From Syntrophorhabdus sp. (GTDB taxonomy: Bacteria; Desulfobacterota; Syntrophorhabdia; Syntrophorhabdales; Syntrophorhabdaceae): a DNA stretch of 34,493 nucleotides. The DNA is taken from positions 1 through 34,493 of the forward strand of contig JAAYAK010000050.1 of the NCBI GenBank assembly GCA_012719415.1, given 5' to 3'. Positions within the stretch are counted from its first letter, which is position 1, and each line of letters begins with the position of its first letter. The notes below the pieces were generated by a model. The model was not told the DNA's origin. It saw only the letters and a program-made list of their open reading frames with translations, and made no database searches. Both the position numbers and the translations under genes were made by a program. This document shows, piece by piece, positions 1-34,493 of this stretch.

Positions 1-10
1 GCAATAGCCA

Positions 11-39
11 TTGACAATTCATCCTCATGCTGTTATAAC
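11..39 (+). promoter_or_regulatory. sigma-70 promoter of the tRNA-Ala gene
   Basis: A perfect -35 hexamer TTGACA (11-16) is followed after 17 nt by TATAAC (34-39), one mismatch from the consensus -10. The tRNA starts 10 nt further on. Nothing else lies between, so this promoter most likely serves the tRNA alone. Confidence 0.85.
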
Positions 40-49
40 ACTTACCTGC

Positions 50-125
50 GGGGCTGTAGCTCAGCTGGGAGAGTGCTTGACTGGCAGTCAAGAGGTCGAG
101 GGTTCGATCCCCTTCAGCTCCACCA
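50..125 (+). tRNA. tRNA-Ala (anticodon GGC)
   Basis: The sequence folds as a full cloverleaf of 73 nt plus an encoded CCA end (123-125). The acceptor strands GGGGCTG (50-56) and CAGCTCC pair with a single G-U wobble at position 3:70, the identity element of alanine tRNAs. The anticodon stem CTTGA/TCAAG encloses the loop CTGGCAG, giving anticodon GGC, which reads GCC/GCU alanine codons. The T-arm has GGTTCGATCC. It has its own promoter and terminator, so it looks like a single-gene transcription unit. The 3' end of a tRNA gene is a common integration site for mobile elements; see the possible integrase remnant just downstream. Confidence 0.97.
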
Positions 126-131
126 TTTAAA

Positions 132-164
132 AACCTGCAATATCAACAAGTTGCGGGTTTTTTT
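132..164 (+). terminator. intrinsic terminator after tRNA-Ala
   Basis: AACCTGCAA (132-140) pairs with TTGCGGGTT (151-159) through 9 bp including one G-U pair, with a 10-nt loop, followed by a run of seven T (158-164). The position, 7 nt after the tRNA CCA end, fits termination of the tRNA transcript. Confidence 0.85.
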
Positions 165-220
165 GTTGCCTCTTTTTGTGTCCCCAGACTGTCCCCAAGA
201 AACTTGTGATGTTTGCCTTT
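143..220 (-). pseudogene. possible relic of a tyrosine integrase C-terminus
   Basis: On the minus strand a short open stretch ends at a TGA (143-145) that lies inside the tRNA terminator. It reads KGKHHKFLGDSLGTQKEATK and then KPATC before the stop, and is closed upstream by a TAA at 221-223. From memory, LGDSLGT-like tails end many phage and island tyrosine integrases encoded head-on to the tRNA they use as attachment site. No catalytic part (R-H-R-Y box) remains. I infer a decayed element that once sat in this tRNA gene. The stretch is so short that chance cannot be excluded. Confidence 0.3.
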
Positions 221-371
221 TTAAACAAATCGTTTAATTATGTGTTGACAGAATTACCACGAGATTACATATTTTTCTTGAGCGATAAGTCCGTTGCGGG
301 TTGTTGCGATGTTCCCATCCATCGGTTGGCAAGAGTCGTGACACAAGAAGCCCACAAGGCGCGCTCTTTTT

Positions 372-1253
372 TTATGGCAGATAGATTGTACAGAACGCGG
401 TGAACGTCAGTTCGGGGGCAAATTCGCGGAATAGGTCCATGATCTTTTCCCGCTCTGGGTCGGAATCGGGTATTTGAATCGCCGCGTCGAGAGGGGTATG
501 CCCATCAAAATCCGCTATGTCGGTCGAGGCCCCGGCTTTGAGTAGCAACCTGATGATGCCGACGCGTTTCCGCTGACAGGCTATATGCAGGGGAGTTCTT
601 CCGAGTTTGTCCTGCGCATTCACCTCGGCTCCTTTCTGTAGGAGTACCGACACAATCTCCTCACCGCTCTTCCAGAGACTCGTATGAAGGGGTGTATTGC
701 CGTTCCTGTCGGCATGGATGTCCGGTACCGCTCTATGCTTGAGGAGTAGGTTCACGAGATCGAGCTTATTGCCATGACAGGCGGCGTGAAGGGGAACATA
801 TCCGCCATAATTCCTGATATTCACATCGGCTCCCCTGTCCAGGAGCGCTCGTACTATCTTTATGTTGCTCATCCACACGGCGGTTTGAAATGGAGTCTCG
901 CCGTCCTGCTTGCGCCCATCAAGTTTGTTCGGATCGGCATTGTACTTCAGAAGAAGGTCCACCATTTCAGTATCATCATGTTCGCACGCGCTGCTGAGCG
1001 GAAGCGATCCTCTGTATCTGCTTTTGTTCTTCTCCCTGCGCGAGGGCACATTCGGGTTCGCACCACGGTCCAGCAATAACCTGGGAATATCGAGGCCGTA
1101 GAAGTTGTATTTGCACACGGCATAGTACAATAGGGTCCGTCCGTCCTTCGCCGAGTTCGGGTCTACGCCGGCGTCCAGGAGTTTCTGGACTCTCGAGATA
1201 TCACCGTACGTCAGGCTACTTACGATGTCTGTTATCTTTGGATTCTTCTTCAT
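372..1253 (-). CDS. ankyrin-repeat protein
   Basis: A 293-residue protein built almost wholly of ankyrin repeats, which are helix-turn-helix units used for protein binding. About seven or eight units can be traced: roughly residues 5-35, 37-68, 80-112, 117-148, 149-182, 184-215, 217-248 and a last one from 250. Several match the G-x-TPLHxA...LLLxxGAxxN pattern closely (TPLHTSLW, TPLHIACQ, TPLDAAIQ). There is no signal peptide or membrane segment, so it is probably cytoplasmic, unlike most of its neighbours. The start ATG has only a weak GGGGG ribosome site. It is the last gene of a run of minus-strand genes coding for other repeat proteins and lipoproteins, but 218 nt separate it from the next one. 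Ankyrin proteins have no common catalytic role, so no specific function is assigned. Confidence 0.85.
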   Translation of the reverse strand: MKKNPKITDIVSSLTYGDISRVQKLLDAGVDPNSAKDGRTLLYYAVCKYNFYGLDIPRLLLDRGANPNVPSRREKNKSRYRGSLPLSSACEHDDTEMVDLLLKYNADPNKLDGRKQDGETPFQTAVWMSNIKIVRALLDRGADVNIRNYGGYVPLHAACHGNKLDLVNLLLKHRAVPDIHADRNGNTPLHTSLWKSGEEIVSVLLQKGAEVNAQDKLGRTPLHIACQRKRVGIIRLLLKAGASTDIADFDGHTPLDAAIQIPDSDPEREKIMDLFREFAPELTFTAFCTIYLP

Positions 1254-1453
1254 TTCTGTGCCCCCATTGAGTCTTCTTCATTCCGGGCCCTGCCGGGACT
1301 TAACCCATTTCGGCCGAACCCAGTCTGTTAACAGGCGGCGCGTGTCCCCCCCGCACACCAGGAACGTGCTCATCAAGGCGACCTCCGGGATCGTGTTGAA
1401 CGCCAACATGGAGACGAGGGTCAGGGTCGCCGCGACAGCATGTTGTGCTCCCT

Positions 1454-1511
1454 CATGCCGAGAATGTGGAACTATCCGGCATTGAGAGCCACACCGACAG
1501 TTCTCGGCATG
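1454..1511. repeat. 11-bp perfect inverted repeat spanning a stop codon
   Basis: CATGCCGAGAA (1454-1464) is repeated inverted as TTCTCGGCATG (1501-1511). Just inside, TGTGG (1465-1469) faces CCACA (1489-1493), so the two arms can form a 16-bp interrupted hairpin. The structure covers the last codons and stop of the lipoprotein gene at 1472-1966. There is no T-run on either side, so it is not a typical intrinsic terminator; it could stabilise or help end the transcript, or be a REP-like element. Confidence 0.6.
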
Positions 1512-1966
1512 CGAGAAATCCTTAAGGTCCACCCGGGAGAAAGTACTTCATGATGATGCATCCACCACATTCTCCCCCGCACGGGGCCGCTGTAACTGAA
1601 TGACTCGTGGAAACAGATCAGGCCTTCATGGGTCTTCGTGTCCTGCGCCCGGTCGACCTTCAGCCTGGAGATACCTGTCCAGGTGAGGTTGCGCGGGTTG
1701 GTGTCCCTGATGAAGTCCATGACGGCAAAGAGCGCCTTCTGGGGGTCTGCGGGCTTCGGGACCGGTCTCTCATCGAAGAGCTCCATCATCGCTGCCGTGT
1801 TCCCTTTCAGCGCGACGCTGGCCGCATGACACGCCACGCTGTAGGCGTTCTTCGGCCTCAGCACCTTGTTGTCGTTCTCAATATCGCCACCACAGCCCTG
1901 TAGGAATACTATGGCCACAAGGAGAATCACTATTGCCAGGATCGCGAGCAGTCCGTTTGTCTTCAA
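1472..1966 (-). CDS. small lipoprotein of unknown function
   Basis: A 164-residue predicted lipoprotein. An N-terminal hydrophobic segment (residues 5-22) ends in a lipobox, FLQGC, with Cys25 as the expected lipidation site, so the mature protein would be anchored in the cell envelope. I do not recognise the remaining domain; it contains WTGISRLKVDRAQDTKTHEG and a His/Trp-rich patch WWMHHH. The start is inferred as TTG at 1966, because a GGGAGG ribosome site (1972-1977) lies 5 nt before it. An ATG at 1970 is in another frame and overlaps this region. The gene begins 14 nt after the stop of the pentapeptide-repeat gene, so the two are very likely one operon. An inverted repeat overlaps its 3' end. 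Confidence 0.75.
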   Translation of the reverse strand: MKTNGLLAILAIVILLVAIVFLQGCGGDIENDNKVLRPKNAYSVACHAASVALKGNTAAMMELFDERPVPKPADPQKALFAVMDFIRDTNPRNLTWTGISRLKVDRAQDTKTHEGLICFHESFSYSGPVRGRMWWMHHHEVLSPGWTLRISRMPRTVGVALNAG

Positions 1967-1980
1967 TCATGCCTCCCGTA

Positions 1981-3135
1981 TTATTTTGCCTTCTTCTTTG
2001 CAGGCGGACGCCAGCCCAAAGGAAACTTCCTGGTGTCCTCTCTCCAGTAGTTCTCCGCCGTCTTCTTCAACTCTGCCCTCCACTGGGCCAGTTTGTCCAC
2101 GCCCGACGGGCTCAGGCATTTGTCTATGCTGCCGGGCTGGCATGTTGTTCCATCGAACCATATGACGCCGGTGAGATCCGCACCGGGGCCGAACCTAATG
2201 CATGTACTCCCGCTACTGGTACATTTCGCCCCGGTAAGGTCCATGCCGGACAGGTTCTTCGCCCCGTCCATGAAAATGACGCCGTTAATGGTCGCCCCCC
2301 TGAACGATACGTTTGTAAGGGTCGCTCCATCGAACCTGAACAGACCATAATCTCTGACCCTGCCCGATTGTGTCATCGTGACGGTAGTGCCCAAAACCGC
2401 GCCGGAAAAGTCAGCCCCGGTGAGGTCGGCCTTTTCGAACTCGAGACGGTGCAACTGTGCCCTGACAAATTTCGTACCCCTGAGATATCCCCGTCTGAGG
2501 TCCAGGTGACACATTTTGGCGTCTGTGAAGTCTGCTCCGGACAGGTCCGCCTGCGCCATGTATAATCCGTCATGTTGTATCTTCCCCCGGTGGTACCCAC
2601 ATTGGCGGAAGCCTTGTTCCACGCGCGCCAGATCGTTCTCCTCCTCCGTGTTCCACTCCGGGGTGAAGGCCTTCGTCTTCCAGTCCTTTTCATCGGGCAC
2701 CGGCAGGACAAAGCCCCTGAAATCCGCCCCCTGCATGTTGCACGGATACCACGTATTGCCTATGCGGATCCTTTCACAGTTGAAAGTGGCCTTGAACTCC
2801 CTTACGGCGGCCTCGATGACGGCCGGGACGACGGAGTTGCGTGACATCGCGGTTGTCCCCGAGTACGTTGCGCCGGGCACACCCCGGGAGACAGTTCCAG
2901 GGCCCTGTGACGTTGCGCTGGCCTCTGAGCCTGGAGCGGGCGGAGGCGGCGAATCCTTAAGCGGGTCATACGTCACCTGCTCTGAGGGCGTGAACTTCCA
3001 CTTGAGCTCCGCGGAACCCGCGGTCCCCCTCATAAGGCCGAAGATCAGGAACGCCGTCACCAGGACGAAGATCATGATCCTGACGGCCTTTCTCCTTTCC
3101 GTTTCCATGTCGAATGCGATCGCCCTTTCTCTCAT
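1981..3135 (-). CDS. membrane-anchored pentapeptide-repeat protein
   Basis: A 384-residue protein with one hydrophobic segment at about residues 18-38 (either an anchor or an uncleaved signal), then a Pro/Ser/Thr-rich linker (SPPPPAPGSE), then a C-terminal half of pentapeptide repeats. Units of the A(D/N)LxG type are seen in MQGADFRGF, QADLSGADFTDAK, KADLTGADFSGAV and GMDLTGAKC. Such repeats fold into a right-handed square beta-helix. The family includes DNA mimics that bind gyrase, but the predicted export makes an envelope role more likely here. The open frame extends 25 codons upstream; I chose ATG 3135 because GGGAGGA sits 7-8 nt before it and the upstream codons lack a ribosome site. It leads a two-gene unit with the lipoprotein downstream. 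Function unknown. Confidence 0.8.
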   Translation of the reverse strand: MRERAIAFDMETERRKAVRIMIFVLVTAFLIFGLMRGTAGSAELKWKFTPSEQVTYDPLKDSPPPPAPGSEASATSQGPGTVSRGVPGATYSGTTAMSRNSVVPAVIEAAVREFKATFNCERIRIGNTWYPCNMQGADFRGFVLPVPDEKDWKTKAFTPEWNTEEENDLARVEQGFRQCGYHRGKIQHDGLYMAQADLSGADFTDAKMCHLDLRRGYLRGTKFVRAQLHRLEFEKADLTGADFSGAVLGTTVTMTQSGRVRDYGLFRFDGATLTNVSFRGATINGVIFMDGAKNLSGMDLTGAKCTSSGSTCIRFGPGADLTGVIWFDGTTCQPGSIDKCLSPSGVDKLAQWRAELKKTAENYWREDTRKFPLGWRPPAKKKAK

Positions 3136-3513
3136 CTTACGTTCCTCCCTATCCTTTACGTACTTTAACGGTGCAATGCATAGTGACGGTACTTGGTTGA
3201 CTGTCCCCATCCTCTAATATGGTCATTCTGGAGTTGAATGCTGTGACGCACCCTCTGTGCGTGCCCACCCCTGCTTTCTGTCGAAGGAGCCGCACTCGCC
3301 TACCGAAAACAGTAGGGTGCGGATTTTACTGGATGCATGTCCGATCAGGAAACGGCTGGGGATCGATTATACTGCATATACGGCAAGGCCTTCCTCCGCT
3401 CAGGTTGTTCCCGACACCCCAATTGACAACTTCATGCCGCCGCCAATATTGGCAGCTGTCAACAAGCTGTCAACCCAATTCTCTCTTCCTATGAGGTGAA
3501 TCCACCGACTTGT
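3136..3513. other. intergenic region, no gene recognised
   Basis: This 378-nt gap separates the TPR gene from the pentapeptide-repeat gene, both on the minus strand. It should contain the promoter of the pentapeptide gene, but I see no clear hexamer pair. A short hairpin ACGCAC/GTGCGT (3246-3262, 5-nt loop) is present without a T-run. Short open frames here show no ribosome site or recognisable sequence. Confidence 0.6.
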
Positions 3514-4446
3514 TCACCAGGTCATGCCTCTTCCTTTCAGAAGTTCCTGTGCATCCCTGGATCCCAGTTTCGCCGCCTCTCTATAATCGTTTGTCTCCTG
3601 CCGCTGGTTGCCGAGTCTGCCGTAGGAAAACCCTCTGCTGTAGTAGGCTTCGGCGTGACGGGGATCGAGCTCAACGGCCTTGTTGCAGTCCTTTATCGCC
3701 TGCTGGTGATTCCCCATTTCGCCATAGGCTTTCCCTCTGTTGCTGTAGGCCATTGCGTACCCGGGATTAAGTTCTATTGCTCTGTTGAAGTCTTTTATCG
3801 CCTGCTGATGATCACCGAGCAAACTATAGGCGTCTCCTCTATTGTTGTAAGAAGTGGCATACCCAGGAGCGAGTTCTATCGCTTTGCTATAGTCCCTTAT
3901 CGCCTGCTGATGATCACCGAGCAAACTATAAGCGTTTCCTCTATTGTTGTACGCGTTGACGGACTTGGAATCGAGCTCAATGGCCTTGTTGCAGTCCTTT
4001 ATCGCCTGCTGGTAATTGCCCATTTTGCCGTTAGAAACCGCCCTGTTGATGTAAGCCGACACGTTGCGAGGATCGAGCTCAATGGCCATGCTGCAATCTT
4101 TCAGAGCCTTCTGGCAATCTCCAAGGTCGTTATAGGATCGTCCTCTATTGCTATAGGCAGCCGAATAGCGCGGATTGATGTCTATAGCCCTGTTCAAATC
4201 GCTTAACGCCTGCTGGGGATTGCCGAGGTGGTTGTACGCAGCACCCCTGTTGTTGTATGCCGCCGCATAGAAGAGGTCCTGTTCTATGGCCTTGCCGTAG
4301 GCCCTTATTGCCCCATCGTAATCGCCTTTCATCCTCAGCGCCTGACCCCTCTCGAACCATTTCTCGGCAGCGGTGGCAGCCTCTGCATGGAATGGGATGA
4401 GGAGCACCAAGGCTGCAACGATTCCTATCACAACCTTTGCTTTCAT
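3514..4446 (-). CDS. exported tetratricopeptide-repeat (TPR) protein
   Basis: A 310-residue protein with a signal peptide (residues 1-23, hydrophobic core VVIGIVAALVLLIPF, cleavage expected after AEA) followed by about eight tandem 34-residue TPR units. The repeats carry the usual pattern, for example AYNNRGNAYSLLGDHQQAI, DYSKAIELAPGYA and related forms. TPRs make a superhelical scaffold for protein binding, here in the periplasm or at the outer membrane. Neighbouring repeats are nearly identical at the DNA level (around 3800-3940), which suggests recent repeat duplication. A GTG at 4452 is in frame, but ATG 4446 is preferred because GAGG lies 5 nt before it. It is isolated by more than 200 nt on each side. 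The binding partner is unknown. Confidence 0.85.
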   Translation of the reverse strand: MKAKVVIGIVAALVLLIPFHAEAATAAEKWFERGQALRMKGDYDGAIRAYGKAIEQDLFYAAAYNNRGAAYNHLGNPQQALSDLNRAIDINPRYSAAYSNRGRSYNDLGDCQKALKDCSMAIELDPRNVSAYINRAVSNGKMGNYQQAIKDCNKAIELDSKSVNAYNNRGNAYSLLGDHQQAIRDYSKAIELAPGYATSYNNRGDAYSLLGDHQQAIKDFNRAIELNPGYAMAYSNRGKAYGEMGNHQQAIKDCNKAVELDPRHAEAYYSRGFSYGRLGNQRQETNDYREAAKLGSRDAQELLKGRGMTW

Positions 4447-4662
4447 ATTCACCTCAACAAGTGAAACCGGCCCCGATGCCTTCCGGACTGTTTCGCGGGA
4501 CCCCTTTCTCCGATCACTTCTTGCATTTCTCCCTCCTTGCCGAACCTTTCGACGACCTGGAGGTGGCTACGGTGTTAAGGGGATCCTCCTCAGGGCTTGT
4601 TCTCTGTTACACGTTATCTCCCAACCCGTCCGTGTATATGTCGATCGCCCGCCTCCTCCTTA

Positions 4663-5274
4663 TTAGAAGTTCTCGTCAATGTGCCACAAACCGTCGTGCT
4701 CTTTAACCACGAGGAACTGTCCCATACAGCGTTTCTTCTTGCATTCCTCTTCGCTGTCGTTTGCGCAGTACCACTTTCTCTCAGGATCCGTCAGCTTGAA
4801 GTGCTCCCTGATCATCCAGTACCTGACCCCCATCGCCTCACGGCCGCTCCTGGTATACCTCTTGTCGGGTGTCATGGAGTACACGCCGTACGATACGACC
4901 TTGCCAAGTATCTTTTCCTCCTTCTGGTGCCATCTCTCCTTGAGCTCGGCGTACGTCATGACATCGGTGTCCCCTTTGGCCCGTTCGGACTTAACCCAGG
5001 CGTTATGTCTCTCGATCTTTTCACCGAGCTCGACCGCGGGATACTGCTCGTAGGGCTTGTAATTGCCCTTCGCGAACTCGGCGACCACGAACTCCGCGAA
5101 CTTCTTCGGGTCCTTCCGGTCGGCATTGCTGATGGAAGGGGTGCTGTCGCAGCCGCAGACCGCCAAGAGCGTCATGGTGAAGAATCCGACAGTTGCCGCA
5201 TTGAGAAGAAAGCGGCGCCATGCCTTGTCTGGCAGTCTCCGTTCACCGGTGAACCAATTAATAACGTTTTTCAT
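4663..5274 (-). CDS. putative lipoprotein or exported protein of unknown function
   Basis: A 203-residue protein with a long charged N-terminus (1-21) and a hydrophobic segment (22-39) that runs into VCGC (Cys40, Cys42), which resembles an imperfect lipobox. The rest is hydrophilic and contains ELKERWHQKEEKILGK, YSMTPDKRYTRSGREAMGVR and a Cys pair near the C-terminus (CANDSEEECKKKRC). I do not recognise the family. The start ATG is supported by AAAGGAGGG 7 nt upstream. Its neighbours are a TPR protein and a DUF2085/zinc-ribbon pair, all on the same strand and mostly envelope proteins. Export is likely; lipidation is less sure because the lipobox lacks a small residue at -1 for Cys40. Confidence 0.7.
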   Translation of the reverse strand: MKNVINWFTGERRLPDKAWRRFLLNAATVGFFTMTLLAVCGCDSTPSISNADRKDPKKFAEFVVAEFAKGNYKPYEQYPAVELGEKIERHNAWVKSERAKGDTDVMTYAELKERWHQKEEKILGKVVSYGVYSMTPDKRYTRSGREAMGVRYWMIREHFKLTDPERKWYCANDSEEECKKKRCMGQFLVVKEHDGLWHIDENF

Positions 5275-5345
5275 GCTCTATCCCTCCTTTGTCTCTCCCT
5301 GTTCATTCTCCCGATAGGGCGTCACGGCCGAAGGCGCTCCTCCAT

Positions 5346-5669
5346 CTATCGGACACACCGAAACACCACGACTAACACTGATACAAAACCAAATCCTCCC
5401 AGGATGCCCGTTGCGAGACGTCGGTAGTTGTTCGACTCGATTCCGGCGAATTCCTGCAGACTCCAGTCAAGAAGCATGGGGCAAAGAAGCGCGAGCGACA
5501 GAACCATGCCTGGAAGGGAGGCTATCCCGGCGACCAGAAACACCGCGGCCGTCATCTGACCTATCCCAACACCCAGGCATCGGGAGCAAAATGGCAACGG
5601 TTTCCCTCTCACGCTGAAGCAGCGACTGGGTATCCCATGACACCCCAAGCGGTTGACGCCAAGCCTCAT
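5346..5669 (-). CDS. DUF2085-family membrane protein
   Basis: A 107-residue protein that begins with the Cys/His motif typical of DUF2085: CHGIPSRCFSV followed by LPFCSRCLGVGIG (Cys10-His11, Cys17, Cys28, Cys31). About three hydrophobic segments follow (roughly residues 36-58, 60-72, 83-104). The biochemical function of the family is unknown; the paired Cys and His residues suggest metal or redox chemistry at the membrane. The frame stays open much further upstream, but ATG 5669 is the natural start: it matches the family start, and its A overlaps the last base of the upstream zinc-ribbon gene's TAA (TAATG). This overlap indicates translational coupling, and GAGG lies 7 nt before the ATG. Confidence 0.75.
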   Translation of the reverse strand: MRLGVNRLGCHGIPSRCFSVRGKPLPFCSRCLGVGIGQMTAAVFLVAGIASLPGMVLSLALLCPMLLDWSLQEFAGIESNNYRRLATGILGGFGFVSVLVVVFRCVR

Positions 5670-6097
5670 TACGATCCTCTGAATGCGGACGAGATAACAC
5701 TGAGGAAGATGATCGCTCCCACGATGATCAGCAATATCAAGGCCCAATTGTTCTTCCCTGACCCACCGGGACTCGATGCTCTCCATTGATGGCCACACTT
5801 CAAGCAGCTTATGAAGATTTTGTTTGCCCCTGCTTGTCCACACAGGAGGCCGATAGGACCGTAACACATAACGCCAAGGCAGGCCTTTTGGCCGCTGTAC
5901 CCTTCCTTCATGGCTGCGACATTTCTTGAACCGCAACGCGGGCATCTTATTGCATCCTCTTCAGACTCCGCCGACCTCAACTCGGCAAGATGTGGAGGGT
6001 CGGCCACTGCACTGCCATTTGCACTGGTACCGCAGGCCGAGCAGAACCTTCCCCCTTCAGCTATCTCTTTACCGCACTTCGGGCAAAACGCTGACAT
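5669..6097 (-). CDS. double zinc-ribbon protein with a C-terminal membrane segment
   Basis: A 142-residue protein. The N-terminal zinc ribbon has CPKC (Cys5, Cys8) and CSAC (Cys19, Cys22). A second set, CPRC (Cys52, Cys55) and CLKC (Cys98, Cys101), can form another ribbon around a Gly/Cys-rich insert (KACLGVMCYGPIGLLCGQ). A single membrane helix covers about residues 118-136, so the zinc modules would face the cytoplasm if the N-terminus is inside. GGAGGAA before ATG 6097 supports the start. Its stop overlaps the start of the DUF2085 gene, so the two proteins are made together and probably act together. The role is unknown; zinc-ribbon membrane proteins of this type are common and poorly characterised. 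Confidence 0.8.
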   Translation of the reverse strand: MSAFCPKCGKEIAEGGRFCSACGTSANGSAVADPPHLAELRSAESEEDAIRCPRCGSRNVAAMKEGYSGQKACLGVMCYGPIGLLCGQAGANKIFISCLKCGHQWRASSPGGSGKNNWALILLIIVGAIIFLSVISSAFRGS

Positions 6098-6240
6098 ACG
6101 CCGGATTCCTCCGCTAGCTTAATTGTTATTACAACGGTCGTCTTTCTCGGCCGTTCATCTCGTCCGATCTCTAATGCAGGACCGTACGAAGGGGCCATTT
6201 CCCCGTTGCCCGTTCCCTGATACGTCCGTCGACGCCTCTT

Positions 6241-6501
6241 CTACCCTTCCCTGTCGGCGAGCCTCTTGATGTTCTCGTGGATCTTGAACAGAACGATCAG
6301 CATCTCACAGAAGATCCTTGCAGCAATGGCACCGCCGACGATGTAGACAAGGCCCCAGAGGAAACTACCGAACGTCATTCCGCCAAAACCACCGAACATC
6401 TTTCCAAGACCCGAGACGACGGCAATAAGCAGGAACAGCCAGTATACAAGTGTGATTATCTTCGTGGTCAGCATCGAGTCAAGAAACAAAACGTCTTTCA
6501 T
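6241..6501 (-). CDS. DUF4282-family small membrane protein
   Basis: An 86-residue protein with two hydrophobic segments (about residues 11-33 and 43-71) separated by a Gly-rich turn (GKMFGGFGGMTFG), and a C-terminal motif LIVLFKIHENIKRLA. This layout matches DUF4282, small two-helix membrane proteins of unknown function. GGGAGGA lies 6 nt before the ATG. The gene starts 32 nt after the lipoprotein gene at 6533-7144 ends, so the two likely share a transcript. Confidence 0.8.
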   Translation of the reverse strand: MKDVLFLDSMLTTKIITLVYWLFLLIAVVSGLGKMFGGFGGMTFGSFLWGLVYIVGGAIAARIFCEMLIVLFKIHENIKRLADREG

Positions 6502-6532
6502 GTGGTCCTCCCTTCAAATATTCTTGCCCTGC

Positions 6533-7144
6533 CTAAACCGCAGGCCTTAGAACGATAACCGGATTCGCGTCGGGAGATTTGATCTCCCATACATATGCCC
6601 CGAAGAGGCCGAAGAATCTTGGCACCTTCTGAGCGTTGTGTCTCAAGATCTTAACGCCACGCGCAACGCTCACAGTCAGGACACCCGCCACTTTCAAACC
6701 GATGGAACCAAGTTCGTCTATTTCTTTCTTCTGTGGCCTGATCGAAGAGATCTGCATGGACCCGTCTTTCTGAGGTTCAATGGCAAGTATCCGCAGTTCG
6801 CGACTCAAAAAATAGTACGTCTCCCCTGGCTTCCCGGTCTTCTCTACAACCACTTTGTAACGGCCGCTTCCCAGATACTTGACCTCCTTGAAACCGGGCT
6901 CCCGCCGCATCGCCTCCGCTTCCTTTTCAAGCCCGGCCTCATCCCCTTTGCTGAGAGGGCCTTTCTTTGCCTCCGAAAGGGCAAACACGTTCACAAGCGT
7001 GCCATCATAGGAGAATACATAACTCCCGTCCTTGTTCACCTTGACCTTGATATCGAAGTTCTCCGGCACATAGCACCCGGACAGCAGCAAGAAGAAGATT
7101 CCCGTCATCAGTACTAACGATAGCGATCTGAGGTTCCTTTTCAT
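6533..7144 (-). CDS. lipoprotein of unknown function
   Basis: A 203-residue predicted lipoprotein: charged start, hydrophobic stretch (residues 8-21) and a clear lipobox LLSGC with Cys24. The mature part begins with a beta-rich region (FDIKVKVNKDGSYVFSYDG), somewhat like the beta-strand domains of LppM-type lipoproteins, though that resemblance is weak. A mid-region rich in Lys/Glu (LSKGDEAGLEKEAEAMRREP) follows, and the C-terminus has VWEIKSPDANPVIVLRP. No ribosome site is well placed: GGAGA directly abuts the ATG and AAGGGG is further up. It is upstream of the DUF4282 gene with a short gap, suggesting an operon of two envelope proteins. Specific function unknown. Confidence 0.75.
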   Translation of the reverse strand: MKRNLRSLSLVLMTGIFFLLLSGCYVPENFDIKVKVNKDGSYVFSYDGTLVNVFALSEAKKGPLSKGDEAGLEKEAEAMRREPGFKEVKYLGSGRYKVVVEKTGKPGETYYFLSRELRILAIEPQKDGSMQISSIRPQKKEIDELGSIGLKVAGVLTVSVARGVKILRHNAQKVPRFFGLFGAYVWEIKSPDANPVIVLRPAV

Positions 7145-7523
7145 TCTCCAATTCCCCTTAATCTACGTTGTTCACCAAGGAATGGTGCGTTTCTGTCGTC
7201 TAACCGTCCAGACACCAGGTCAACGCTTGCTGTCCAGACACAGGCATGTCCGGGATGACCCGAAAAAGATCTCTTCTCCGTCCAATGCGCTTTGGCTTAC
7301 GTCCATCGGAATACGCGTCGCGATGGCGAGTTCCTTCGTCAAAGCAGAAACAGTGCGTAAGTCAGTCACCGTCACTGCTGATAATCAATTGTGAAAAGTT
7401 TCCTATGTAGCATGTTTATCGCCTCCGGGAAGTATTACTTAAGTCCTTTTCCCCCTATCAACCTTCCGTTACCGTGGACCACCAGACATACGCGGGCACT
7501 TTTGCCTGCAGCAGCACCTTCCT
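7145..7523. other. intergenic region, no gene recognised
   Basis: This 379-nt stretch lies between two minus-strand genes. GTCCAGACAC occurs twice about 25 nt apart (near 7207 and 7232), a short direct repeat of unknown meaning. I see no convincing gene, terminator or promoter. It marks the boundary between the envelope-protein cluster and the island-like part that begins with the AAA+ gene. Confidence 0.5.
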
Positions 7524-9317
7524 TTACACAGCCACCGGCCTCGAAGGCACCCCGAACCCGATGGTCCTTGCCCTGTTGCCCTTCCTCAGGAACCTGTCCG
7601 CCACCCTCGGGTCCCATCTATTGAGGACCACCCTGTCTGGTGTCCCTGTCATCCCTTCCAGCTCCTTTGCCAGAAGGACAGTGAGCATCTCCTTCGCGAC
7701 CCTCAACGAGTCTGTTTCCAAGGCGATCCGCGCCGCCACGTCATCACTGACATCGATGATGAAGGGGAGTTTCCTCTGGATTCTCACCTGCTCTGCCATA
7801 TAGTCCCTGATGATGACCCGTCTGTCCTCCTCCCCGTAGAGAGGAACCTCGATGACCCTGCACCGGTCCAGGATGAACTGGGGAACGAGGGTGATGTCGT
7901 TCGCCGTCGCCACGAAGAAGGCCTTCGACAGGTCGACGGGGATGCCCGCCAGGAACTGGTCGGAAAACCGCATGGACTGGGTGACATCGAGGACCTCGGT
8001 GAGGACGGCAACGACGTCCCCGCTTGAGCCGTACCTCCCTGCCTTGTCGACCTCGTCGAGGAGGATGACGGGGTTCGAGCACCCGGCCTGGACGAGGATC
8101 CTGGTAAAAGCCCCCGGCACCGCCCCCAGCCACCCGAGGTTGCTCCCCTTGAGGGTGATGATGTCCGCGTTCCCCGAGAAGCTCACCGTGAAGAAGGGAA
8201 GACCGAGGGCCTCGGCGAGCGCACCTGCGACGGAGGTCTTCCCCGTCCCCGGGGGACCGGCGAGGAGAAAGGGTGCGGGTGTGGCGGACCCTTGTGCATA
8301 CCCGGCGAGGACGACCTCGAGCCGGATCTGCTCCTTCACCCCTTCCATGGCGTAGAGCCTCCTGTCGAGGGTCTCCATCACGGACCGGGCGTCGAGGTTC
8401 TGTTTTCGGGTGACGCCGTACGGAAGGGCGGTGACGGTCTCGAAGAGGGTCGCCTCCTTCTGCCCGTCGTTACCGACCGAGGACGCGAGGGTCCGTATCC
8501 CCTGTCCTACGTCCTGCCCAGCCTGACCAAAGTAGACAAGGAGCTTCCCGTAGACGACAAGGAGCCTCTTCGCCTCCTCCCAGTACCCCTTCTTCCCGGG
8601 ACTCATGCCGGAACGGTCCACTGCGGCCCCGATGAGGCGCCGCCTCTCCTCCATGGTCGCAAGGGATGCGAACTCCCACCCGACAAGGGGAAGGACCTCG
8701 GAGAGGATGATGGTCTTGTCCACGGGGTCACGGACATCCCAGGCGGGGCAGCCCTCCAGTTTCTCCCTGCGCGCCTCGTCGAGGCTCCGCCCCTTTGTGC
8801 CGAGAGTATCGAGAATGTTGCGGAGGTACTGAAGCTCCGCGGCAGTAAAGGGGCCCGTGACATCCTCCTGCCTCTCGGCTGCCTTCAGCCGGTTCCTCTT
8901 GCCGGCGAGGTCGAGGTTGAGGAGCCTGATGGCGGCAAAGTACATCTCCAGGCTCTGCGCCATCTGCCGGGGGGTGCGGCCGAAGAAGGCGAGGAGCTTG
9001 AAGAAGGCGACGGGGAATTCCCCCTCCTGCCAGGAGGCACTGGCCACGTCCGCGGCGATGGCCGTGTCCACGAACCTCACCCGGTCGAAGGTGCTCTTGA
9101 GGGAACCGAACTCCCCCCGAATGTAGTCCAAGAGGCCGGCGGTGTTTACGCTCTCGTCGGGCATGAGGGTGTCCTTCATGAAGGCCCTGTCGGGTTTCCC
9201 CCGCTCCTGTGCCTCCTCCTTCTCCTCGTCGGTCATGTTCGCGGTGTCGGCGGCGCTTGCCACCATCCACAGCGTCATCAGGTCACCCGTCGAAAACATG
9301 GACGCATCTCTCCCCAT
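7524..9317 (-). CDS. Lon-like AAA+ ATPase without a protease domain
   Basis: A 597-residue protein. Residues from about 315 to 520 form an AAA+ module that follows Lon ATPases closely: LDRRLYAMEGVKEQI, Walker A GPPGTGKT (354-361), the GxxxIRG-like region, PGAFTRILVQAG, Walker B ILLDEVDK (from 418), sensor 1 FVATAND (468-474), arginine finger LDRCRVIEVP (Arg485) and a sensor-2-like Arg near 539. The chain ends about 60 residues later, with no Ser-Lys protease domain. The first 310 residues match neither the Lon substrate domain nor anything I recognise; they are helical and acidic near the start (MTDEEKEEAQERGK). The frame opens at 9347, but ATG 9317 is preferred because GGAGG lies 6-8 nt before it. 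It probably remodels or unfolds a partner protein. The divergent neighbour gene at 9461 shares its codon style and is the obvious partner candidate. Confidence 0.8.
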   Translation of the reverse strand: MGRDASMFSTGDLMTLWMVASAADTANMTDEEKEEAQERGKPDRAFMKDTLMPDESVNTAGLLDYIRGEFGSLKSTFDRVRFVDTAIAADVASASWQEGEFPVAFFKLLAFFGRTPRQMAQSLEMYFAAIRLLNLDLAGKRNRLKAAERQEDVTGPFTAAELQYLRNILDTLGTKGRSLDEARREKLEGCPAWDVRDPVDKTIILSEVLPLVGWEFASLATMEERRRLIGAAVDRSGMSPGKKGYWEEAKRLLVVYGKLLVYFGQAGQDVGQGIRTLASSVGNDGQKEATLFETVTALPYGVTRKQNLDARSVMETLDRRLYAMEGVKEQIRLEVVLAGYAQGSATPAPFLLAGPPGTGKTSVAGALAEALGLPFFTVSFSGNADIITLKGSNLGWLGAVPGAFTRILVQAGCSNPVILLDEVDKAGRYGSSGDVVAVLTEVLDVTQSMRFSDQFLAGIPVDLSKAFFVATANDITLVPQFILDRCRVIEVPLYGEEDRRVIIRDYMAEQVRIQRKLPFIIDVSDDVAARIALETDSLRVAKEMLTVLLAKELEGMTGTPDRVVLNRWDPRVADRFLRKGNRARTIGFGVPSRPVAV

Positions 9318-9391
9318 GATCGCCTCCTCCCATTGCGATCGTTGCACGGAATGTTTGATTGTGATTAATAACGATAATATACTACTATATA

Positions 9392-9421
9392 TTGCAATAA
9401 TTAGGCAAGCATGCTTATAAT
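9392..9421 (+). promoter_or_regulatory. promoter with overlapping palindrome upstream of the unknown gene at 9461
   Basis: TTGCAA (9392-9397), 18 nt, then TATAAT (9416-9421) form a good sigma-70 promoter in an AT-rich 143-nt gap between divergent genes. A perfect 10-bp palindrome AAGCATGCTT (9407-9416) overlaps the -10 element, where a repressor could act. TTGCAA is itself palindromic, so it could also serve the opposite strand, but I see no well-spaced -10 there. Confidence 0.6.
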
Positions 9422-9460
9422 GGCATTAATGAATTATATCAGTAATACATGGAGGGCTCT

Positions 9461-10213
9461 ATGGCAGGGAGGGGAAGGCCGCGTAGGAACCCCTGGGACG
9501 TGATGCGGATGCAGCGGGTATATGACCTCTTCTGCTTTGAGAAGGGAGAGCACCCCATCACGTACTACGACATGGGGAAGCGCCTCCACAAGGCACTGAC
9601 GGAACTGGGGGAGGCGGTGTCGCCCCACACGTGCATGGCCGTGGCGAGGAAGATGAGAAAAGGCCTCTACGCACGGCCGGGAGGGGCGTACATCCGGGCG
9701 CTGGCGATGGCCTACGAGGGACCCGCCATGGACCCGGAGTACCCCTACCTCGGGGAGTACCTCATCCTCACGAAGCTCCGGGCGGTGAGGAAGGGGCGCA
9801 AGGCGGAGTACCTCGGCTACACGTACATGGAGAGGCTCTTCACCTGCCGGGACGACGACCATCCCTACTTCTACTACCTCATGTGGCTCGACGACGACGA
9901 CATCGCCATCGACGTGGCGCAGATGCTGGGGCTCGATCCCACGGATGAGTCCGTCACCACGATCGTGGAGAAGGTGATCAGGCCCTGCTCCGAGGATATC
10001 GACGGGCTCCCCTACGGGCCCTATGAACTGATCAGACAGGTCCTCCGGGATGCGGGGAAAAAATCGGATATGGTCTGCGCCGCCTCATCCGTCATCGTCG
10101 TGTACCTGTCTCTCAGGGAGAAGGTTTTCAACGTTCCCTTCACGACGGAGCTCATGTGGAAGAAGAAGGACGGATGGCTTATCATGGGACAGGAGGGGGA
10201 CTTCGGGGTGTGA
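9461..10213 (+). CDS. protein of unknown family, possible DNA-binding N-terminus
   Basis: A 250-residue protein I do not recognise. It opens with a basic AT-hook-like stretch (AGRGRPRRNPW), followed by a helical region containing YDMGKRLHKALTELGEAVSP and MAVARKMRKGLY that could be a helix-turn-helix. The middle is rich in Tyr and Asp (DDDHPYFYYLMWLDDDDIA) and the end holds two hydrophobic helices around VCAASSVIVVYLSL. I chose ATG 9461 because GGAGGG lies 4-5 nt before it; an in-frame ATG at 9449 has no ribosome site. It is divergent from the AAA+ gene and shares its unusual bias toward G/C-ending codons with many AGG/CGG/GGG. It may regulate the pair, or be the substrate or partner of the ATPase. 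Confidence 0.7.
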   Translation: MAGRGRPRRNPWDVMRMQRVYDLFCFEKGEHPITYYDMGKRLHKALTELGEAVSPHTCMAVARKMRKGLYARPGGAYIRALAMAYEGPAMDPEYPYLGEYLILTKLRAVRKGRKAEYLGYTYMERLFTCRDDDHPYFYYLMWLDDDDIAIDVAQMLGLDPTDESVTTIVEKVIRPCSEDIDGLPYGPYELIRQVLRDAGKKSDMVCAASSVIVVYLSLREKVFNVPFTTELMWKKKDGWLIMGQEGDFGV

Positions 10214-10297
10214 GGAGCTGTGGCCTGACAGCGACGGCACAATGAGACCGGGGAAGGCGACGATGATCTCCTGACGCTCCCGGAAAACCGGGGCATG

Positions 10298-10680
10298 TCA
10301 GGTCAGCAGGCCCCGCCACAGTCTCTCGTACTCAGCCAGTCTGTCTTTCACGTTATAGTTCGTGACGATGTCATCACGGGCTGTCTTGCCCAGGTTTGCC
10401 ATCCTCCCGGGATGATCCAGTACCTCGTCCACCCGATCCGCAATCTCCCTGGGCGAGAAGAAGTCGACAAGGAGCCCGTTACGCGCCCTTCGTCTATGAC
10501 CTCCCTGACGGGTGAAGTGGCTGACCCCACAATGACGCACTCAGCCGCCATCGCCTCTATCGTGGACCAGGAGAGGACGAAGGGGACCGTGAAATAGATG
10601 TGGGCGGATGAAACCTGGAGGGTCTTAAGTGGCTATCATACGGGACGAGGCCCAGTGACCTGCACTGCTCTCTCTTAGAC
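10298..10680 (-). pseudogene. glycosyltransferase (GT4) remnant with two frameshifts
   Basis: Three adjoining minus-strand frames together give the C-terminal half of a GT4 glycosyltransferase. The order is LGLVPYDSHL, then KTLQVSSAHIYFTVPFVLSW and TIEAMAAECVIVGSATSPVR with EVIDEG, then NGLLVDFFSPREIADRVDEV and a C-terminal helix ending ERLWRGLLT. The EAMA...EVI-DG region is the nucleotide-sugar binding signature. The frame changes near 10636 and near 10490. The N-terminal acceptor domain is missing. It is therefore a truncated, frameshifted pseudogene, unless the shifts are sequencing errors; two shifts plus the missing N-terminus favour real decay. It lies just downstream of the giant helicase gene. 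Confidence 0.75.
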
Positions 10681-10813
10681 TGTTGAACATTCCAACAGCA
10701 TCGCATTCTCGGTCCCTTGACTCCATCCCGGATTTGGGGCCTTCTGCCAATGAAACGTTGGACGTCGAATCTATTATGAATCCAAAGTTGCCCTGAATCA
10801 GTGACTTTCCCAA

Positions 10814-13800
10814 TTATGCTTTGTCGATTTTCATCACCCGGACAACTCTCGTCGGCTGCCCAGGGATTTCAAAATCGTCCTCTTCCCCGACTGATAAGCC
10901 AAGTAACGGGACGGCGATGGGCGCGTTTTCGTTCACCATCTTCATGTCGGGATTGCTGGGCCCATCTGTGATCCATACAGTGTACTTCACGTCTGGCTTG
11001 TCTTTGAAGCTATAGGTAACACGATCTCCGACCTCAACGAATATATCCTCAACGTCATTGATGCTGAGTGCCTCGGTCACTTCTCGGTCGAGAGCAAGAC
11101 CCTGAACCTCGACCTGCTCGTCTTCGACTTCTTCCACCTCAGGCTCGTATTCAAGCTCTTGATCAGGCCCTACCATCAACCGGCACCTATCAAGAAACTC
11201 GAAGAGCCTCTGTGCCTCAATTCTAGGATTTGTGAACCAGTCTGTTGACCATATCCGCCATATCCGGTTCTTCCAGCCGAGCGACTCGAGAATCTCTTGT
11301 CGGATCCTGTCCCGATCTCTTACCGAAGCGCCGCTATGGTAGGTTGCTCCATCGCATTCGATCGCTGCCATAAGGTGACCCGGCCTGTCGGGATTATGAA
11401 CTACCATGTCAATGAAGAAGCCCGCTACGCCGAACTGCGGCGTGACTGTATATCCTTTGTCACGGAGAAGGTCGGCGACAGCGAGTTCAAAGTCGCTGTC
11501 CGGCTCCCTGGAGGTGAATCCGGTTTCTGCAAGTATCCCCTTCTTGGCAAAATCCAAGTAATCCCTCAACGCCTTTGTGCCGATCGGTGTCTTCTCGTCA
11601 AGGATGATGTCCTCTGACGTCATCGACGTGAAGAGGTGAATTCTCCTTCTGGCTCTGGTAAAAAGAACGTTCAACCGCCGCCATCCTGTCTCCCTGCTGA
11701 TAGGTCCGAAATTCTGGCGTGGACGGCTTGCACCTGGCGCTTTACCAAACGTCGTGGAGATCATAATAACGTCGCGCTCGTCACCTTGGACGTTCTCCAG
11801 ATTTTTGACGAAAAACGGCCACCCATCCTCCCTGTGACGGCGCAGGTACTCATCCCCTTCGGAAAACACCCTTAGGCGTCTGTCAAGAAGCTCCTCAATG
11901 AGATCCCGCTGCGATTGATTGAGCGTAACCACCCCAAGAGATTCTTCGGGATGCTTTATCATATGCTCGCAAACGAGGTCCACAACCTTTTGAGCCTCGG
12001 GGATATTCTGTCTGTTCTGATACGCGCCGTTTCTCACATAATGATAACGGACCCCGAGACTCCCCGACCTGCGAAAGGGTGATGGGAAAACCACCAAGTT
12101 CTTGTAAAAGTGAAAGTTTGAGAAAGCGATTAGCGAGTCGTGCTGCGAACGATAGTGCCACCGCAGACTTCTAGTTGGCGAGAAGAGCTGCTGGCAGATA
12201 TCCAGAATGCTCTCCATCCCTTGTATCGCAGGAACTTCTCCTTCATCCTCTTCTTCACCGGACTCGAGCATGCGATCGAAGAAATTGGTCGGCGGTAGCT
12301 GCTTCGCGTCACCCACCACCACGAGCTGAGCGCCGCGAGCGACCGCGCCTATAGCCTCTTCAGGTTTGAGCTGAGACGCTTCGTCCATGATCACGATGTC
12401 AAACTTCAGCGATTCTGGATCGAGATACTGGGCAACAGAAAGTGGGCCCATCATGAAACAGGGCTTAAGCTCCTGCACTGCGCGGCCTGCACGCTTCAGG
12501 AGTTGGCGGATAGGAATGTGCCGGCGGGTCTTGTTAATCTCCCTGAGAATGAGCTCCATCTCGGTGTAATCTTTGGCATACGGGCCTTTGTGACCCATCG
12601 GAGGCCGTTTCTGCTTGTCGATCTGAAAGGCGAGATCCTTGCCCCGAAGGTCTATCATTTCCTTGTCAAGTTTCTGGTAGTCCTGCCGTATAGAATCATG
12701 AGACAGACCGTTGAAGCGCGCCAGCTCGGGGAATTTCCGATAAGTACTCTTCGCAATTGTGTTGTAGCCAACAAACTCTACGGCCATGCCAAGCTTGTCA
12801 GGCTCTATATCCCCGGCCTCCATGGCCGCCACAAGTAGGCGCAAACCATCTTGGGGGCAGGCAGCTCTTGCGGCGAGATACTTGGACCAGCTAAAGAGGC
12901 CAGGGAGATTGTCGAAGGCAATCTCAAGACGCCTCTTGATTTGCTTGGGCGCCGTTTTCTCTATCCCGATTTCTGACTGCTGTTGCCATTGCGCCAGACT
13001 GAACTCCCCGAATTGCCCGAGTTTTGAGAGGGCGTTCCTTACATTGGCGAAAGCCGAGAGTGTATTGTCGACGATCCGTATGACATCTACCAGCAGATCA
13101 TCCCCGTCCTTATTCAGAATATTCAGGAACAGATCCCTTGACAGACCACAGGTTGCGATGCTGCGCCCCCATTCGAAGGTGGCTCGAAGAGACTCCTGAT
13201 CGGTTGCGAGACCCTGATAGCGTGCCCCGATCATGGCCGATATCTCCGGATTCCTTTCGATGCGGTTAAGGATCTCAAAGCTCTTTTTTTCGTTGAAGAG
13301 CGCATTCACGCCTTCCCTAACGGACTTTTCGCTCTGCAATCTTCCTGAGAAAAAGTCTGCGAGTGCATGGAGTGCTCTGACCATCTCCTGGACGTGCGCA
13401 TGATACACGGGCCAGTCATTCAGGGTATGCGCTATGAGAGAAACGTCTTTCAGAGAATCATCCAAGGCAAGCTTCGCCTTGATTGATATCAACGCATCGG
13501 CAGCGGTAGTATTTCGCGGGAAAGCCTTAAGATAATCCGTGAGGCGCTCAATTTTGCGGCAGTTAGCCTCAATGACCGGCAGGTGCTGAAACCATGAACC
13601 GATTGTCGGTGTGGCCATAAATGGTAGAATCGTACCGGCTGCCTGCGCGATCTCTTCATTTGTGCTCAACCTTGTAAGCTCAGGTGACATACGGGATAGC
13701 TCGGCTGCTGCCTTCATATGTTGAAGCGCATTTTTGGGCGAGACAATCTGATCGACAAACCGGGAGAAGAACTGGAGGACCTCTCCGAGTTGTCGCGAGA

Positions 13801-16800
13801 AATCAGCTAGCGCCGAGATGTAGGTGGTGCAGTCTTGCCGCTTCGCGTTCTCCAGATCGAAAATGCTTGCTTCCAGCGCCGCTTCTGCCTGTGCGTAATT
13901 GTCGAATATGGATGTGACTGCCTCAGTTATGCCATTTGCCCTCACCGCCAGTTGGCCGATTCTAGCTGCTTCACAGGATGTGAGATCCATTTTCTCTGTG
14001 AGACTAGGCTGCTCCAGCAGTATCTGGTGGCTCTCCTTGTACCAGTCGCGGAGCGCCCTGACCTTTGAAATATTCGTCTCGAGACCGCAGAAGAGAGGTC
14101 CTATACACTCCCTGAACTCCGGGTCAGAGACAAGGTTCTCCCGGTGTTCCACCCACCGAATAATGTTGGAAATGACCCCGGCCCATTCTGTTGTGTTATA
14201 CTTCTTCTTGGCTCTAGAAATACCCTTGACGGCTTTCTTGGTCTGCCGGTAATCACGCCTTAGAAAGCTGAAGGCATTGCTGCCCTGTCGTAAGGTTCTC
14301 AAATGAGACCTCAATTCGATGATGGGAGGCAGGGTGTCAAGATATACCAAAGACTCGAGCTCGCCGCGCCACGACGCCTCTCGTGCGAGCCCATCGTGAA
14401 GCCGGTCGACAAGTTGATCTGCGACCGGTTGGCCGAAGAACTCCTTACGGTAGGCGAGTAGTTCTTGGGGAGCTCTGGCTGCAATTTGTGCAAGAGCTTG
14501 CAGTTCAAGAAGCTGCAGCTCTGTTCCTTCAATTTCTTCTATCCGGAGGTGGTTACAAGCCTTCTTGAGGCTGCTGAAGGATTTTTCAAGTCGGTCCACG
14601 ACTAGCCTAAGCTTTGCATGAGTTTCCTGCAGCTCTTGAAGAGTGCGGCTAGAGAGCGGAAACTCACAGAGGCGTCTCGCTTCCACGAGATCTTCCGCGC
14701 TTACTTTGGTGCCTGGTCTTAACTCGCGTATCCCTGTTGTCAGTATCTGTTTGGCTGACGCCGGCGTTCCGTCGAAAGTCAGATTGCCTTTCTGTATAAC
14801 CGCTTGCATCTTCTGAACGTCGGCGGCTAGGATATCGTGTTTTTGCAGCACGGCATTAACAGCCACTTCGAGGTCACCGAGTGGTCTGTCGAGGATGTCC
14901 ATGCCGTCCAATTTCGCGATTAGGATTTCAAGACCGTATTGATATGCCTCGGTTGCGTCCCGGTACGCCATGGATTCGCATTCGGGAGAATCTTCAAAAC
15001 TGGCCAGTGCTGCCGCGATTGACTCCGCCATGGTTATTATGGCTCCGGGATTTCCCCCTACAACCTCGGGGAGGCAGTTTTTTTCAACGGCTCTCAGCAA
15101 CGGTGTCACAACATCTGCCGTAAGGCCGTGGTTGGGGACGAGAATCATGGCGGCACATTCCGTGAGTCTCCTAGCCTCGTATATTGCCTCGAATGTCTTG
15201 TTCAGAACCTCACCTGCCCGGGAGCCGTCCAAATCTTCTGGTGCAAAGAACTTTGAGAGAAGGCCATAAACAAAGTTGACGGGGATATCCGGGATTGTGG
15301 CAAGGCGGCTACGAATTACCTCGAAGCCTGCCTCGTCAAAACACTCCTCTCCTCCCAACCCCCGATATTGTCCGATCGATTCAGTGATGGTATCGGCATG
15401 CTCCGTTGCTTCAAGCAGTATTTCGGCAATGGCATGTTCATCACCGGGGATGATTGGCCTCGGATAAAAACCCCACCACGGGTGATCCGGTCCGAAGCAA
15501 CCAATGGTGGGGAATAACTTTGCTGGCTCTTCGAGCACACTGCGGTACTTCTGCAGGTCTTCGTGACTCCATTGCGACATGTCTTGAATGCTTGCCGCAG
15601 AAAGCCGGTCTGTACATTCGCCAAGATCCTGACGTCGCCGGGACACAGCCCAGAAGATCTCGTTGACCGTTTTACCTAACTCGTTACCGAAATAGCTTCC
15701 CATAAGCTCCGCATACCTTGCCAGTTTCTCTCTGTTGGCTGAGAGCTGTGCCAGGTGCGAATGAAGGGACATTTGGCGAAAGCGTCGCGATATCCGCTCG
15801 TCCAGGGCCTCGACAAACTTTTTCTTCTGTGTTTTGTTGCTGTGAAGCTCCAAGCAGAAATCACCGAGACCTGCCATCTGCAATCGTCTCTGAACAACCT
15901 CGAGGGCGGCAAGTTTCTCCGATACAAAAAGAACTTTCTTGCCCTGGGCGAGGACTGCCGCGATAATGTTGGTAATAGTCTGTGATTTGCCGGTGCCGGG
16001 AGGTCCATTGATGACCATGTTCTTGCCTGCTAGAACGTCGATGATTGCGCTATGCTGCGAGGAGTCGGCATCATAAACGAGAGGTTGGTTGGCTTCCTCC
16101 ACCTTGTCAATCGTATAATCCTCGGGGGAAAAGCCATCACTGTTAGGCGTCGACCCTCCCTCGAAGATCATATTCAAGAGAGGATGCTTTATGAGCCCGG
16201 GCCATTTGTTATCATCGAGATCTGCCCAGATGGCCAGCTTACCGAAAGAGAGCATGCCAAGCGTGAGTTGCCGCCGTATCCTCCATCGCCGCTTATTTGC
16301 CACCGCGCTGTGTATCTTCTGAAAATACGTCTCCGGCGTGTCTTCATCCTCAAGTTCGGGAATGATCAGGGAAAAATCTTGGCGAAGTTTCTCTCTAAGC
16401 GTTTGATTTTCGGCGACATCCTCGCCAGTATAGTTGAGAACGTAGGTATAGATGCGTGTCTCTGGGTCAACCCCAATTCTCTCAAGTGATACCGGTACCG
16501 AGATTATTGGAGCAAACATTGGTTTCTGAGATGCATCGTCTTCGTAGAACTCGAGAAAACCGAATATGAGAAAGAGGATATTACTGCCTGTCTCCTCGAT
16601 TGAGCTTTTGGCGTCAGTGCTTATCTTTTTCAGGAGCCTTTCAAGCTCGACCGGATAATGAAGGGCCTGCAGGCTGATATTCCGATGGTTCGGCCCATTG
16701 ACAGGTGCTTCCATCGACACGTCGATTCCGAGTGATTCTGCGTACTGTTTCGCATCAGGTCGTTTTTCGCCAACCGTTAGAGGCTCTGGCTCCGGGACCC

Positions 16801-17041
16801 ATTTGATGGACAATGCCTTACCATCTATAATCTTGTCAAAGACTGTGTCGAGGTTCTGAACACCGGCGAACTGGACGGACCTGTTCTTTGGGTAACGGTA
16901 GCTGAGAAGACGATTGCGCGAGGTGAGATCGAGTAGGCGTACTCTTAACCGGCGTATTGCCTCCTGAATTGGCAGTTTGCCGGAAAACAGTTCGCTGACT
17001 ATTTCATTCGCATCCGCAGCTTGATATGCCGTAGAGTCCAT
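10814..17041 (-). CDS. giant DUF4011-type SF1 helicase fused to a Vsr/MTES_1575-like nuclease and a GreA-like tail
   Basis: A 2075-residue protein. Domains in order: a DUF4011-like N-terminus (residues 24-80, IRRLRVRLLDLTSRNRLLSY); an SF1 helicase core with Walker A GPPGTGKSQ (346-354); a very long helical insert of about 1,100 residues; Walker B IVIMDEASQL (Asp1553-Glu1554); WHYRSQHD near 1628; and motifs ENVQGDERDVIMIST and RRLNVLFTRARRR (about 1785-1800). Then comes a PD-(D/E)xK fold of the Vsr/MTES_1575 type: Asp1878, ECDGATYHSG (Glu1895, His1902), RDRDRIRQ and WRIWSTDWF. After an acidic linker, residues 2002-2075 resemble the GreA/GreB C-terminal domain (APIAVPLLGLSVGEED). All core motifs are intact, so it should be active. 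Helicase-Vsr fusions occur in phage defence (the Hhe type, which has a HEPN domain not seen here). GC and codon use look lower than in the pst region, which fits acquisition. A short-spaced AAGAGG precedes the ATG. Confidence 0.85.
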   Translation of the reverse strand: MDSTAYQAADANEIVSELFSGKLPIQEAIRRLRVRLLDLTSRNRLLSYRYPKNRSVQFAGVQNLDTVFDKIIDGKALSIKWVPEPEPLTVGEKRPDAKQYAESLGIDVSMEAPVNGPNHRNISLQALHYPVELERLLKKISTDAKSSIEETGSNILFLIFGFLEFYEDDASQKPMFAPIISVPVSLERIGVDPETRIYTYVLNYTGEDVAENQTLREKLRQDFSLIIPELEDEDTPETYFQKIHSAVANKRRWRIRRQLTLGMLSFGKLAIWADLDDNKWPGLIKHPLLNMIFEGGSTPNSDGFSPEDYTIDKVEEANQPLVYDADSSQHSAIIDVLAGKNMVINGPPGTGKSQTITNIIAAVLAQGKKVLFVSEKLAALEVVQRRLQMAGLGDFCLELHSNKTQKKKFVEALDERISRRFRQMSLHSHLAQLSANREKLARYAELMGSYFGNELGKTVNEIFWAVSRRRQDLGECTDRLSAASIQDMSQWSHEDLQKYRSVLEEPAKLFPTIGCFGPDHPWWGFYPRPIIPGDEHAIAEILLEATEHADTITESIGQYRGLGGEECFDEAGFEVIRSRLATIPDIPVNFVYGLLSKFFAPEDLDGSRAGEVLNKTFEAIYEARRLTECAAMILVPNHGLTADVVTPLLRAVEKNCLPEVVGGNPGAIITMAESIAAALASFEDSPECESMAYRDATEAYQYGLEILIAKLDGMDILDRPLGDLEVAVNAVLQKHDILAADVQKMQAVIQKGNLTFDGTPASAKQILTTGIRELRPGTKVSAEDLVEARRLCEFPLSSRTLQELQETHAKLRLVVDRLEKSFSSLKKACNHLRIEEIEGTELQLLELQALAQIAARAPQELLAYRKEFFGQPVADQLVDRLHDGLAREASWRGELESLVYLDTLPPIIELRSHLRTLRQGSNAFSFLRRDYRQTKKAVKGISRAKKKYNTTEWAGVISNIIRWVEHRENLVSDPEFRECIGPLFCGLETNISKVRALRDWYKESHQILLEQPSLTEKMDLTSCEAARIGQLAVRANGITEAVTSIFDNYAQAEAALEASIFDLENAKRQDCTTYISALADFSRQLGEVLQFFSRFVDQIVSPKNALQHMKAAAELSRMSPELTRLSTNEEIAQAAGTILPFMATPTIGSWFQHLPVIEANCRKIERLTDYLKAFPRNTTAADALISIKAKLALDDSLKDVSLIAHTLNDWPVYHAHVQEMVRALHALADFFSGRLQSEKSVREGVNALFNEKKSFEILNRIERNPEISAMIGARYQGLATDQESLRATFEWGRSIATCGLSRDLFLNILNKDGDDLLVDVIRIVDNTLSAFANVRNALSKLGQFGEFSLAQWQQQSEIGIEKTAPKQIKRRLEIAFDNLPGLFSWSKYLAARAACPQDGLRLLVAAMEAGDIEPDKLGMAVEFVGYNTIAKSTYRKFPELARFNGLSHDSIRQDYQKLDKEMIDLRGKDLAFQIDKQKRPPMGHKGPYAKDYTEMELILREINKTRRHIPIRQLLKRAGRAVQELKPCFMMGPLSVAQYLDPESLKFDIVIMDEASQLKPEEAIGAVARGAQLVVVGDAKQLPPTNFFDRMLESGEEEDEGEVPAIQGMESILDICQQLFSPTRSLRWHYRSQHDSLIAFSNFHFYKNLVVFPSPFRRSGSLGVRYHYVRNGAYQNRQNIPEAQKVVDLVCEHMIKHPEESLGVVTLNQSQRDLIEELLDRRLRVFSEGDEYLRRHREDGWPFFVKNLENVQGDERDVIMISTTFGKAPGASRPRQNFGPISRETGWRRLNVLFTRARRRIHLFTSMTSEDIILDEKTPIGTKALRDYLDFAKKGILAETGFTSREPDSDFELAVADLLRDKGYTVTPQFGVAGFFIDMVVHNPDRPGHLMAAIECDGATYHSGASVRDRDRIRQEILESLGWKNRIWRIWSTDWFTNPRIEAQRLFEFLDRCRLMVGPDQELEYEPEVEEVEDEQVEVQGLALDREVTEALSINDVEDIFVEVGDRVTYSFKDKPDVKYTVWITDGPSNPDMKMVNENAPIAVPLLGLSVGEEDDFEIPGQPTRVVRVMKIDKA

Positions 17042-17643
17042 AGCCTCTTCAGGTGTGCCAACCGCTATAAGACGCCTTTACTCTGGAAAACTCGAGAATA
17101 TGCTCCTTATTGGCGCAGTTCTCTTATTGATTACCATTCAAAATACTGAGGTTTCAATAAAAAACCAACGCGTTTCTGCATTTAGTAGTTACATTCCGCT
17201 TCAAAGTGCACATGGAATCAACCATTTGAGGATACTCTGTCAAAAGAACAAGTACTCGCCCGGCACAAGATAGCTTTCGTTCTCGCAGGTCTGTTTGTTT
17301 CCATTTCATGTGCTGTCGTTCGCATCCGTCGTTGCCTTCCGCGCGCGCCTTGGCGGAAGTGCAACGGTGTTTTCTGACGCTGCATGCCCATCTGCAGTCA
17401 CACGTGCGACACTTGGTGGATACAGCTTCTGCAGAAGAGCGAGTTGAACTTGCCGGGCCTGCCAGGTCGCCCGGTTGAACTCCCCGATGCTGGCGGCGAT
17501 CGCTTCCAACGCTCCGATTATCCGTCATTCAGGTACATCCAGATGGAACAGCGCGCAGGAACGGGAACAAATGTGTCACACGAGTCGGCATGTGTGATTA
17601 TGGAACAGGTGTCAGGCAGGGTGTAAGATGGAAATGTGACAGG
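17042..17643. other. intergenic region with weak small-ORF and possible element remnants
   Basis: This 600-nt stretch lies between the NYN gene and the helicase gene. The part next to the helicase (17042-17270) is AT-rich and should hold its promoter, but no clear hexamer pair is visible. Near 17570-17645, TGTCA/TGTGAC motifs recur several times, a pattern that might be the end of a decayed insertion sequence. I found no transposase. One weak small ORF is listed separately. Confidence 0.45.
17306..17509 (-). CDS. doubtful small ORF
   Basis: A 67-residue frame beginning at TTG 17509 with a weak GGAG 3 nt before it. The first half is protein-like, with a helical stretch (EAIAASIGEFNRATWQARQV followed by QLALLQKLYPPS). 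The second half is a basic tail (LPPRRARKATTDANDST). No family is recognised, and overlapping frames on both strands are of similar length. It could be a genuine small helical protein between the NYN and helicase genes, or the end of a decayed gene. Confidence 0.25.
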   Translation of the reverse strand: MEAIAASIGEFNRATWQARQVQLALLQKLYPPSVARVTADGHAASENTVALPPRRARKATTDANDST

Positions 17644-18294
17644 TTACCACGATCCCGGCTTTTGCAACGACCTGCCATCGGGGGTGACGAACGGATTCGG
17701 GAATTGACAGGCCTGGTATCGGTCAATGCCGATTGTAAAGGAATCTGTCGCAATATTTGCAAGTTCAGTATTCTTCCGCCTGAAGGGAAACGCGCAGTAC
17801 ACCCGTTTTTCGGGAAACAGATTGAATGCCGTTCTAATGGCCGGCATGATGTCCGTGTCTCCCGTTACCAAAACGATGCTGTCACATTGATCTAGAACGA
17901 ACAATTCGAGCAGCTTCACCGAGATCGCCACATCTGTTTCCTTTTCCTCATAATGCTTCACAAGGGTCTTGCAGCCATTGCAGTACACATCCTTTGCCTT
18001 GAATCTTCCCATCTCCACTTTTACACCTGTAGCTTTCAGGCATTCAATGAAAAGCTCATGACGCGCGATTATCCCCGGGTCCTTATCCTGGCGATGAAAG
18101 GCAAATGCGGAGAAATAGTAGATCTCTTCGAGGGTGGCTCGGGGGGTCAAGGAAGGAAGATACATCCGGCAAAGCTTATGGATGTCGAGCCATTTGACGT
18201 TACGCTGTTTATACCGCCAGCAGGCATCGTTCAGCGAATGATACAGGTTAAATCCATCTATGAGGAATGTGGTCCTGTTCATTGTCAGGGGCAT
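17644..18294 (-). CDS. NYN-domain (PIN-like) ribonuclease
   Basis: A 216-residue protein of the NYN/DUF88 (LabA-like) family, PIN-fold metal-dependent RNases. The acidic active-site residues are in place: Asp13 in FLIDGFNLYHS (with Asn16), Glu119 and Asp121 in EEKETDVAISVKLLE, and Asp146/Asp148 in VTGDTDIMPA. A CxxC (YCNGC, Cys105 and Cys108) may bind metal, as in many DUF88 members. An in-frame ATG four codons in (18282) is an alternative start; neither has a standard ribosome site, though AAAGGG lies in the 3' arm of the leader hairpin about 12 nt before ATG 18294. A strong promoter 75-100 nt upstream and a terminator just before the start codon suggest control by read-through. NYN proteins act in RNA processing and in some phage-defence settings; the target here is unknown. 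Confidence 0.88.
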   Translation of the reverse strand: MPLTMNRTTFLIDGFNLYHSLNDACWRYKQRNVKWLDIHKLCRMYLPSLTPRATLEEIYYFSAFAFHRQDKDPGIIARHELFIECLKATGVKVEMGRFKAKDVYCNGCKTLVKHYEEKETDVAISVKLLELFVLDQCDSIVLVTGDTDIMPAIRTAFNLFPEKRVYCAFPFRRKNTELANIATDSFTIGIDRYQACQFPNPFVTPDGRSLQKPGSW

Positions 18295-18299
18295 TAAAC

Positions 18300-18362
18300 A
18301 AAAAAGCCCTTTGAGCCGTAACCCAAAGGGGGCCAGGTAACTTTCGCCGCCTGGGGATGAAT
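18300..18362 (-). ncRNA. structured leader or small RNA ending in an intrinsic terminator, upstream of the NYN gene
   Basis: From the expected transcription start (about 18362) the minus-strand RNA forms a small hairpin CCAGG/CCTGG (18350-18354 with 18333-18337, 12-nt loop containing GCGAAAG). A second hairpin CCCTTTG/CAAAGGG follows (18330-18324 with 18313-18307), and then six T (18305-18300). The second hairpin is a proper intrinsic terminator, and the NYN start codon follows only 5 nt later. So this is either a roughly 63-nt small RNA or an attenuator or riboswitch leader of the NYN gene. I could not match it to a riboswitch class I know. Confidence 0.6.
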
Positions 18363-18368
18363 TAGCTT

Positions 18369-18396
18369 ATTATAAACCGCTCGATAATAATGTCAA
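18369..18396 (-). promoter_or_regulatory. strong sigma-70 promoter for the NYN leader
   Basis: On the minus strand a perfect TTGACA (18396-18391) is followed after 16 nt by a perfect TATAAT (18374-18369), in an AT-rich context. It drives transcription into the structured leader and the NYN gene. Confidence 0.85.
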
Positions 18397-18420
18397 GCAT
18401 TTTCAAGATAACTATGCCGC

Positions 18421-18557
18421 TAGGTACCGATAAAGTGAAGCTTACGGGCAGGCCTCGCTTTACAGACTATGGGCCAGAATAAGAGAGAGCCGACATATCG
18501 AAGTATATCCGCCTTTACGAGGCTACACTCCACGGCAGTATTACGGAGGGTATTTCT
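18421..18557. other. short gap before a gene fragment
   Basis: Together with the fragment at 18558-18692 and the bases up to 18858, this makes over 400 nt without an intact gene. I see no promoter pair, RNA gene or repeat in it. Confidence 0.4.
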
Positions 18558-18692
18558 GTGAGCCTGTCACTCTGGGAATATGACGACATGGTACATATCG
18601 GGAAGGACTTCGCGAGCCGTGAGGTCGTTGAGGAATACGACGCGAGACGCCGGCGCCTGCGGGACGTCGAGAAAAGGAGGTCCGCCTCGGGC
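18558..18692 (+). pseudogene. N-terminal fragment of a class I SAM methyltransferase (putative)
   Basis: A GTG at 18558 with GGAGGG 7 nt before it opens a frame reading SLSLWEYDDMVHIGKDFASR, EVVEEYDARRRRLRDVEK. This resembles the N-terminus of a group of small SAM-dependent methyltransferases (W-x-x-D-x-x-x-x-IG-x-DF...EVV-x-x-YDxR...RDVxxE). After about 43 residues the resemblance stops, and no SAM-binding GxGxG motif follows in any frame. It is probably a truncated gene whose rest was lost; the family call rests on memory of the pattern. Confidence 0.4.
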
Positions 18693-18858
18693 ACGCCATG
18701 TCAGATATCGGACACCACGGCGTCAACAAAAACCACTTTCCGGCCGAAGGCGACAGGTCCATTCCGGCTAACTATCCGGATTCACTGGTTGCGATCGGAG
18801 GCATGGTTCTTGCTTTCAAAGTTCTTGTTTCAATATTCCAACGGCACACGGAGGAAGC

Positions 18859-19125
18859 ATGGCCCGAAAGATCCTGGACACAACACATCTGATGACTCTG
18901 CCGAGGACAGGGGAAAGGAACCCTTTCACCTCCTCCCTGGAGGACTTCGCCGACGACAGTTGCCTCTTCGCCGGCCTCGATGAGATGGTTGCACTATCCT
19001 TCATCGACCAATCGGCATGCGAGTTTCAGGATTACTGCAACCATCTCTACTGCATCGATGGCAGGTGCGACTGCCCGTGGTCCTGGAAGAAGTCGGCAGG
19101 CCTTGCCCTGCCTGCATCCGCATAG
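18859..19125 (+). CDS. small cysteine-rich protein of unknown function
   Basis: An 88-residue protein with six cysteines (35, 54, 60, 65, 70, 72). Five are clustered in the C-terminal half (ACEFQDYCNHLYCIDGRCDC), a spacing that suggests a metal- or cluster-binding fold. There is no signal peptide or membrane segment. GGAGGA lies 5 nt before the ATG, and codons mostly end in C or G as in neighbouring real genes, which supports it being coding. No family is recognised. It is followed 73 nt later by another small unknown gene with its own promoter. Confidence 0.6.
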   Translation: MARKILDTTHLMTLPRTGERNPFTSSLEDFADDSCLFAGLDEMVALSFIDQSACEFQDYCNHLYCIDGRCDCPWSWKKSAGLALPASA

Positions 19126-19142
19126 GGTATCACAAAGTTTTC

Positions 19143-19169
19143 TTTACAATTCCGCTCGTGTGATATAAT
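19143..19169 (+). promoter_or_regulatory. extended -10 promoter
   Basis: TGATATAAT (19161-19169) is a perfect extended -10 element. TTTACA (19143-19148) is a possible -35 at a short 15-nt spacing, which an extended -10 can tolerate. It lies 30 nt before the gene at 19199. Confidence 0.6.
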
Positions 19170-19198
19170 GTATTCGCTATGTTTTTCAGGAGGTGGCA

Positions 19199-19468
19199 AT
19201 GAAAACAGGAAACGTTTTGCAGGGCAACACCCTTCTCGGACAGACACGGTCACCGCGCGACAACAGGACCGCCCAGAAGAAGGACAGCGCGCCCGTCGAG
19301 GAAAAGGTGGACCTTTCGACGAAGAAGGCACCCATCATTCCGAGCGCGGCAGCCTCATACGATGACGTACTCGAACTGCTCTACGGCATCGACTTTAGCC
19401 AGTTCAAGAACGTCGAGTGGATGTCCAGGGAAGGCTCATCGAAGATGATGGAGCTCCTCTCGACCTGA
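19199..19468 (+). CDS. small hydrophilic protein of unknown function
   Basis: An 89-residue protein. The first half is low-complexity and charged (QTRSPRDNRTAQKKDSAPVE), probably disordered. The second half looks folded and has the motif SYDDVLELLYGIDFSQFKNV followed by EWMSREGSSKMMELL. No signal peptide or membrane helix. AGGAGG lies 6 nt before ATG 19199; a GTG two codons earlier overlaps this site and is therefore unlikely to be the start. It has its own promoter with an extended -10. No family is recognised. Downstream, an imperfect hairpin near 19499-19530 (GGATGAGAG/CTCTCGTCC) lacks a T-run. Confidence 0.65.
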   Translation: MKTGNVLQGNTLLGQTRSPRDNRTAQKKDSAPVEEKVDLSTKKAPIIPSAAASYDDVLELLYGIDFSQFKNVEWMSREGSSKMMELLST

Positions 19469-19614
19469 CACAATCCTGCCATCGACCGGGGCCTAAGGGA
19501 GGATGAGAGTTTCTTACGCTCTCGTCCTGCCCGCATCCAGGCCGCCCTTAACCACCGCCCCGGAATTCCTCATCGCCTCTGCCCTATTCACGGGACAAAG
19601 AAAGAACTCTTTGC

Positions 19615-19668
19615 TTAACGGTAATTTAACAGCCATTTAACGCCCCCTTAATCAAAATTGGTTAATCT
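19615..19668 (+). promoter_or_regulatory. Pho-box array and promoter of the porin gene
   Basis: TTAAC occurs at 19615, 19626 and 19637, and TTAAT at 19648, all exactly 11 bp apart on the + strand. PhoB binds tandem 11-bp repeats (7-bp direct repeat plus 4-bp spacer). A -10-like TAATCT (19663-19668) begins 10 nt after the last TTAAT, where a PhoB-activated promoter would have it. The two other arrays in this window show the same spacing. Confidence 0.75.
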
Positions 19669-19761
19669 TGCCTCAGCAAAACTTGAATCCATAGGAACGG
19701 AAAGGAAGAAAAGGCATCACCCGTCATCTGTACCACGATAACCATTACTAAGGAGGCAGGA

Positions 19762-21030
19762 ATGAAGAAGTTCTTATTGGCCCTGATCGCTGTTGCCCTG
19801 GTTCTTCCGGCGCTTGGCAACGCGGGGAGCGTATCGAGCAGGTATGACGTCACGTTCGGCGGCTTCGTGAAGTTCGATCTTGGCTATTCGACCCAGAATT
19901 CACACGCGGACCCGTCCTACGCGTACAGGAGCAGCACATCCGACCGCCGCATTCTGGCTGACGAGTACGGCAACACCTACATGACGGGCGCCGAAACCCG
20001 TTTCAACTTCCTCATCAAGGGTCCCGAGCTCTGGGGCGCGAAGACGAGCGCCTTTATCGAAGGTGACTTTCGCGGCACGACAACGGGCAACCAGTATGGC
20101 GGCTTCCAGCTGAGGCACGCGTGGATGAAGATGAAGTGGAACTCATCGGAACTGCTCGCCGGCCAGGCCTACCAGCAGTGGGGCATGCCGTACTACTCCG
20201 CCCAGATAGGCGCCGACGACTTCAAGCAGTATCTCAAGGGTATCAGGACACCCCAGGTGGCCTTCCGATACTTCCTCACGAAAGAGTTGAGCGCCATGTT
20301 CGGCCTCACCTCCGCCACGGAGTGGTCGGGAGCAACCCGTCAGTACAACGACGGTTATGCAAGAAGCTCCTGGCCGGGCCTCCAGGGAGAGATAGCATAC
20401 TGGACGGACCGCTGCGGCAAGATCGGCTCCAATAACCTCAAGTTCGGCCTTGGAGCATACTACGGCAGGGACACGGAATCCTACACCACCGCCACGGACT
20501 ACAAGGACACCACGATCAACGCCTGGGTCACCGCGTTCCGCTACTCCATCCCGATCGTTCCCGAAAGACAGGGCAACAAGGCAATGTCCGTCCTGCTCAA
20601 CGGCAACTTCTTTGTCGGGCAGAACGTCGCGGGAAACAACTGGATGGGCTCCTCGGGCCCGAGCAATGGCTCCTACCTGAGGCCGGACAACAGCGCGGCG
20701 GCGCCGACGCTCTTCGGGCTCTTCTCCCAGCTCTCCTGGTGGATGACCGACAAGCTCTGGGTCAACGGCATGTACGGCTACCTCAAGTACAACTACAGCG
20801 GGTGGGCGCGCACGAATAACGCGACGGCCCGCGACAGGATCAACATGTCCCAGACCTTCGGCGCGAACCTGCTCTGGGACGCGAACCAGTCGATCAGGCT
20901 TGGTCTACAGTGGATGAGGATGTTCACCCATTATAACGGTGTGGGCCAGGGTACCGGCGTGGGTACCGGTTTCGCCAACTCAAGCGGTATCATGGACCAG
21001 TACAGGTTCGCAGCCTGGTATTTCTTCTAA
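19762..21030 (+). CDS. outer-membrane porin, probably phosphate-regulated
   Basis: A 422-residue protein with a signal peptide (residues 1-22, core FLLALIAVALVLPALG). The mature part is rich in aromatic residues, Gly, Asn and Ser, alternates in beta-strand fashion (YDVTFGGFVKFDLGY, LKFGLGAYYGR, AWVTAFRYSI), and ends in a strand finishing AAWYFF. A C-terminal Phe after aromatic residues is the usual signal for BamA-mediated outer-membrane insertion. AAGGAGG lies upstream of the ATG at normal distance. The upstream Pho-box array and the convergent pst-phoU operon suggest that it admits phosphate or phosphorylated compounds across the outer membrane under phosphate limitation, as OprP or PhoE do. 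That role is inferred from regulation, not from sequence likeness to those porins. Confidence 0.82.
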   Translation: MKKFLLALIAVALVLPALGNAGSVSSRYDVTFGGFVKFDLGYSTQNSHADPSYAYRSSTSDRRILADEYGNTYMTGAETRFNFLIKGPELWGAKTSAFIEGDFRGTTTGNQYGGFQLRHAWMKMKWNSSELLAGQAYQQWGMPYYSAQIGADDFKQYLKGIRTPQVAFRYFLTKELSAMFGLTSATEWSGATRQYNDGYARSSWPGLQGEIAYWTDRCGKIGSNNLKFGLGAYYGRDTESYTTATDYKDTTINAWVTAFRYSIPIVPERQGNKAMSVLLNGNFFVGQNVAGNNWMGSSGPSNGSYLRPDNSAAAPTLFGLFSQLSWWMTDKLWVNGMYGYLKYNYSGWARTNNATARDRINMSQTFGANLLWDANQSIRLGLQWMRMFTHYNGVGQGTGVGTGFANSSGIMDQYRFAAWYFF

Positions 21031-21051
21031 GAAACCCCCCGTTCGGACAGG

Positions 21052-21086
21052 AAAAGGGGCCTCGAAAAGGCCCCTTTTCTTTTTTG
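21052..21086. terminator. bidirectional terminator between the porin gene and phoU
   Basis: AAAAGGGGCC (21052-21061) pairs perfectly with GGCCCCTTTT (21069-21078) around a 7-nt loop. A T-rich tail follows on the + strand, and the AAAA before the stem serves the minus strand. It ends both convergent transcripts. Confidence 0.88.
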
Positions 21087-21110
21087 CTTTCCCGGGAAAC
21101 GATCCCTTCT

Positions 21111-21779
21111 TTATTCCTTCCCGTCCCTTTCCTCGCGATGGTGCTTGATCACCCTTCCCTCGACCATGAAGATCACGTCCTCGCAGATGTTCGTGGAAAG
21201 ATCGGCGATGCGCTCGAGGTTGTTCGCGACCCTGATGAGGTGCAGCGACCTCTCGATCGTCGCCGGGTCCGAGGACATGAAGGTCACGAGTTCGCGAAAG
21301 ATCTGGACCTGCAGTGCGTCGATGATATGGTCCCGCTCGCAGACCTCTTGCGCGAGAGACGCGTCCTCGTTCAGAAAGGCGGTGATGCTGTCACTTAAGC
21401 TCCTCGTCGTCTCCCCGGCAAGCCGGGGAATATCGACAAGAGGCTTCACAGGCACGTGGGATATGAGGAACAATCCGCTGTCGGCAATGTTCGCGACGTG
21501 ATCTCCCATCCGTTCCAGATCGCTCGTCATCTTGAAGATCATGAGGATGATGCGCAGATCCCGCGCCCTCGGCTGGTACTGCGCTATGGCCCCCGTGCAC
21601 AGCTCGTCGAGTTCGATCTCGAAATCGTTCGTCGCCGGCTCCAGTTCGTCAATGACCCGGCGAAGAGGGGCCTCCCGCCTCTCCAGAAGACCCGTCATGC
21701 TCTCGGCGATCATCTTCTCCACCAGGGTGGCGTATTCGACAAGCTCTTTCTTGAGCTCCTTTGTCCTGACCTCCAGCAT
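21111..21779 (-). CDS. phoU: phosphate-signalling protein PhoU
   Basis: A 222-residue all-helical protein made of two PhoU three-helix repeats. Each carries the metal-binding ExxxD-type motif: DLERMGDHVANIAD in the first and NLERIADLSTNICEDVIF in the second. PhoU links the PstSCAB transporter to the PhoR kinase and turns the Pho response off when phosphate is ample; it also limits uptake. It is the last gene of pstS-pstC-pstA-pstB-phoU, starting 13 nt after pstB ends. The GGAGG before the ATG is 11 nt away, slightly long. Length is normal for the family (about 220-240). Confidence 0.96.
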   Translation of the reverse strand: MLEVRTKELKKELVEYATLVEKMIAESMTGLLERREAPLRRVIDELEPATNDFEIELDELCTGAIAQYQPRARDLRIILMIFKMTSDLERMGDHVANIADSGLFLISHVPVKPLVDIPRLAGETTRSLSDSITAFLNEDASLAQEVCERDHIIDALQVQIFRELVTFMSSDPATIERSLHLIRVANNLERIADLSTNICEDVIFMVEGRVIKHHREERDGKE

Positions 21780-21792
21780 CCCTTTTAGCCTC

Positions 21793-22551
21793 CTATCCGA
21801 ATTTTCCCGTCAGGTATTCCTCCGTCCGCTTGTCCTTCGGCACGGTGAACATCTTCTCTGTGGGCCCGAACTCTACAAGCTCCCCGAGATAGATGAAGGC
21901 GGTCACGTCGGAGACCCTCGCGGCCTGGGCGATATTGTGGGTGACAAGGAGCATGGTGACGTTCGTCTTCAGCTCCACGAAGAGCTCTTCGATCTGCGAC
22001 GTCGATTTCGGGTCCAGCGCGGACGTCGGTTCGTCAAGGAGCAGTATCTCGGGGTTCATGGCAAGCGCCCGGGCTATGCACAGCCTTTGCTGCTGCCCCC
22101 CGGAGAGAAAGGTCCCCTTCCGGTGAAGGGCATCCTTGACCTCGTCCCAGAGGGCCGATCTCTTCAGTGATCGTTCGACGATATTGTCCAGTTCCGACTT
22201 CGGCATCCTGATGCCGTTCAGCTTGTATCCCGCGATGACATTTTCGTAGATGCTCATCGTGGGGAAGGGGTTCGGTTTTTGAAAGACCATGCCCACCTTT
22301 CTCCTGAGCACGATGGGCTGCATCGTGTAGATGTCCTCGTCGATAAGCGTCATCCTTCCCGACACGCCGGCTCCGGGGATGAGTTCGTGCATCCTGTTGA
22401 CGCAGCGTATGAGGGTCGTCTTCCCGCACCCCGACGGTCCCATGAGAGCGGCGACCACGTTTCTCCTGACGGTAAGGTCCACGTCCTTGAGCACCCTGTT
22501 GTCGCCGAAGAAGGCGCTGAATTTCTCGACCTTTAGAACTGTATCTTCCAT
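21793..22551 (-). CDS. pstB: phosphate ABC transporter ATP-binding protein PstB
   Basis: A 252-residue ABC ATPase that powers PstSCAB phosphate import at the cytoplasmic face. Motifs: Walker A GPSGCGKT (38-45), Q-loop (Gln91 in VFQKPNPFP), signature LSGGQQQR (149-156), Walker [12 protein letters not shown] (Asp173-Glu174) and the H-switch His205 in LLVTHN. The QKPNPFP sequence after the Q-loop is typical of PstB. The start ATG lies 19 nt inside the end of pstA, so the two are translationally linked. Length matches the family. Confidence 0.97.
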
Positions 22552-23381
22552 TTAACGGAAATCCCCCTTGCGATAAGGTTCAGGGCAAGCGTCAGAACGA
22601 CAAGGATGAACGAGGCCCCCCACGCGAAGGAATGCCACTCGGGGTAGGGGCTCATGGCGTAATAGAATATGCGGTAGGGCAGGGAATCTATCGGCTTGAA
22701 GATATTGACGTTCATGAACTGATTGCCGAATGCCGTGAAGAGAAGCGGCGCCGTTTCCCCCGTGATCCTCGCCACGCTGAGGAGGATGCCTGTGAGGATC
22801 CCGCTTATCCCTGAAGGAAGTACGACCTTGAGAATGGTCCTGTAATAGGGCACGCCCAGGGCCAGAGATGCCTCCTTCAGGTGATAGGGTATGAGCTTCA
22901 GCGTCTCTTCCGTCGTCTTGATGATAACGGGGAGCATCATGATCGAAAGGGCGACACCACCGGAAAGCGCCGAGAAGGTCTTGAGGGGAGCCACCACCCA
23001 GAGATAGGCGATGATGCCGATGACGATCGAGGGCGTCCCCTGCAGGACGATGACGCAGAGCCGTATGGTGTTACTCAGTTTTCCCGCCTTGTTCTCGGAA
23101 AGGTAGATGCCGGCCGCGATCCCGCAGGGCACGGATATGACCGAGGACAGCACTATGAGCATGAGCGTCCCCACGATAGCGTTGACGACGCCTCCTCCCG
23201 CCTCGCCGATGGGGCGCGGCAGGCTGAAGAGAAAATCCCAGTTGATGACCGATATCCCCTTCATCGTTATGTAGTAAAGGATAAGAAAAAGGGGAAGAAG
23301 CGACAGGAAGGCAAGAAGGCAGACCACCCCCTTGAAGACCGCGTCCTTTGCGAGGCGCCTGCCGACGTGGCCGCCCGTCAC
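22533..23381 (-). CDS. pstA: phosphate ABC transporter permease PstA
   Basis: A 282-residue inner-membrane permease with six predicted transmembrane segments and the BPD-transport EAA loop ([20 protein letters not shown], followed by [10 protein letters not shown]). GSAxGET-like [11 protein letters not shown] is characteristic of PstA. With PstC it forms the phosphate channel. The start is GTG 23381, which overlaps the TGA of pstC by 4 bp (GTGA), with GGGAGG 4 nt upstream; this is a sign of translational coupling. Pst permeases of this pair are each about 280-320 residues long. Confidence 0.96.
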
Positions 23382-24295
23382 GAGACCTCCCTGGATGCTT
23401 CAATGCTGATCTTCTGGATGACGTATGTCCCGATGATGTTGACGACCATGGTCACCAGGAAGAGAACGAGAGCGACGTAGATGAGCGATGCCGCGGTGAC
23501 CCCCGTCGCCTCGGCAAACTCGTTGGCGATGACGCTCGCCATCGTGTTGGCGGGGCTGAATATGCTCGTTGGCAGGAAGTTGCTGTTGCCGATGAGCATC
23601 GTCACCGCCATGGTCTCGCCTATCGCCCGTCCCAGTGCGAGAAGTATGCCTGCGATGATGCCGGAGCGCGCGTAGGGGATGACGATGTTCCGTATGACCT
23701 CGAACCGCGTCGCTCCCAGCGAGTATGCCGCCTCTTTCAGGTCTCCGGGTACGAGCGTGATAACCTCCCTGCCGATGGACGCCGAAAAGGGGATGATCAT
23801 GATGGCGAGGATGAGCGATGAGGTCAGTATCCCCACGCCATGGGGGGCGACACCCATCTTCACCTCCAGAAAGCGGACGGCGGGCATGAGGAAGAAAAGA
23901 CCCCAAAGGCCGTAAATAACGGAAGGGATCCCCGCCAGGACCTCGACCGCGCTGCGCAGGAATGTCGAGACGGCCCCCGCCTTGAAATATTCACCGAGGA
24001 AGATGGAAATGGCTATGGAGAAGGGGATGGAGATGACCAGGGCAAGAAATGAGGTAAGCAGGGTACCCACCAGAAAGGGAAGGGCCCCGAAGGTCTCCGT
24101 CGTCGCGTCCCACTCCCTTCCTATGAAGAAAAAGGCCCCGAATTCCCTGACCGCCGGCAGGGCCGTCAGAAGGAGGGTAGCGAAGATCGCGAGGAGAAGA
24201 AGGACGATAAGGAGGCCACTGCCCGCGAGAATGGTATTGAACCTCTTTTCCGAACGGTCTGCGCCTGAAGGCGCTCTTTGCTTTCCTGTATCCAT
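23378..24295 (-). CDS. pstC: phosphate ABC transporter permease PstC
   Basis: A 305-residue inner-membrane permease. After a hydrophilic N-terminus (1-22) there are about six transmembrane segments. The permease loop reads LKEAAYSLGATRFEVIRNIV, and GRAIGETMAVTM is a PstC hallmark. It pairs with PstA in the phosphate channel. ATG 24295 has only a weak ribosome site. A strong hairpin separates it from pstS, consistent with lower expression of the permease genes than of the binding protein. It overlaps pstA by 4 bp. Confidence 0.96.
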   Translation of the reverse strand: MDTGKQRAPSGADRSEKRFNTILAGSGLLIVLLLLAIFATLLLTALPAVREFGAFFFIGREWDATTETFGALPFLVGTLLTSFLALVISIPFSIAISIFLGEYFKAGAVSTFLRSAVEVLAGIPSVIYGLWGLFFLMPAVRFLEVKMGVAPHGVGILTSSLILAIMIIPFSASIGREVITLVPGDLKEAAYSLGATRFEVIRNIVIPYARSGIIAGILLALGRAIGETMAVTMLIGNSNFLPTSIFSPANTMASVIANEFAEATGVTAASLIYVALVLFLVTMVVNIIGTYVIQKISIEASREVS

Positions 24296-24313
24296 GTGGT
24301 CCCGAATATGTCT

Positions 24314-24346
24314 CCGGACGGCGCCTGTGAATGCGGCGCCGCCCGG
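24314..24346. promoter_or_regulatory. intercistronic hairpin between pstS and pstC
   Basis: CCGGACGGCGCC (24314-24325) and GGCGCCGCCCGG (24335-24346) form a 12-bp stem (one G-U pair in the transcript) with a 9-nt loop in the 72-nt gap. No T-run follows on the transcribed strand, so it is not a terminator. Such hairpins often protect the upstream message and explain why binding proteins are made in excess of permeases. Confidence 0.75.
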
Positions 24347-24367
24347 TCCTTCGTCTCATGATCTCCT

Positions 24368-25426
24368 TTATTTCACGAGGGGCGCGCCATTGTATGTCAT
24401 GGAGCGGACCAGCTTGTTCGCCTTCGCCGCCGCCTCTTTCGACAAGGGGGCGTACTCAAGGGGCTCGACGTATCTCTGACCGTCGCCCACCACCCACAGG
24501 AGGAGTTTCGCCAATGCCTCCGCCCGGTCCCTGGCCTTTCCTCCGTAGTTCTGTTCCTTGTAGAAGATGAGCCATGTGAAACCGCTGATGGGATAACCGG
24601 CGGCCGCCTCCGTGTCTGTCAGGGACACGTTCGTATCGTCGGGGATCTTCACGTTGGCCGCGGCGCTCACCGACTTCAACGTCGGCTCGATGAACTTGCC
24701 GGCCCTGTTCTTTATGGTACCGTAAGGCATCTTGTTCTGGATCGCGTAGAGGAGTTCCACGTATCCCACGGCGCCCGGGGTCTGCTTCACGTATCCGGCG
24801 ACGCCGGGGTTCCCTTTCTGGCCTATCTGGGAGGCGGGCCACTTCAGGGACTTGCCAGTGCCGATCTTCTCTTTCCACTCCCTGTTCACCTTCGTGAGGT
24901 ACTCGCTGAAGATGTAGGTCGTGCCGCTGCCGTCGGCGCGGTGCACGGCGCTGACAGGCAGATCGGGGAGCTTCACCCCGGGGTTCGCCGAGGCTATCTT
25001 CGGGTCGTTCCACTTCGTGATCTTGCCGAGGAATATCTCAGCCACCGTATCGGGGGTGAAATTGAGCTTCGGGTTCCCGGGAAGGTTATAGGTGACGACC
25101 ACGGCCCCGAGACAGGTGGGAATGTGCAGGACCGGGGCCCCGGCCGCCTGCAACTCCTTCGCCGTCATGAAGGCGTCGGTGCCGCCGAAATCGACGGTCT
25201 TCTTCACAAGCTGGTTTATCCCTCCGCCCGATCCGATACCCTGGTAGTTGATCTTCACCTTGTACTGCTGGTTGTAGGCGTCGAACATCTTAGAGTACAG
25301 CGGCTGGGGGAAGGTGGCGCCGGCGCCGAGCAGCTCCATGTCGAGGGCCGGTGCGTCAGCCGCGAAGCACACAAGGGCCAGGACAACGGCCATCAAGGAT
25401 AGGGCTCTTGAAAAAATGCCAGACAT
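24368..25426 (-). CDS. pstS: phosphate-binding protein PstS
   Basis: A 352-residue periplasmic phosphate-binding protein. Signal peptide at about residues 1-26 (SLMAVVLALVCFAADAPA). Phosphate-binding segments are conserved: GAGATFPQPLY, GIGSGGGINQL, FGGTDAFMT and RADGSGTTYIF. It captures phosphate and delivers it to PstCA. The frame is open from 25486, but ATG 25426 is the better start: GGAGGA lies 6-7 nt before it and the signal peptide begins there. It is first in pstS-C-A-B-phoU and has its own Pho-box promoter. Confidence 0.96.
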   Translation of the reverse strand: MSGIFSRALSLMAVVLALVCFAADAPALDMELLGAGATFPQPLYSKMFDAYNQQYKVKINYQGIGSGGGINQLVKKTVDFGGTDAFMTAKELQAAGAPVLHIPTCLGAVVVTYNLPGNPKLNFTPDTVAEIFLGKITKWNDPKIASANPGVKLPDLPVSAVHRADGSGTTYIFSEYLTKVNREWKEKIGTGKSLKWPASQIGQKGNPGVAGYVKQTPGAVGYVELLYAIQNKMPYGTIKNRAGKFIEPTLKSVSAAANVKIPDDTNVSLTDTEAAAGYPISGFTWLIFYKEQNYGGKARDRAEALAKLLLWVVGDGQRYVEPLEYAPLSKEAAAKANKLVRSMTYNGAPLVK

Positions 25427-25475
25427 AAATGTCCTCCTTTTGGTTTTCTCAGGCACCTGCCTGAATCGTTGCCTC

Positions 25476-25529
25476 ATCTTACCCATCGACTGTTAATATT
25501 AGAGGAAAGGATTGTTAAGATTCGATTAA
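25476..25529 (-). promoter_or_regulatory. Pho-box array and promoter of pstS
   Basis: On the minus strand TTAAT (25529-25525), TTAAC (25518-25514), a degenerate TTCCT (25507-25503) and TTAAC (25496-25492) lie exactly 11 bp apart. A -10-like TAAGAT (25481-25476) begins 10 nt after the last repeat. This is the layout of a PhoB-activated promoter. Confidence 0.8.
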
Positions 25530-25564
25530 GGCGGGCCCTGTCCCGATGATATTCCTGTCGCGGG

Positions 25565-27319
25565 TCAGGCTTTGAATGAGGGCGGGTCGCCGACGGGCAG
25601 GGTGACGATGAATCTCGCGCCTTTTCCCGGGGTGCTCTGGGCCGTGATCCTTCCGTTGTGGAGAAGGATGATGTGCTTGACTATGGAGAGGCCGAGGCCC
25701 GTGCCGCCGAGCTTCTTCGACCTCGATTTATCGACCACGTAGAACCGCTCGAAGATGCGGTCGATGTGTTCCGAAGGGATGCCCGGGCCCGTGTCGGCGA
25801 CGAAGATGACCACGGTGTTGCCGCGGGTCTCCATCTCCACGGTGATCCCGCCCGCATCGGTGTACTTGATGGCGTTGTCAAGGAGATTGACGAAGACCTG
25901 CTCGAGCCTGAAGGCGTCACCCATCACCGGCGGCAGGTCCCGGGGCGCCCTCACATCCACGCTGAAACCCTTCACGCGTATCTGCTCTTCGAAGATCTTG
26001 AGTACTCTTTCGACGAGGTCCCGTATGTCCACCGGCTCCAATTCGAGGACAGGGCTCTTTTCTTCCAACCTCGACAGCGTCAGCAGGTCGGTCACGACAT
26101 TGATGAGCCGGGCCGTGTTCCGCTTGATGATCGTCAGATAATGCCTCTGTTCCTCCGAAAGCGTTCCATCGGCCTCCATGGTCTCGACAAACCCCTTGAT
26201 GGACGTGAGAGGCGTGCGCAGCTCGTGGGACACATTAAGGACGAAATCGCTCTTTATCCTCTCAAGCTTGCGGATCTCGGTGATGTCATGGAAGACAAGG
26301 ACGATCTCTTCCCGGGAGCTCAGGTACGTGGCACTGCACAGGAAAACCGCACCGTCAATCGTCATCTCCCCGACAAGGTTGTGCTTCTCGACGTGGACCC
26401 TGCTCACCAGTTCATTGAGCGCCGGCTCCCGGATGACCTCCCAGTATGGCCTCCCGACCTCCACATCGCGGCCCATCACGTTCCTCAGGCTGTCATTCAT
26501 AAGGAGAACCCTCTCCTCGCCATCGAGCACGAGGAGTCCCTCCTGCAGGGAGGAGATGATGGAGTTCAGCTCTTCCTTCTGGCGGGTGAGATCCGTGAAA
26601 AGCCCCTGCATCTCATCGGTCATATCGTTGAAGCTGTCGGCGACCTCCTTGAGCTCGTCCTGCTCTTTAAGCAACACACGGGTATTGAAATCGTGGCCGG
26701 CCACCCGTTTTATGGCCGCGCTCAGCTCGCCAATCGGCCGGTAGATGGTCCGTGTGAAAATGAACGCCCCGATGAGCGCAGCGACAAGGACGATGGCGGT
26801 CACGAACGATATCTTCAGGTTCAGTTCCCGGGAAACGGTCTTTATGTCCCTGAGGAACTTGCTCGTACGGAGGACATACAGCGTCTTTCCGTCCCGTTCC
26901 ACGGCGACGGCTATGTAGAGCATCTCCTGGCCGAGGGTGTCGCTTACGCGCAGGAACCGCCCCGTTCCGCCCTCGAGCGCCTGGGAGATCTCGATCCTCA
27001 GGCGGTGGTTCTCCATCCTGGCGGGGTCTTCCTCGGAATCGGCGATCACCCTGCCGTCAGGGGCAACAAGGGTGATCCGGGCGTTGATCTTCTTCCCCGT
27101 CTCTTTCACGAAGCGGTCGATCACGACACCTCCGCCCTCCGACGGCATCCCCAGTGTTCGCTCCCCGAGGACGATGGCGATCTCCTTCAATTCCCGCGCG
27201 GTCCTCTCTATCTGGTAGTTGCGGATGAGATAGGACGAGATGAGGACGATGAGACCGGAAAGGACGATGGTGAGGAGAAGGTACCCGCCGAATATCTTGA
27301 GAAAGAGGGAGCGCTTCAT
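25565..27319 (-). CDS. phoR: phosphate-regulon sensor histidine kinase PhoR
   Basis: A 584-residue membrane histidine kinase. Order: TM1 (about 9-31), a periplasmic or extracytoplasmic domain of about 135 residues, TM2 (about 170-190), HAMP (to about 242), a PAS domain (about 250-350), and HisKA with the phospho-acceptor His365 in LNVSHELRTPLTSIKGF. The HATPase domain follows, with NLLDNAIKYTD, DTGPGIP and GGTGLGLSIV. The sensor domain is larger than in E. coli PhoR, resembling the PhoR/PnpS form of other bacteria. Its ATG overlaps the phoB stop (ATGA). It phosphorylates PhoB when phosphate is scarce. pstS, with its own promoter, follows directly. Confidence 0.93.
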   Translation of the reverse strand: MKRSLFLKIFGGYLLLTIVLSGLIVLISSYLIRNYQIERTARELKEIAIVLGERTLGMPSEGGGVVIDRFVKETGKKINARITLVAPDGRVIADSEEDPARMENHRLRIEISQALEGGTGRFLRVSDTLGQEMLYIAVAVERDGKTLYVLRTSKFLRDIKTVSRELNLKISFVTAIVLVAALIGAFIFTRTIYRPIGELSAAIKRVAGHDFNTRVLLKEQDELKEVADSFNDMTDEMQGLFTDLTRQKEELNSIISSLQEGLLVLDGEERVLLMNDSLRNVMGRDVEVGRPYWEVIREPALNELVSRVHVEKHNLVGEMTIDGAVFLCSATYLSSREEIVLVFHDITEIRKLERIKSDFVLNVSHELRTPLTSIKGFVETMEADGTLSEEQRHYLTIIKRNTARLINVVTDLLTLSRLEEKSPVLELEPVDIRDLVERVLKIFEEQIRVKGFSVDVRAPRDLPPVMGDAFRLEQVFVNLLDNAIKYTDAGGITVEMETRGNTVVIFVADTGPGIPSEHIDRIFERFYVVDKSRSKKLGGTGLGLSIVKHIILLHNGRITAQSTPGKGARFIVTLPVGDPPSFKA

Positions 27320-28002
27320 TCCTCCACCCTGTATCCGGCGCCACGGACATTCTTTATGATATGGGCGGCATTGCCAAGCTTCTCGCGCAGGTGCCTGATG
27401 TGGACGTCAACGGTTCGGTCGATGACGTACTTTTCGTCACCCCAGAGATGGGTCAATATCTGGTCCCGGGACTGGATACGGCCCCGGCGCGAGGCGAGGA
27501 GCTCGAGTATCCTGAATTCCGTCGGGGTCAACTCCACCTTTTTCCCCTCGACCTCCACCTCGTGCCTGTCGAGATCGACGACAACGAGTCCGGAAATAAC
27601 GATTTTGCGGGCATCATCCTCGCTCCGGCCATGCCGCCTCAAGACCGCTCGCACCCTGGCAACAAGCTCGCGGGGAGAAAAGGGTTTCGTCACGTAATCG
27701 TCGGCCCCCAGCTCCAGACCGATGACCTTGTCCGTCTCCTCCGTCTTTGCCGTGAGCATGATCACGGGGATGGAGGAGAAACGCTCCTGCGCCCTCAAGT
27801 ACTTGCAGATCTCCAATCCGTCCACGTCGGGAAGCATGAGGTCGAGTATGACAAGGTCCGGCACCTCCTTCGCCAGGAACTGGTAGAAGGACTGCGCGTC
27901 GGCAAACCCGCTCGCACGGAAGTTCGATCTCTTCAGGTGGAGCGACACCAACTCCAGTATGTCCGGCTCGTCGTCGACGACCGCTATCAATTGGCTTGTC
28001 AT
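27316..28002 (-). CDS. phoB: phosphate-regulon response regulator PhoB
   Basis: A 228-residue OmpR-family response regulator. Receiver domain 1-120 has the acidic pocket Asp10-Asp11, phospho-acceptor Asp54 (LVILDLMLPD) and the conserved Lys in VTKPFSPREL. The winged-helix domain (about 130-228) has the typical LTPTEFRILELLASRRG, and VDVHIRHLREKLG as the recognition helix. When phosphorylated it binds Pho boxes. It is the first gene of the phoB-phoR unit and carries Pho boxes upstream, so it is probably autoregulated. A GAGG lies rather far from the ATG. PhoB is the expected regulator given the adjacent pst genes. Confidence 0.94.
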   Translation of the reverse strand: MTSQLIAVVDDEPDILELVSLHLKRSNFRASGFADAQSFYQFLAKEVPDLVILDLMLPDVDGLEICKYLRAQERFSSIPVIMLTAKTEETDKVIGLELGADDYVTKPFSPRELVARVRAVLRRHGRSEDDARKIVISGLVVVDLDRHEVEVEGKKVELTPTEFRILELLASRRGRIQSRDQILTHLWGDEKYVIDRTVDVHIRHLREKLGNAAHIIKNVRGAGYRVEE

Positions 28003-28053
28003 ACTATGAGATTACCTCATACCTTGCGCTTTGCAAAGCCGTTTCACTGTTCC

Positions 28054-28085
28054 ATAGTAAAGGCGAATTGTTAATTTTGGATTAA
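28054..28085 (-). promoter_or_regulatory. Pho boxes and promoter of phoB
   Basis: TTAAT (28085-28081) and TTAAC (28074-28070) lie 11 bp apart on the minus strand, and a good -10, TACTAT (28059-28054), begins 10 nt after the last one. Only two clear repeats are present, against four positions at pstS and the porin, so PhoB binding may be weaker here. Confidence 0.7.
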
Positions 28086-28144
28086 GACTGCAGGGGTTTA
28101 TCGCGACCGAAGACACGGTGAGCCCTTTCCGGTCCCCCCGGGAA

Positions 28145-29218
28145 TCACATCTCAGACGACACTTTGCCCAGGAACACTACGAACTTTCGGAGCAGTTTCT
28201 CATCGAAGCATCTCTTCATGCCCCGGTCCCTCTGGTCCCGCCCGTTACCGTCCGGAGAGGCATCGTCCCCTTCCGGCGTCCCGACCATGATCCGTGCCGC
28301 CTCCATGGGAGAGAAGGCCTCCTTGTAGGGACGACGGGATGTCATGGCGTCAAAGACGTCGACTATCCTCAGGACGCGTGCGAGGACGTTGATGTTCCTC
28401 CCTTTGAGCCCCATCGGGTAGCCCTCGCCGTTGTAATCCTCATGGTGCTGAAGTATGGCCTTCTTGACGAACACGGGGGTATCCGTGTCGGCGAGCATGG
28501 CGAAACTCGTCAACGGGTGGCGTTTGATGATCTCCCACTCCACGGAGTTGAGAGGCCCCTCCTTATTGAGTATCTCGGGCGCGACAAAGACCTTCCCGAT
28601 GTCGTGGAGCATGGCCCCCACGCCACACTGCTTCAGGAGCTCCTTCACCTGGACCTCATGATACGCCTCGATATCAGGGACTATCTGGGTAAGAACGTCG
28701 GAATTGCGCCTCAGGAAGGCCACCGTGAACCACAGCACCTTGGTGGCATGCTCGTAGGTCTTGTAGTCGTGGCCGATCATCTTCGCCAGGGGTTTCAGCG
28801 AATTCGACTCGGCTATGAACATGAGGGAATGGTTGACGAGCGCCTGGATCCGCCGCAGCGAATCCGGCCGCATTGTGCCGAGACCCAGAGAGGTTTCAAA
28901 GGTATCCTTGACGACATTCGTGGAGACCCTGCTGAAGACCTCAGCCTTCTGGTCGTCGGGCATCCCCTGGTTCTCGAGGATGGTCCCCAGGTTGTTCTCG
29001 AGATACTTTTCGTACTTGATCTCTTCGTCGAGGTCGATGAAGACCTCTTTCTGCCCCGTCTCGGCAAGCATGGCGAGCCGGTCCCTGCCGACCTCGTTGC
29101 CCGCGCGCGCCCACAGGATGTAGCGCCCATCGGGCGCAAGGACGTATATCTTGAATCTTGGCAGGCTTCCCGGCAGTATCGCGCCGGGAGGAATGGCCAT
29201 GTATTTTGCATCGCGCAT
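28145..29218 (-). CDS. HD-GYP cyclic-di-GMP phosphodiesterase
   Basis: A 357-residue protein. The N-terminal part (about 1-150) is unassigned and has no membrane segment. The C-terminal HD-GYP domain is complete: YEHATKV, the metal-binding pair His205-Asp206 in AMLHDIGK, KRHPLTS, LQHHEDYNGEGYP and RIVDVFDAMTSRRPYK. Such enzymes hydrolyse cyclic di-GMP and so promote motility over surface growth. No receiver domain is seen, so the N-terminus must carry the input. The frame opens at 29263; ATG 29218 is chosen with GGAGAGAG upstream, though the spacing is a little long. It sits upstream of phoBR on the same strand, separated by a phoB promoter, so its link to phosphate control is only positional. 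Confidence 0.9.
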   Translation of the reverse strand: MRDAKYMAIPPGAILPGSLPRFKIYVLAPDGRYILWARAGNEVGRDRLAMLAETGQKEVFIDLDEEIKYEKYLENNLGTILENQGMPDDQKAEVFSRVSTNVVKDTFETSLGLGTMRPDSLRRIQALVNHSLMFIAESNSLKPLAKMIGHDYKTYEHATKVLWFTVAFLRRNSDVLTQIVPDIEAYHEVQVKELLKQCGVGAMLHDIGKVFVAPEILNKEGPLNSVEWEIIKRHPLTSFAMLADTDTPVFVKKAILQHHEDYNGEGYPMGLKGRNINVLARVLRIVDVFDAMTSRRPYKEAFSPMEAARIMVGTPEGDDASPDGNGRDQRDRGMKRCFDEKLLRKFVVFLGKVSSEM

Positions 29219-29368
29219 AAGATGTCTCTCTCCTGACCCTAAACCACAAGACGGACATGGCAATTCCGTCTCAGGTCAACAGGATTATCGCACCTCGTGG
29301 TGAAAGCTTAAAGGGACGGGAATGTTCCTTGCGTGTTGACGAATGCGGGGAAGACCGCGGGAAGCCGC

Positions 29369-29758
29369 TTACGCCTTTTTCTCACCGCGCTTGCGGGCAA
29401 CCGTCCTGTAAAACTCCACCTCGACGGACTCCCCAAAATGCTTTCTGTATACTTTTCCGATGACGTGCTGAATCTCTGACCGAAGGCCCTCGTACGCGCT
29501 CATGAGCCGGACCGCGTCGTCGGTCACCTCGGAACCACCCCCCGAGACTCCCCCTATCTTCTTTCTCGTAAGGGCAAAACCGAGATTGCTCTCGCTCCTT
29601 GCTATGACACGCCGGGCCTTGCTGTACGCCATACCCAGAGAGGAGGCCGCCTCCCTCAGCGAACCCGTCTGCTGCACCCCTTTCAGGAGCTTGTACGGAC
29701 CCTCCCCGAAAGCCTTGTCGCCCTCCATGTTGAGCCATATCTTGTAGATGAGCTTCAT
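29369..29758 (-). CDS. ModE-like winged-helix regulator, single domain
   Basis: A 129-residue protein with the N-terminal helix-turn-helix of ModE: GPYKLLKGVQQTGSLREAAS, then SLGMAYSKARRVIARSES and GFALTRKKIGGVSGGGSEVT. ModE senses molybdate and controls molybdate uptake and molybdoenzyme genes. The two molybdate-binding TOBE domains of E. coli ModE are missing, so it belongs to the short form that either senses molybdate another way or works with a separate binding protein. TATAAT (29781-29776) lies 17 nt before the ATG, suggesting a nearby promoter. A molybdopterin oxidoreductase starts about 4.6 kb away and could be a target. Confidence 0.85.
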   Translation of the reverse strand: MKLIYKIWLNMEGDKAFGEGPYKLLKGVQQTGSLREAASSLGMAYSKARRVIARSESNLGFALTRKKIGGVSGGGSEVTDDAVRLMSAYEGLRSEIQHVIGKVYRKHFGESVEVEFYRTVARKRGEKKA

Positions 29759-29990
29759 TCTGATCGCCCTGCCCTATTATAGCGCATTCCAACCGACGAT
29801 GATACCTTGCCGGCGCAAATACGGTCGAGGAAAGGGGAAACATCATTCCATACTTGAAAACCCACCGCATCGCCTGGGCCTCGCTTCGTAAGCCAAAAGG
29901 CAACACCTCCACCCTGTCGGCGAGGTTCAGCGTCACACTGTAACCGTCTTTAGCCGTAAGGTCTTGAACGTCCTTAGGGCCCTGGAACTG

Positions 29991-30428
29991 CTACAGTCCC
30001 ATCGGTGTTATCTGGTACTTGAAGGCGTAGCCTGCGTCTTCGACCTTCTTCTCAACAGCGGCCCGGGTTGCCTTGAAATCGAAGGTGTAGCTGTACTTGC
30101 TGCCGAGAACGTTCGATCGCTCCTCTATCGTGCCTCCCCGGCCGCCCGTGCCCGTCCTGTACGTCGTTTTCTTGAATCCGAAACCCGATGGCCCGTCGCC
30201 GAAACTGCCGCTTGACAGGCCCGATCCCGACTCCTTGAGCATTTCCGTGAACCGGACCTCCCGCGTGTCTTCCACTATCCGGTATTTCGCTATGTAGGTC
30301 ACCTTCTTTTTCGAAAGGAAAGACTTCCGTTCGGCCACGACATATTCCACCGTGGTCACTCCTTCTTTTTCAGAGAACTGCGCCGGGACGGCCGAAAACA
30401 CCTCTCTTATCTCTTCCTTCAGTGCCAC
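29991..30428 (-). CDS. protein of unknown function
   Basis: A 145-residue protein. The frame opens at ATG 30503, but GTG 30428 is preferred: AAAGGAG lies 6 nt before it, while the upstream ATG has no ribosome site and its added residues are Pro/Gly-rich. The predicted fold is alpha/beta, with strands in VTTVEYVVAERKSFLSKKKV and YIAKYRIVEDTREVRFTEML, then a Gly/Ser-rich middle (SGSGLSSGSFGDGPSGFGF). The C-terminal half has SKYSYTFDFKATRAAVEKKV. It has no signal peptide with the chosen start. No family is recognised. It stands alone, 230 nt from the ModE-like gene. Confidence 0.65.
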   Translation of the reverse strand: MALKEEIREVFSAVPAQFSEKEGVTTVEYVVAERKSFLSKKKVTYIAKYRIVEDTREVRFTEMLKESGSGLSSGSFGDGPSGFGFKKTTYRTGTGGRGGTIEERSNVLGSKYSYTFDFKATRAAVEKKVEDAGYAFKYQITPMGL

Positions 30429-30811
30429 TCGCAGCTCCTTTGCCTGTAATCTGCCCGGTCCCGGCCCGTGTGTGACCCACCCCGGAGGGGAAGGTTGAGC
30501 CATACCTGGTCTGACAAAACATAGCAGGGAGGCAGGAACATGTCAAAGGCATTCCCCCCTTTGAACACGCACCCACATGACCGTGGAGTCCATGGAACTC
30601 ATGGCTTCAATCTTCTCCTTCTTCAATGTGAGTCCGGACATCTCCATCGAGTGCTTCGCCAGAAACCTCCATAACCAGGGCACAATGGCCGTCATCCACC
30701 GGCAGGACAAGATCTGACGTTCCGAGACGGTGAAGTTCTTCTTGAATCCTCACGCCGCCGATGGTATCAATAATTGCCACACCAATAACGATACAAGACG
30801 CAAGGGGCGAG
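30429..30811. other. intergenic region, no gene recognised with confidence
   Basis: This 383-nt gap precedes the Ldt-Mur ligase gene. Two short frames overlap: a 76-codon minus-strand frame at 30607-30837, which would run into the ligase gene head-on, and a 38-codon frame on the + strand from 30601. Neither has a ribosome site or a recognisable sequence. I see no clear promoter. Confidence 0.45.
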
Positions 30812-32722
30812 ATGGACAGATTCCGGTTGGCCGGCATTTACAGTGTACTGTCGAAAAACCTTGCCGACCGGGAAGACCTCTATCTCGTTGGCTCCGTTGA
30901 GGAGCAGCGTCTCTTCCTCTGCGAGGCGGATCGCGTCATCGAAACCTATCCTGCCTCGACTTCGCGCCTCGGCGTCGGCATACGCGAGGATTCCCTTAAG
31001 ACACCTCCCGGGCTTCACCGCGTCTGCGAGAAGATCGGGTCCGGCGCACCCCCGGGGCGCATCTTCAGGGACCGCAGGGATACAGGAACCGACTGGGACG
31101 GGGTTTCAAGAGAGGACAACCTCATCCTGACCCGCATCCTCCGTCTTGAGGGCCTTGAAGAGGGGATCAACAGGGGCCCCGGCGTGGACTCCCGTGAGCG
31201 GTGCATCTACATCCACGGGACCAACCGCGAAGACCTTGTCGGCACCCCTTTCACCCACGGATGCCTGACCCTTCGCAATACCGATATGACAGATCTTTTC
31301 GAGAGGGTCCCCGAGGGTACCCTTCTCTACATCGACCCTCCCGCCCTGATCGTCGCCGGGAAGCCCTGCCGGAACATTCACTTTACCGGTATCTTCGGCA
31401 CCGGGATGAGTGCCCTTGCCCAGTACCTGCGCTTCGAAGGGATAGGCGTTTCCGGCTCGGACCGCCTGCTGGAAAGCGAAGATACGGCTCCCATGCGCCG
31501 GTCCCTCGAGGGACTCGGATGCGTGATCGCGAGCCAGGACGGCACGGGGGTGACGGATGATACCGATGTGCTCTGCGTATCCACGGCCATCGAGGAAACA
31601 AACCCCGATATTGCCGCCGCGCGGGCAAGGGGCGTCCCCGTCATACATCGCTCCGATCTCCTCGCGTCGATCATAGCGTCGAGAAGGACCGTAGCCGTTG
31701 CCGGCACGAGCGGCAAATCGACGGTGACGGCAATGATATTCGAATTCCTCTCTGCATGCGGGAAGTCGCCGTCGCTCGTAAGCGGCGCACCTCTCGTCAG
31801 GCTCGAAGCCCAGGGCCTCATCGGCAACGCTTACTCCGGCGGCTCGGACCTCCTTGTCGTGGAAGCGGACGAGAGCGACGGCACGCTCGTCAAGTACTCA
31901 CCTGCCATCGCCGTGGTGCTCAACATTTCCAAAGACCATAAGGACATCGACGAGATACGGGGGCTCTTCGCGACACTCATATCGCGGTCAGCCTGGACCG
32001 CGACCAATGCCGACGACCCTCTGCTCGTTACCCTTCCGGCGACGCTGAGATTCGGATGTGACAACACCGCCTCGTGGCATCCCGACGGGGAAGAACTCCA
32101 GGGAACGTCCGTCAGGCTCACGCGCGGGGACATCGACTACCACCTCCCCCTTCCGGGAGACCACAACCTCGAGAACCTCCGCGCGGCACTGTGCGTCTGC
32201 GAACATATCGGCTGCGATGCAGAGACTCTCGCCGGTGCCGTCAGGGGATTTCGCGGGGTTGCCCGCCGTTTCTCCATAACACAAACGCGGCAGGGCATCA
32301 CCGTCGTCGACGATTTCGCCCACAACCCGGCCAAGATATCCGCCGCCGTCACCGCCGCCCGGGGCCTCGCCGGCCGCATCATCGCCGTCTACCAGCCCCA
32401 CGGGTTCGGACCGACGCGCTTCCTCAGGAACGAGTATATCGCCGCCTTCCGCTCCCTCTTCCGTGAGAGTGACAGCCTCTATCTTCTTCCCATCTATTAC
32501 GCCGGCGGCACCGCCCAGAAGGACATCTCCTCGCAGGACATCATCGACGGACTCAGCCCCGTCCCCTTCCACTCCGAGGCAGTTCAAGACCGCAAACAAT
32601 TGCTCGAAAGACTCTCCGCCGACGCGAAGCAAGGCGACTGCATCATGGTAATGGGCGCCCGGGACCCCTCACTGCCGGCACTTGTCAGAAAGATAATAGA
32701 AATGTTTGAAGGACCATTTTAA
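30812..32722 (+). CDS. L,D-transpeptidase (YkuD)-Mur ligase (MurC/Mpl-like) fusion
   Basis: A 636-residue protein with two peptidoglycan enzymes in one chain. Residues 1-177 are a YkuD L,D-transpeptidase: STSRLGVGIREDSLKTPPGL, IYIHGT (His135) and the catalytic motif FTHGCLTLRN (His149, Cys151, Arg155). Residues 188-636 are a Mur ligase of the MurC/Mpl type: IHFTGIFGTGMSALA, P-loop GTSGKST (298-304), VVEADESDGTL, NISKDHKDI and the C-terminal DDFAHNPAKI. Mpl attaches recycled tripeptide to UDP-MurNAc; MurC adds L-Ala. The P-loop has Ser where MurC and Mpl usually have GTHGKTT. No signal peptide is seen, yet L,D-transpeptidases normally act in the periplasm while Mur ligases act in the cytoplasm. 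ATG 30812 is chosen over 30761 because AAGGGG lies just upstream and the domain begins there. Confidence 0.85.
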   Translation: MDRFRLAGIYSVLSKNLADREDLYLVGSVEEQRLFLCEADRVIETYPASTSRLGVGIREDSLKTPPGLHRVCEKIGSGAPPGRIFRDRRDTGTDWDGVSREDNLILTRILRLEGLEEGINRGPGVDSRERCIYIHGTNREDLVGTPFTHGCLTLRNTDMTDLFERVPEGTLLYIDPPALIVAGKPCRNIHFTGIFGTGMSALAQYLRFEGIGVSGSDRLLESEDTAPMRRSLEGLGCVIASQDGTGVTDDTDVLCVSTAIEETNPDIAAARARGVPVIHRSDLLASIIASRRTVAVAGTSGKSTVTAMIFEFLSACGKSPSLVSGAPLVRLEAQGLIGNAYSGGSDLLVVEADESDGTLVKYSPAIAVVLNISKDHKDIDEIRGLFATLISRSAWTATNADDPLLVTLPATLRFGCDNTASWHPDGEELQGTSVRLTRGDIDYHLPLPGDHNLENLRAALCVCEHIGCDAETLAGAVRGFRGVARRFSITQTRQGITVVDDFAHNPAKISAAVTAARGLAGRIIAVYQPHGFGPTRFLRNEYIAAFRSLFRESDSLYLLPIYYAGGTAQKDISSQDIIDGLSPVPFHSEAVQDRKQLLERLSADAKQGDCIMVMGARDPSLPALVRKIIEMFEGPF

Positions 32723-32736
32723 GTGCTAACAAGACG

Positions 32737-32914
32737 GTTTTAAGTTTTAGGTTTTAAGTTTTAAGTGGAAGACCAAGGCGAACAGAGTGGTGGTTGGGTG
32801 CCCACCTATTTGCCGGAAGAGGACCTGGCTTTTCCGGTCTTTTACCTAAAACTTAAAACCTAACACCTAAAACGGTTTTTCTTAACTTAAAACTTAAAAC
32901 CTAAAACTTAAAAC
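32737..32914. repeat. 30-bp perfect inverted repeat of AT-rich heptamer-like units
   Basis: The 30 bases at 32737-32766 are repeated exactly, inverted, at 32885-32914. Each arm is a chain of units such as TTTTAAG and TTTTAGG. A partial third copy in the second arm's orientation lies at about 32845-32875. The 118-nt spacer (32767-32884) has normal GC. The element fills the gap between two convergent genes, so it may serve as a two-way terminator, helped by the TTTTT runs at 32875 and 32917. It may also be a mobile or slippage-grown repeat family. Confidence 0.85.
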
Positions 32915-32919
32915 TGTTT

Positions 32920-34137
32920 TTATTGCGTATACTCCTTGAGAAATTCCGCCATTCGTTCCGCCACGCTCCTTATCTCTTCGACGGAAGGGAGGAAGACGAC
33001 GCGGAAGTGGTCGGGGGCGGGCCAGTTGAAACCCGTGCCCTGCACCATGAGGACCTTTTTCTCCGTCAGGAAATCGAGGAGGAATTTCTGGTCGTCCTTT
33101 ATGTTGTATTTCTTGACGTCGATCTTCGGGAAGAGGTACAGGGCGCCCATGGGCTTGACGCAGGTTATTCCCGGTATCGCGCGAAAGCCGTCGTACGCGG
33201 CCTGCCTCTGTTCATAGAGGCGGCCGCCGGGAGATATCATCTGCTGGAGACTCTGGTACCCGCCGAGCGCGGTCTGGATGGCGAGCTGGCCCGCCATGTT
33301 GCCGCACATCCTCATGTTCGACAGGGTGTCGAGCCCTTCTTCTATGTAGTCCCGCGCGTGCCCCTTCTTGCCGCTCACGATCATCCATCCCGCCCGCATC
33401 CCGGGGATACGGTGGGACTTGGACAGCCCGTTGAAGGTGACGACGAAGATATCGTTCGTCAGGGACGCGGCGGGAATGTGGCGCGCGCCGTCGTAGAGGA
33501 TCTGGTCGTATATCTCGTCGGAAAAGAGGATGAGGTCGTGCTCGGCGGCCATCTCGACGACCTTCACGAGGACCTCCCGGGGATACACGGCGCCGGTGGG
33601 GTTGTTGGGGTTGATGAGCACGATCCCCCGTGTCTTCCGCGTTATCTTCGACTCCATGTCCTTGAGGTCGGGTATCCACCCCGATGCCTCATCTGAGATG
33701 TAGTGTACCGCTTTTCCTCCCGAGAGCGTGACGGCGGCGGTCCACAGGGGATAGTCGGGCGCGGGCACGAGCATCTCGTCACCGTTGTTCAGAAGGCCCT
33801 GCATGGCCATCATGATCATCTCCGAGACCCCGTTCCCGACGTAGACGTCCTCCATTTCCACGCCTTCTATCCCTTTAAGCTGGCACTGCTGCATGATCGC
33901 CTTGCGCGCCGAAAAAAGTCCCTTCGAATCGCCGTAGGCCTGGGCCGACCTGATATTCAGCACGACGTCATGCATGATCTCGTCGGGTGCGTAGAGTCCG
34001 AAGGCGGGCGGGTTCCCGCTGTTGAGCTTGATGATCGTGTATCCTTCGTCTTCGAGGCGTTTCGCCTCCTTCAGAAGGGGTCCGCGGATCTCGTAGCATA
34101 TGTTCTCCATCTTGTTCGATTTCATGATCTTGCGCAT
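32920..34137 (-). CDS. alaA: alanine aminotransferase AlaA
   Basis: A 405-residue class I aminotransferase, the same length as E. coli AlaA and alike along the whole chain: ENICYEIRGPLLKEAKRLE, DSKGLFSARKAIMQ, GNGVSEMI, LVPAPDYPLWTAAV, INPNNPTGAVY, SDEIYDQILYD, FNGLSKSHR with the PLP lysine Lys240, and GGRLYEQR. AlaA makes alanine from pyruvate with glutamate as amino donor. The start ATG has GAGG about 9 nt upstream. It is soluble and cytoplasmic. It is divergent from a molybdopterin oxidoreductase gene with 248 nt between them. In fermentative or syntrophic organisms it also connects pyruvate and nitrogen metabolism. Confidence 0.95.
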   Translation of the reverse strand: MRKIMKSNKMENICYEIRGPLLKEAKRLEDEGYTIIKLNSGNPPAFGLYAPDEIMHDVVLNIRSAQAYGDSKGLFSARKAIMQQCQLKGIEGVEMEDVYVGNGVSEMIMMAMQGLLNNGDEMLVPAPDYPLWTAAVTLSGGKAVHYISDEASGWIPDLKDMESKITRKTRGIVLINPNNPTGAVYPREVLVKVVEMAAEHDLILFSDEIYDQILYDGARHIPAASLTNDIFVVTFNGLSKSHRIPGMRAGWMIVSGKKGHARDYIEEGLDTLSNMRMCGNMAGQLAIQTALGGYQSLQQMISPGGRLYEQRQAAYDGFRAIPGITCVKPMGALYLFPKIDVKKYNIKDDQKFLLDFLTEKKVLMVQGTGFNWPAPDHFRVVFLPSVEEIRSVAERMAEFLKEYTQ

Positions 34138-34260
34138 GTGGCAGTCCCTCTTCCCCTTATTCCTTTTCGGCGACAGAGCCGTTCATAATTATTCAGAAAA
34201 GCCGGGCATTTGTCAACCGTCGTGGAAGAGCTGGCCGCCCCCTGGCGGCCAAGATTAATA

Positions 34261-34323
34261 TTGACAATATTTTCGTCTGTGCTATTATAGTTCATGGGAT
34301 GAACTCGGCTTTCATTCCATGAA
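34261..34323 (+). promoter_or_regulatory. promoter with operator-like palindrome for the molybdopterin oxidoreductase gene
   Basis: TTGACA (34261-34266), 16 nt, TATTAT (34283-34288) is a good promoter. Directly after it, TTCATGGGATGAA (34291-34303) and TTCATTCCATGAA (34311-34323) form a 13-bp inverted repeat with one mismatch and a 7-nt centre. It covers the expected start site, a place where a repressor would block transcription; as RNA it would be a leader hairpin. Confidence 0.65.
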
Positions 34324-34342
34324 ACAGTCAGATGGACATAGT

Positions 34343-34361
34343 CCCATGCCACGGGCATGGG
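34343..34361 (+). promoter_or_regulatory. GC-rich leader hairpin
   Basis: CCCATGCC (34343-34350) pairs perfectly with GGCATGGG (34354-34361) around a 3-nt loop, in the roughly 90-nt leader. The ribosome site GAGGAGG follows 15 nt later. No T-run, so not a terminator. Confidence 0.55.
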
Positions 34362-34385
34362 TCCAACAACATCGAGGAGGACAAC

Positions 34386-34493
34386 ATGAGTGAGAAGGGT
34401 CCATACAAGGCTTACAGCGGATGCGCGCTGTGCTACCACAGCTGCGGTGTCGAGGTGACCATAGAGGACGGGAAGGCGATAAAGGTCGAGGGC
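34386..34493 (+). CDS. molybdopterin oxidoreductase, N-terminal part (cut by window end)
   Basis: The first 36 codons of a larger gene. They carry the [4Fe-4S] motif at the start of Mo/W-bis-MGD oxidoreductases of the DMSO-reductase family: SGCALCYHSCGVEVTIEDGK, with Cys13, Cys16 and Cys20, followed by AIKVEG. No twin-arginine signal is present, so this enzyme would stay in the cytoplasm, or be exported only with a partner. GGAGG lies 7 nt before the ATG. The substrate cannot be told from this piece. A short ModE-like regulator in the same window could govern it. Confidence 0.88.
   Translation, partial: MSEKGPYKAYSGCALCYHSCGVEVTIEDGKAIKVEG

Follow-up and report, generated by a model that had tools for sequence, protein, structure and literature searches.

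According to the part of the account considered here, Lons all contain ATPase and protease domains (PMC9569914). BrxL of the BREX systems, as portrayed in the excerpt considered here, is an AAA+ protein that has been compared with Lon, lacks the Lon protease active-site motif and carries an N-terminal domain without known relatives, while keeping a C-terminal domain with the Lon/RadA-like fold and displaying less than 20% identity with Lon (PMC10164562). The ATPase analysed here resembles BrxL, as described in that excerpt, in the AAA+ module, the absence of the Lon protease motif, the novel N-terminal domain and the defence context; by contrast, it ends at the AAA+ lid, leaving no room for the domain that BrxL retains, and its core is 35% identical to Lon. 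No BREX genes were recognised among the proteins scanned in the window (the whole 34,493-nt stretch of DNA that was analysed) and among the neighbour proteins scanned in other genomes. IetAS, which combines an AAA+ ATPase with a subtilisin-type protease (IetS), is similar to the pair described here in its ATPase and two-gene layout, but our partner protein matches no protease family and nothing in PADLOC, and IetA, the best PADLOC match of the ATPase, reached only 38.7 bits, over the ATPase core only. Membership in two further groups received no support: for RavA/MoxR, the AAA_3 match was below the cut-off (E 0.07) and the partner had no vWA match, and for CBASS HORMA/TRIP13, the TRIP13 match (32.5 bits) ranked below IetA and far below Lon, with no match of the partner.

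The window contains a divergent gene pair, as originally predicted, with the starts of both open reading frames corrected. The ATPase gene (7524-9317, minus strand) starts at ATG 9317 rather than at GTG 9347, because a ribosome site, GGGAGGAGG, lies upstream and the homologue in genome G403 of the same genus begins at the same residue. The partner gene (9461-10213, plus strand) most likely starts at 9461, downstream of GGAGGG, which yields the predicted length of 250 residues. The features of the locus are as follows.

7524-9317, minus strand: AAA+ ATPase of the Lon type lacking a protease domain, 597 aa (start at ATG 9317; ribosome site, G403 homologue, dN/dS 0.23)
7527-7787, minus strand: AAA+ lid with sensor-2 R539 and conserved C-terminal tail, ending where Lon goes on into the protease domain
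7788-8450, minus strand: Lon-type AAA+ core, residues 290-510 (PDB matches, comparison with the genome's own Lons, alignments)
8046-8063, minus strand: Walker B LLDEVD, residues 419-424 (alignment)
8127-8132, minus strand: pore-loop 1 position W396-L397, aligned with the aromatic-hydrophobic Y-V pair of the compared Lons
8235-8258, minus strand: Walker A GPPGTGKT, residues 354-361 (alignment)
8451-9317, minus strand: N-terminal region, residues 1-289, in place of Lon's own (no family match; mostly helical prediction)
9318-9460, no strand: AT-rich divergent intergenic region, 143 bp, with sigma-70-like promoters toward the partner (promoter scan)
9392-9421, plus strand: promoter-like TTGCAA-N18-TATAAT (TATAAT conserved in 3 of 3 aligned alleles)
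9461-10213, plus strand: partner, 250 aa, probable transcriptional regulator of the XRE type whose C-terminal region is new (structure alignment of AlphaFold model)
9470-9481, plus strand: RGRP motif, AT-hook-like (conserved in G403)
9491-9781, plus strand: predicted helix-turn-helix domain, residues 11-107 (AlphaFold model and structure alignment)
9782-10210, plus strand: partner residues 108-250, its C-terminal region (relatives in G403 and, from the sister genus, in G413)

The Lon-type ATPase

Residues 290-597 of the ATPase form a complete Lon-type AAA+ module. Indeed, its PDB matches are headed by Lon (E 1e-40), it is 35% identical over 251 aa to a Lon of the same genome, which encodes two ordinary ones, and its core shares 34-40% identity with Lons from the phylum, with the segment preceding the core also kept. 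Besides the Walker motifs, alignments place sensor-1 at N473, the Arg finger at R485 and sensor-2 at R539, and all these motifs are kept in both intact copies of the gene. LonA proteins (MEROPS S16), among them the two own Lons, thus have in common with the ATPase the module from residue ~290, the pre-core segment, Walker A and B, the sensors and the Arg finger, along with the aromatic position of pore-loop 1, the aromatic-hydrophobic pair of which has a role in threading. Unlike LonA, the ATPase has no peptidase domain: the chain terminates at the lid, there was no match to Lon_C of Pfam, and the score against the NCBIfam lon model was 182 bits, the cut-off being 608. The originally predicted set of Lon-type ATPase motifs without a protease domain is therefore borne out.

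In the phylum sample, 380 of 395 genomes had a match to the ATPase at E ≤ 1e-30, but the window's ATPase scored 700 bits and the next best match only 146. Among the matches listed, the other frames span 664-925 aa (787 for the own Lon), and the GPSAG protease motif was present in 5 of the 7 extracted non-window loci, including the 664-aa frame, the exact string being absent from L052 and L054. The idea of other protease-free Lon-like ATPases among the phylum matches listed was set aside. A small maximum likelihood tree of 16 AAA+ cores separates both ATPases from the Lon group by a long branch, but the key splits have support of only 54-64%, too low to discriminate between an origin within Lon and a sister lineage.

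The N-terminal 289 residues, as opposed to the ~310 originally estimated, match no known family, as that prediction had held: searches of Pfam and PDB with residues 1-289 yielded no match, so that, by sequence, no known Lon- or RavA-type domain was found there. Similarity to Lon begins at ~290, and hhalign alignments with the own Lons start at residue 288. Pfam gave no match outside the ATPase region, and hence none to the substrate-binding N-terminal region of LonA; residues 1-289 are unrelated to the own Lons at the level of sequence, although a relation in fold may exist. The region appears mostly helical, judging from the secondary structure of a poor AlphaFold model (pLDDT 35; alignment of only two rows). 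A weak relative in G148 looked by eye like a flagellar-type membrane-ring protein and was discarded, a G097 match (E 0.005, 67 residues) was left out of the counts, and likeness to the C-terminal domain of the partner was dismissed (probability 0.6%).

The partner protein and the intergenic region

The partner is probably an XRE-type DNA-binding regulator, a reading based on its AlphaFold model (pLDDT 68.8, pTM 0.65), residues ~7-107 of which align with lambda-repressor/XRE helix-turn-helix domains. The best structure alignments were with C.AhdI (Z 6.8), C.BclI (6.5) and ClgR (6.4), Z values of 5-7 being inside the stated background of the tool; 22 of the 28 listed structures at Z ≥ 5 are, by title or as we presume, of the repressor or helix-turn-helix type, while the remaining six mostly align elsewhere in the model. 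Foldseek searches of PDB and BFVD with the model gave no match at E ≤ 0.001, and no helix-turn-helix or other sequence family of Pfam, NCBIfam or PHROGs was matched. The partner would have in common with XRE/lambda-repressor-like regulators (C.AhdI, C.BclI, ClgR and the CapH N-domain) the fold predicted for residues ~7-107 and a divergent placement beside the gene under its control, but differs from them in the lack of a sequence-family match and in ~140 extra residues without a recognised fold, for which there was no trustworthy match among the structures listed. In the window, this C-terminal region is short, whereas G403 and G413 have a long one. The basic, AT-hook-like start that had been predicted is there, as RGRP, and is conserved in G403. 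The small partner of the original prediction also exists, but it looks like an XRE-type regulator and not like an enzymatic or structural partner.

Several other relatives of the partner were set aside. Of the weak ones in G271, G167 and G124, L010 and L011 apparently lie in a 333-aa frame of, by eye, the HD-GYP type and in a TPR protein, respectively, and the matching stretch of L012 is interrupted by three stops; HNH matches in Arthrobacter phages (E 0.07 at 25% identity) were ascribed to chance.

The intergenic region contains 3 promoter-like sites, against 0.8 expected, and the promoter-like hexamers are conserved between alleles. Palindromes near 9358-9404 are weakly conserved in G403, and no operator motif was resolved.

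Selection, exchange and genomic surroundings

Comparison of the window with the intact G403 copies gave dN/dS of 0.23 for the ATPase (0.13 within its residues 290-597) and of 0.29 for the partner, so that the pair consists of real genes rather than chance open reading frames; across all parts measured in these two copies, the range was 0.13-0.32, that is, purifying selection. The two dS values differ (1.23 for the partner, 0.385 for the ATPase), and therefore the genes have no single common history. As originally claimed, the pair shares a codon bias that differs from the helicase next door, but this is no sign of travelling together, the helicase being the outlier: GC3 is 0.85 and 0.87 in the pair, 0.74-0.84 in the host-type genes of the window and 0.59 in the helicase. 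Codon usage of the pair resembles the host-type genes and differs from the helicase and the NYN gene; a foreign origin inferred from codon usage was accordingly rejected.

G403 has the same divergent layout, with the ATPase 85% and the partner 57% identical to those of the window, and a second, partial copy of the partner. In the two loci that can be read completely, the homologues are thus not apart, the pair being adjacent in the second intact copy as well. Within this genus of anaerobic bacteria, the 12 genomes include 2 with intact pairs, 3 with contig-edge fragments, 1 with a relic (G404) and 6 with none; G396, G400 and G405, three of the seven matching genomes, with matches at E 0.2-0.3 only, were counted as lacking the gene. 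A partner fragment occurs in the sister genus (G413). Neither the phylum sample nor the phages, plasmids and viral contigs searched yielded anything comparable, the IMG/VR matches L046 and L072-L088 being of a generic AAA+ kind (26-32% identity); within the collections searched, the pair is restricted to one bacterial family.

The locus is accessory, being exchanged and decaying among defence-type genes. In G397, synonymous divergence rises from 0.055 in the adjoining gene to 0.365 in the ATPase, and DNA shared with the window ends at 7525 in G403, and in both G399 and G398 it does so at 10318-10320. The window itself encodes an Hhe/PDC-S37 helicase and a HEC-09 NYN protein; elsewhere, a full-length PDC-S53 (1381 bits) occurs in G399 and HEC-09 in G403, and AbiE and CRISPR-Cas-like genes adjoin the G404 relic. 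The top defence neighbours vary between loci, those scanned in G397, G398 and G413 included no convincing defence match, and one flank in G397 consists of ordinary genes. It is these surroundings that suggest a defence role, and an anti-phage function of the pair would be plausible.

Possible functions of the pair

We propose, with about even confidence, that the two genes form an accessory module, consisting of a Lon-derived unfoldase that lacks a protease and an XRE-type regulator that controls it. The partner would bind the AT-rich 143-bp intergenic DNA and control both its own gene and the ATPase, until stress or infection frees the module from the regulator and the ATPase is switched on. 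The ATPase would be a ring motor built from a Lon-type AAA+ module that has lost the peptidase domain and carries a different, helical N-domain. The N-domain would select the target protein, and the motor would grip, thread and unfold or remodel it, releasing it uncut. The likeliest use would be action against phages or mobile elements. A bolder version, which we consider doubtful, is a novel defence module, in which a Lon motor stripped of its protease and N-domain, and equipped with a new target-recognition domain, would act against invaders by unfolding proteins, and the divergent XRE-type partner would be a DNA-sensing switch and, at the same time, the variable element that confers specificity.

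Alternatively, the pair could be a genus-specific stress or housekeeping chaperone with its regulator, unrelated to phages and merely located in a variable region. The host-like codon usage, from which the helicase and the NYN gene depart, the restriction to one family within the collections searched, without relatives in phages, plasmids or viral contigs, and the ordinary genes on the G397 flank are all compatible with such a role, but the patchy presence, the relic and the local exchange suggest that the trait is accessory and that selection on it changes, so that we regard it as possible, if somewhat unlikely. The partner might also act as an adaptor, substrate or effector of one ATPase machine, its helix-turn-helix-like domain directing the complex to DNA. 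It is large for a simple repressor, its separate C-terminal region is conserved into the sister genus, a second, partial copy exists in G403, and a conserved ATPase with a diverging partner is the pattern expected if a general motor works with a specificity subunit that varies; however, divergent transcription across AT-rich DNA is the usual layout of a regulator. On balance, we deem this arrangement unlikely.

Considerably less probable is interference with Lon, whereby the protease-free subunit would mix or compete with the host Lon and block it. The host has two ordinary Lons, and the core remains similar to those of Lons, with the pre-core segment retained, but mixed rings are unlikely at 34-40% identity, and the N-domain is unrelated by sequence to that of Lon, which helps Lon assembly. 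Finally, the G404 relic and the C-terminus of the partner in the window, short where that of G403 and G413 is long, might evoke a decaying Lon fragment beside an ORFan, without any functional module. This is the most improbable reading, largely refuted by the selection estimates: full-length frames persist in two genomes with all motifs kept and dN/dS of 0.13-0.32, and ribosome sites and conserved promoter-like hexamers are present.

Clp-type motors work with or without a peptidase. In the Lon lineage, to our knowledge, motor and protease reside in one chain, and a description of a protease-free Lon motor was absent from the papers listed by our literature searches. If the ATPase is active, the Lon motor would be usable for remodelling alone, and the pair would provide a natural test of the Lon AAA+ ring by itself. 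If the regulator-unfoldase module protects against phages, a Lon-derived unfoldase would join the defence ATPases. Should neither hold, the pair would still represent a well-delimited, fast-exchanging protein family in a syntrophic genus.

A Lon-type ATPase and its divergent partner

The two genes, transcribed divergently as read from the open reading frames of the window, are as follows:

7524-9317, minus strand: ATPase, 597 aa
9461-10213, plus strand: partner, 250 aa

Both starts differ slightly from those of the longest open reading frames, with a good ribosome site preceding each selected ATG, and the ATPase of G403, a genome of the same genus, starts at the same methionine. Near-identical partner genes are present in the MAGs Deltaproteobacteria bacterium UBA1386 and Syntrophorhabdus sp. 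PtaB.Bin184.

Residues 290-597 of the ATPase form a Lon-type AAA+ module. Lon proteases are its top matches in the PDB (E 1e-40), the host Lon (784 aa, encoded in locus L002) aligns from residue 290 with 35% identity over 251 residues, and the profile-profile alignment with Lon begins at residue 288, so that a short segment preceding the core is included. The alignment contains the complete set of Walker A, Walker B, sensor 1, Arg finger and sensor 2, and at the aromatic pore-loop position the ATPase has Trp (W396) where the compared Lons have Tyr. Beyond the AAA+ lid there is only a conserved tail, where the chain stops, and a protease domain is absent. By contrast, as stated in PMC9569914, every Lon has both ATPase and protease domains, so that the present protein is not a Lon. 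Nor is it BrxL, which, according to PMC10164562, keeps a Lon/RadA-like C-terminal domain and is far less similar to Lon than is our ATPase. Among the open-licence PMC papers listed, none describes a protease-free Lon motor, whether by itself or accompanied by an XRE gene. The N-terminal 289 residues are similar in length to the corresponding part of Lon and have no family match in Pfam, NCBIfam, PHROGs or PDB; they are predicted to be helical, the model being too poor for use (pLDDT 35).

Sequence searches with the partner gave no family. Its AlphaFold model, built on a six-row alignment (pLDDT 68.8, pTM 0.65; residues 11-110 mostly 70-89), matched 28 chains at Z >= 5, of which 22, aligned over partner residues ~5-107, are repressors or HTH-type DNA-binding proteins, including restriction-modification controller proteins, ClgR, lambda repressor, SinR, DdrO and CapH; the other 6 match mainly over other parts. 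The model thus suggests that the partner likely carries an HTH domain, a call kept at this strength because the Z values (top 6.8) lie within the background range given for the tool, and a search with Foldseek alone gave no significant match. A regulator acting on its own promoter and on the adjoining one fits with the conserved RGRP motif at the partner start and with the promoter-like sites found in the AT-rich gap of 143 bp between the genes, where TATAAT is identical in three alleles. Relatives of the partner C-terminal region occur in G403 and in the sister-genus genome G413 (26% identity), and both extend further at this end than the copies of the window, G399 and G398.

Distribution and exchange of the pair

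Intact pairs are found in 2 of the 12 genomes of the genus, that of the window and G403, where the two genes have the same divergent arrangement (85% identity for the ATPase, 57% for the partner). dN/dS is 0.23 for the ATPase overall (0.32 for residues 1-289, 0.13 for residues 290-597) and 0.29 for the partner. G399 retains the partner, containing two N, at a contig edge that falls exactly at the ATPase start; G398 likewise has the partner, and G397 the ATPase C-terminus, at a contig edge; in G404 a relic of the ATPase C-terminus lies behind an AbiEii gene; and six genomes have neither gene. At no readable place is either gene intact alone, just two places being fully readable. A family search of 39 genomes, including these 12, added outside the genus only a fragment in G413, likewise at a contig edge, and no further member was found in 395 phylum genomes, in 297 phylum genomes searched with a deeper partner profile, or among phages, plasmids and viral contigs. 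The assemblies of G397, G399, G398 and G413 break within the pair (L041:1-346, L013:1-145, L014:1-391 and L060:1-486, respectively); these breaks may exceed what the contig numbers of the four genomes lead one to expect, and strain variation inside populations may be their cause.

The surrounding features of the window are:

50-125: tRNA-Ala gene, bordering the variable stretch
274-371: DUF3800-V RNA, likewise at this border
10814-17041: helicase, 2075 aa, related to PADLOC Hhe / PDC-S37; it contains DUF4011 and an MTES_1575 nuclease, and its end weakly resembles GreA/GreB
17644-18294: HEC-09 NYN protein (PADLOC), 94% identical to the NYN protein adjoining the G403 pair

Inserted islands are commonly found at a border of this kind. 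The pair locus is exchanged. Between G397 and the window, dS is 0.055 in the adjoining lipoprotein gene and 0.365 in the ATPase C-terminus. DNA shared with G403 begins at 7525, in the ATPase stop codon, and that common to the window and G399/G398 stops at 10318-10320. Between G403 and the window, dS is 0.385 for the ATPase and 0.376 for the nearby NYN gene but 1.23 for the partner, which therefore belongs to a different allele lineage in G403, a point against strict co-inheritance and one that hints at the partner as the variable member of the pair. The original prediction had the two genes travelling together on the strength of a shared codon bias. This bias does differ from that of the helicase (GC3 0.85 and 0.87 against 0.59, with 0.60 for the NYN gene), but it gives no sign of joint arrival, because the GC3 of the pair is like the values of 0.74-0.84 seen in the host-type genes between 19.8 and 34.1 kb.

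A second, partial partner in G403 (L026:12437-14207) adjoins NYN, resolvase and transposase genes; this locus also contains, at ~12340-12395, a short repeat of the terminal part of the transposon ATPase gene at 15034. Window positions 10298-10658, perhaps a gene relic, are repeated elsewhere in the genome of the window (G000:C125:11562-11917, 85% identity) and in the compared genomes G396 and G402 (79-82%).

Defence-type surroundings and a proposed role

PADLOC identified a full-length PDC-S53 helicase beside the G399 partner (1381 bits; L013:1203-6004), HEC-09 near the G403 pair and AbiE genes near the G404 relic, where Cas3-like and further CRISPR-type genes were also judged by eye to be present. 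The same G399 stretch also has a two-gene set, one gene being weakly LeoBC-like. Among the tested neighbours in G397 and G413, nothing other than repeat proteins was found, and the one of two G398 neighbours scanned with PADLOC had no match. Of ten proteins taken as controls from the conserved right-hand end of the window, just two passed the 1e-10 threshold, an ABC ATPase at 106 bits and a sensor kinase at 40 bits, which is what general domains would be expected to do.

We infer that a Lon-type ring with a pore aromatic and without a peptidase would thread a protein and let it go in an unfolded or remodelled state, that the new N-domain would pick the target, and that the divergent partner would keep the promoters closed or set their level. 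Because the pair is patchily present, and decays and is exchanged where defence genes accumulate, our first guess is that the pair may be put to use in connection with infection.

Follow-up and report, generated by a model that had tools for sequence, protein, structure and literature searches.

Organization of the locus

The window analysed here, the whole 34,493-nucleotide stretch of the Syntrophorhabdus sp. contig JAAYAK010000050.1, contains a very large open reading frame on its minus strand, which runs from an ATG at 17041 to 10814, is preceded by an AGAGG motif about 5 nt upstream of the start codon and encodes 2075 amino acids with no internal stop. The first-pass annotation, made from the letters and a list of open reading frames, had placed it exactly, without stating the strand. 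The encoded protein begins with a DUF4011 domain (residues 35–219, positions 16385..16939; Pfam PF13195, 6e-33), followed by the two halves of an SF1 helicase. The first half carries the Walker A motif GPPGTGKS (residues 346–353, 15983..16006), located from the motif position and AAA_19/AAA_30 matches, while the second half (residues 1543–1804, 11630..12415), recognized from AAA_11/AAA_12 matches and motif positions, includes DEAS at 1553, GDAKQLPP at 1577, QGDERD at 1752 and FTRARRR at 1794. The MTES_1575 (Vsr-like) nuclease comes next (residues 1851–1950, 11192..11491; Pfam PF18741, 1.2e-32, and family alignments), with both nuclease residues intact, D1878 within FFIDM and E1895 within IECDG, as had been read from the sequence. 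An acidic linker with 18 D/E against 3 K/R (residues 1951–2001, 11039..11191), of low confidence in its modelled part, leads to the terminal GreA/B-C domain (residues 2002–2073, 10823..11038).

On the same strand, the upstream gene (17644..18294) encodes a 216-amino-acid NYN-domain protein (Pfam NYN, 1e-8) assigned to the candidate defence family HEC-09 (PADLOC, 1.8e-48), itself preceded by a promoter-like TTGACA-16-TATAAT (18369..18396, minus strand) which agrees with 12/12 consensus positions and is a consensus match only. Neither a methylase nor any other visible self-protection was seen in the window. A tRNA-bounded island was considered and rejected, since the 3' end of the tRNA-Ala does not recur there.

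The strongest family matches of the protein were the defence models PDC-S37 and Hhe. PDC-S37, the best PADLOC match, scored 1252.6 bits across helicase and nuclease; this match stops at profile position 1363/1550, and the last part of the profile has no counterpart in the window protein, which ends in GreA/B-C instead. The kinship to Hhe (NCBIfam NF042953, PADLOC PDLC02194) proposed earlier was also recovered: DUF4011, the SF1 helicase halves, MTES_1575 and the single large gene are common to both, and the Hhe controls from Vibrio and Klebsiella displayed the same domain set in Pfam. However, the window protein reached 1417.5 bits, below the curated equivalog cut-off of 2000, whereas these controls exceeded it (2195 and 2744 bits, respectively), and their tails have no Pfam match where the window protein has GreA/B-C. 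In the tree, the window protein belongs to a 28-row clade (99*) and the Hhe controls, L018 and L019, to a separate 19-row clade (100*). It was therefore not filed as Hhe, nor as the ProA anti-phage protein (NCBIfam NF058533), which matched the helicase-nuclease with 1122.5 bits, below its cut-off of 1500. The lack of a HEPN domain, pointed out in the first-pass annotation, was confirmed in Pfam up to E 0.1 but does not distinguish the protein from Hhe, because HEPN is likewise missing in Pfam from two Hhe proteins that score above the NCBIfam cut-off.

The MTES_1575 giants described previously, built as HEPN - transglutaminase - SF1 helicase - Vsr - wHTH, share with the window protein the succession of SF1 helicase, MTES_1575 nuclease and C-terminal module, the latter having been proposed by the authors to recognize invading DNA (PMC3710099). 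Their HEPN, transglutaminase and wHTH/DUF3320 domains were not found in the window protein, HEPN and DUF3320 being searched in Pfam up to E 0.1.

Identity of the C-terminal tail

The proposal that the protein ends in the C-terminal domain of GreA/GreB was borne out by profile searches, by comparison with the PDB and by the predicted fold. In the whole protein, GreA_GreB (PF01272) matched residues 2002–2073 with 24.1 bits (3.6e-5), just below the curated cut-off of 26.9 bits; the tail scored alone reached 30.7 bits (3.1e-7), and a search of its own genome with PF01272 gave the window protein 30.4 bits, both above the cut-off. All 37 tails of the family, each searched separately, matched PF01272 at E 0.01 or better. 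A profile built from these tails retrieved GreA, Gfh1, Rnk and GreB as the top eight matches in the PDB. The AlphaFold2 model of the tail, computed from an alignment that left out two plasmid-derived rows, showed the Gre C-terminal fold with 73 residues at pLDDT 90 or more, and a Foldseek search of the PDB with this model returned Gre-family chains at ranks 1–14 and HelD at rank 15. A chance or false match to GreA was thus rejected on the basis of the 37/37 tails, the PDB profile and the fold search.

In 35/37 tails the Gre loop retains its Pro and Gly. The window copy differs from the family at loop positions K2034 (G in 32/37) and P2045 (A in 30/37), and its A2040 lines up with the serine of Gre at which the S127E substitution abolished MtbGre activity (PMC3132773). 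Where dN/dS could be computed between pairs, values for the tail ranged from 0.08 to 0.25, indicating that it is under constraint. The C-terminal domain alone matches, preceded by the acidic low-confidence linker, and the N-terminal coiled coil of Gre with its acidic tip is absent in Pfam and in the model. The retained portion is, as the first-pass annotation had stated, the part through which Gre factors bind RNA polymerase, the target being the beta' coiled coil; in Gre-type factors, polymerase binding resides in the globular C-terminal domain (PMC4598747, PMC3132773).

Recurrence and exchange of the tail among relatives

The GreA-like end had been regarded as unusual; it is recurrent, and the same tail was found in 36 other helicase-nucleases, distributed over several separately placed lineages and two helicase families, so the fusion in the window is not a one-off. 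Some of them come from cultured isolates, for example Brachymonas chironomi DSM 19884 and Variovorax sp. JS1663, which also rules out a unique fusion or an assembly artefact; L087 and L092 are orthologues from cultured isolates. The distribution is patchy, with a match in 0/11 other genomes of the genus and 6/46 genomes of the class. Most Hhe relatives have no recognised RNA polymerase-binding tail.

According to the starred branches of the tree, the state of the tail must have changed at least 9 times. The C-terminal slot of the relatives is occupied by GreA/B-C, by a DksA/TraR-type protein of the host, by FGE or DUF3320 domains, or by unassigned helical tails. In two metagenomic relatives, L071 and L075, DNA identity amounts to 76% as far as the tail and to 75% beyond the gene; it is broken only at the tail itself, GreA/B-C in one being exchanged for an unrelated tail in the other. 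Replacement was also observed in L100, from Akkermansia, which is nested within a GreA-tailed clade as sister to the GreA-tailed L083 (97*) and ends in a DksA/TraR-type protein (zf-dskA_traR, 1.7e-7; in the PDB, DksA 1tjl, 5e-4, and DnaK suppressor 6ptg, 1e-17). DksA/TraR-type proteins are the other class of RNA polymerase secondary-channel factors. The source of L100 is a metagenome-assembled genome, and no second DksA-tailed fusion was present in IMG/VR, in plasmids or in 289 genomes of the same phylum. An assembly chimera is nonetheless unlikely, because the 2190-aa frame is unbroken and the tail differs from the standalone DksA/TraR-type gene of the same genome, to which it is 71% identical.

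Defence genes adjoin several of the relatives. Type I hsdM/hsdS/hsdR genes lie downstream of the helicase gene in L059, L060, L086, L087 and L089, and hsdS/hsdR in L085; in L060 hsdM starts 2 nt past the helicase frame, and in L086 the two adjoin directly. A Wadjet JetC gene adjoins L090 and a JetC relative adjoins L087, a WYL regulator is located upstream in L087, L089 and L090, and a GmrSD-like gene is adjacent in four loci. The genes around many other loci are ordinary, and the link to type I systems is largely confined to one sub-clade.

A possible link between restriction and transcription

Taken together, these results lead us to favour, with moderate confidence, a single-gene accessory defence enzyme related to Hhe and PDC-S37, which would be tethered to the host RNA polymerase and would cut actively transcribed foreign DNA. 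Judging from their intact motifs, the DUF4011 SF1 helicase and the Vsr-type nuclease would act on DNA. Through its GreA/B-C module, the enzyme would dock at the secondary channel of RNA polymerase, on the beta' coiled coil, as suggested by homology, by the DksA/TraR-type replacement and by the precedent of HelD, an SF1-helicase-like protein whose Gre/DksA-like domain enters this channel (PMC7749160). In HelD this domain is N-terminal and has a coiled coil, nucleic acids are cleared from RNA polymerase, and no nuclease domain is described. Since the tail consists of the polymerase-binding globular domain devoid of the Gre coiled coil, docking would be expected to occur without stimulated transcript cleavage. 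Most likely, helicase and nuclease would be kept beside DNA under transcription, or DNA that stalled RNA polymerase, and actively transcribed foreign DNA would therefore be unwound and cut. The exchange of the GreA tail for another polymerase-gripping protein in relatives likewise suggests a defence enzyme riding on the transcription machinery.

That the tail may bring the nuclease to the polymerase, as a conceivable means of sensing invading DNA, had been put forward in the first-pass annotation; the DksA/TraR-type tail of the nested relative independently supports the docking. Such recruitment of a defence effector had already been published for other proteins. GreA/B-C was proposed to dock TPR - GreA/B-C - PIN conflict proteins on RNA polymerase transcribing viral DNA (PMC8195603). 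These presumed counter-invader proteins share GreA/B-C with the window protein but combine it with a PIN RNase and varied N-terminal effectors, and would cut transcripts, whereas the window protein carries an SF1 helicase and a DNA nuclease, and no TPR or PIN domain in Pfam. No description of the SF1-Vsr-GreA/B-C architecture was found in the literature searched, subscription papers and supplementary tables lying outside its coverage.

Host DNA is likewise transcribed by RNA polymerase, which counts against a tethering model. It might be spared through modification by a type I system encoded nearby, or through a dependence on stalled or phage-altered polymerase or on DNA ends. Self-sparing is easier to explain if the tail instead monitors the polymerase as a guard, so that a phage altering, occupying or shutting off the beta' rim would release or activate the enzyme for broad DNA degradation. 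The identity of the tail and the DksA swap fit this reading too, and the flexible acidic linker suits a releasable tether; we consider it unlikely, as neither a phage factor nor a partner gene is implicated and nothing points to abortive killing.

The tail might also have lost RNA polymerase binding and serve as an FKBP-like protein-binding domain that helps the enzyme to fold, to form oligomers or to recognize a different partner. The GreA/B-C fold is FKBP-related, the tail shares little sequence identity with true Gre factors (17–27% in Foldseek matches), the docking loop of the window copy deviates from the family, and other relatives bear unrelated tails. We find this improbable, given that Gre-type RNA polymerase factors outrank FKBPs in all best matches, that the loop Pro and Gly persist in nearly every copy (35/37), and that a secondary-channel factor takes the place of the domain in L100. 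A housekeeping role in transcription-replication conflicts, R-loops or repair, comparable to HelD or Mfd, appears very improbable: the resemblance to HelD, which is SF1-type and has a Gre/DksA-like domain, and the ordinary surroundings of some loci would agree with it, but the patchy distribution, the genes for type I restriction, for Wadjet and for GmrSD-like proteins that adjoin relatives, the best matches to the defence models PDC-S37 and Hhe, and the repeated replacement of the tail all argue against it.

Extending the tethering model from this protein to its family, we propose, tentatively and with some doubt, a transcription-coupled restriction in which anti-phage helicase-nucleases with exchangeable GreA/B-C or DksA/TraR modules ride the host RNA polymerase and attack transcribed DNA, with self DNA in some lineages perhaps marked by an accompanying type I restriction-modification operon. 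Because the C-terminal slot holds varied modules among relatives, the family provides natural tail-swap pairs for probing the targeting module of Hhe-like enzymes, and it offers a concrete test of polymerase docking by the GreA/B-C domains of conflict systems, an idea that has been published but is unproven. If true, anti-phage nucleases would be linked to RNA polymerase, and foreign DNA would be detected via its transcription, not by sequence or modification alone.

Domains of the helicase-nuclease and relation to Hhe

The 2075-residue fusion proposed by the first-pass annotation is encoded by a real, uninterrupted open frame at 10814-17041 on the minus strand, with an AGAGG about 5 bases upstream of its ATG. 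Pfam recognized DUF4011 (residues 35-219), SF1 helicase parts, an MTES_1575 nuclease (residues 1851-1950) and GreA_GreB (residues 2002-2073). The helicase motifs are intact (GPPGTGKS at 346, DEAS at 1553, GDAKQLPP at 1577, QGDERD at 1752, FTRARRR at 1794), and both D1878 and E1895 are present in the nuclease, which had rightly been described as intact. The gene is accessory, since no match was found in the 11 other genomes of the genus and only 6 of 46 genomes of the class matched; its G+C content is 52%, versus 56% for the window.

The protein is related to Hhe, a DUF4011 anti-phage helicase-nuclease, and to the PADLOC candidate PDC-S37, and it probably acts on DNA as they do. It was not identified as Hhe itself: it scored 1417 bits against the NCBI cut-off of 2000, which the Hhe controls pass, and its placement in the tree also argued against this assignment. 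The lack of a HEPN domain, by which it had been set apart from Hhe, makes no difference, the Hhe controls being likewise without HEPN in Pfam. No description of an SF1 helicase-Vsr form with a GreA/B-C or DksA tail was found in a library of open-licence main texts.

Identity of the C-terminal tail

The resemblance of the tail to the GreA/GreB C-terminal domain was borne out by HMM search. GreA_GreB scored 24.1 bits in the whole protein, slightly below the Pfam cut-off of 26.9, and rose above it when the tail was scored alone (30.7 bits) and in a search of its own genome (30.4 bits). Thirty-six further helicase-nucleases with a similar end were recovered from genomes of the same phylum, plasmids, IMG/VR and genome contigs, and all 37 tails separately matched PF01272 (best 3.6e-17). 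The first eight PDB matches of a profile of the tails were E. coli GreA (1.2e-10), Gfh1, a GreA/Gfh1 chimera, Rnk, Nitrosomonas GreA/GreB and GreB. Modelled with AlphaFold2 (pLDDT ≥90 at 73 residues), the window tail retrieved only Gre-family chains at Foldseek ranks 1-14, HelD at rank 15 and then FKBPs with weak scores. The window tail is thus a GreA/B-C domain.

No Gre coiled coil precedes this domain: the 51 residues ahead of it form an acidic linker with 18 D/E versus 3 K/R, its modelled part being of low confidence. The loop of the Gre serine-proline motif is conserved, with Pro2041 and Gly2048 in 35 of the 37 tails; K2034, V2044 and P2045 of the window protein deviate from the family. 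The S127E change left M. tuberculosis Gre inactive, and this variant was subjected to an RNA polymerase pull-down (PMC3132773). S127, stated to be E. coli GreA S119 in the numbering of that paper, is taken to be the serine of N-S-P from its D36/E39 offset.

Distribution and natural exchange of the tail

In a tree of 98 helicase-nuclease cores, built with the tail excluded, the window protein falls in a clade of 28 rows (99*), 23 of them GreA-tailed and hosted by beta- and deltaproteobacteria, Bdellovibrionota, Nitrospirota and Acidobacteriota. Outside this clade, such tails are carried by L102, placed beside L118 in the Hhe-containing clade, by an alphaproteobacterial group (L136/L144/L050) and by L134, as well as by a second helicase family in which Pfam recognizes no DUF4011 (L051, L053, L054-L056, L070, L071). 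The starred branches require the tail state to have changed nine times or more, the direction of each change being left unassigned. The Brachymonas chironomi genome has another helicase-nuclease homologue as well (G425:C21:2313-2633; 55% in the nuclease), and in genome G365 the GreA-tailed gene (L053:9806-17048) is followed by several radical SAM-like genes, by eye.

One relative from an Akkermansia muciniphila metagenome-assembled genome, L100, is nested among the GreA-tailed rows, where L083 is its sister (97*), and carries the two-residue nuclease insertion of the GreA-tailed clade. Its tail (10286-10939) is not GreA/B-C; it matched zf-dskA_traR above the cut-off (1.7e-7) and DksA structures in the PDB, and shares 71% identity across some 155 residues with a free-standing gene in that genome (L173). 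Matches to this DksA/TraR-type tail dominated the list from a search of 289 genomes of the Akkermansia phylum. Because of this nesting and of the identity to an own-genome gene, it seems that a secondary-channel factor of RNA polymerase was swapped for another, acquired from the host lineage. DksA and GreA/B compete for RNA polymerase with a similar binding mode (PMC4598747), and this swap, a single sequence, is the strongest evidence suggesting that the tail slot serves RNA polymerase binding.

Exchange was also apparent elsewhere. L071 and L075 (IMG/VR) share 76.5% DNA identity across the 7.3 kb that lead to the tail and 74.6% downstream of the gene, with unrelated tails, GreA/B-C versus an end without Pfam match. 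In the Chlorobium relative L101 the slot (1535-2437) holds an FGE-sulfatase domain; the adjacent gene is transposase-like, and no reverse transcriptase was seen on this short contig. Tail dN/dS was 0.08-0.25 versus 0.02-0.04 for the nuclease (pairs with estimable dS; rough, dS being near saturation in several), which fits a module in use yet evolving faster.

Neighbouring genes and possible role of the tail

Type I restriction-modification genes lie downstream in six relatives (hsdM, hsdS and hsdR in L059, L060, L086, L087 and L089; hsdS and hsdR in L085), hsdM starting 2 nt past the helicase-nuclease gene in L060 and abutting it in L086. These two hsdM were confirmed by PADLOC; the hsdS and hsdR assignments come solely from reading and clustering. 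A GmrSD-like DUF262 gene adjoins L059, L087 (PADLOC Orf5/HEC-06), L089 and L090; a WYL regulator lies upstream in L087, L089 and L090; Wadjet JetC adjoins L090 and a JetC relative L087; and a PD-(D/E)XK gene is downstream of L092. These defence-type neighbours come mainly from one sub-clade and so are not independent observations; ordinary genes flank other loci. Directly 3' of the tail-less relative L097, a 193-aa ORF (7256-7834) without Pfam match has an RNxVIH-like motif recalling HEPN.

In the window, the next recognizable same-strand gene upstream, about 600 bp away, encodes an NYN protein of the candidate defence family HEC-09 (17644-18294, minus strand; PADLOC 1.8e-48) and is preceded by a promoter-like site with full consensus. 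Also on the minus strand are a 607-aa AAA+ ATPase (7524-9347), weakly like defence AAA proteins (IetA, TRIP13), and a run of repeat-protein genes (372-4452; ankyrin, pentapeptide and TPR, by eye).

The globular C-terminal domain is the RNA polymerase-binding part of Gre factors (PMC4598747, PMC3132773), and HelD, an SF1-type protein, holds RNA polymerase via a Gre/DksA-like domain (PMC7749160). GreA/B-C of TPR-GreA/B-C-PIN conflict proteins has been proposed to dock on RNA polymerase as it transcribes viral DNA (PMC8195603), and the C-terminal wHTH of MTES_1575 giants to recognize invading DNA (PMC3710099). Taken together, these precedents and proposals make the slot after the nuclease look like an exchangeable targeting module. 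The main rival is a guard model, under which the tail would watch over RNA polymerase instead of transporting the enzyme along DNA. In the targeting-module reading, the target in the family of the window protein looks to be RNA polymerase, and docking on it would bring both catalytic parts to transcribed or stalled DNA.
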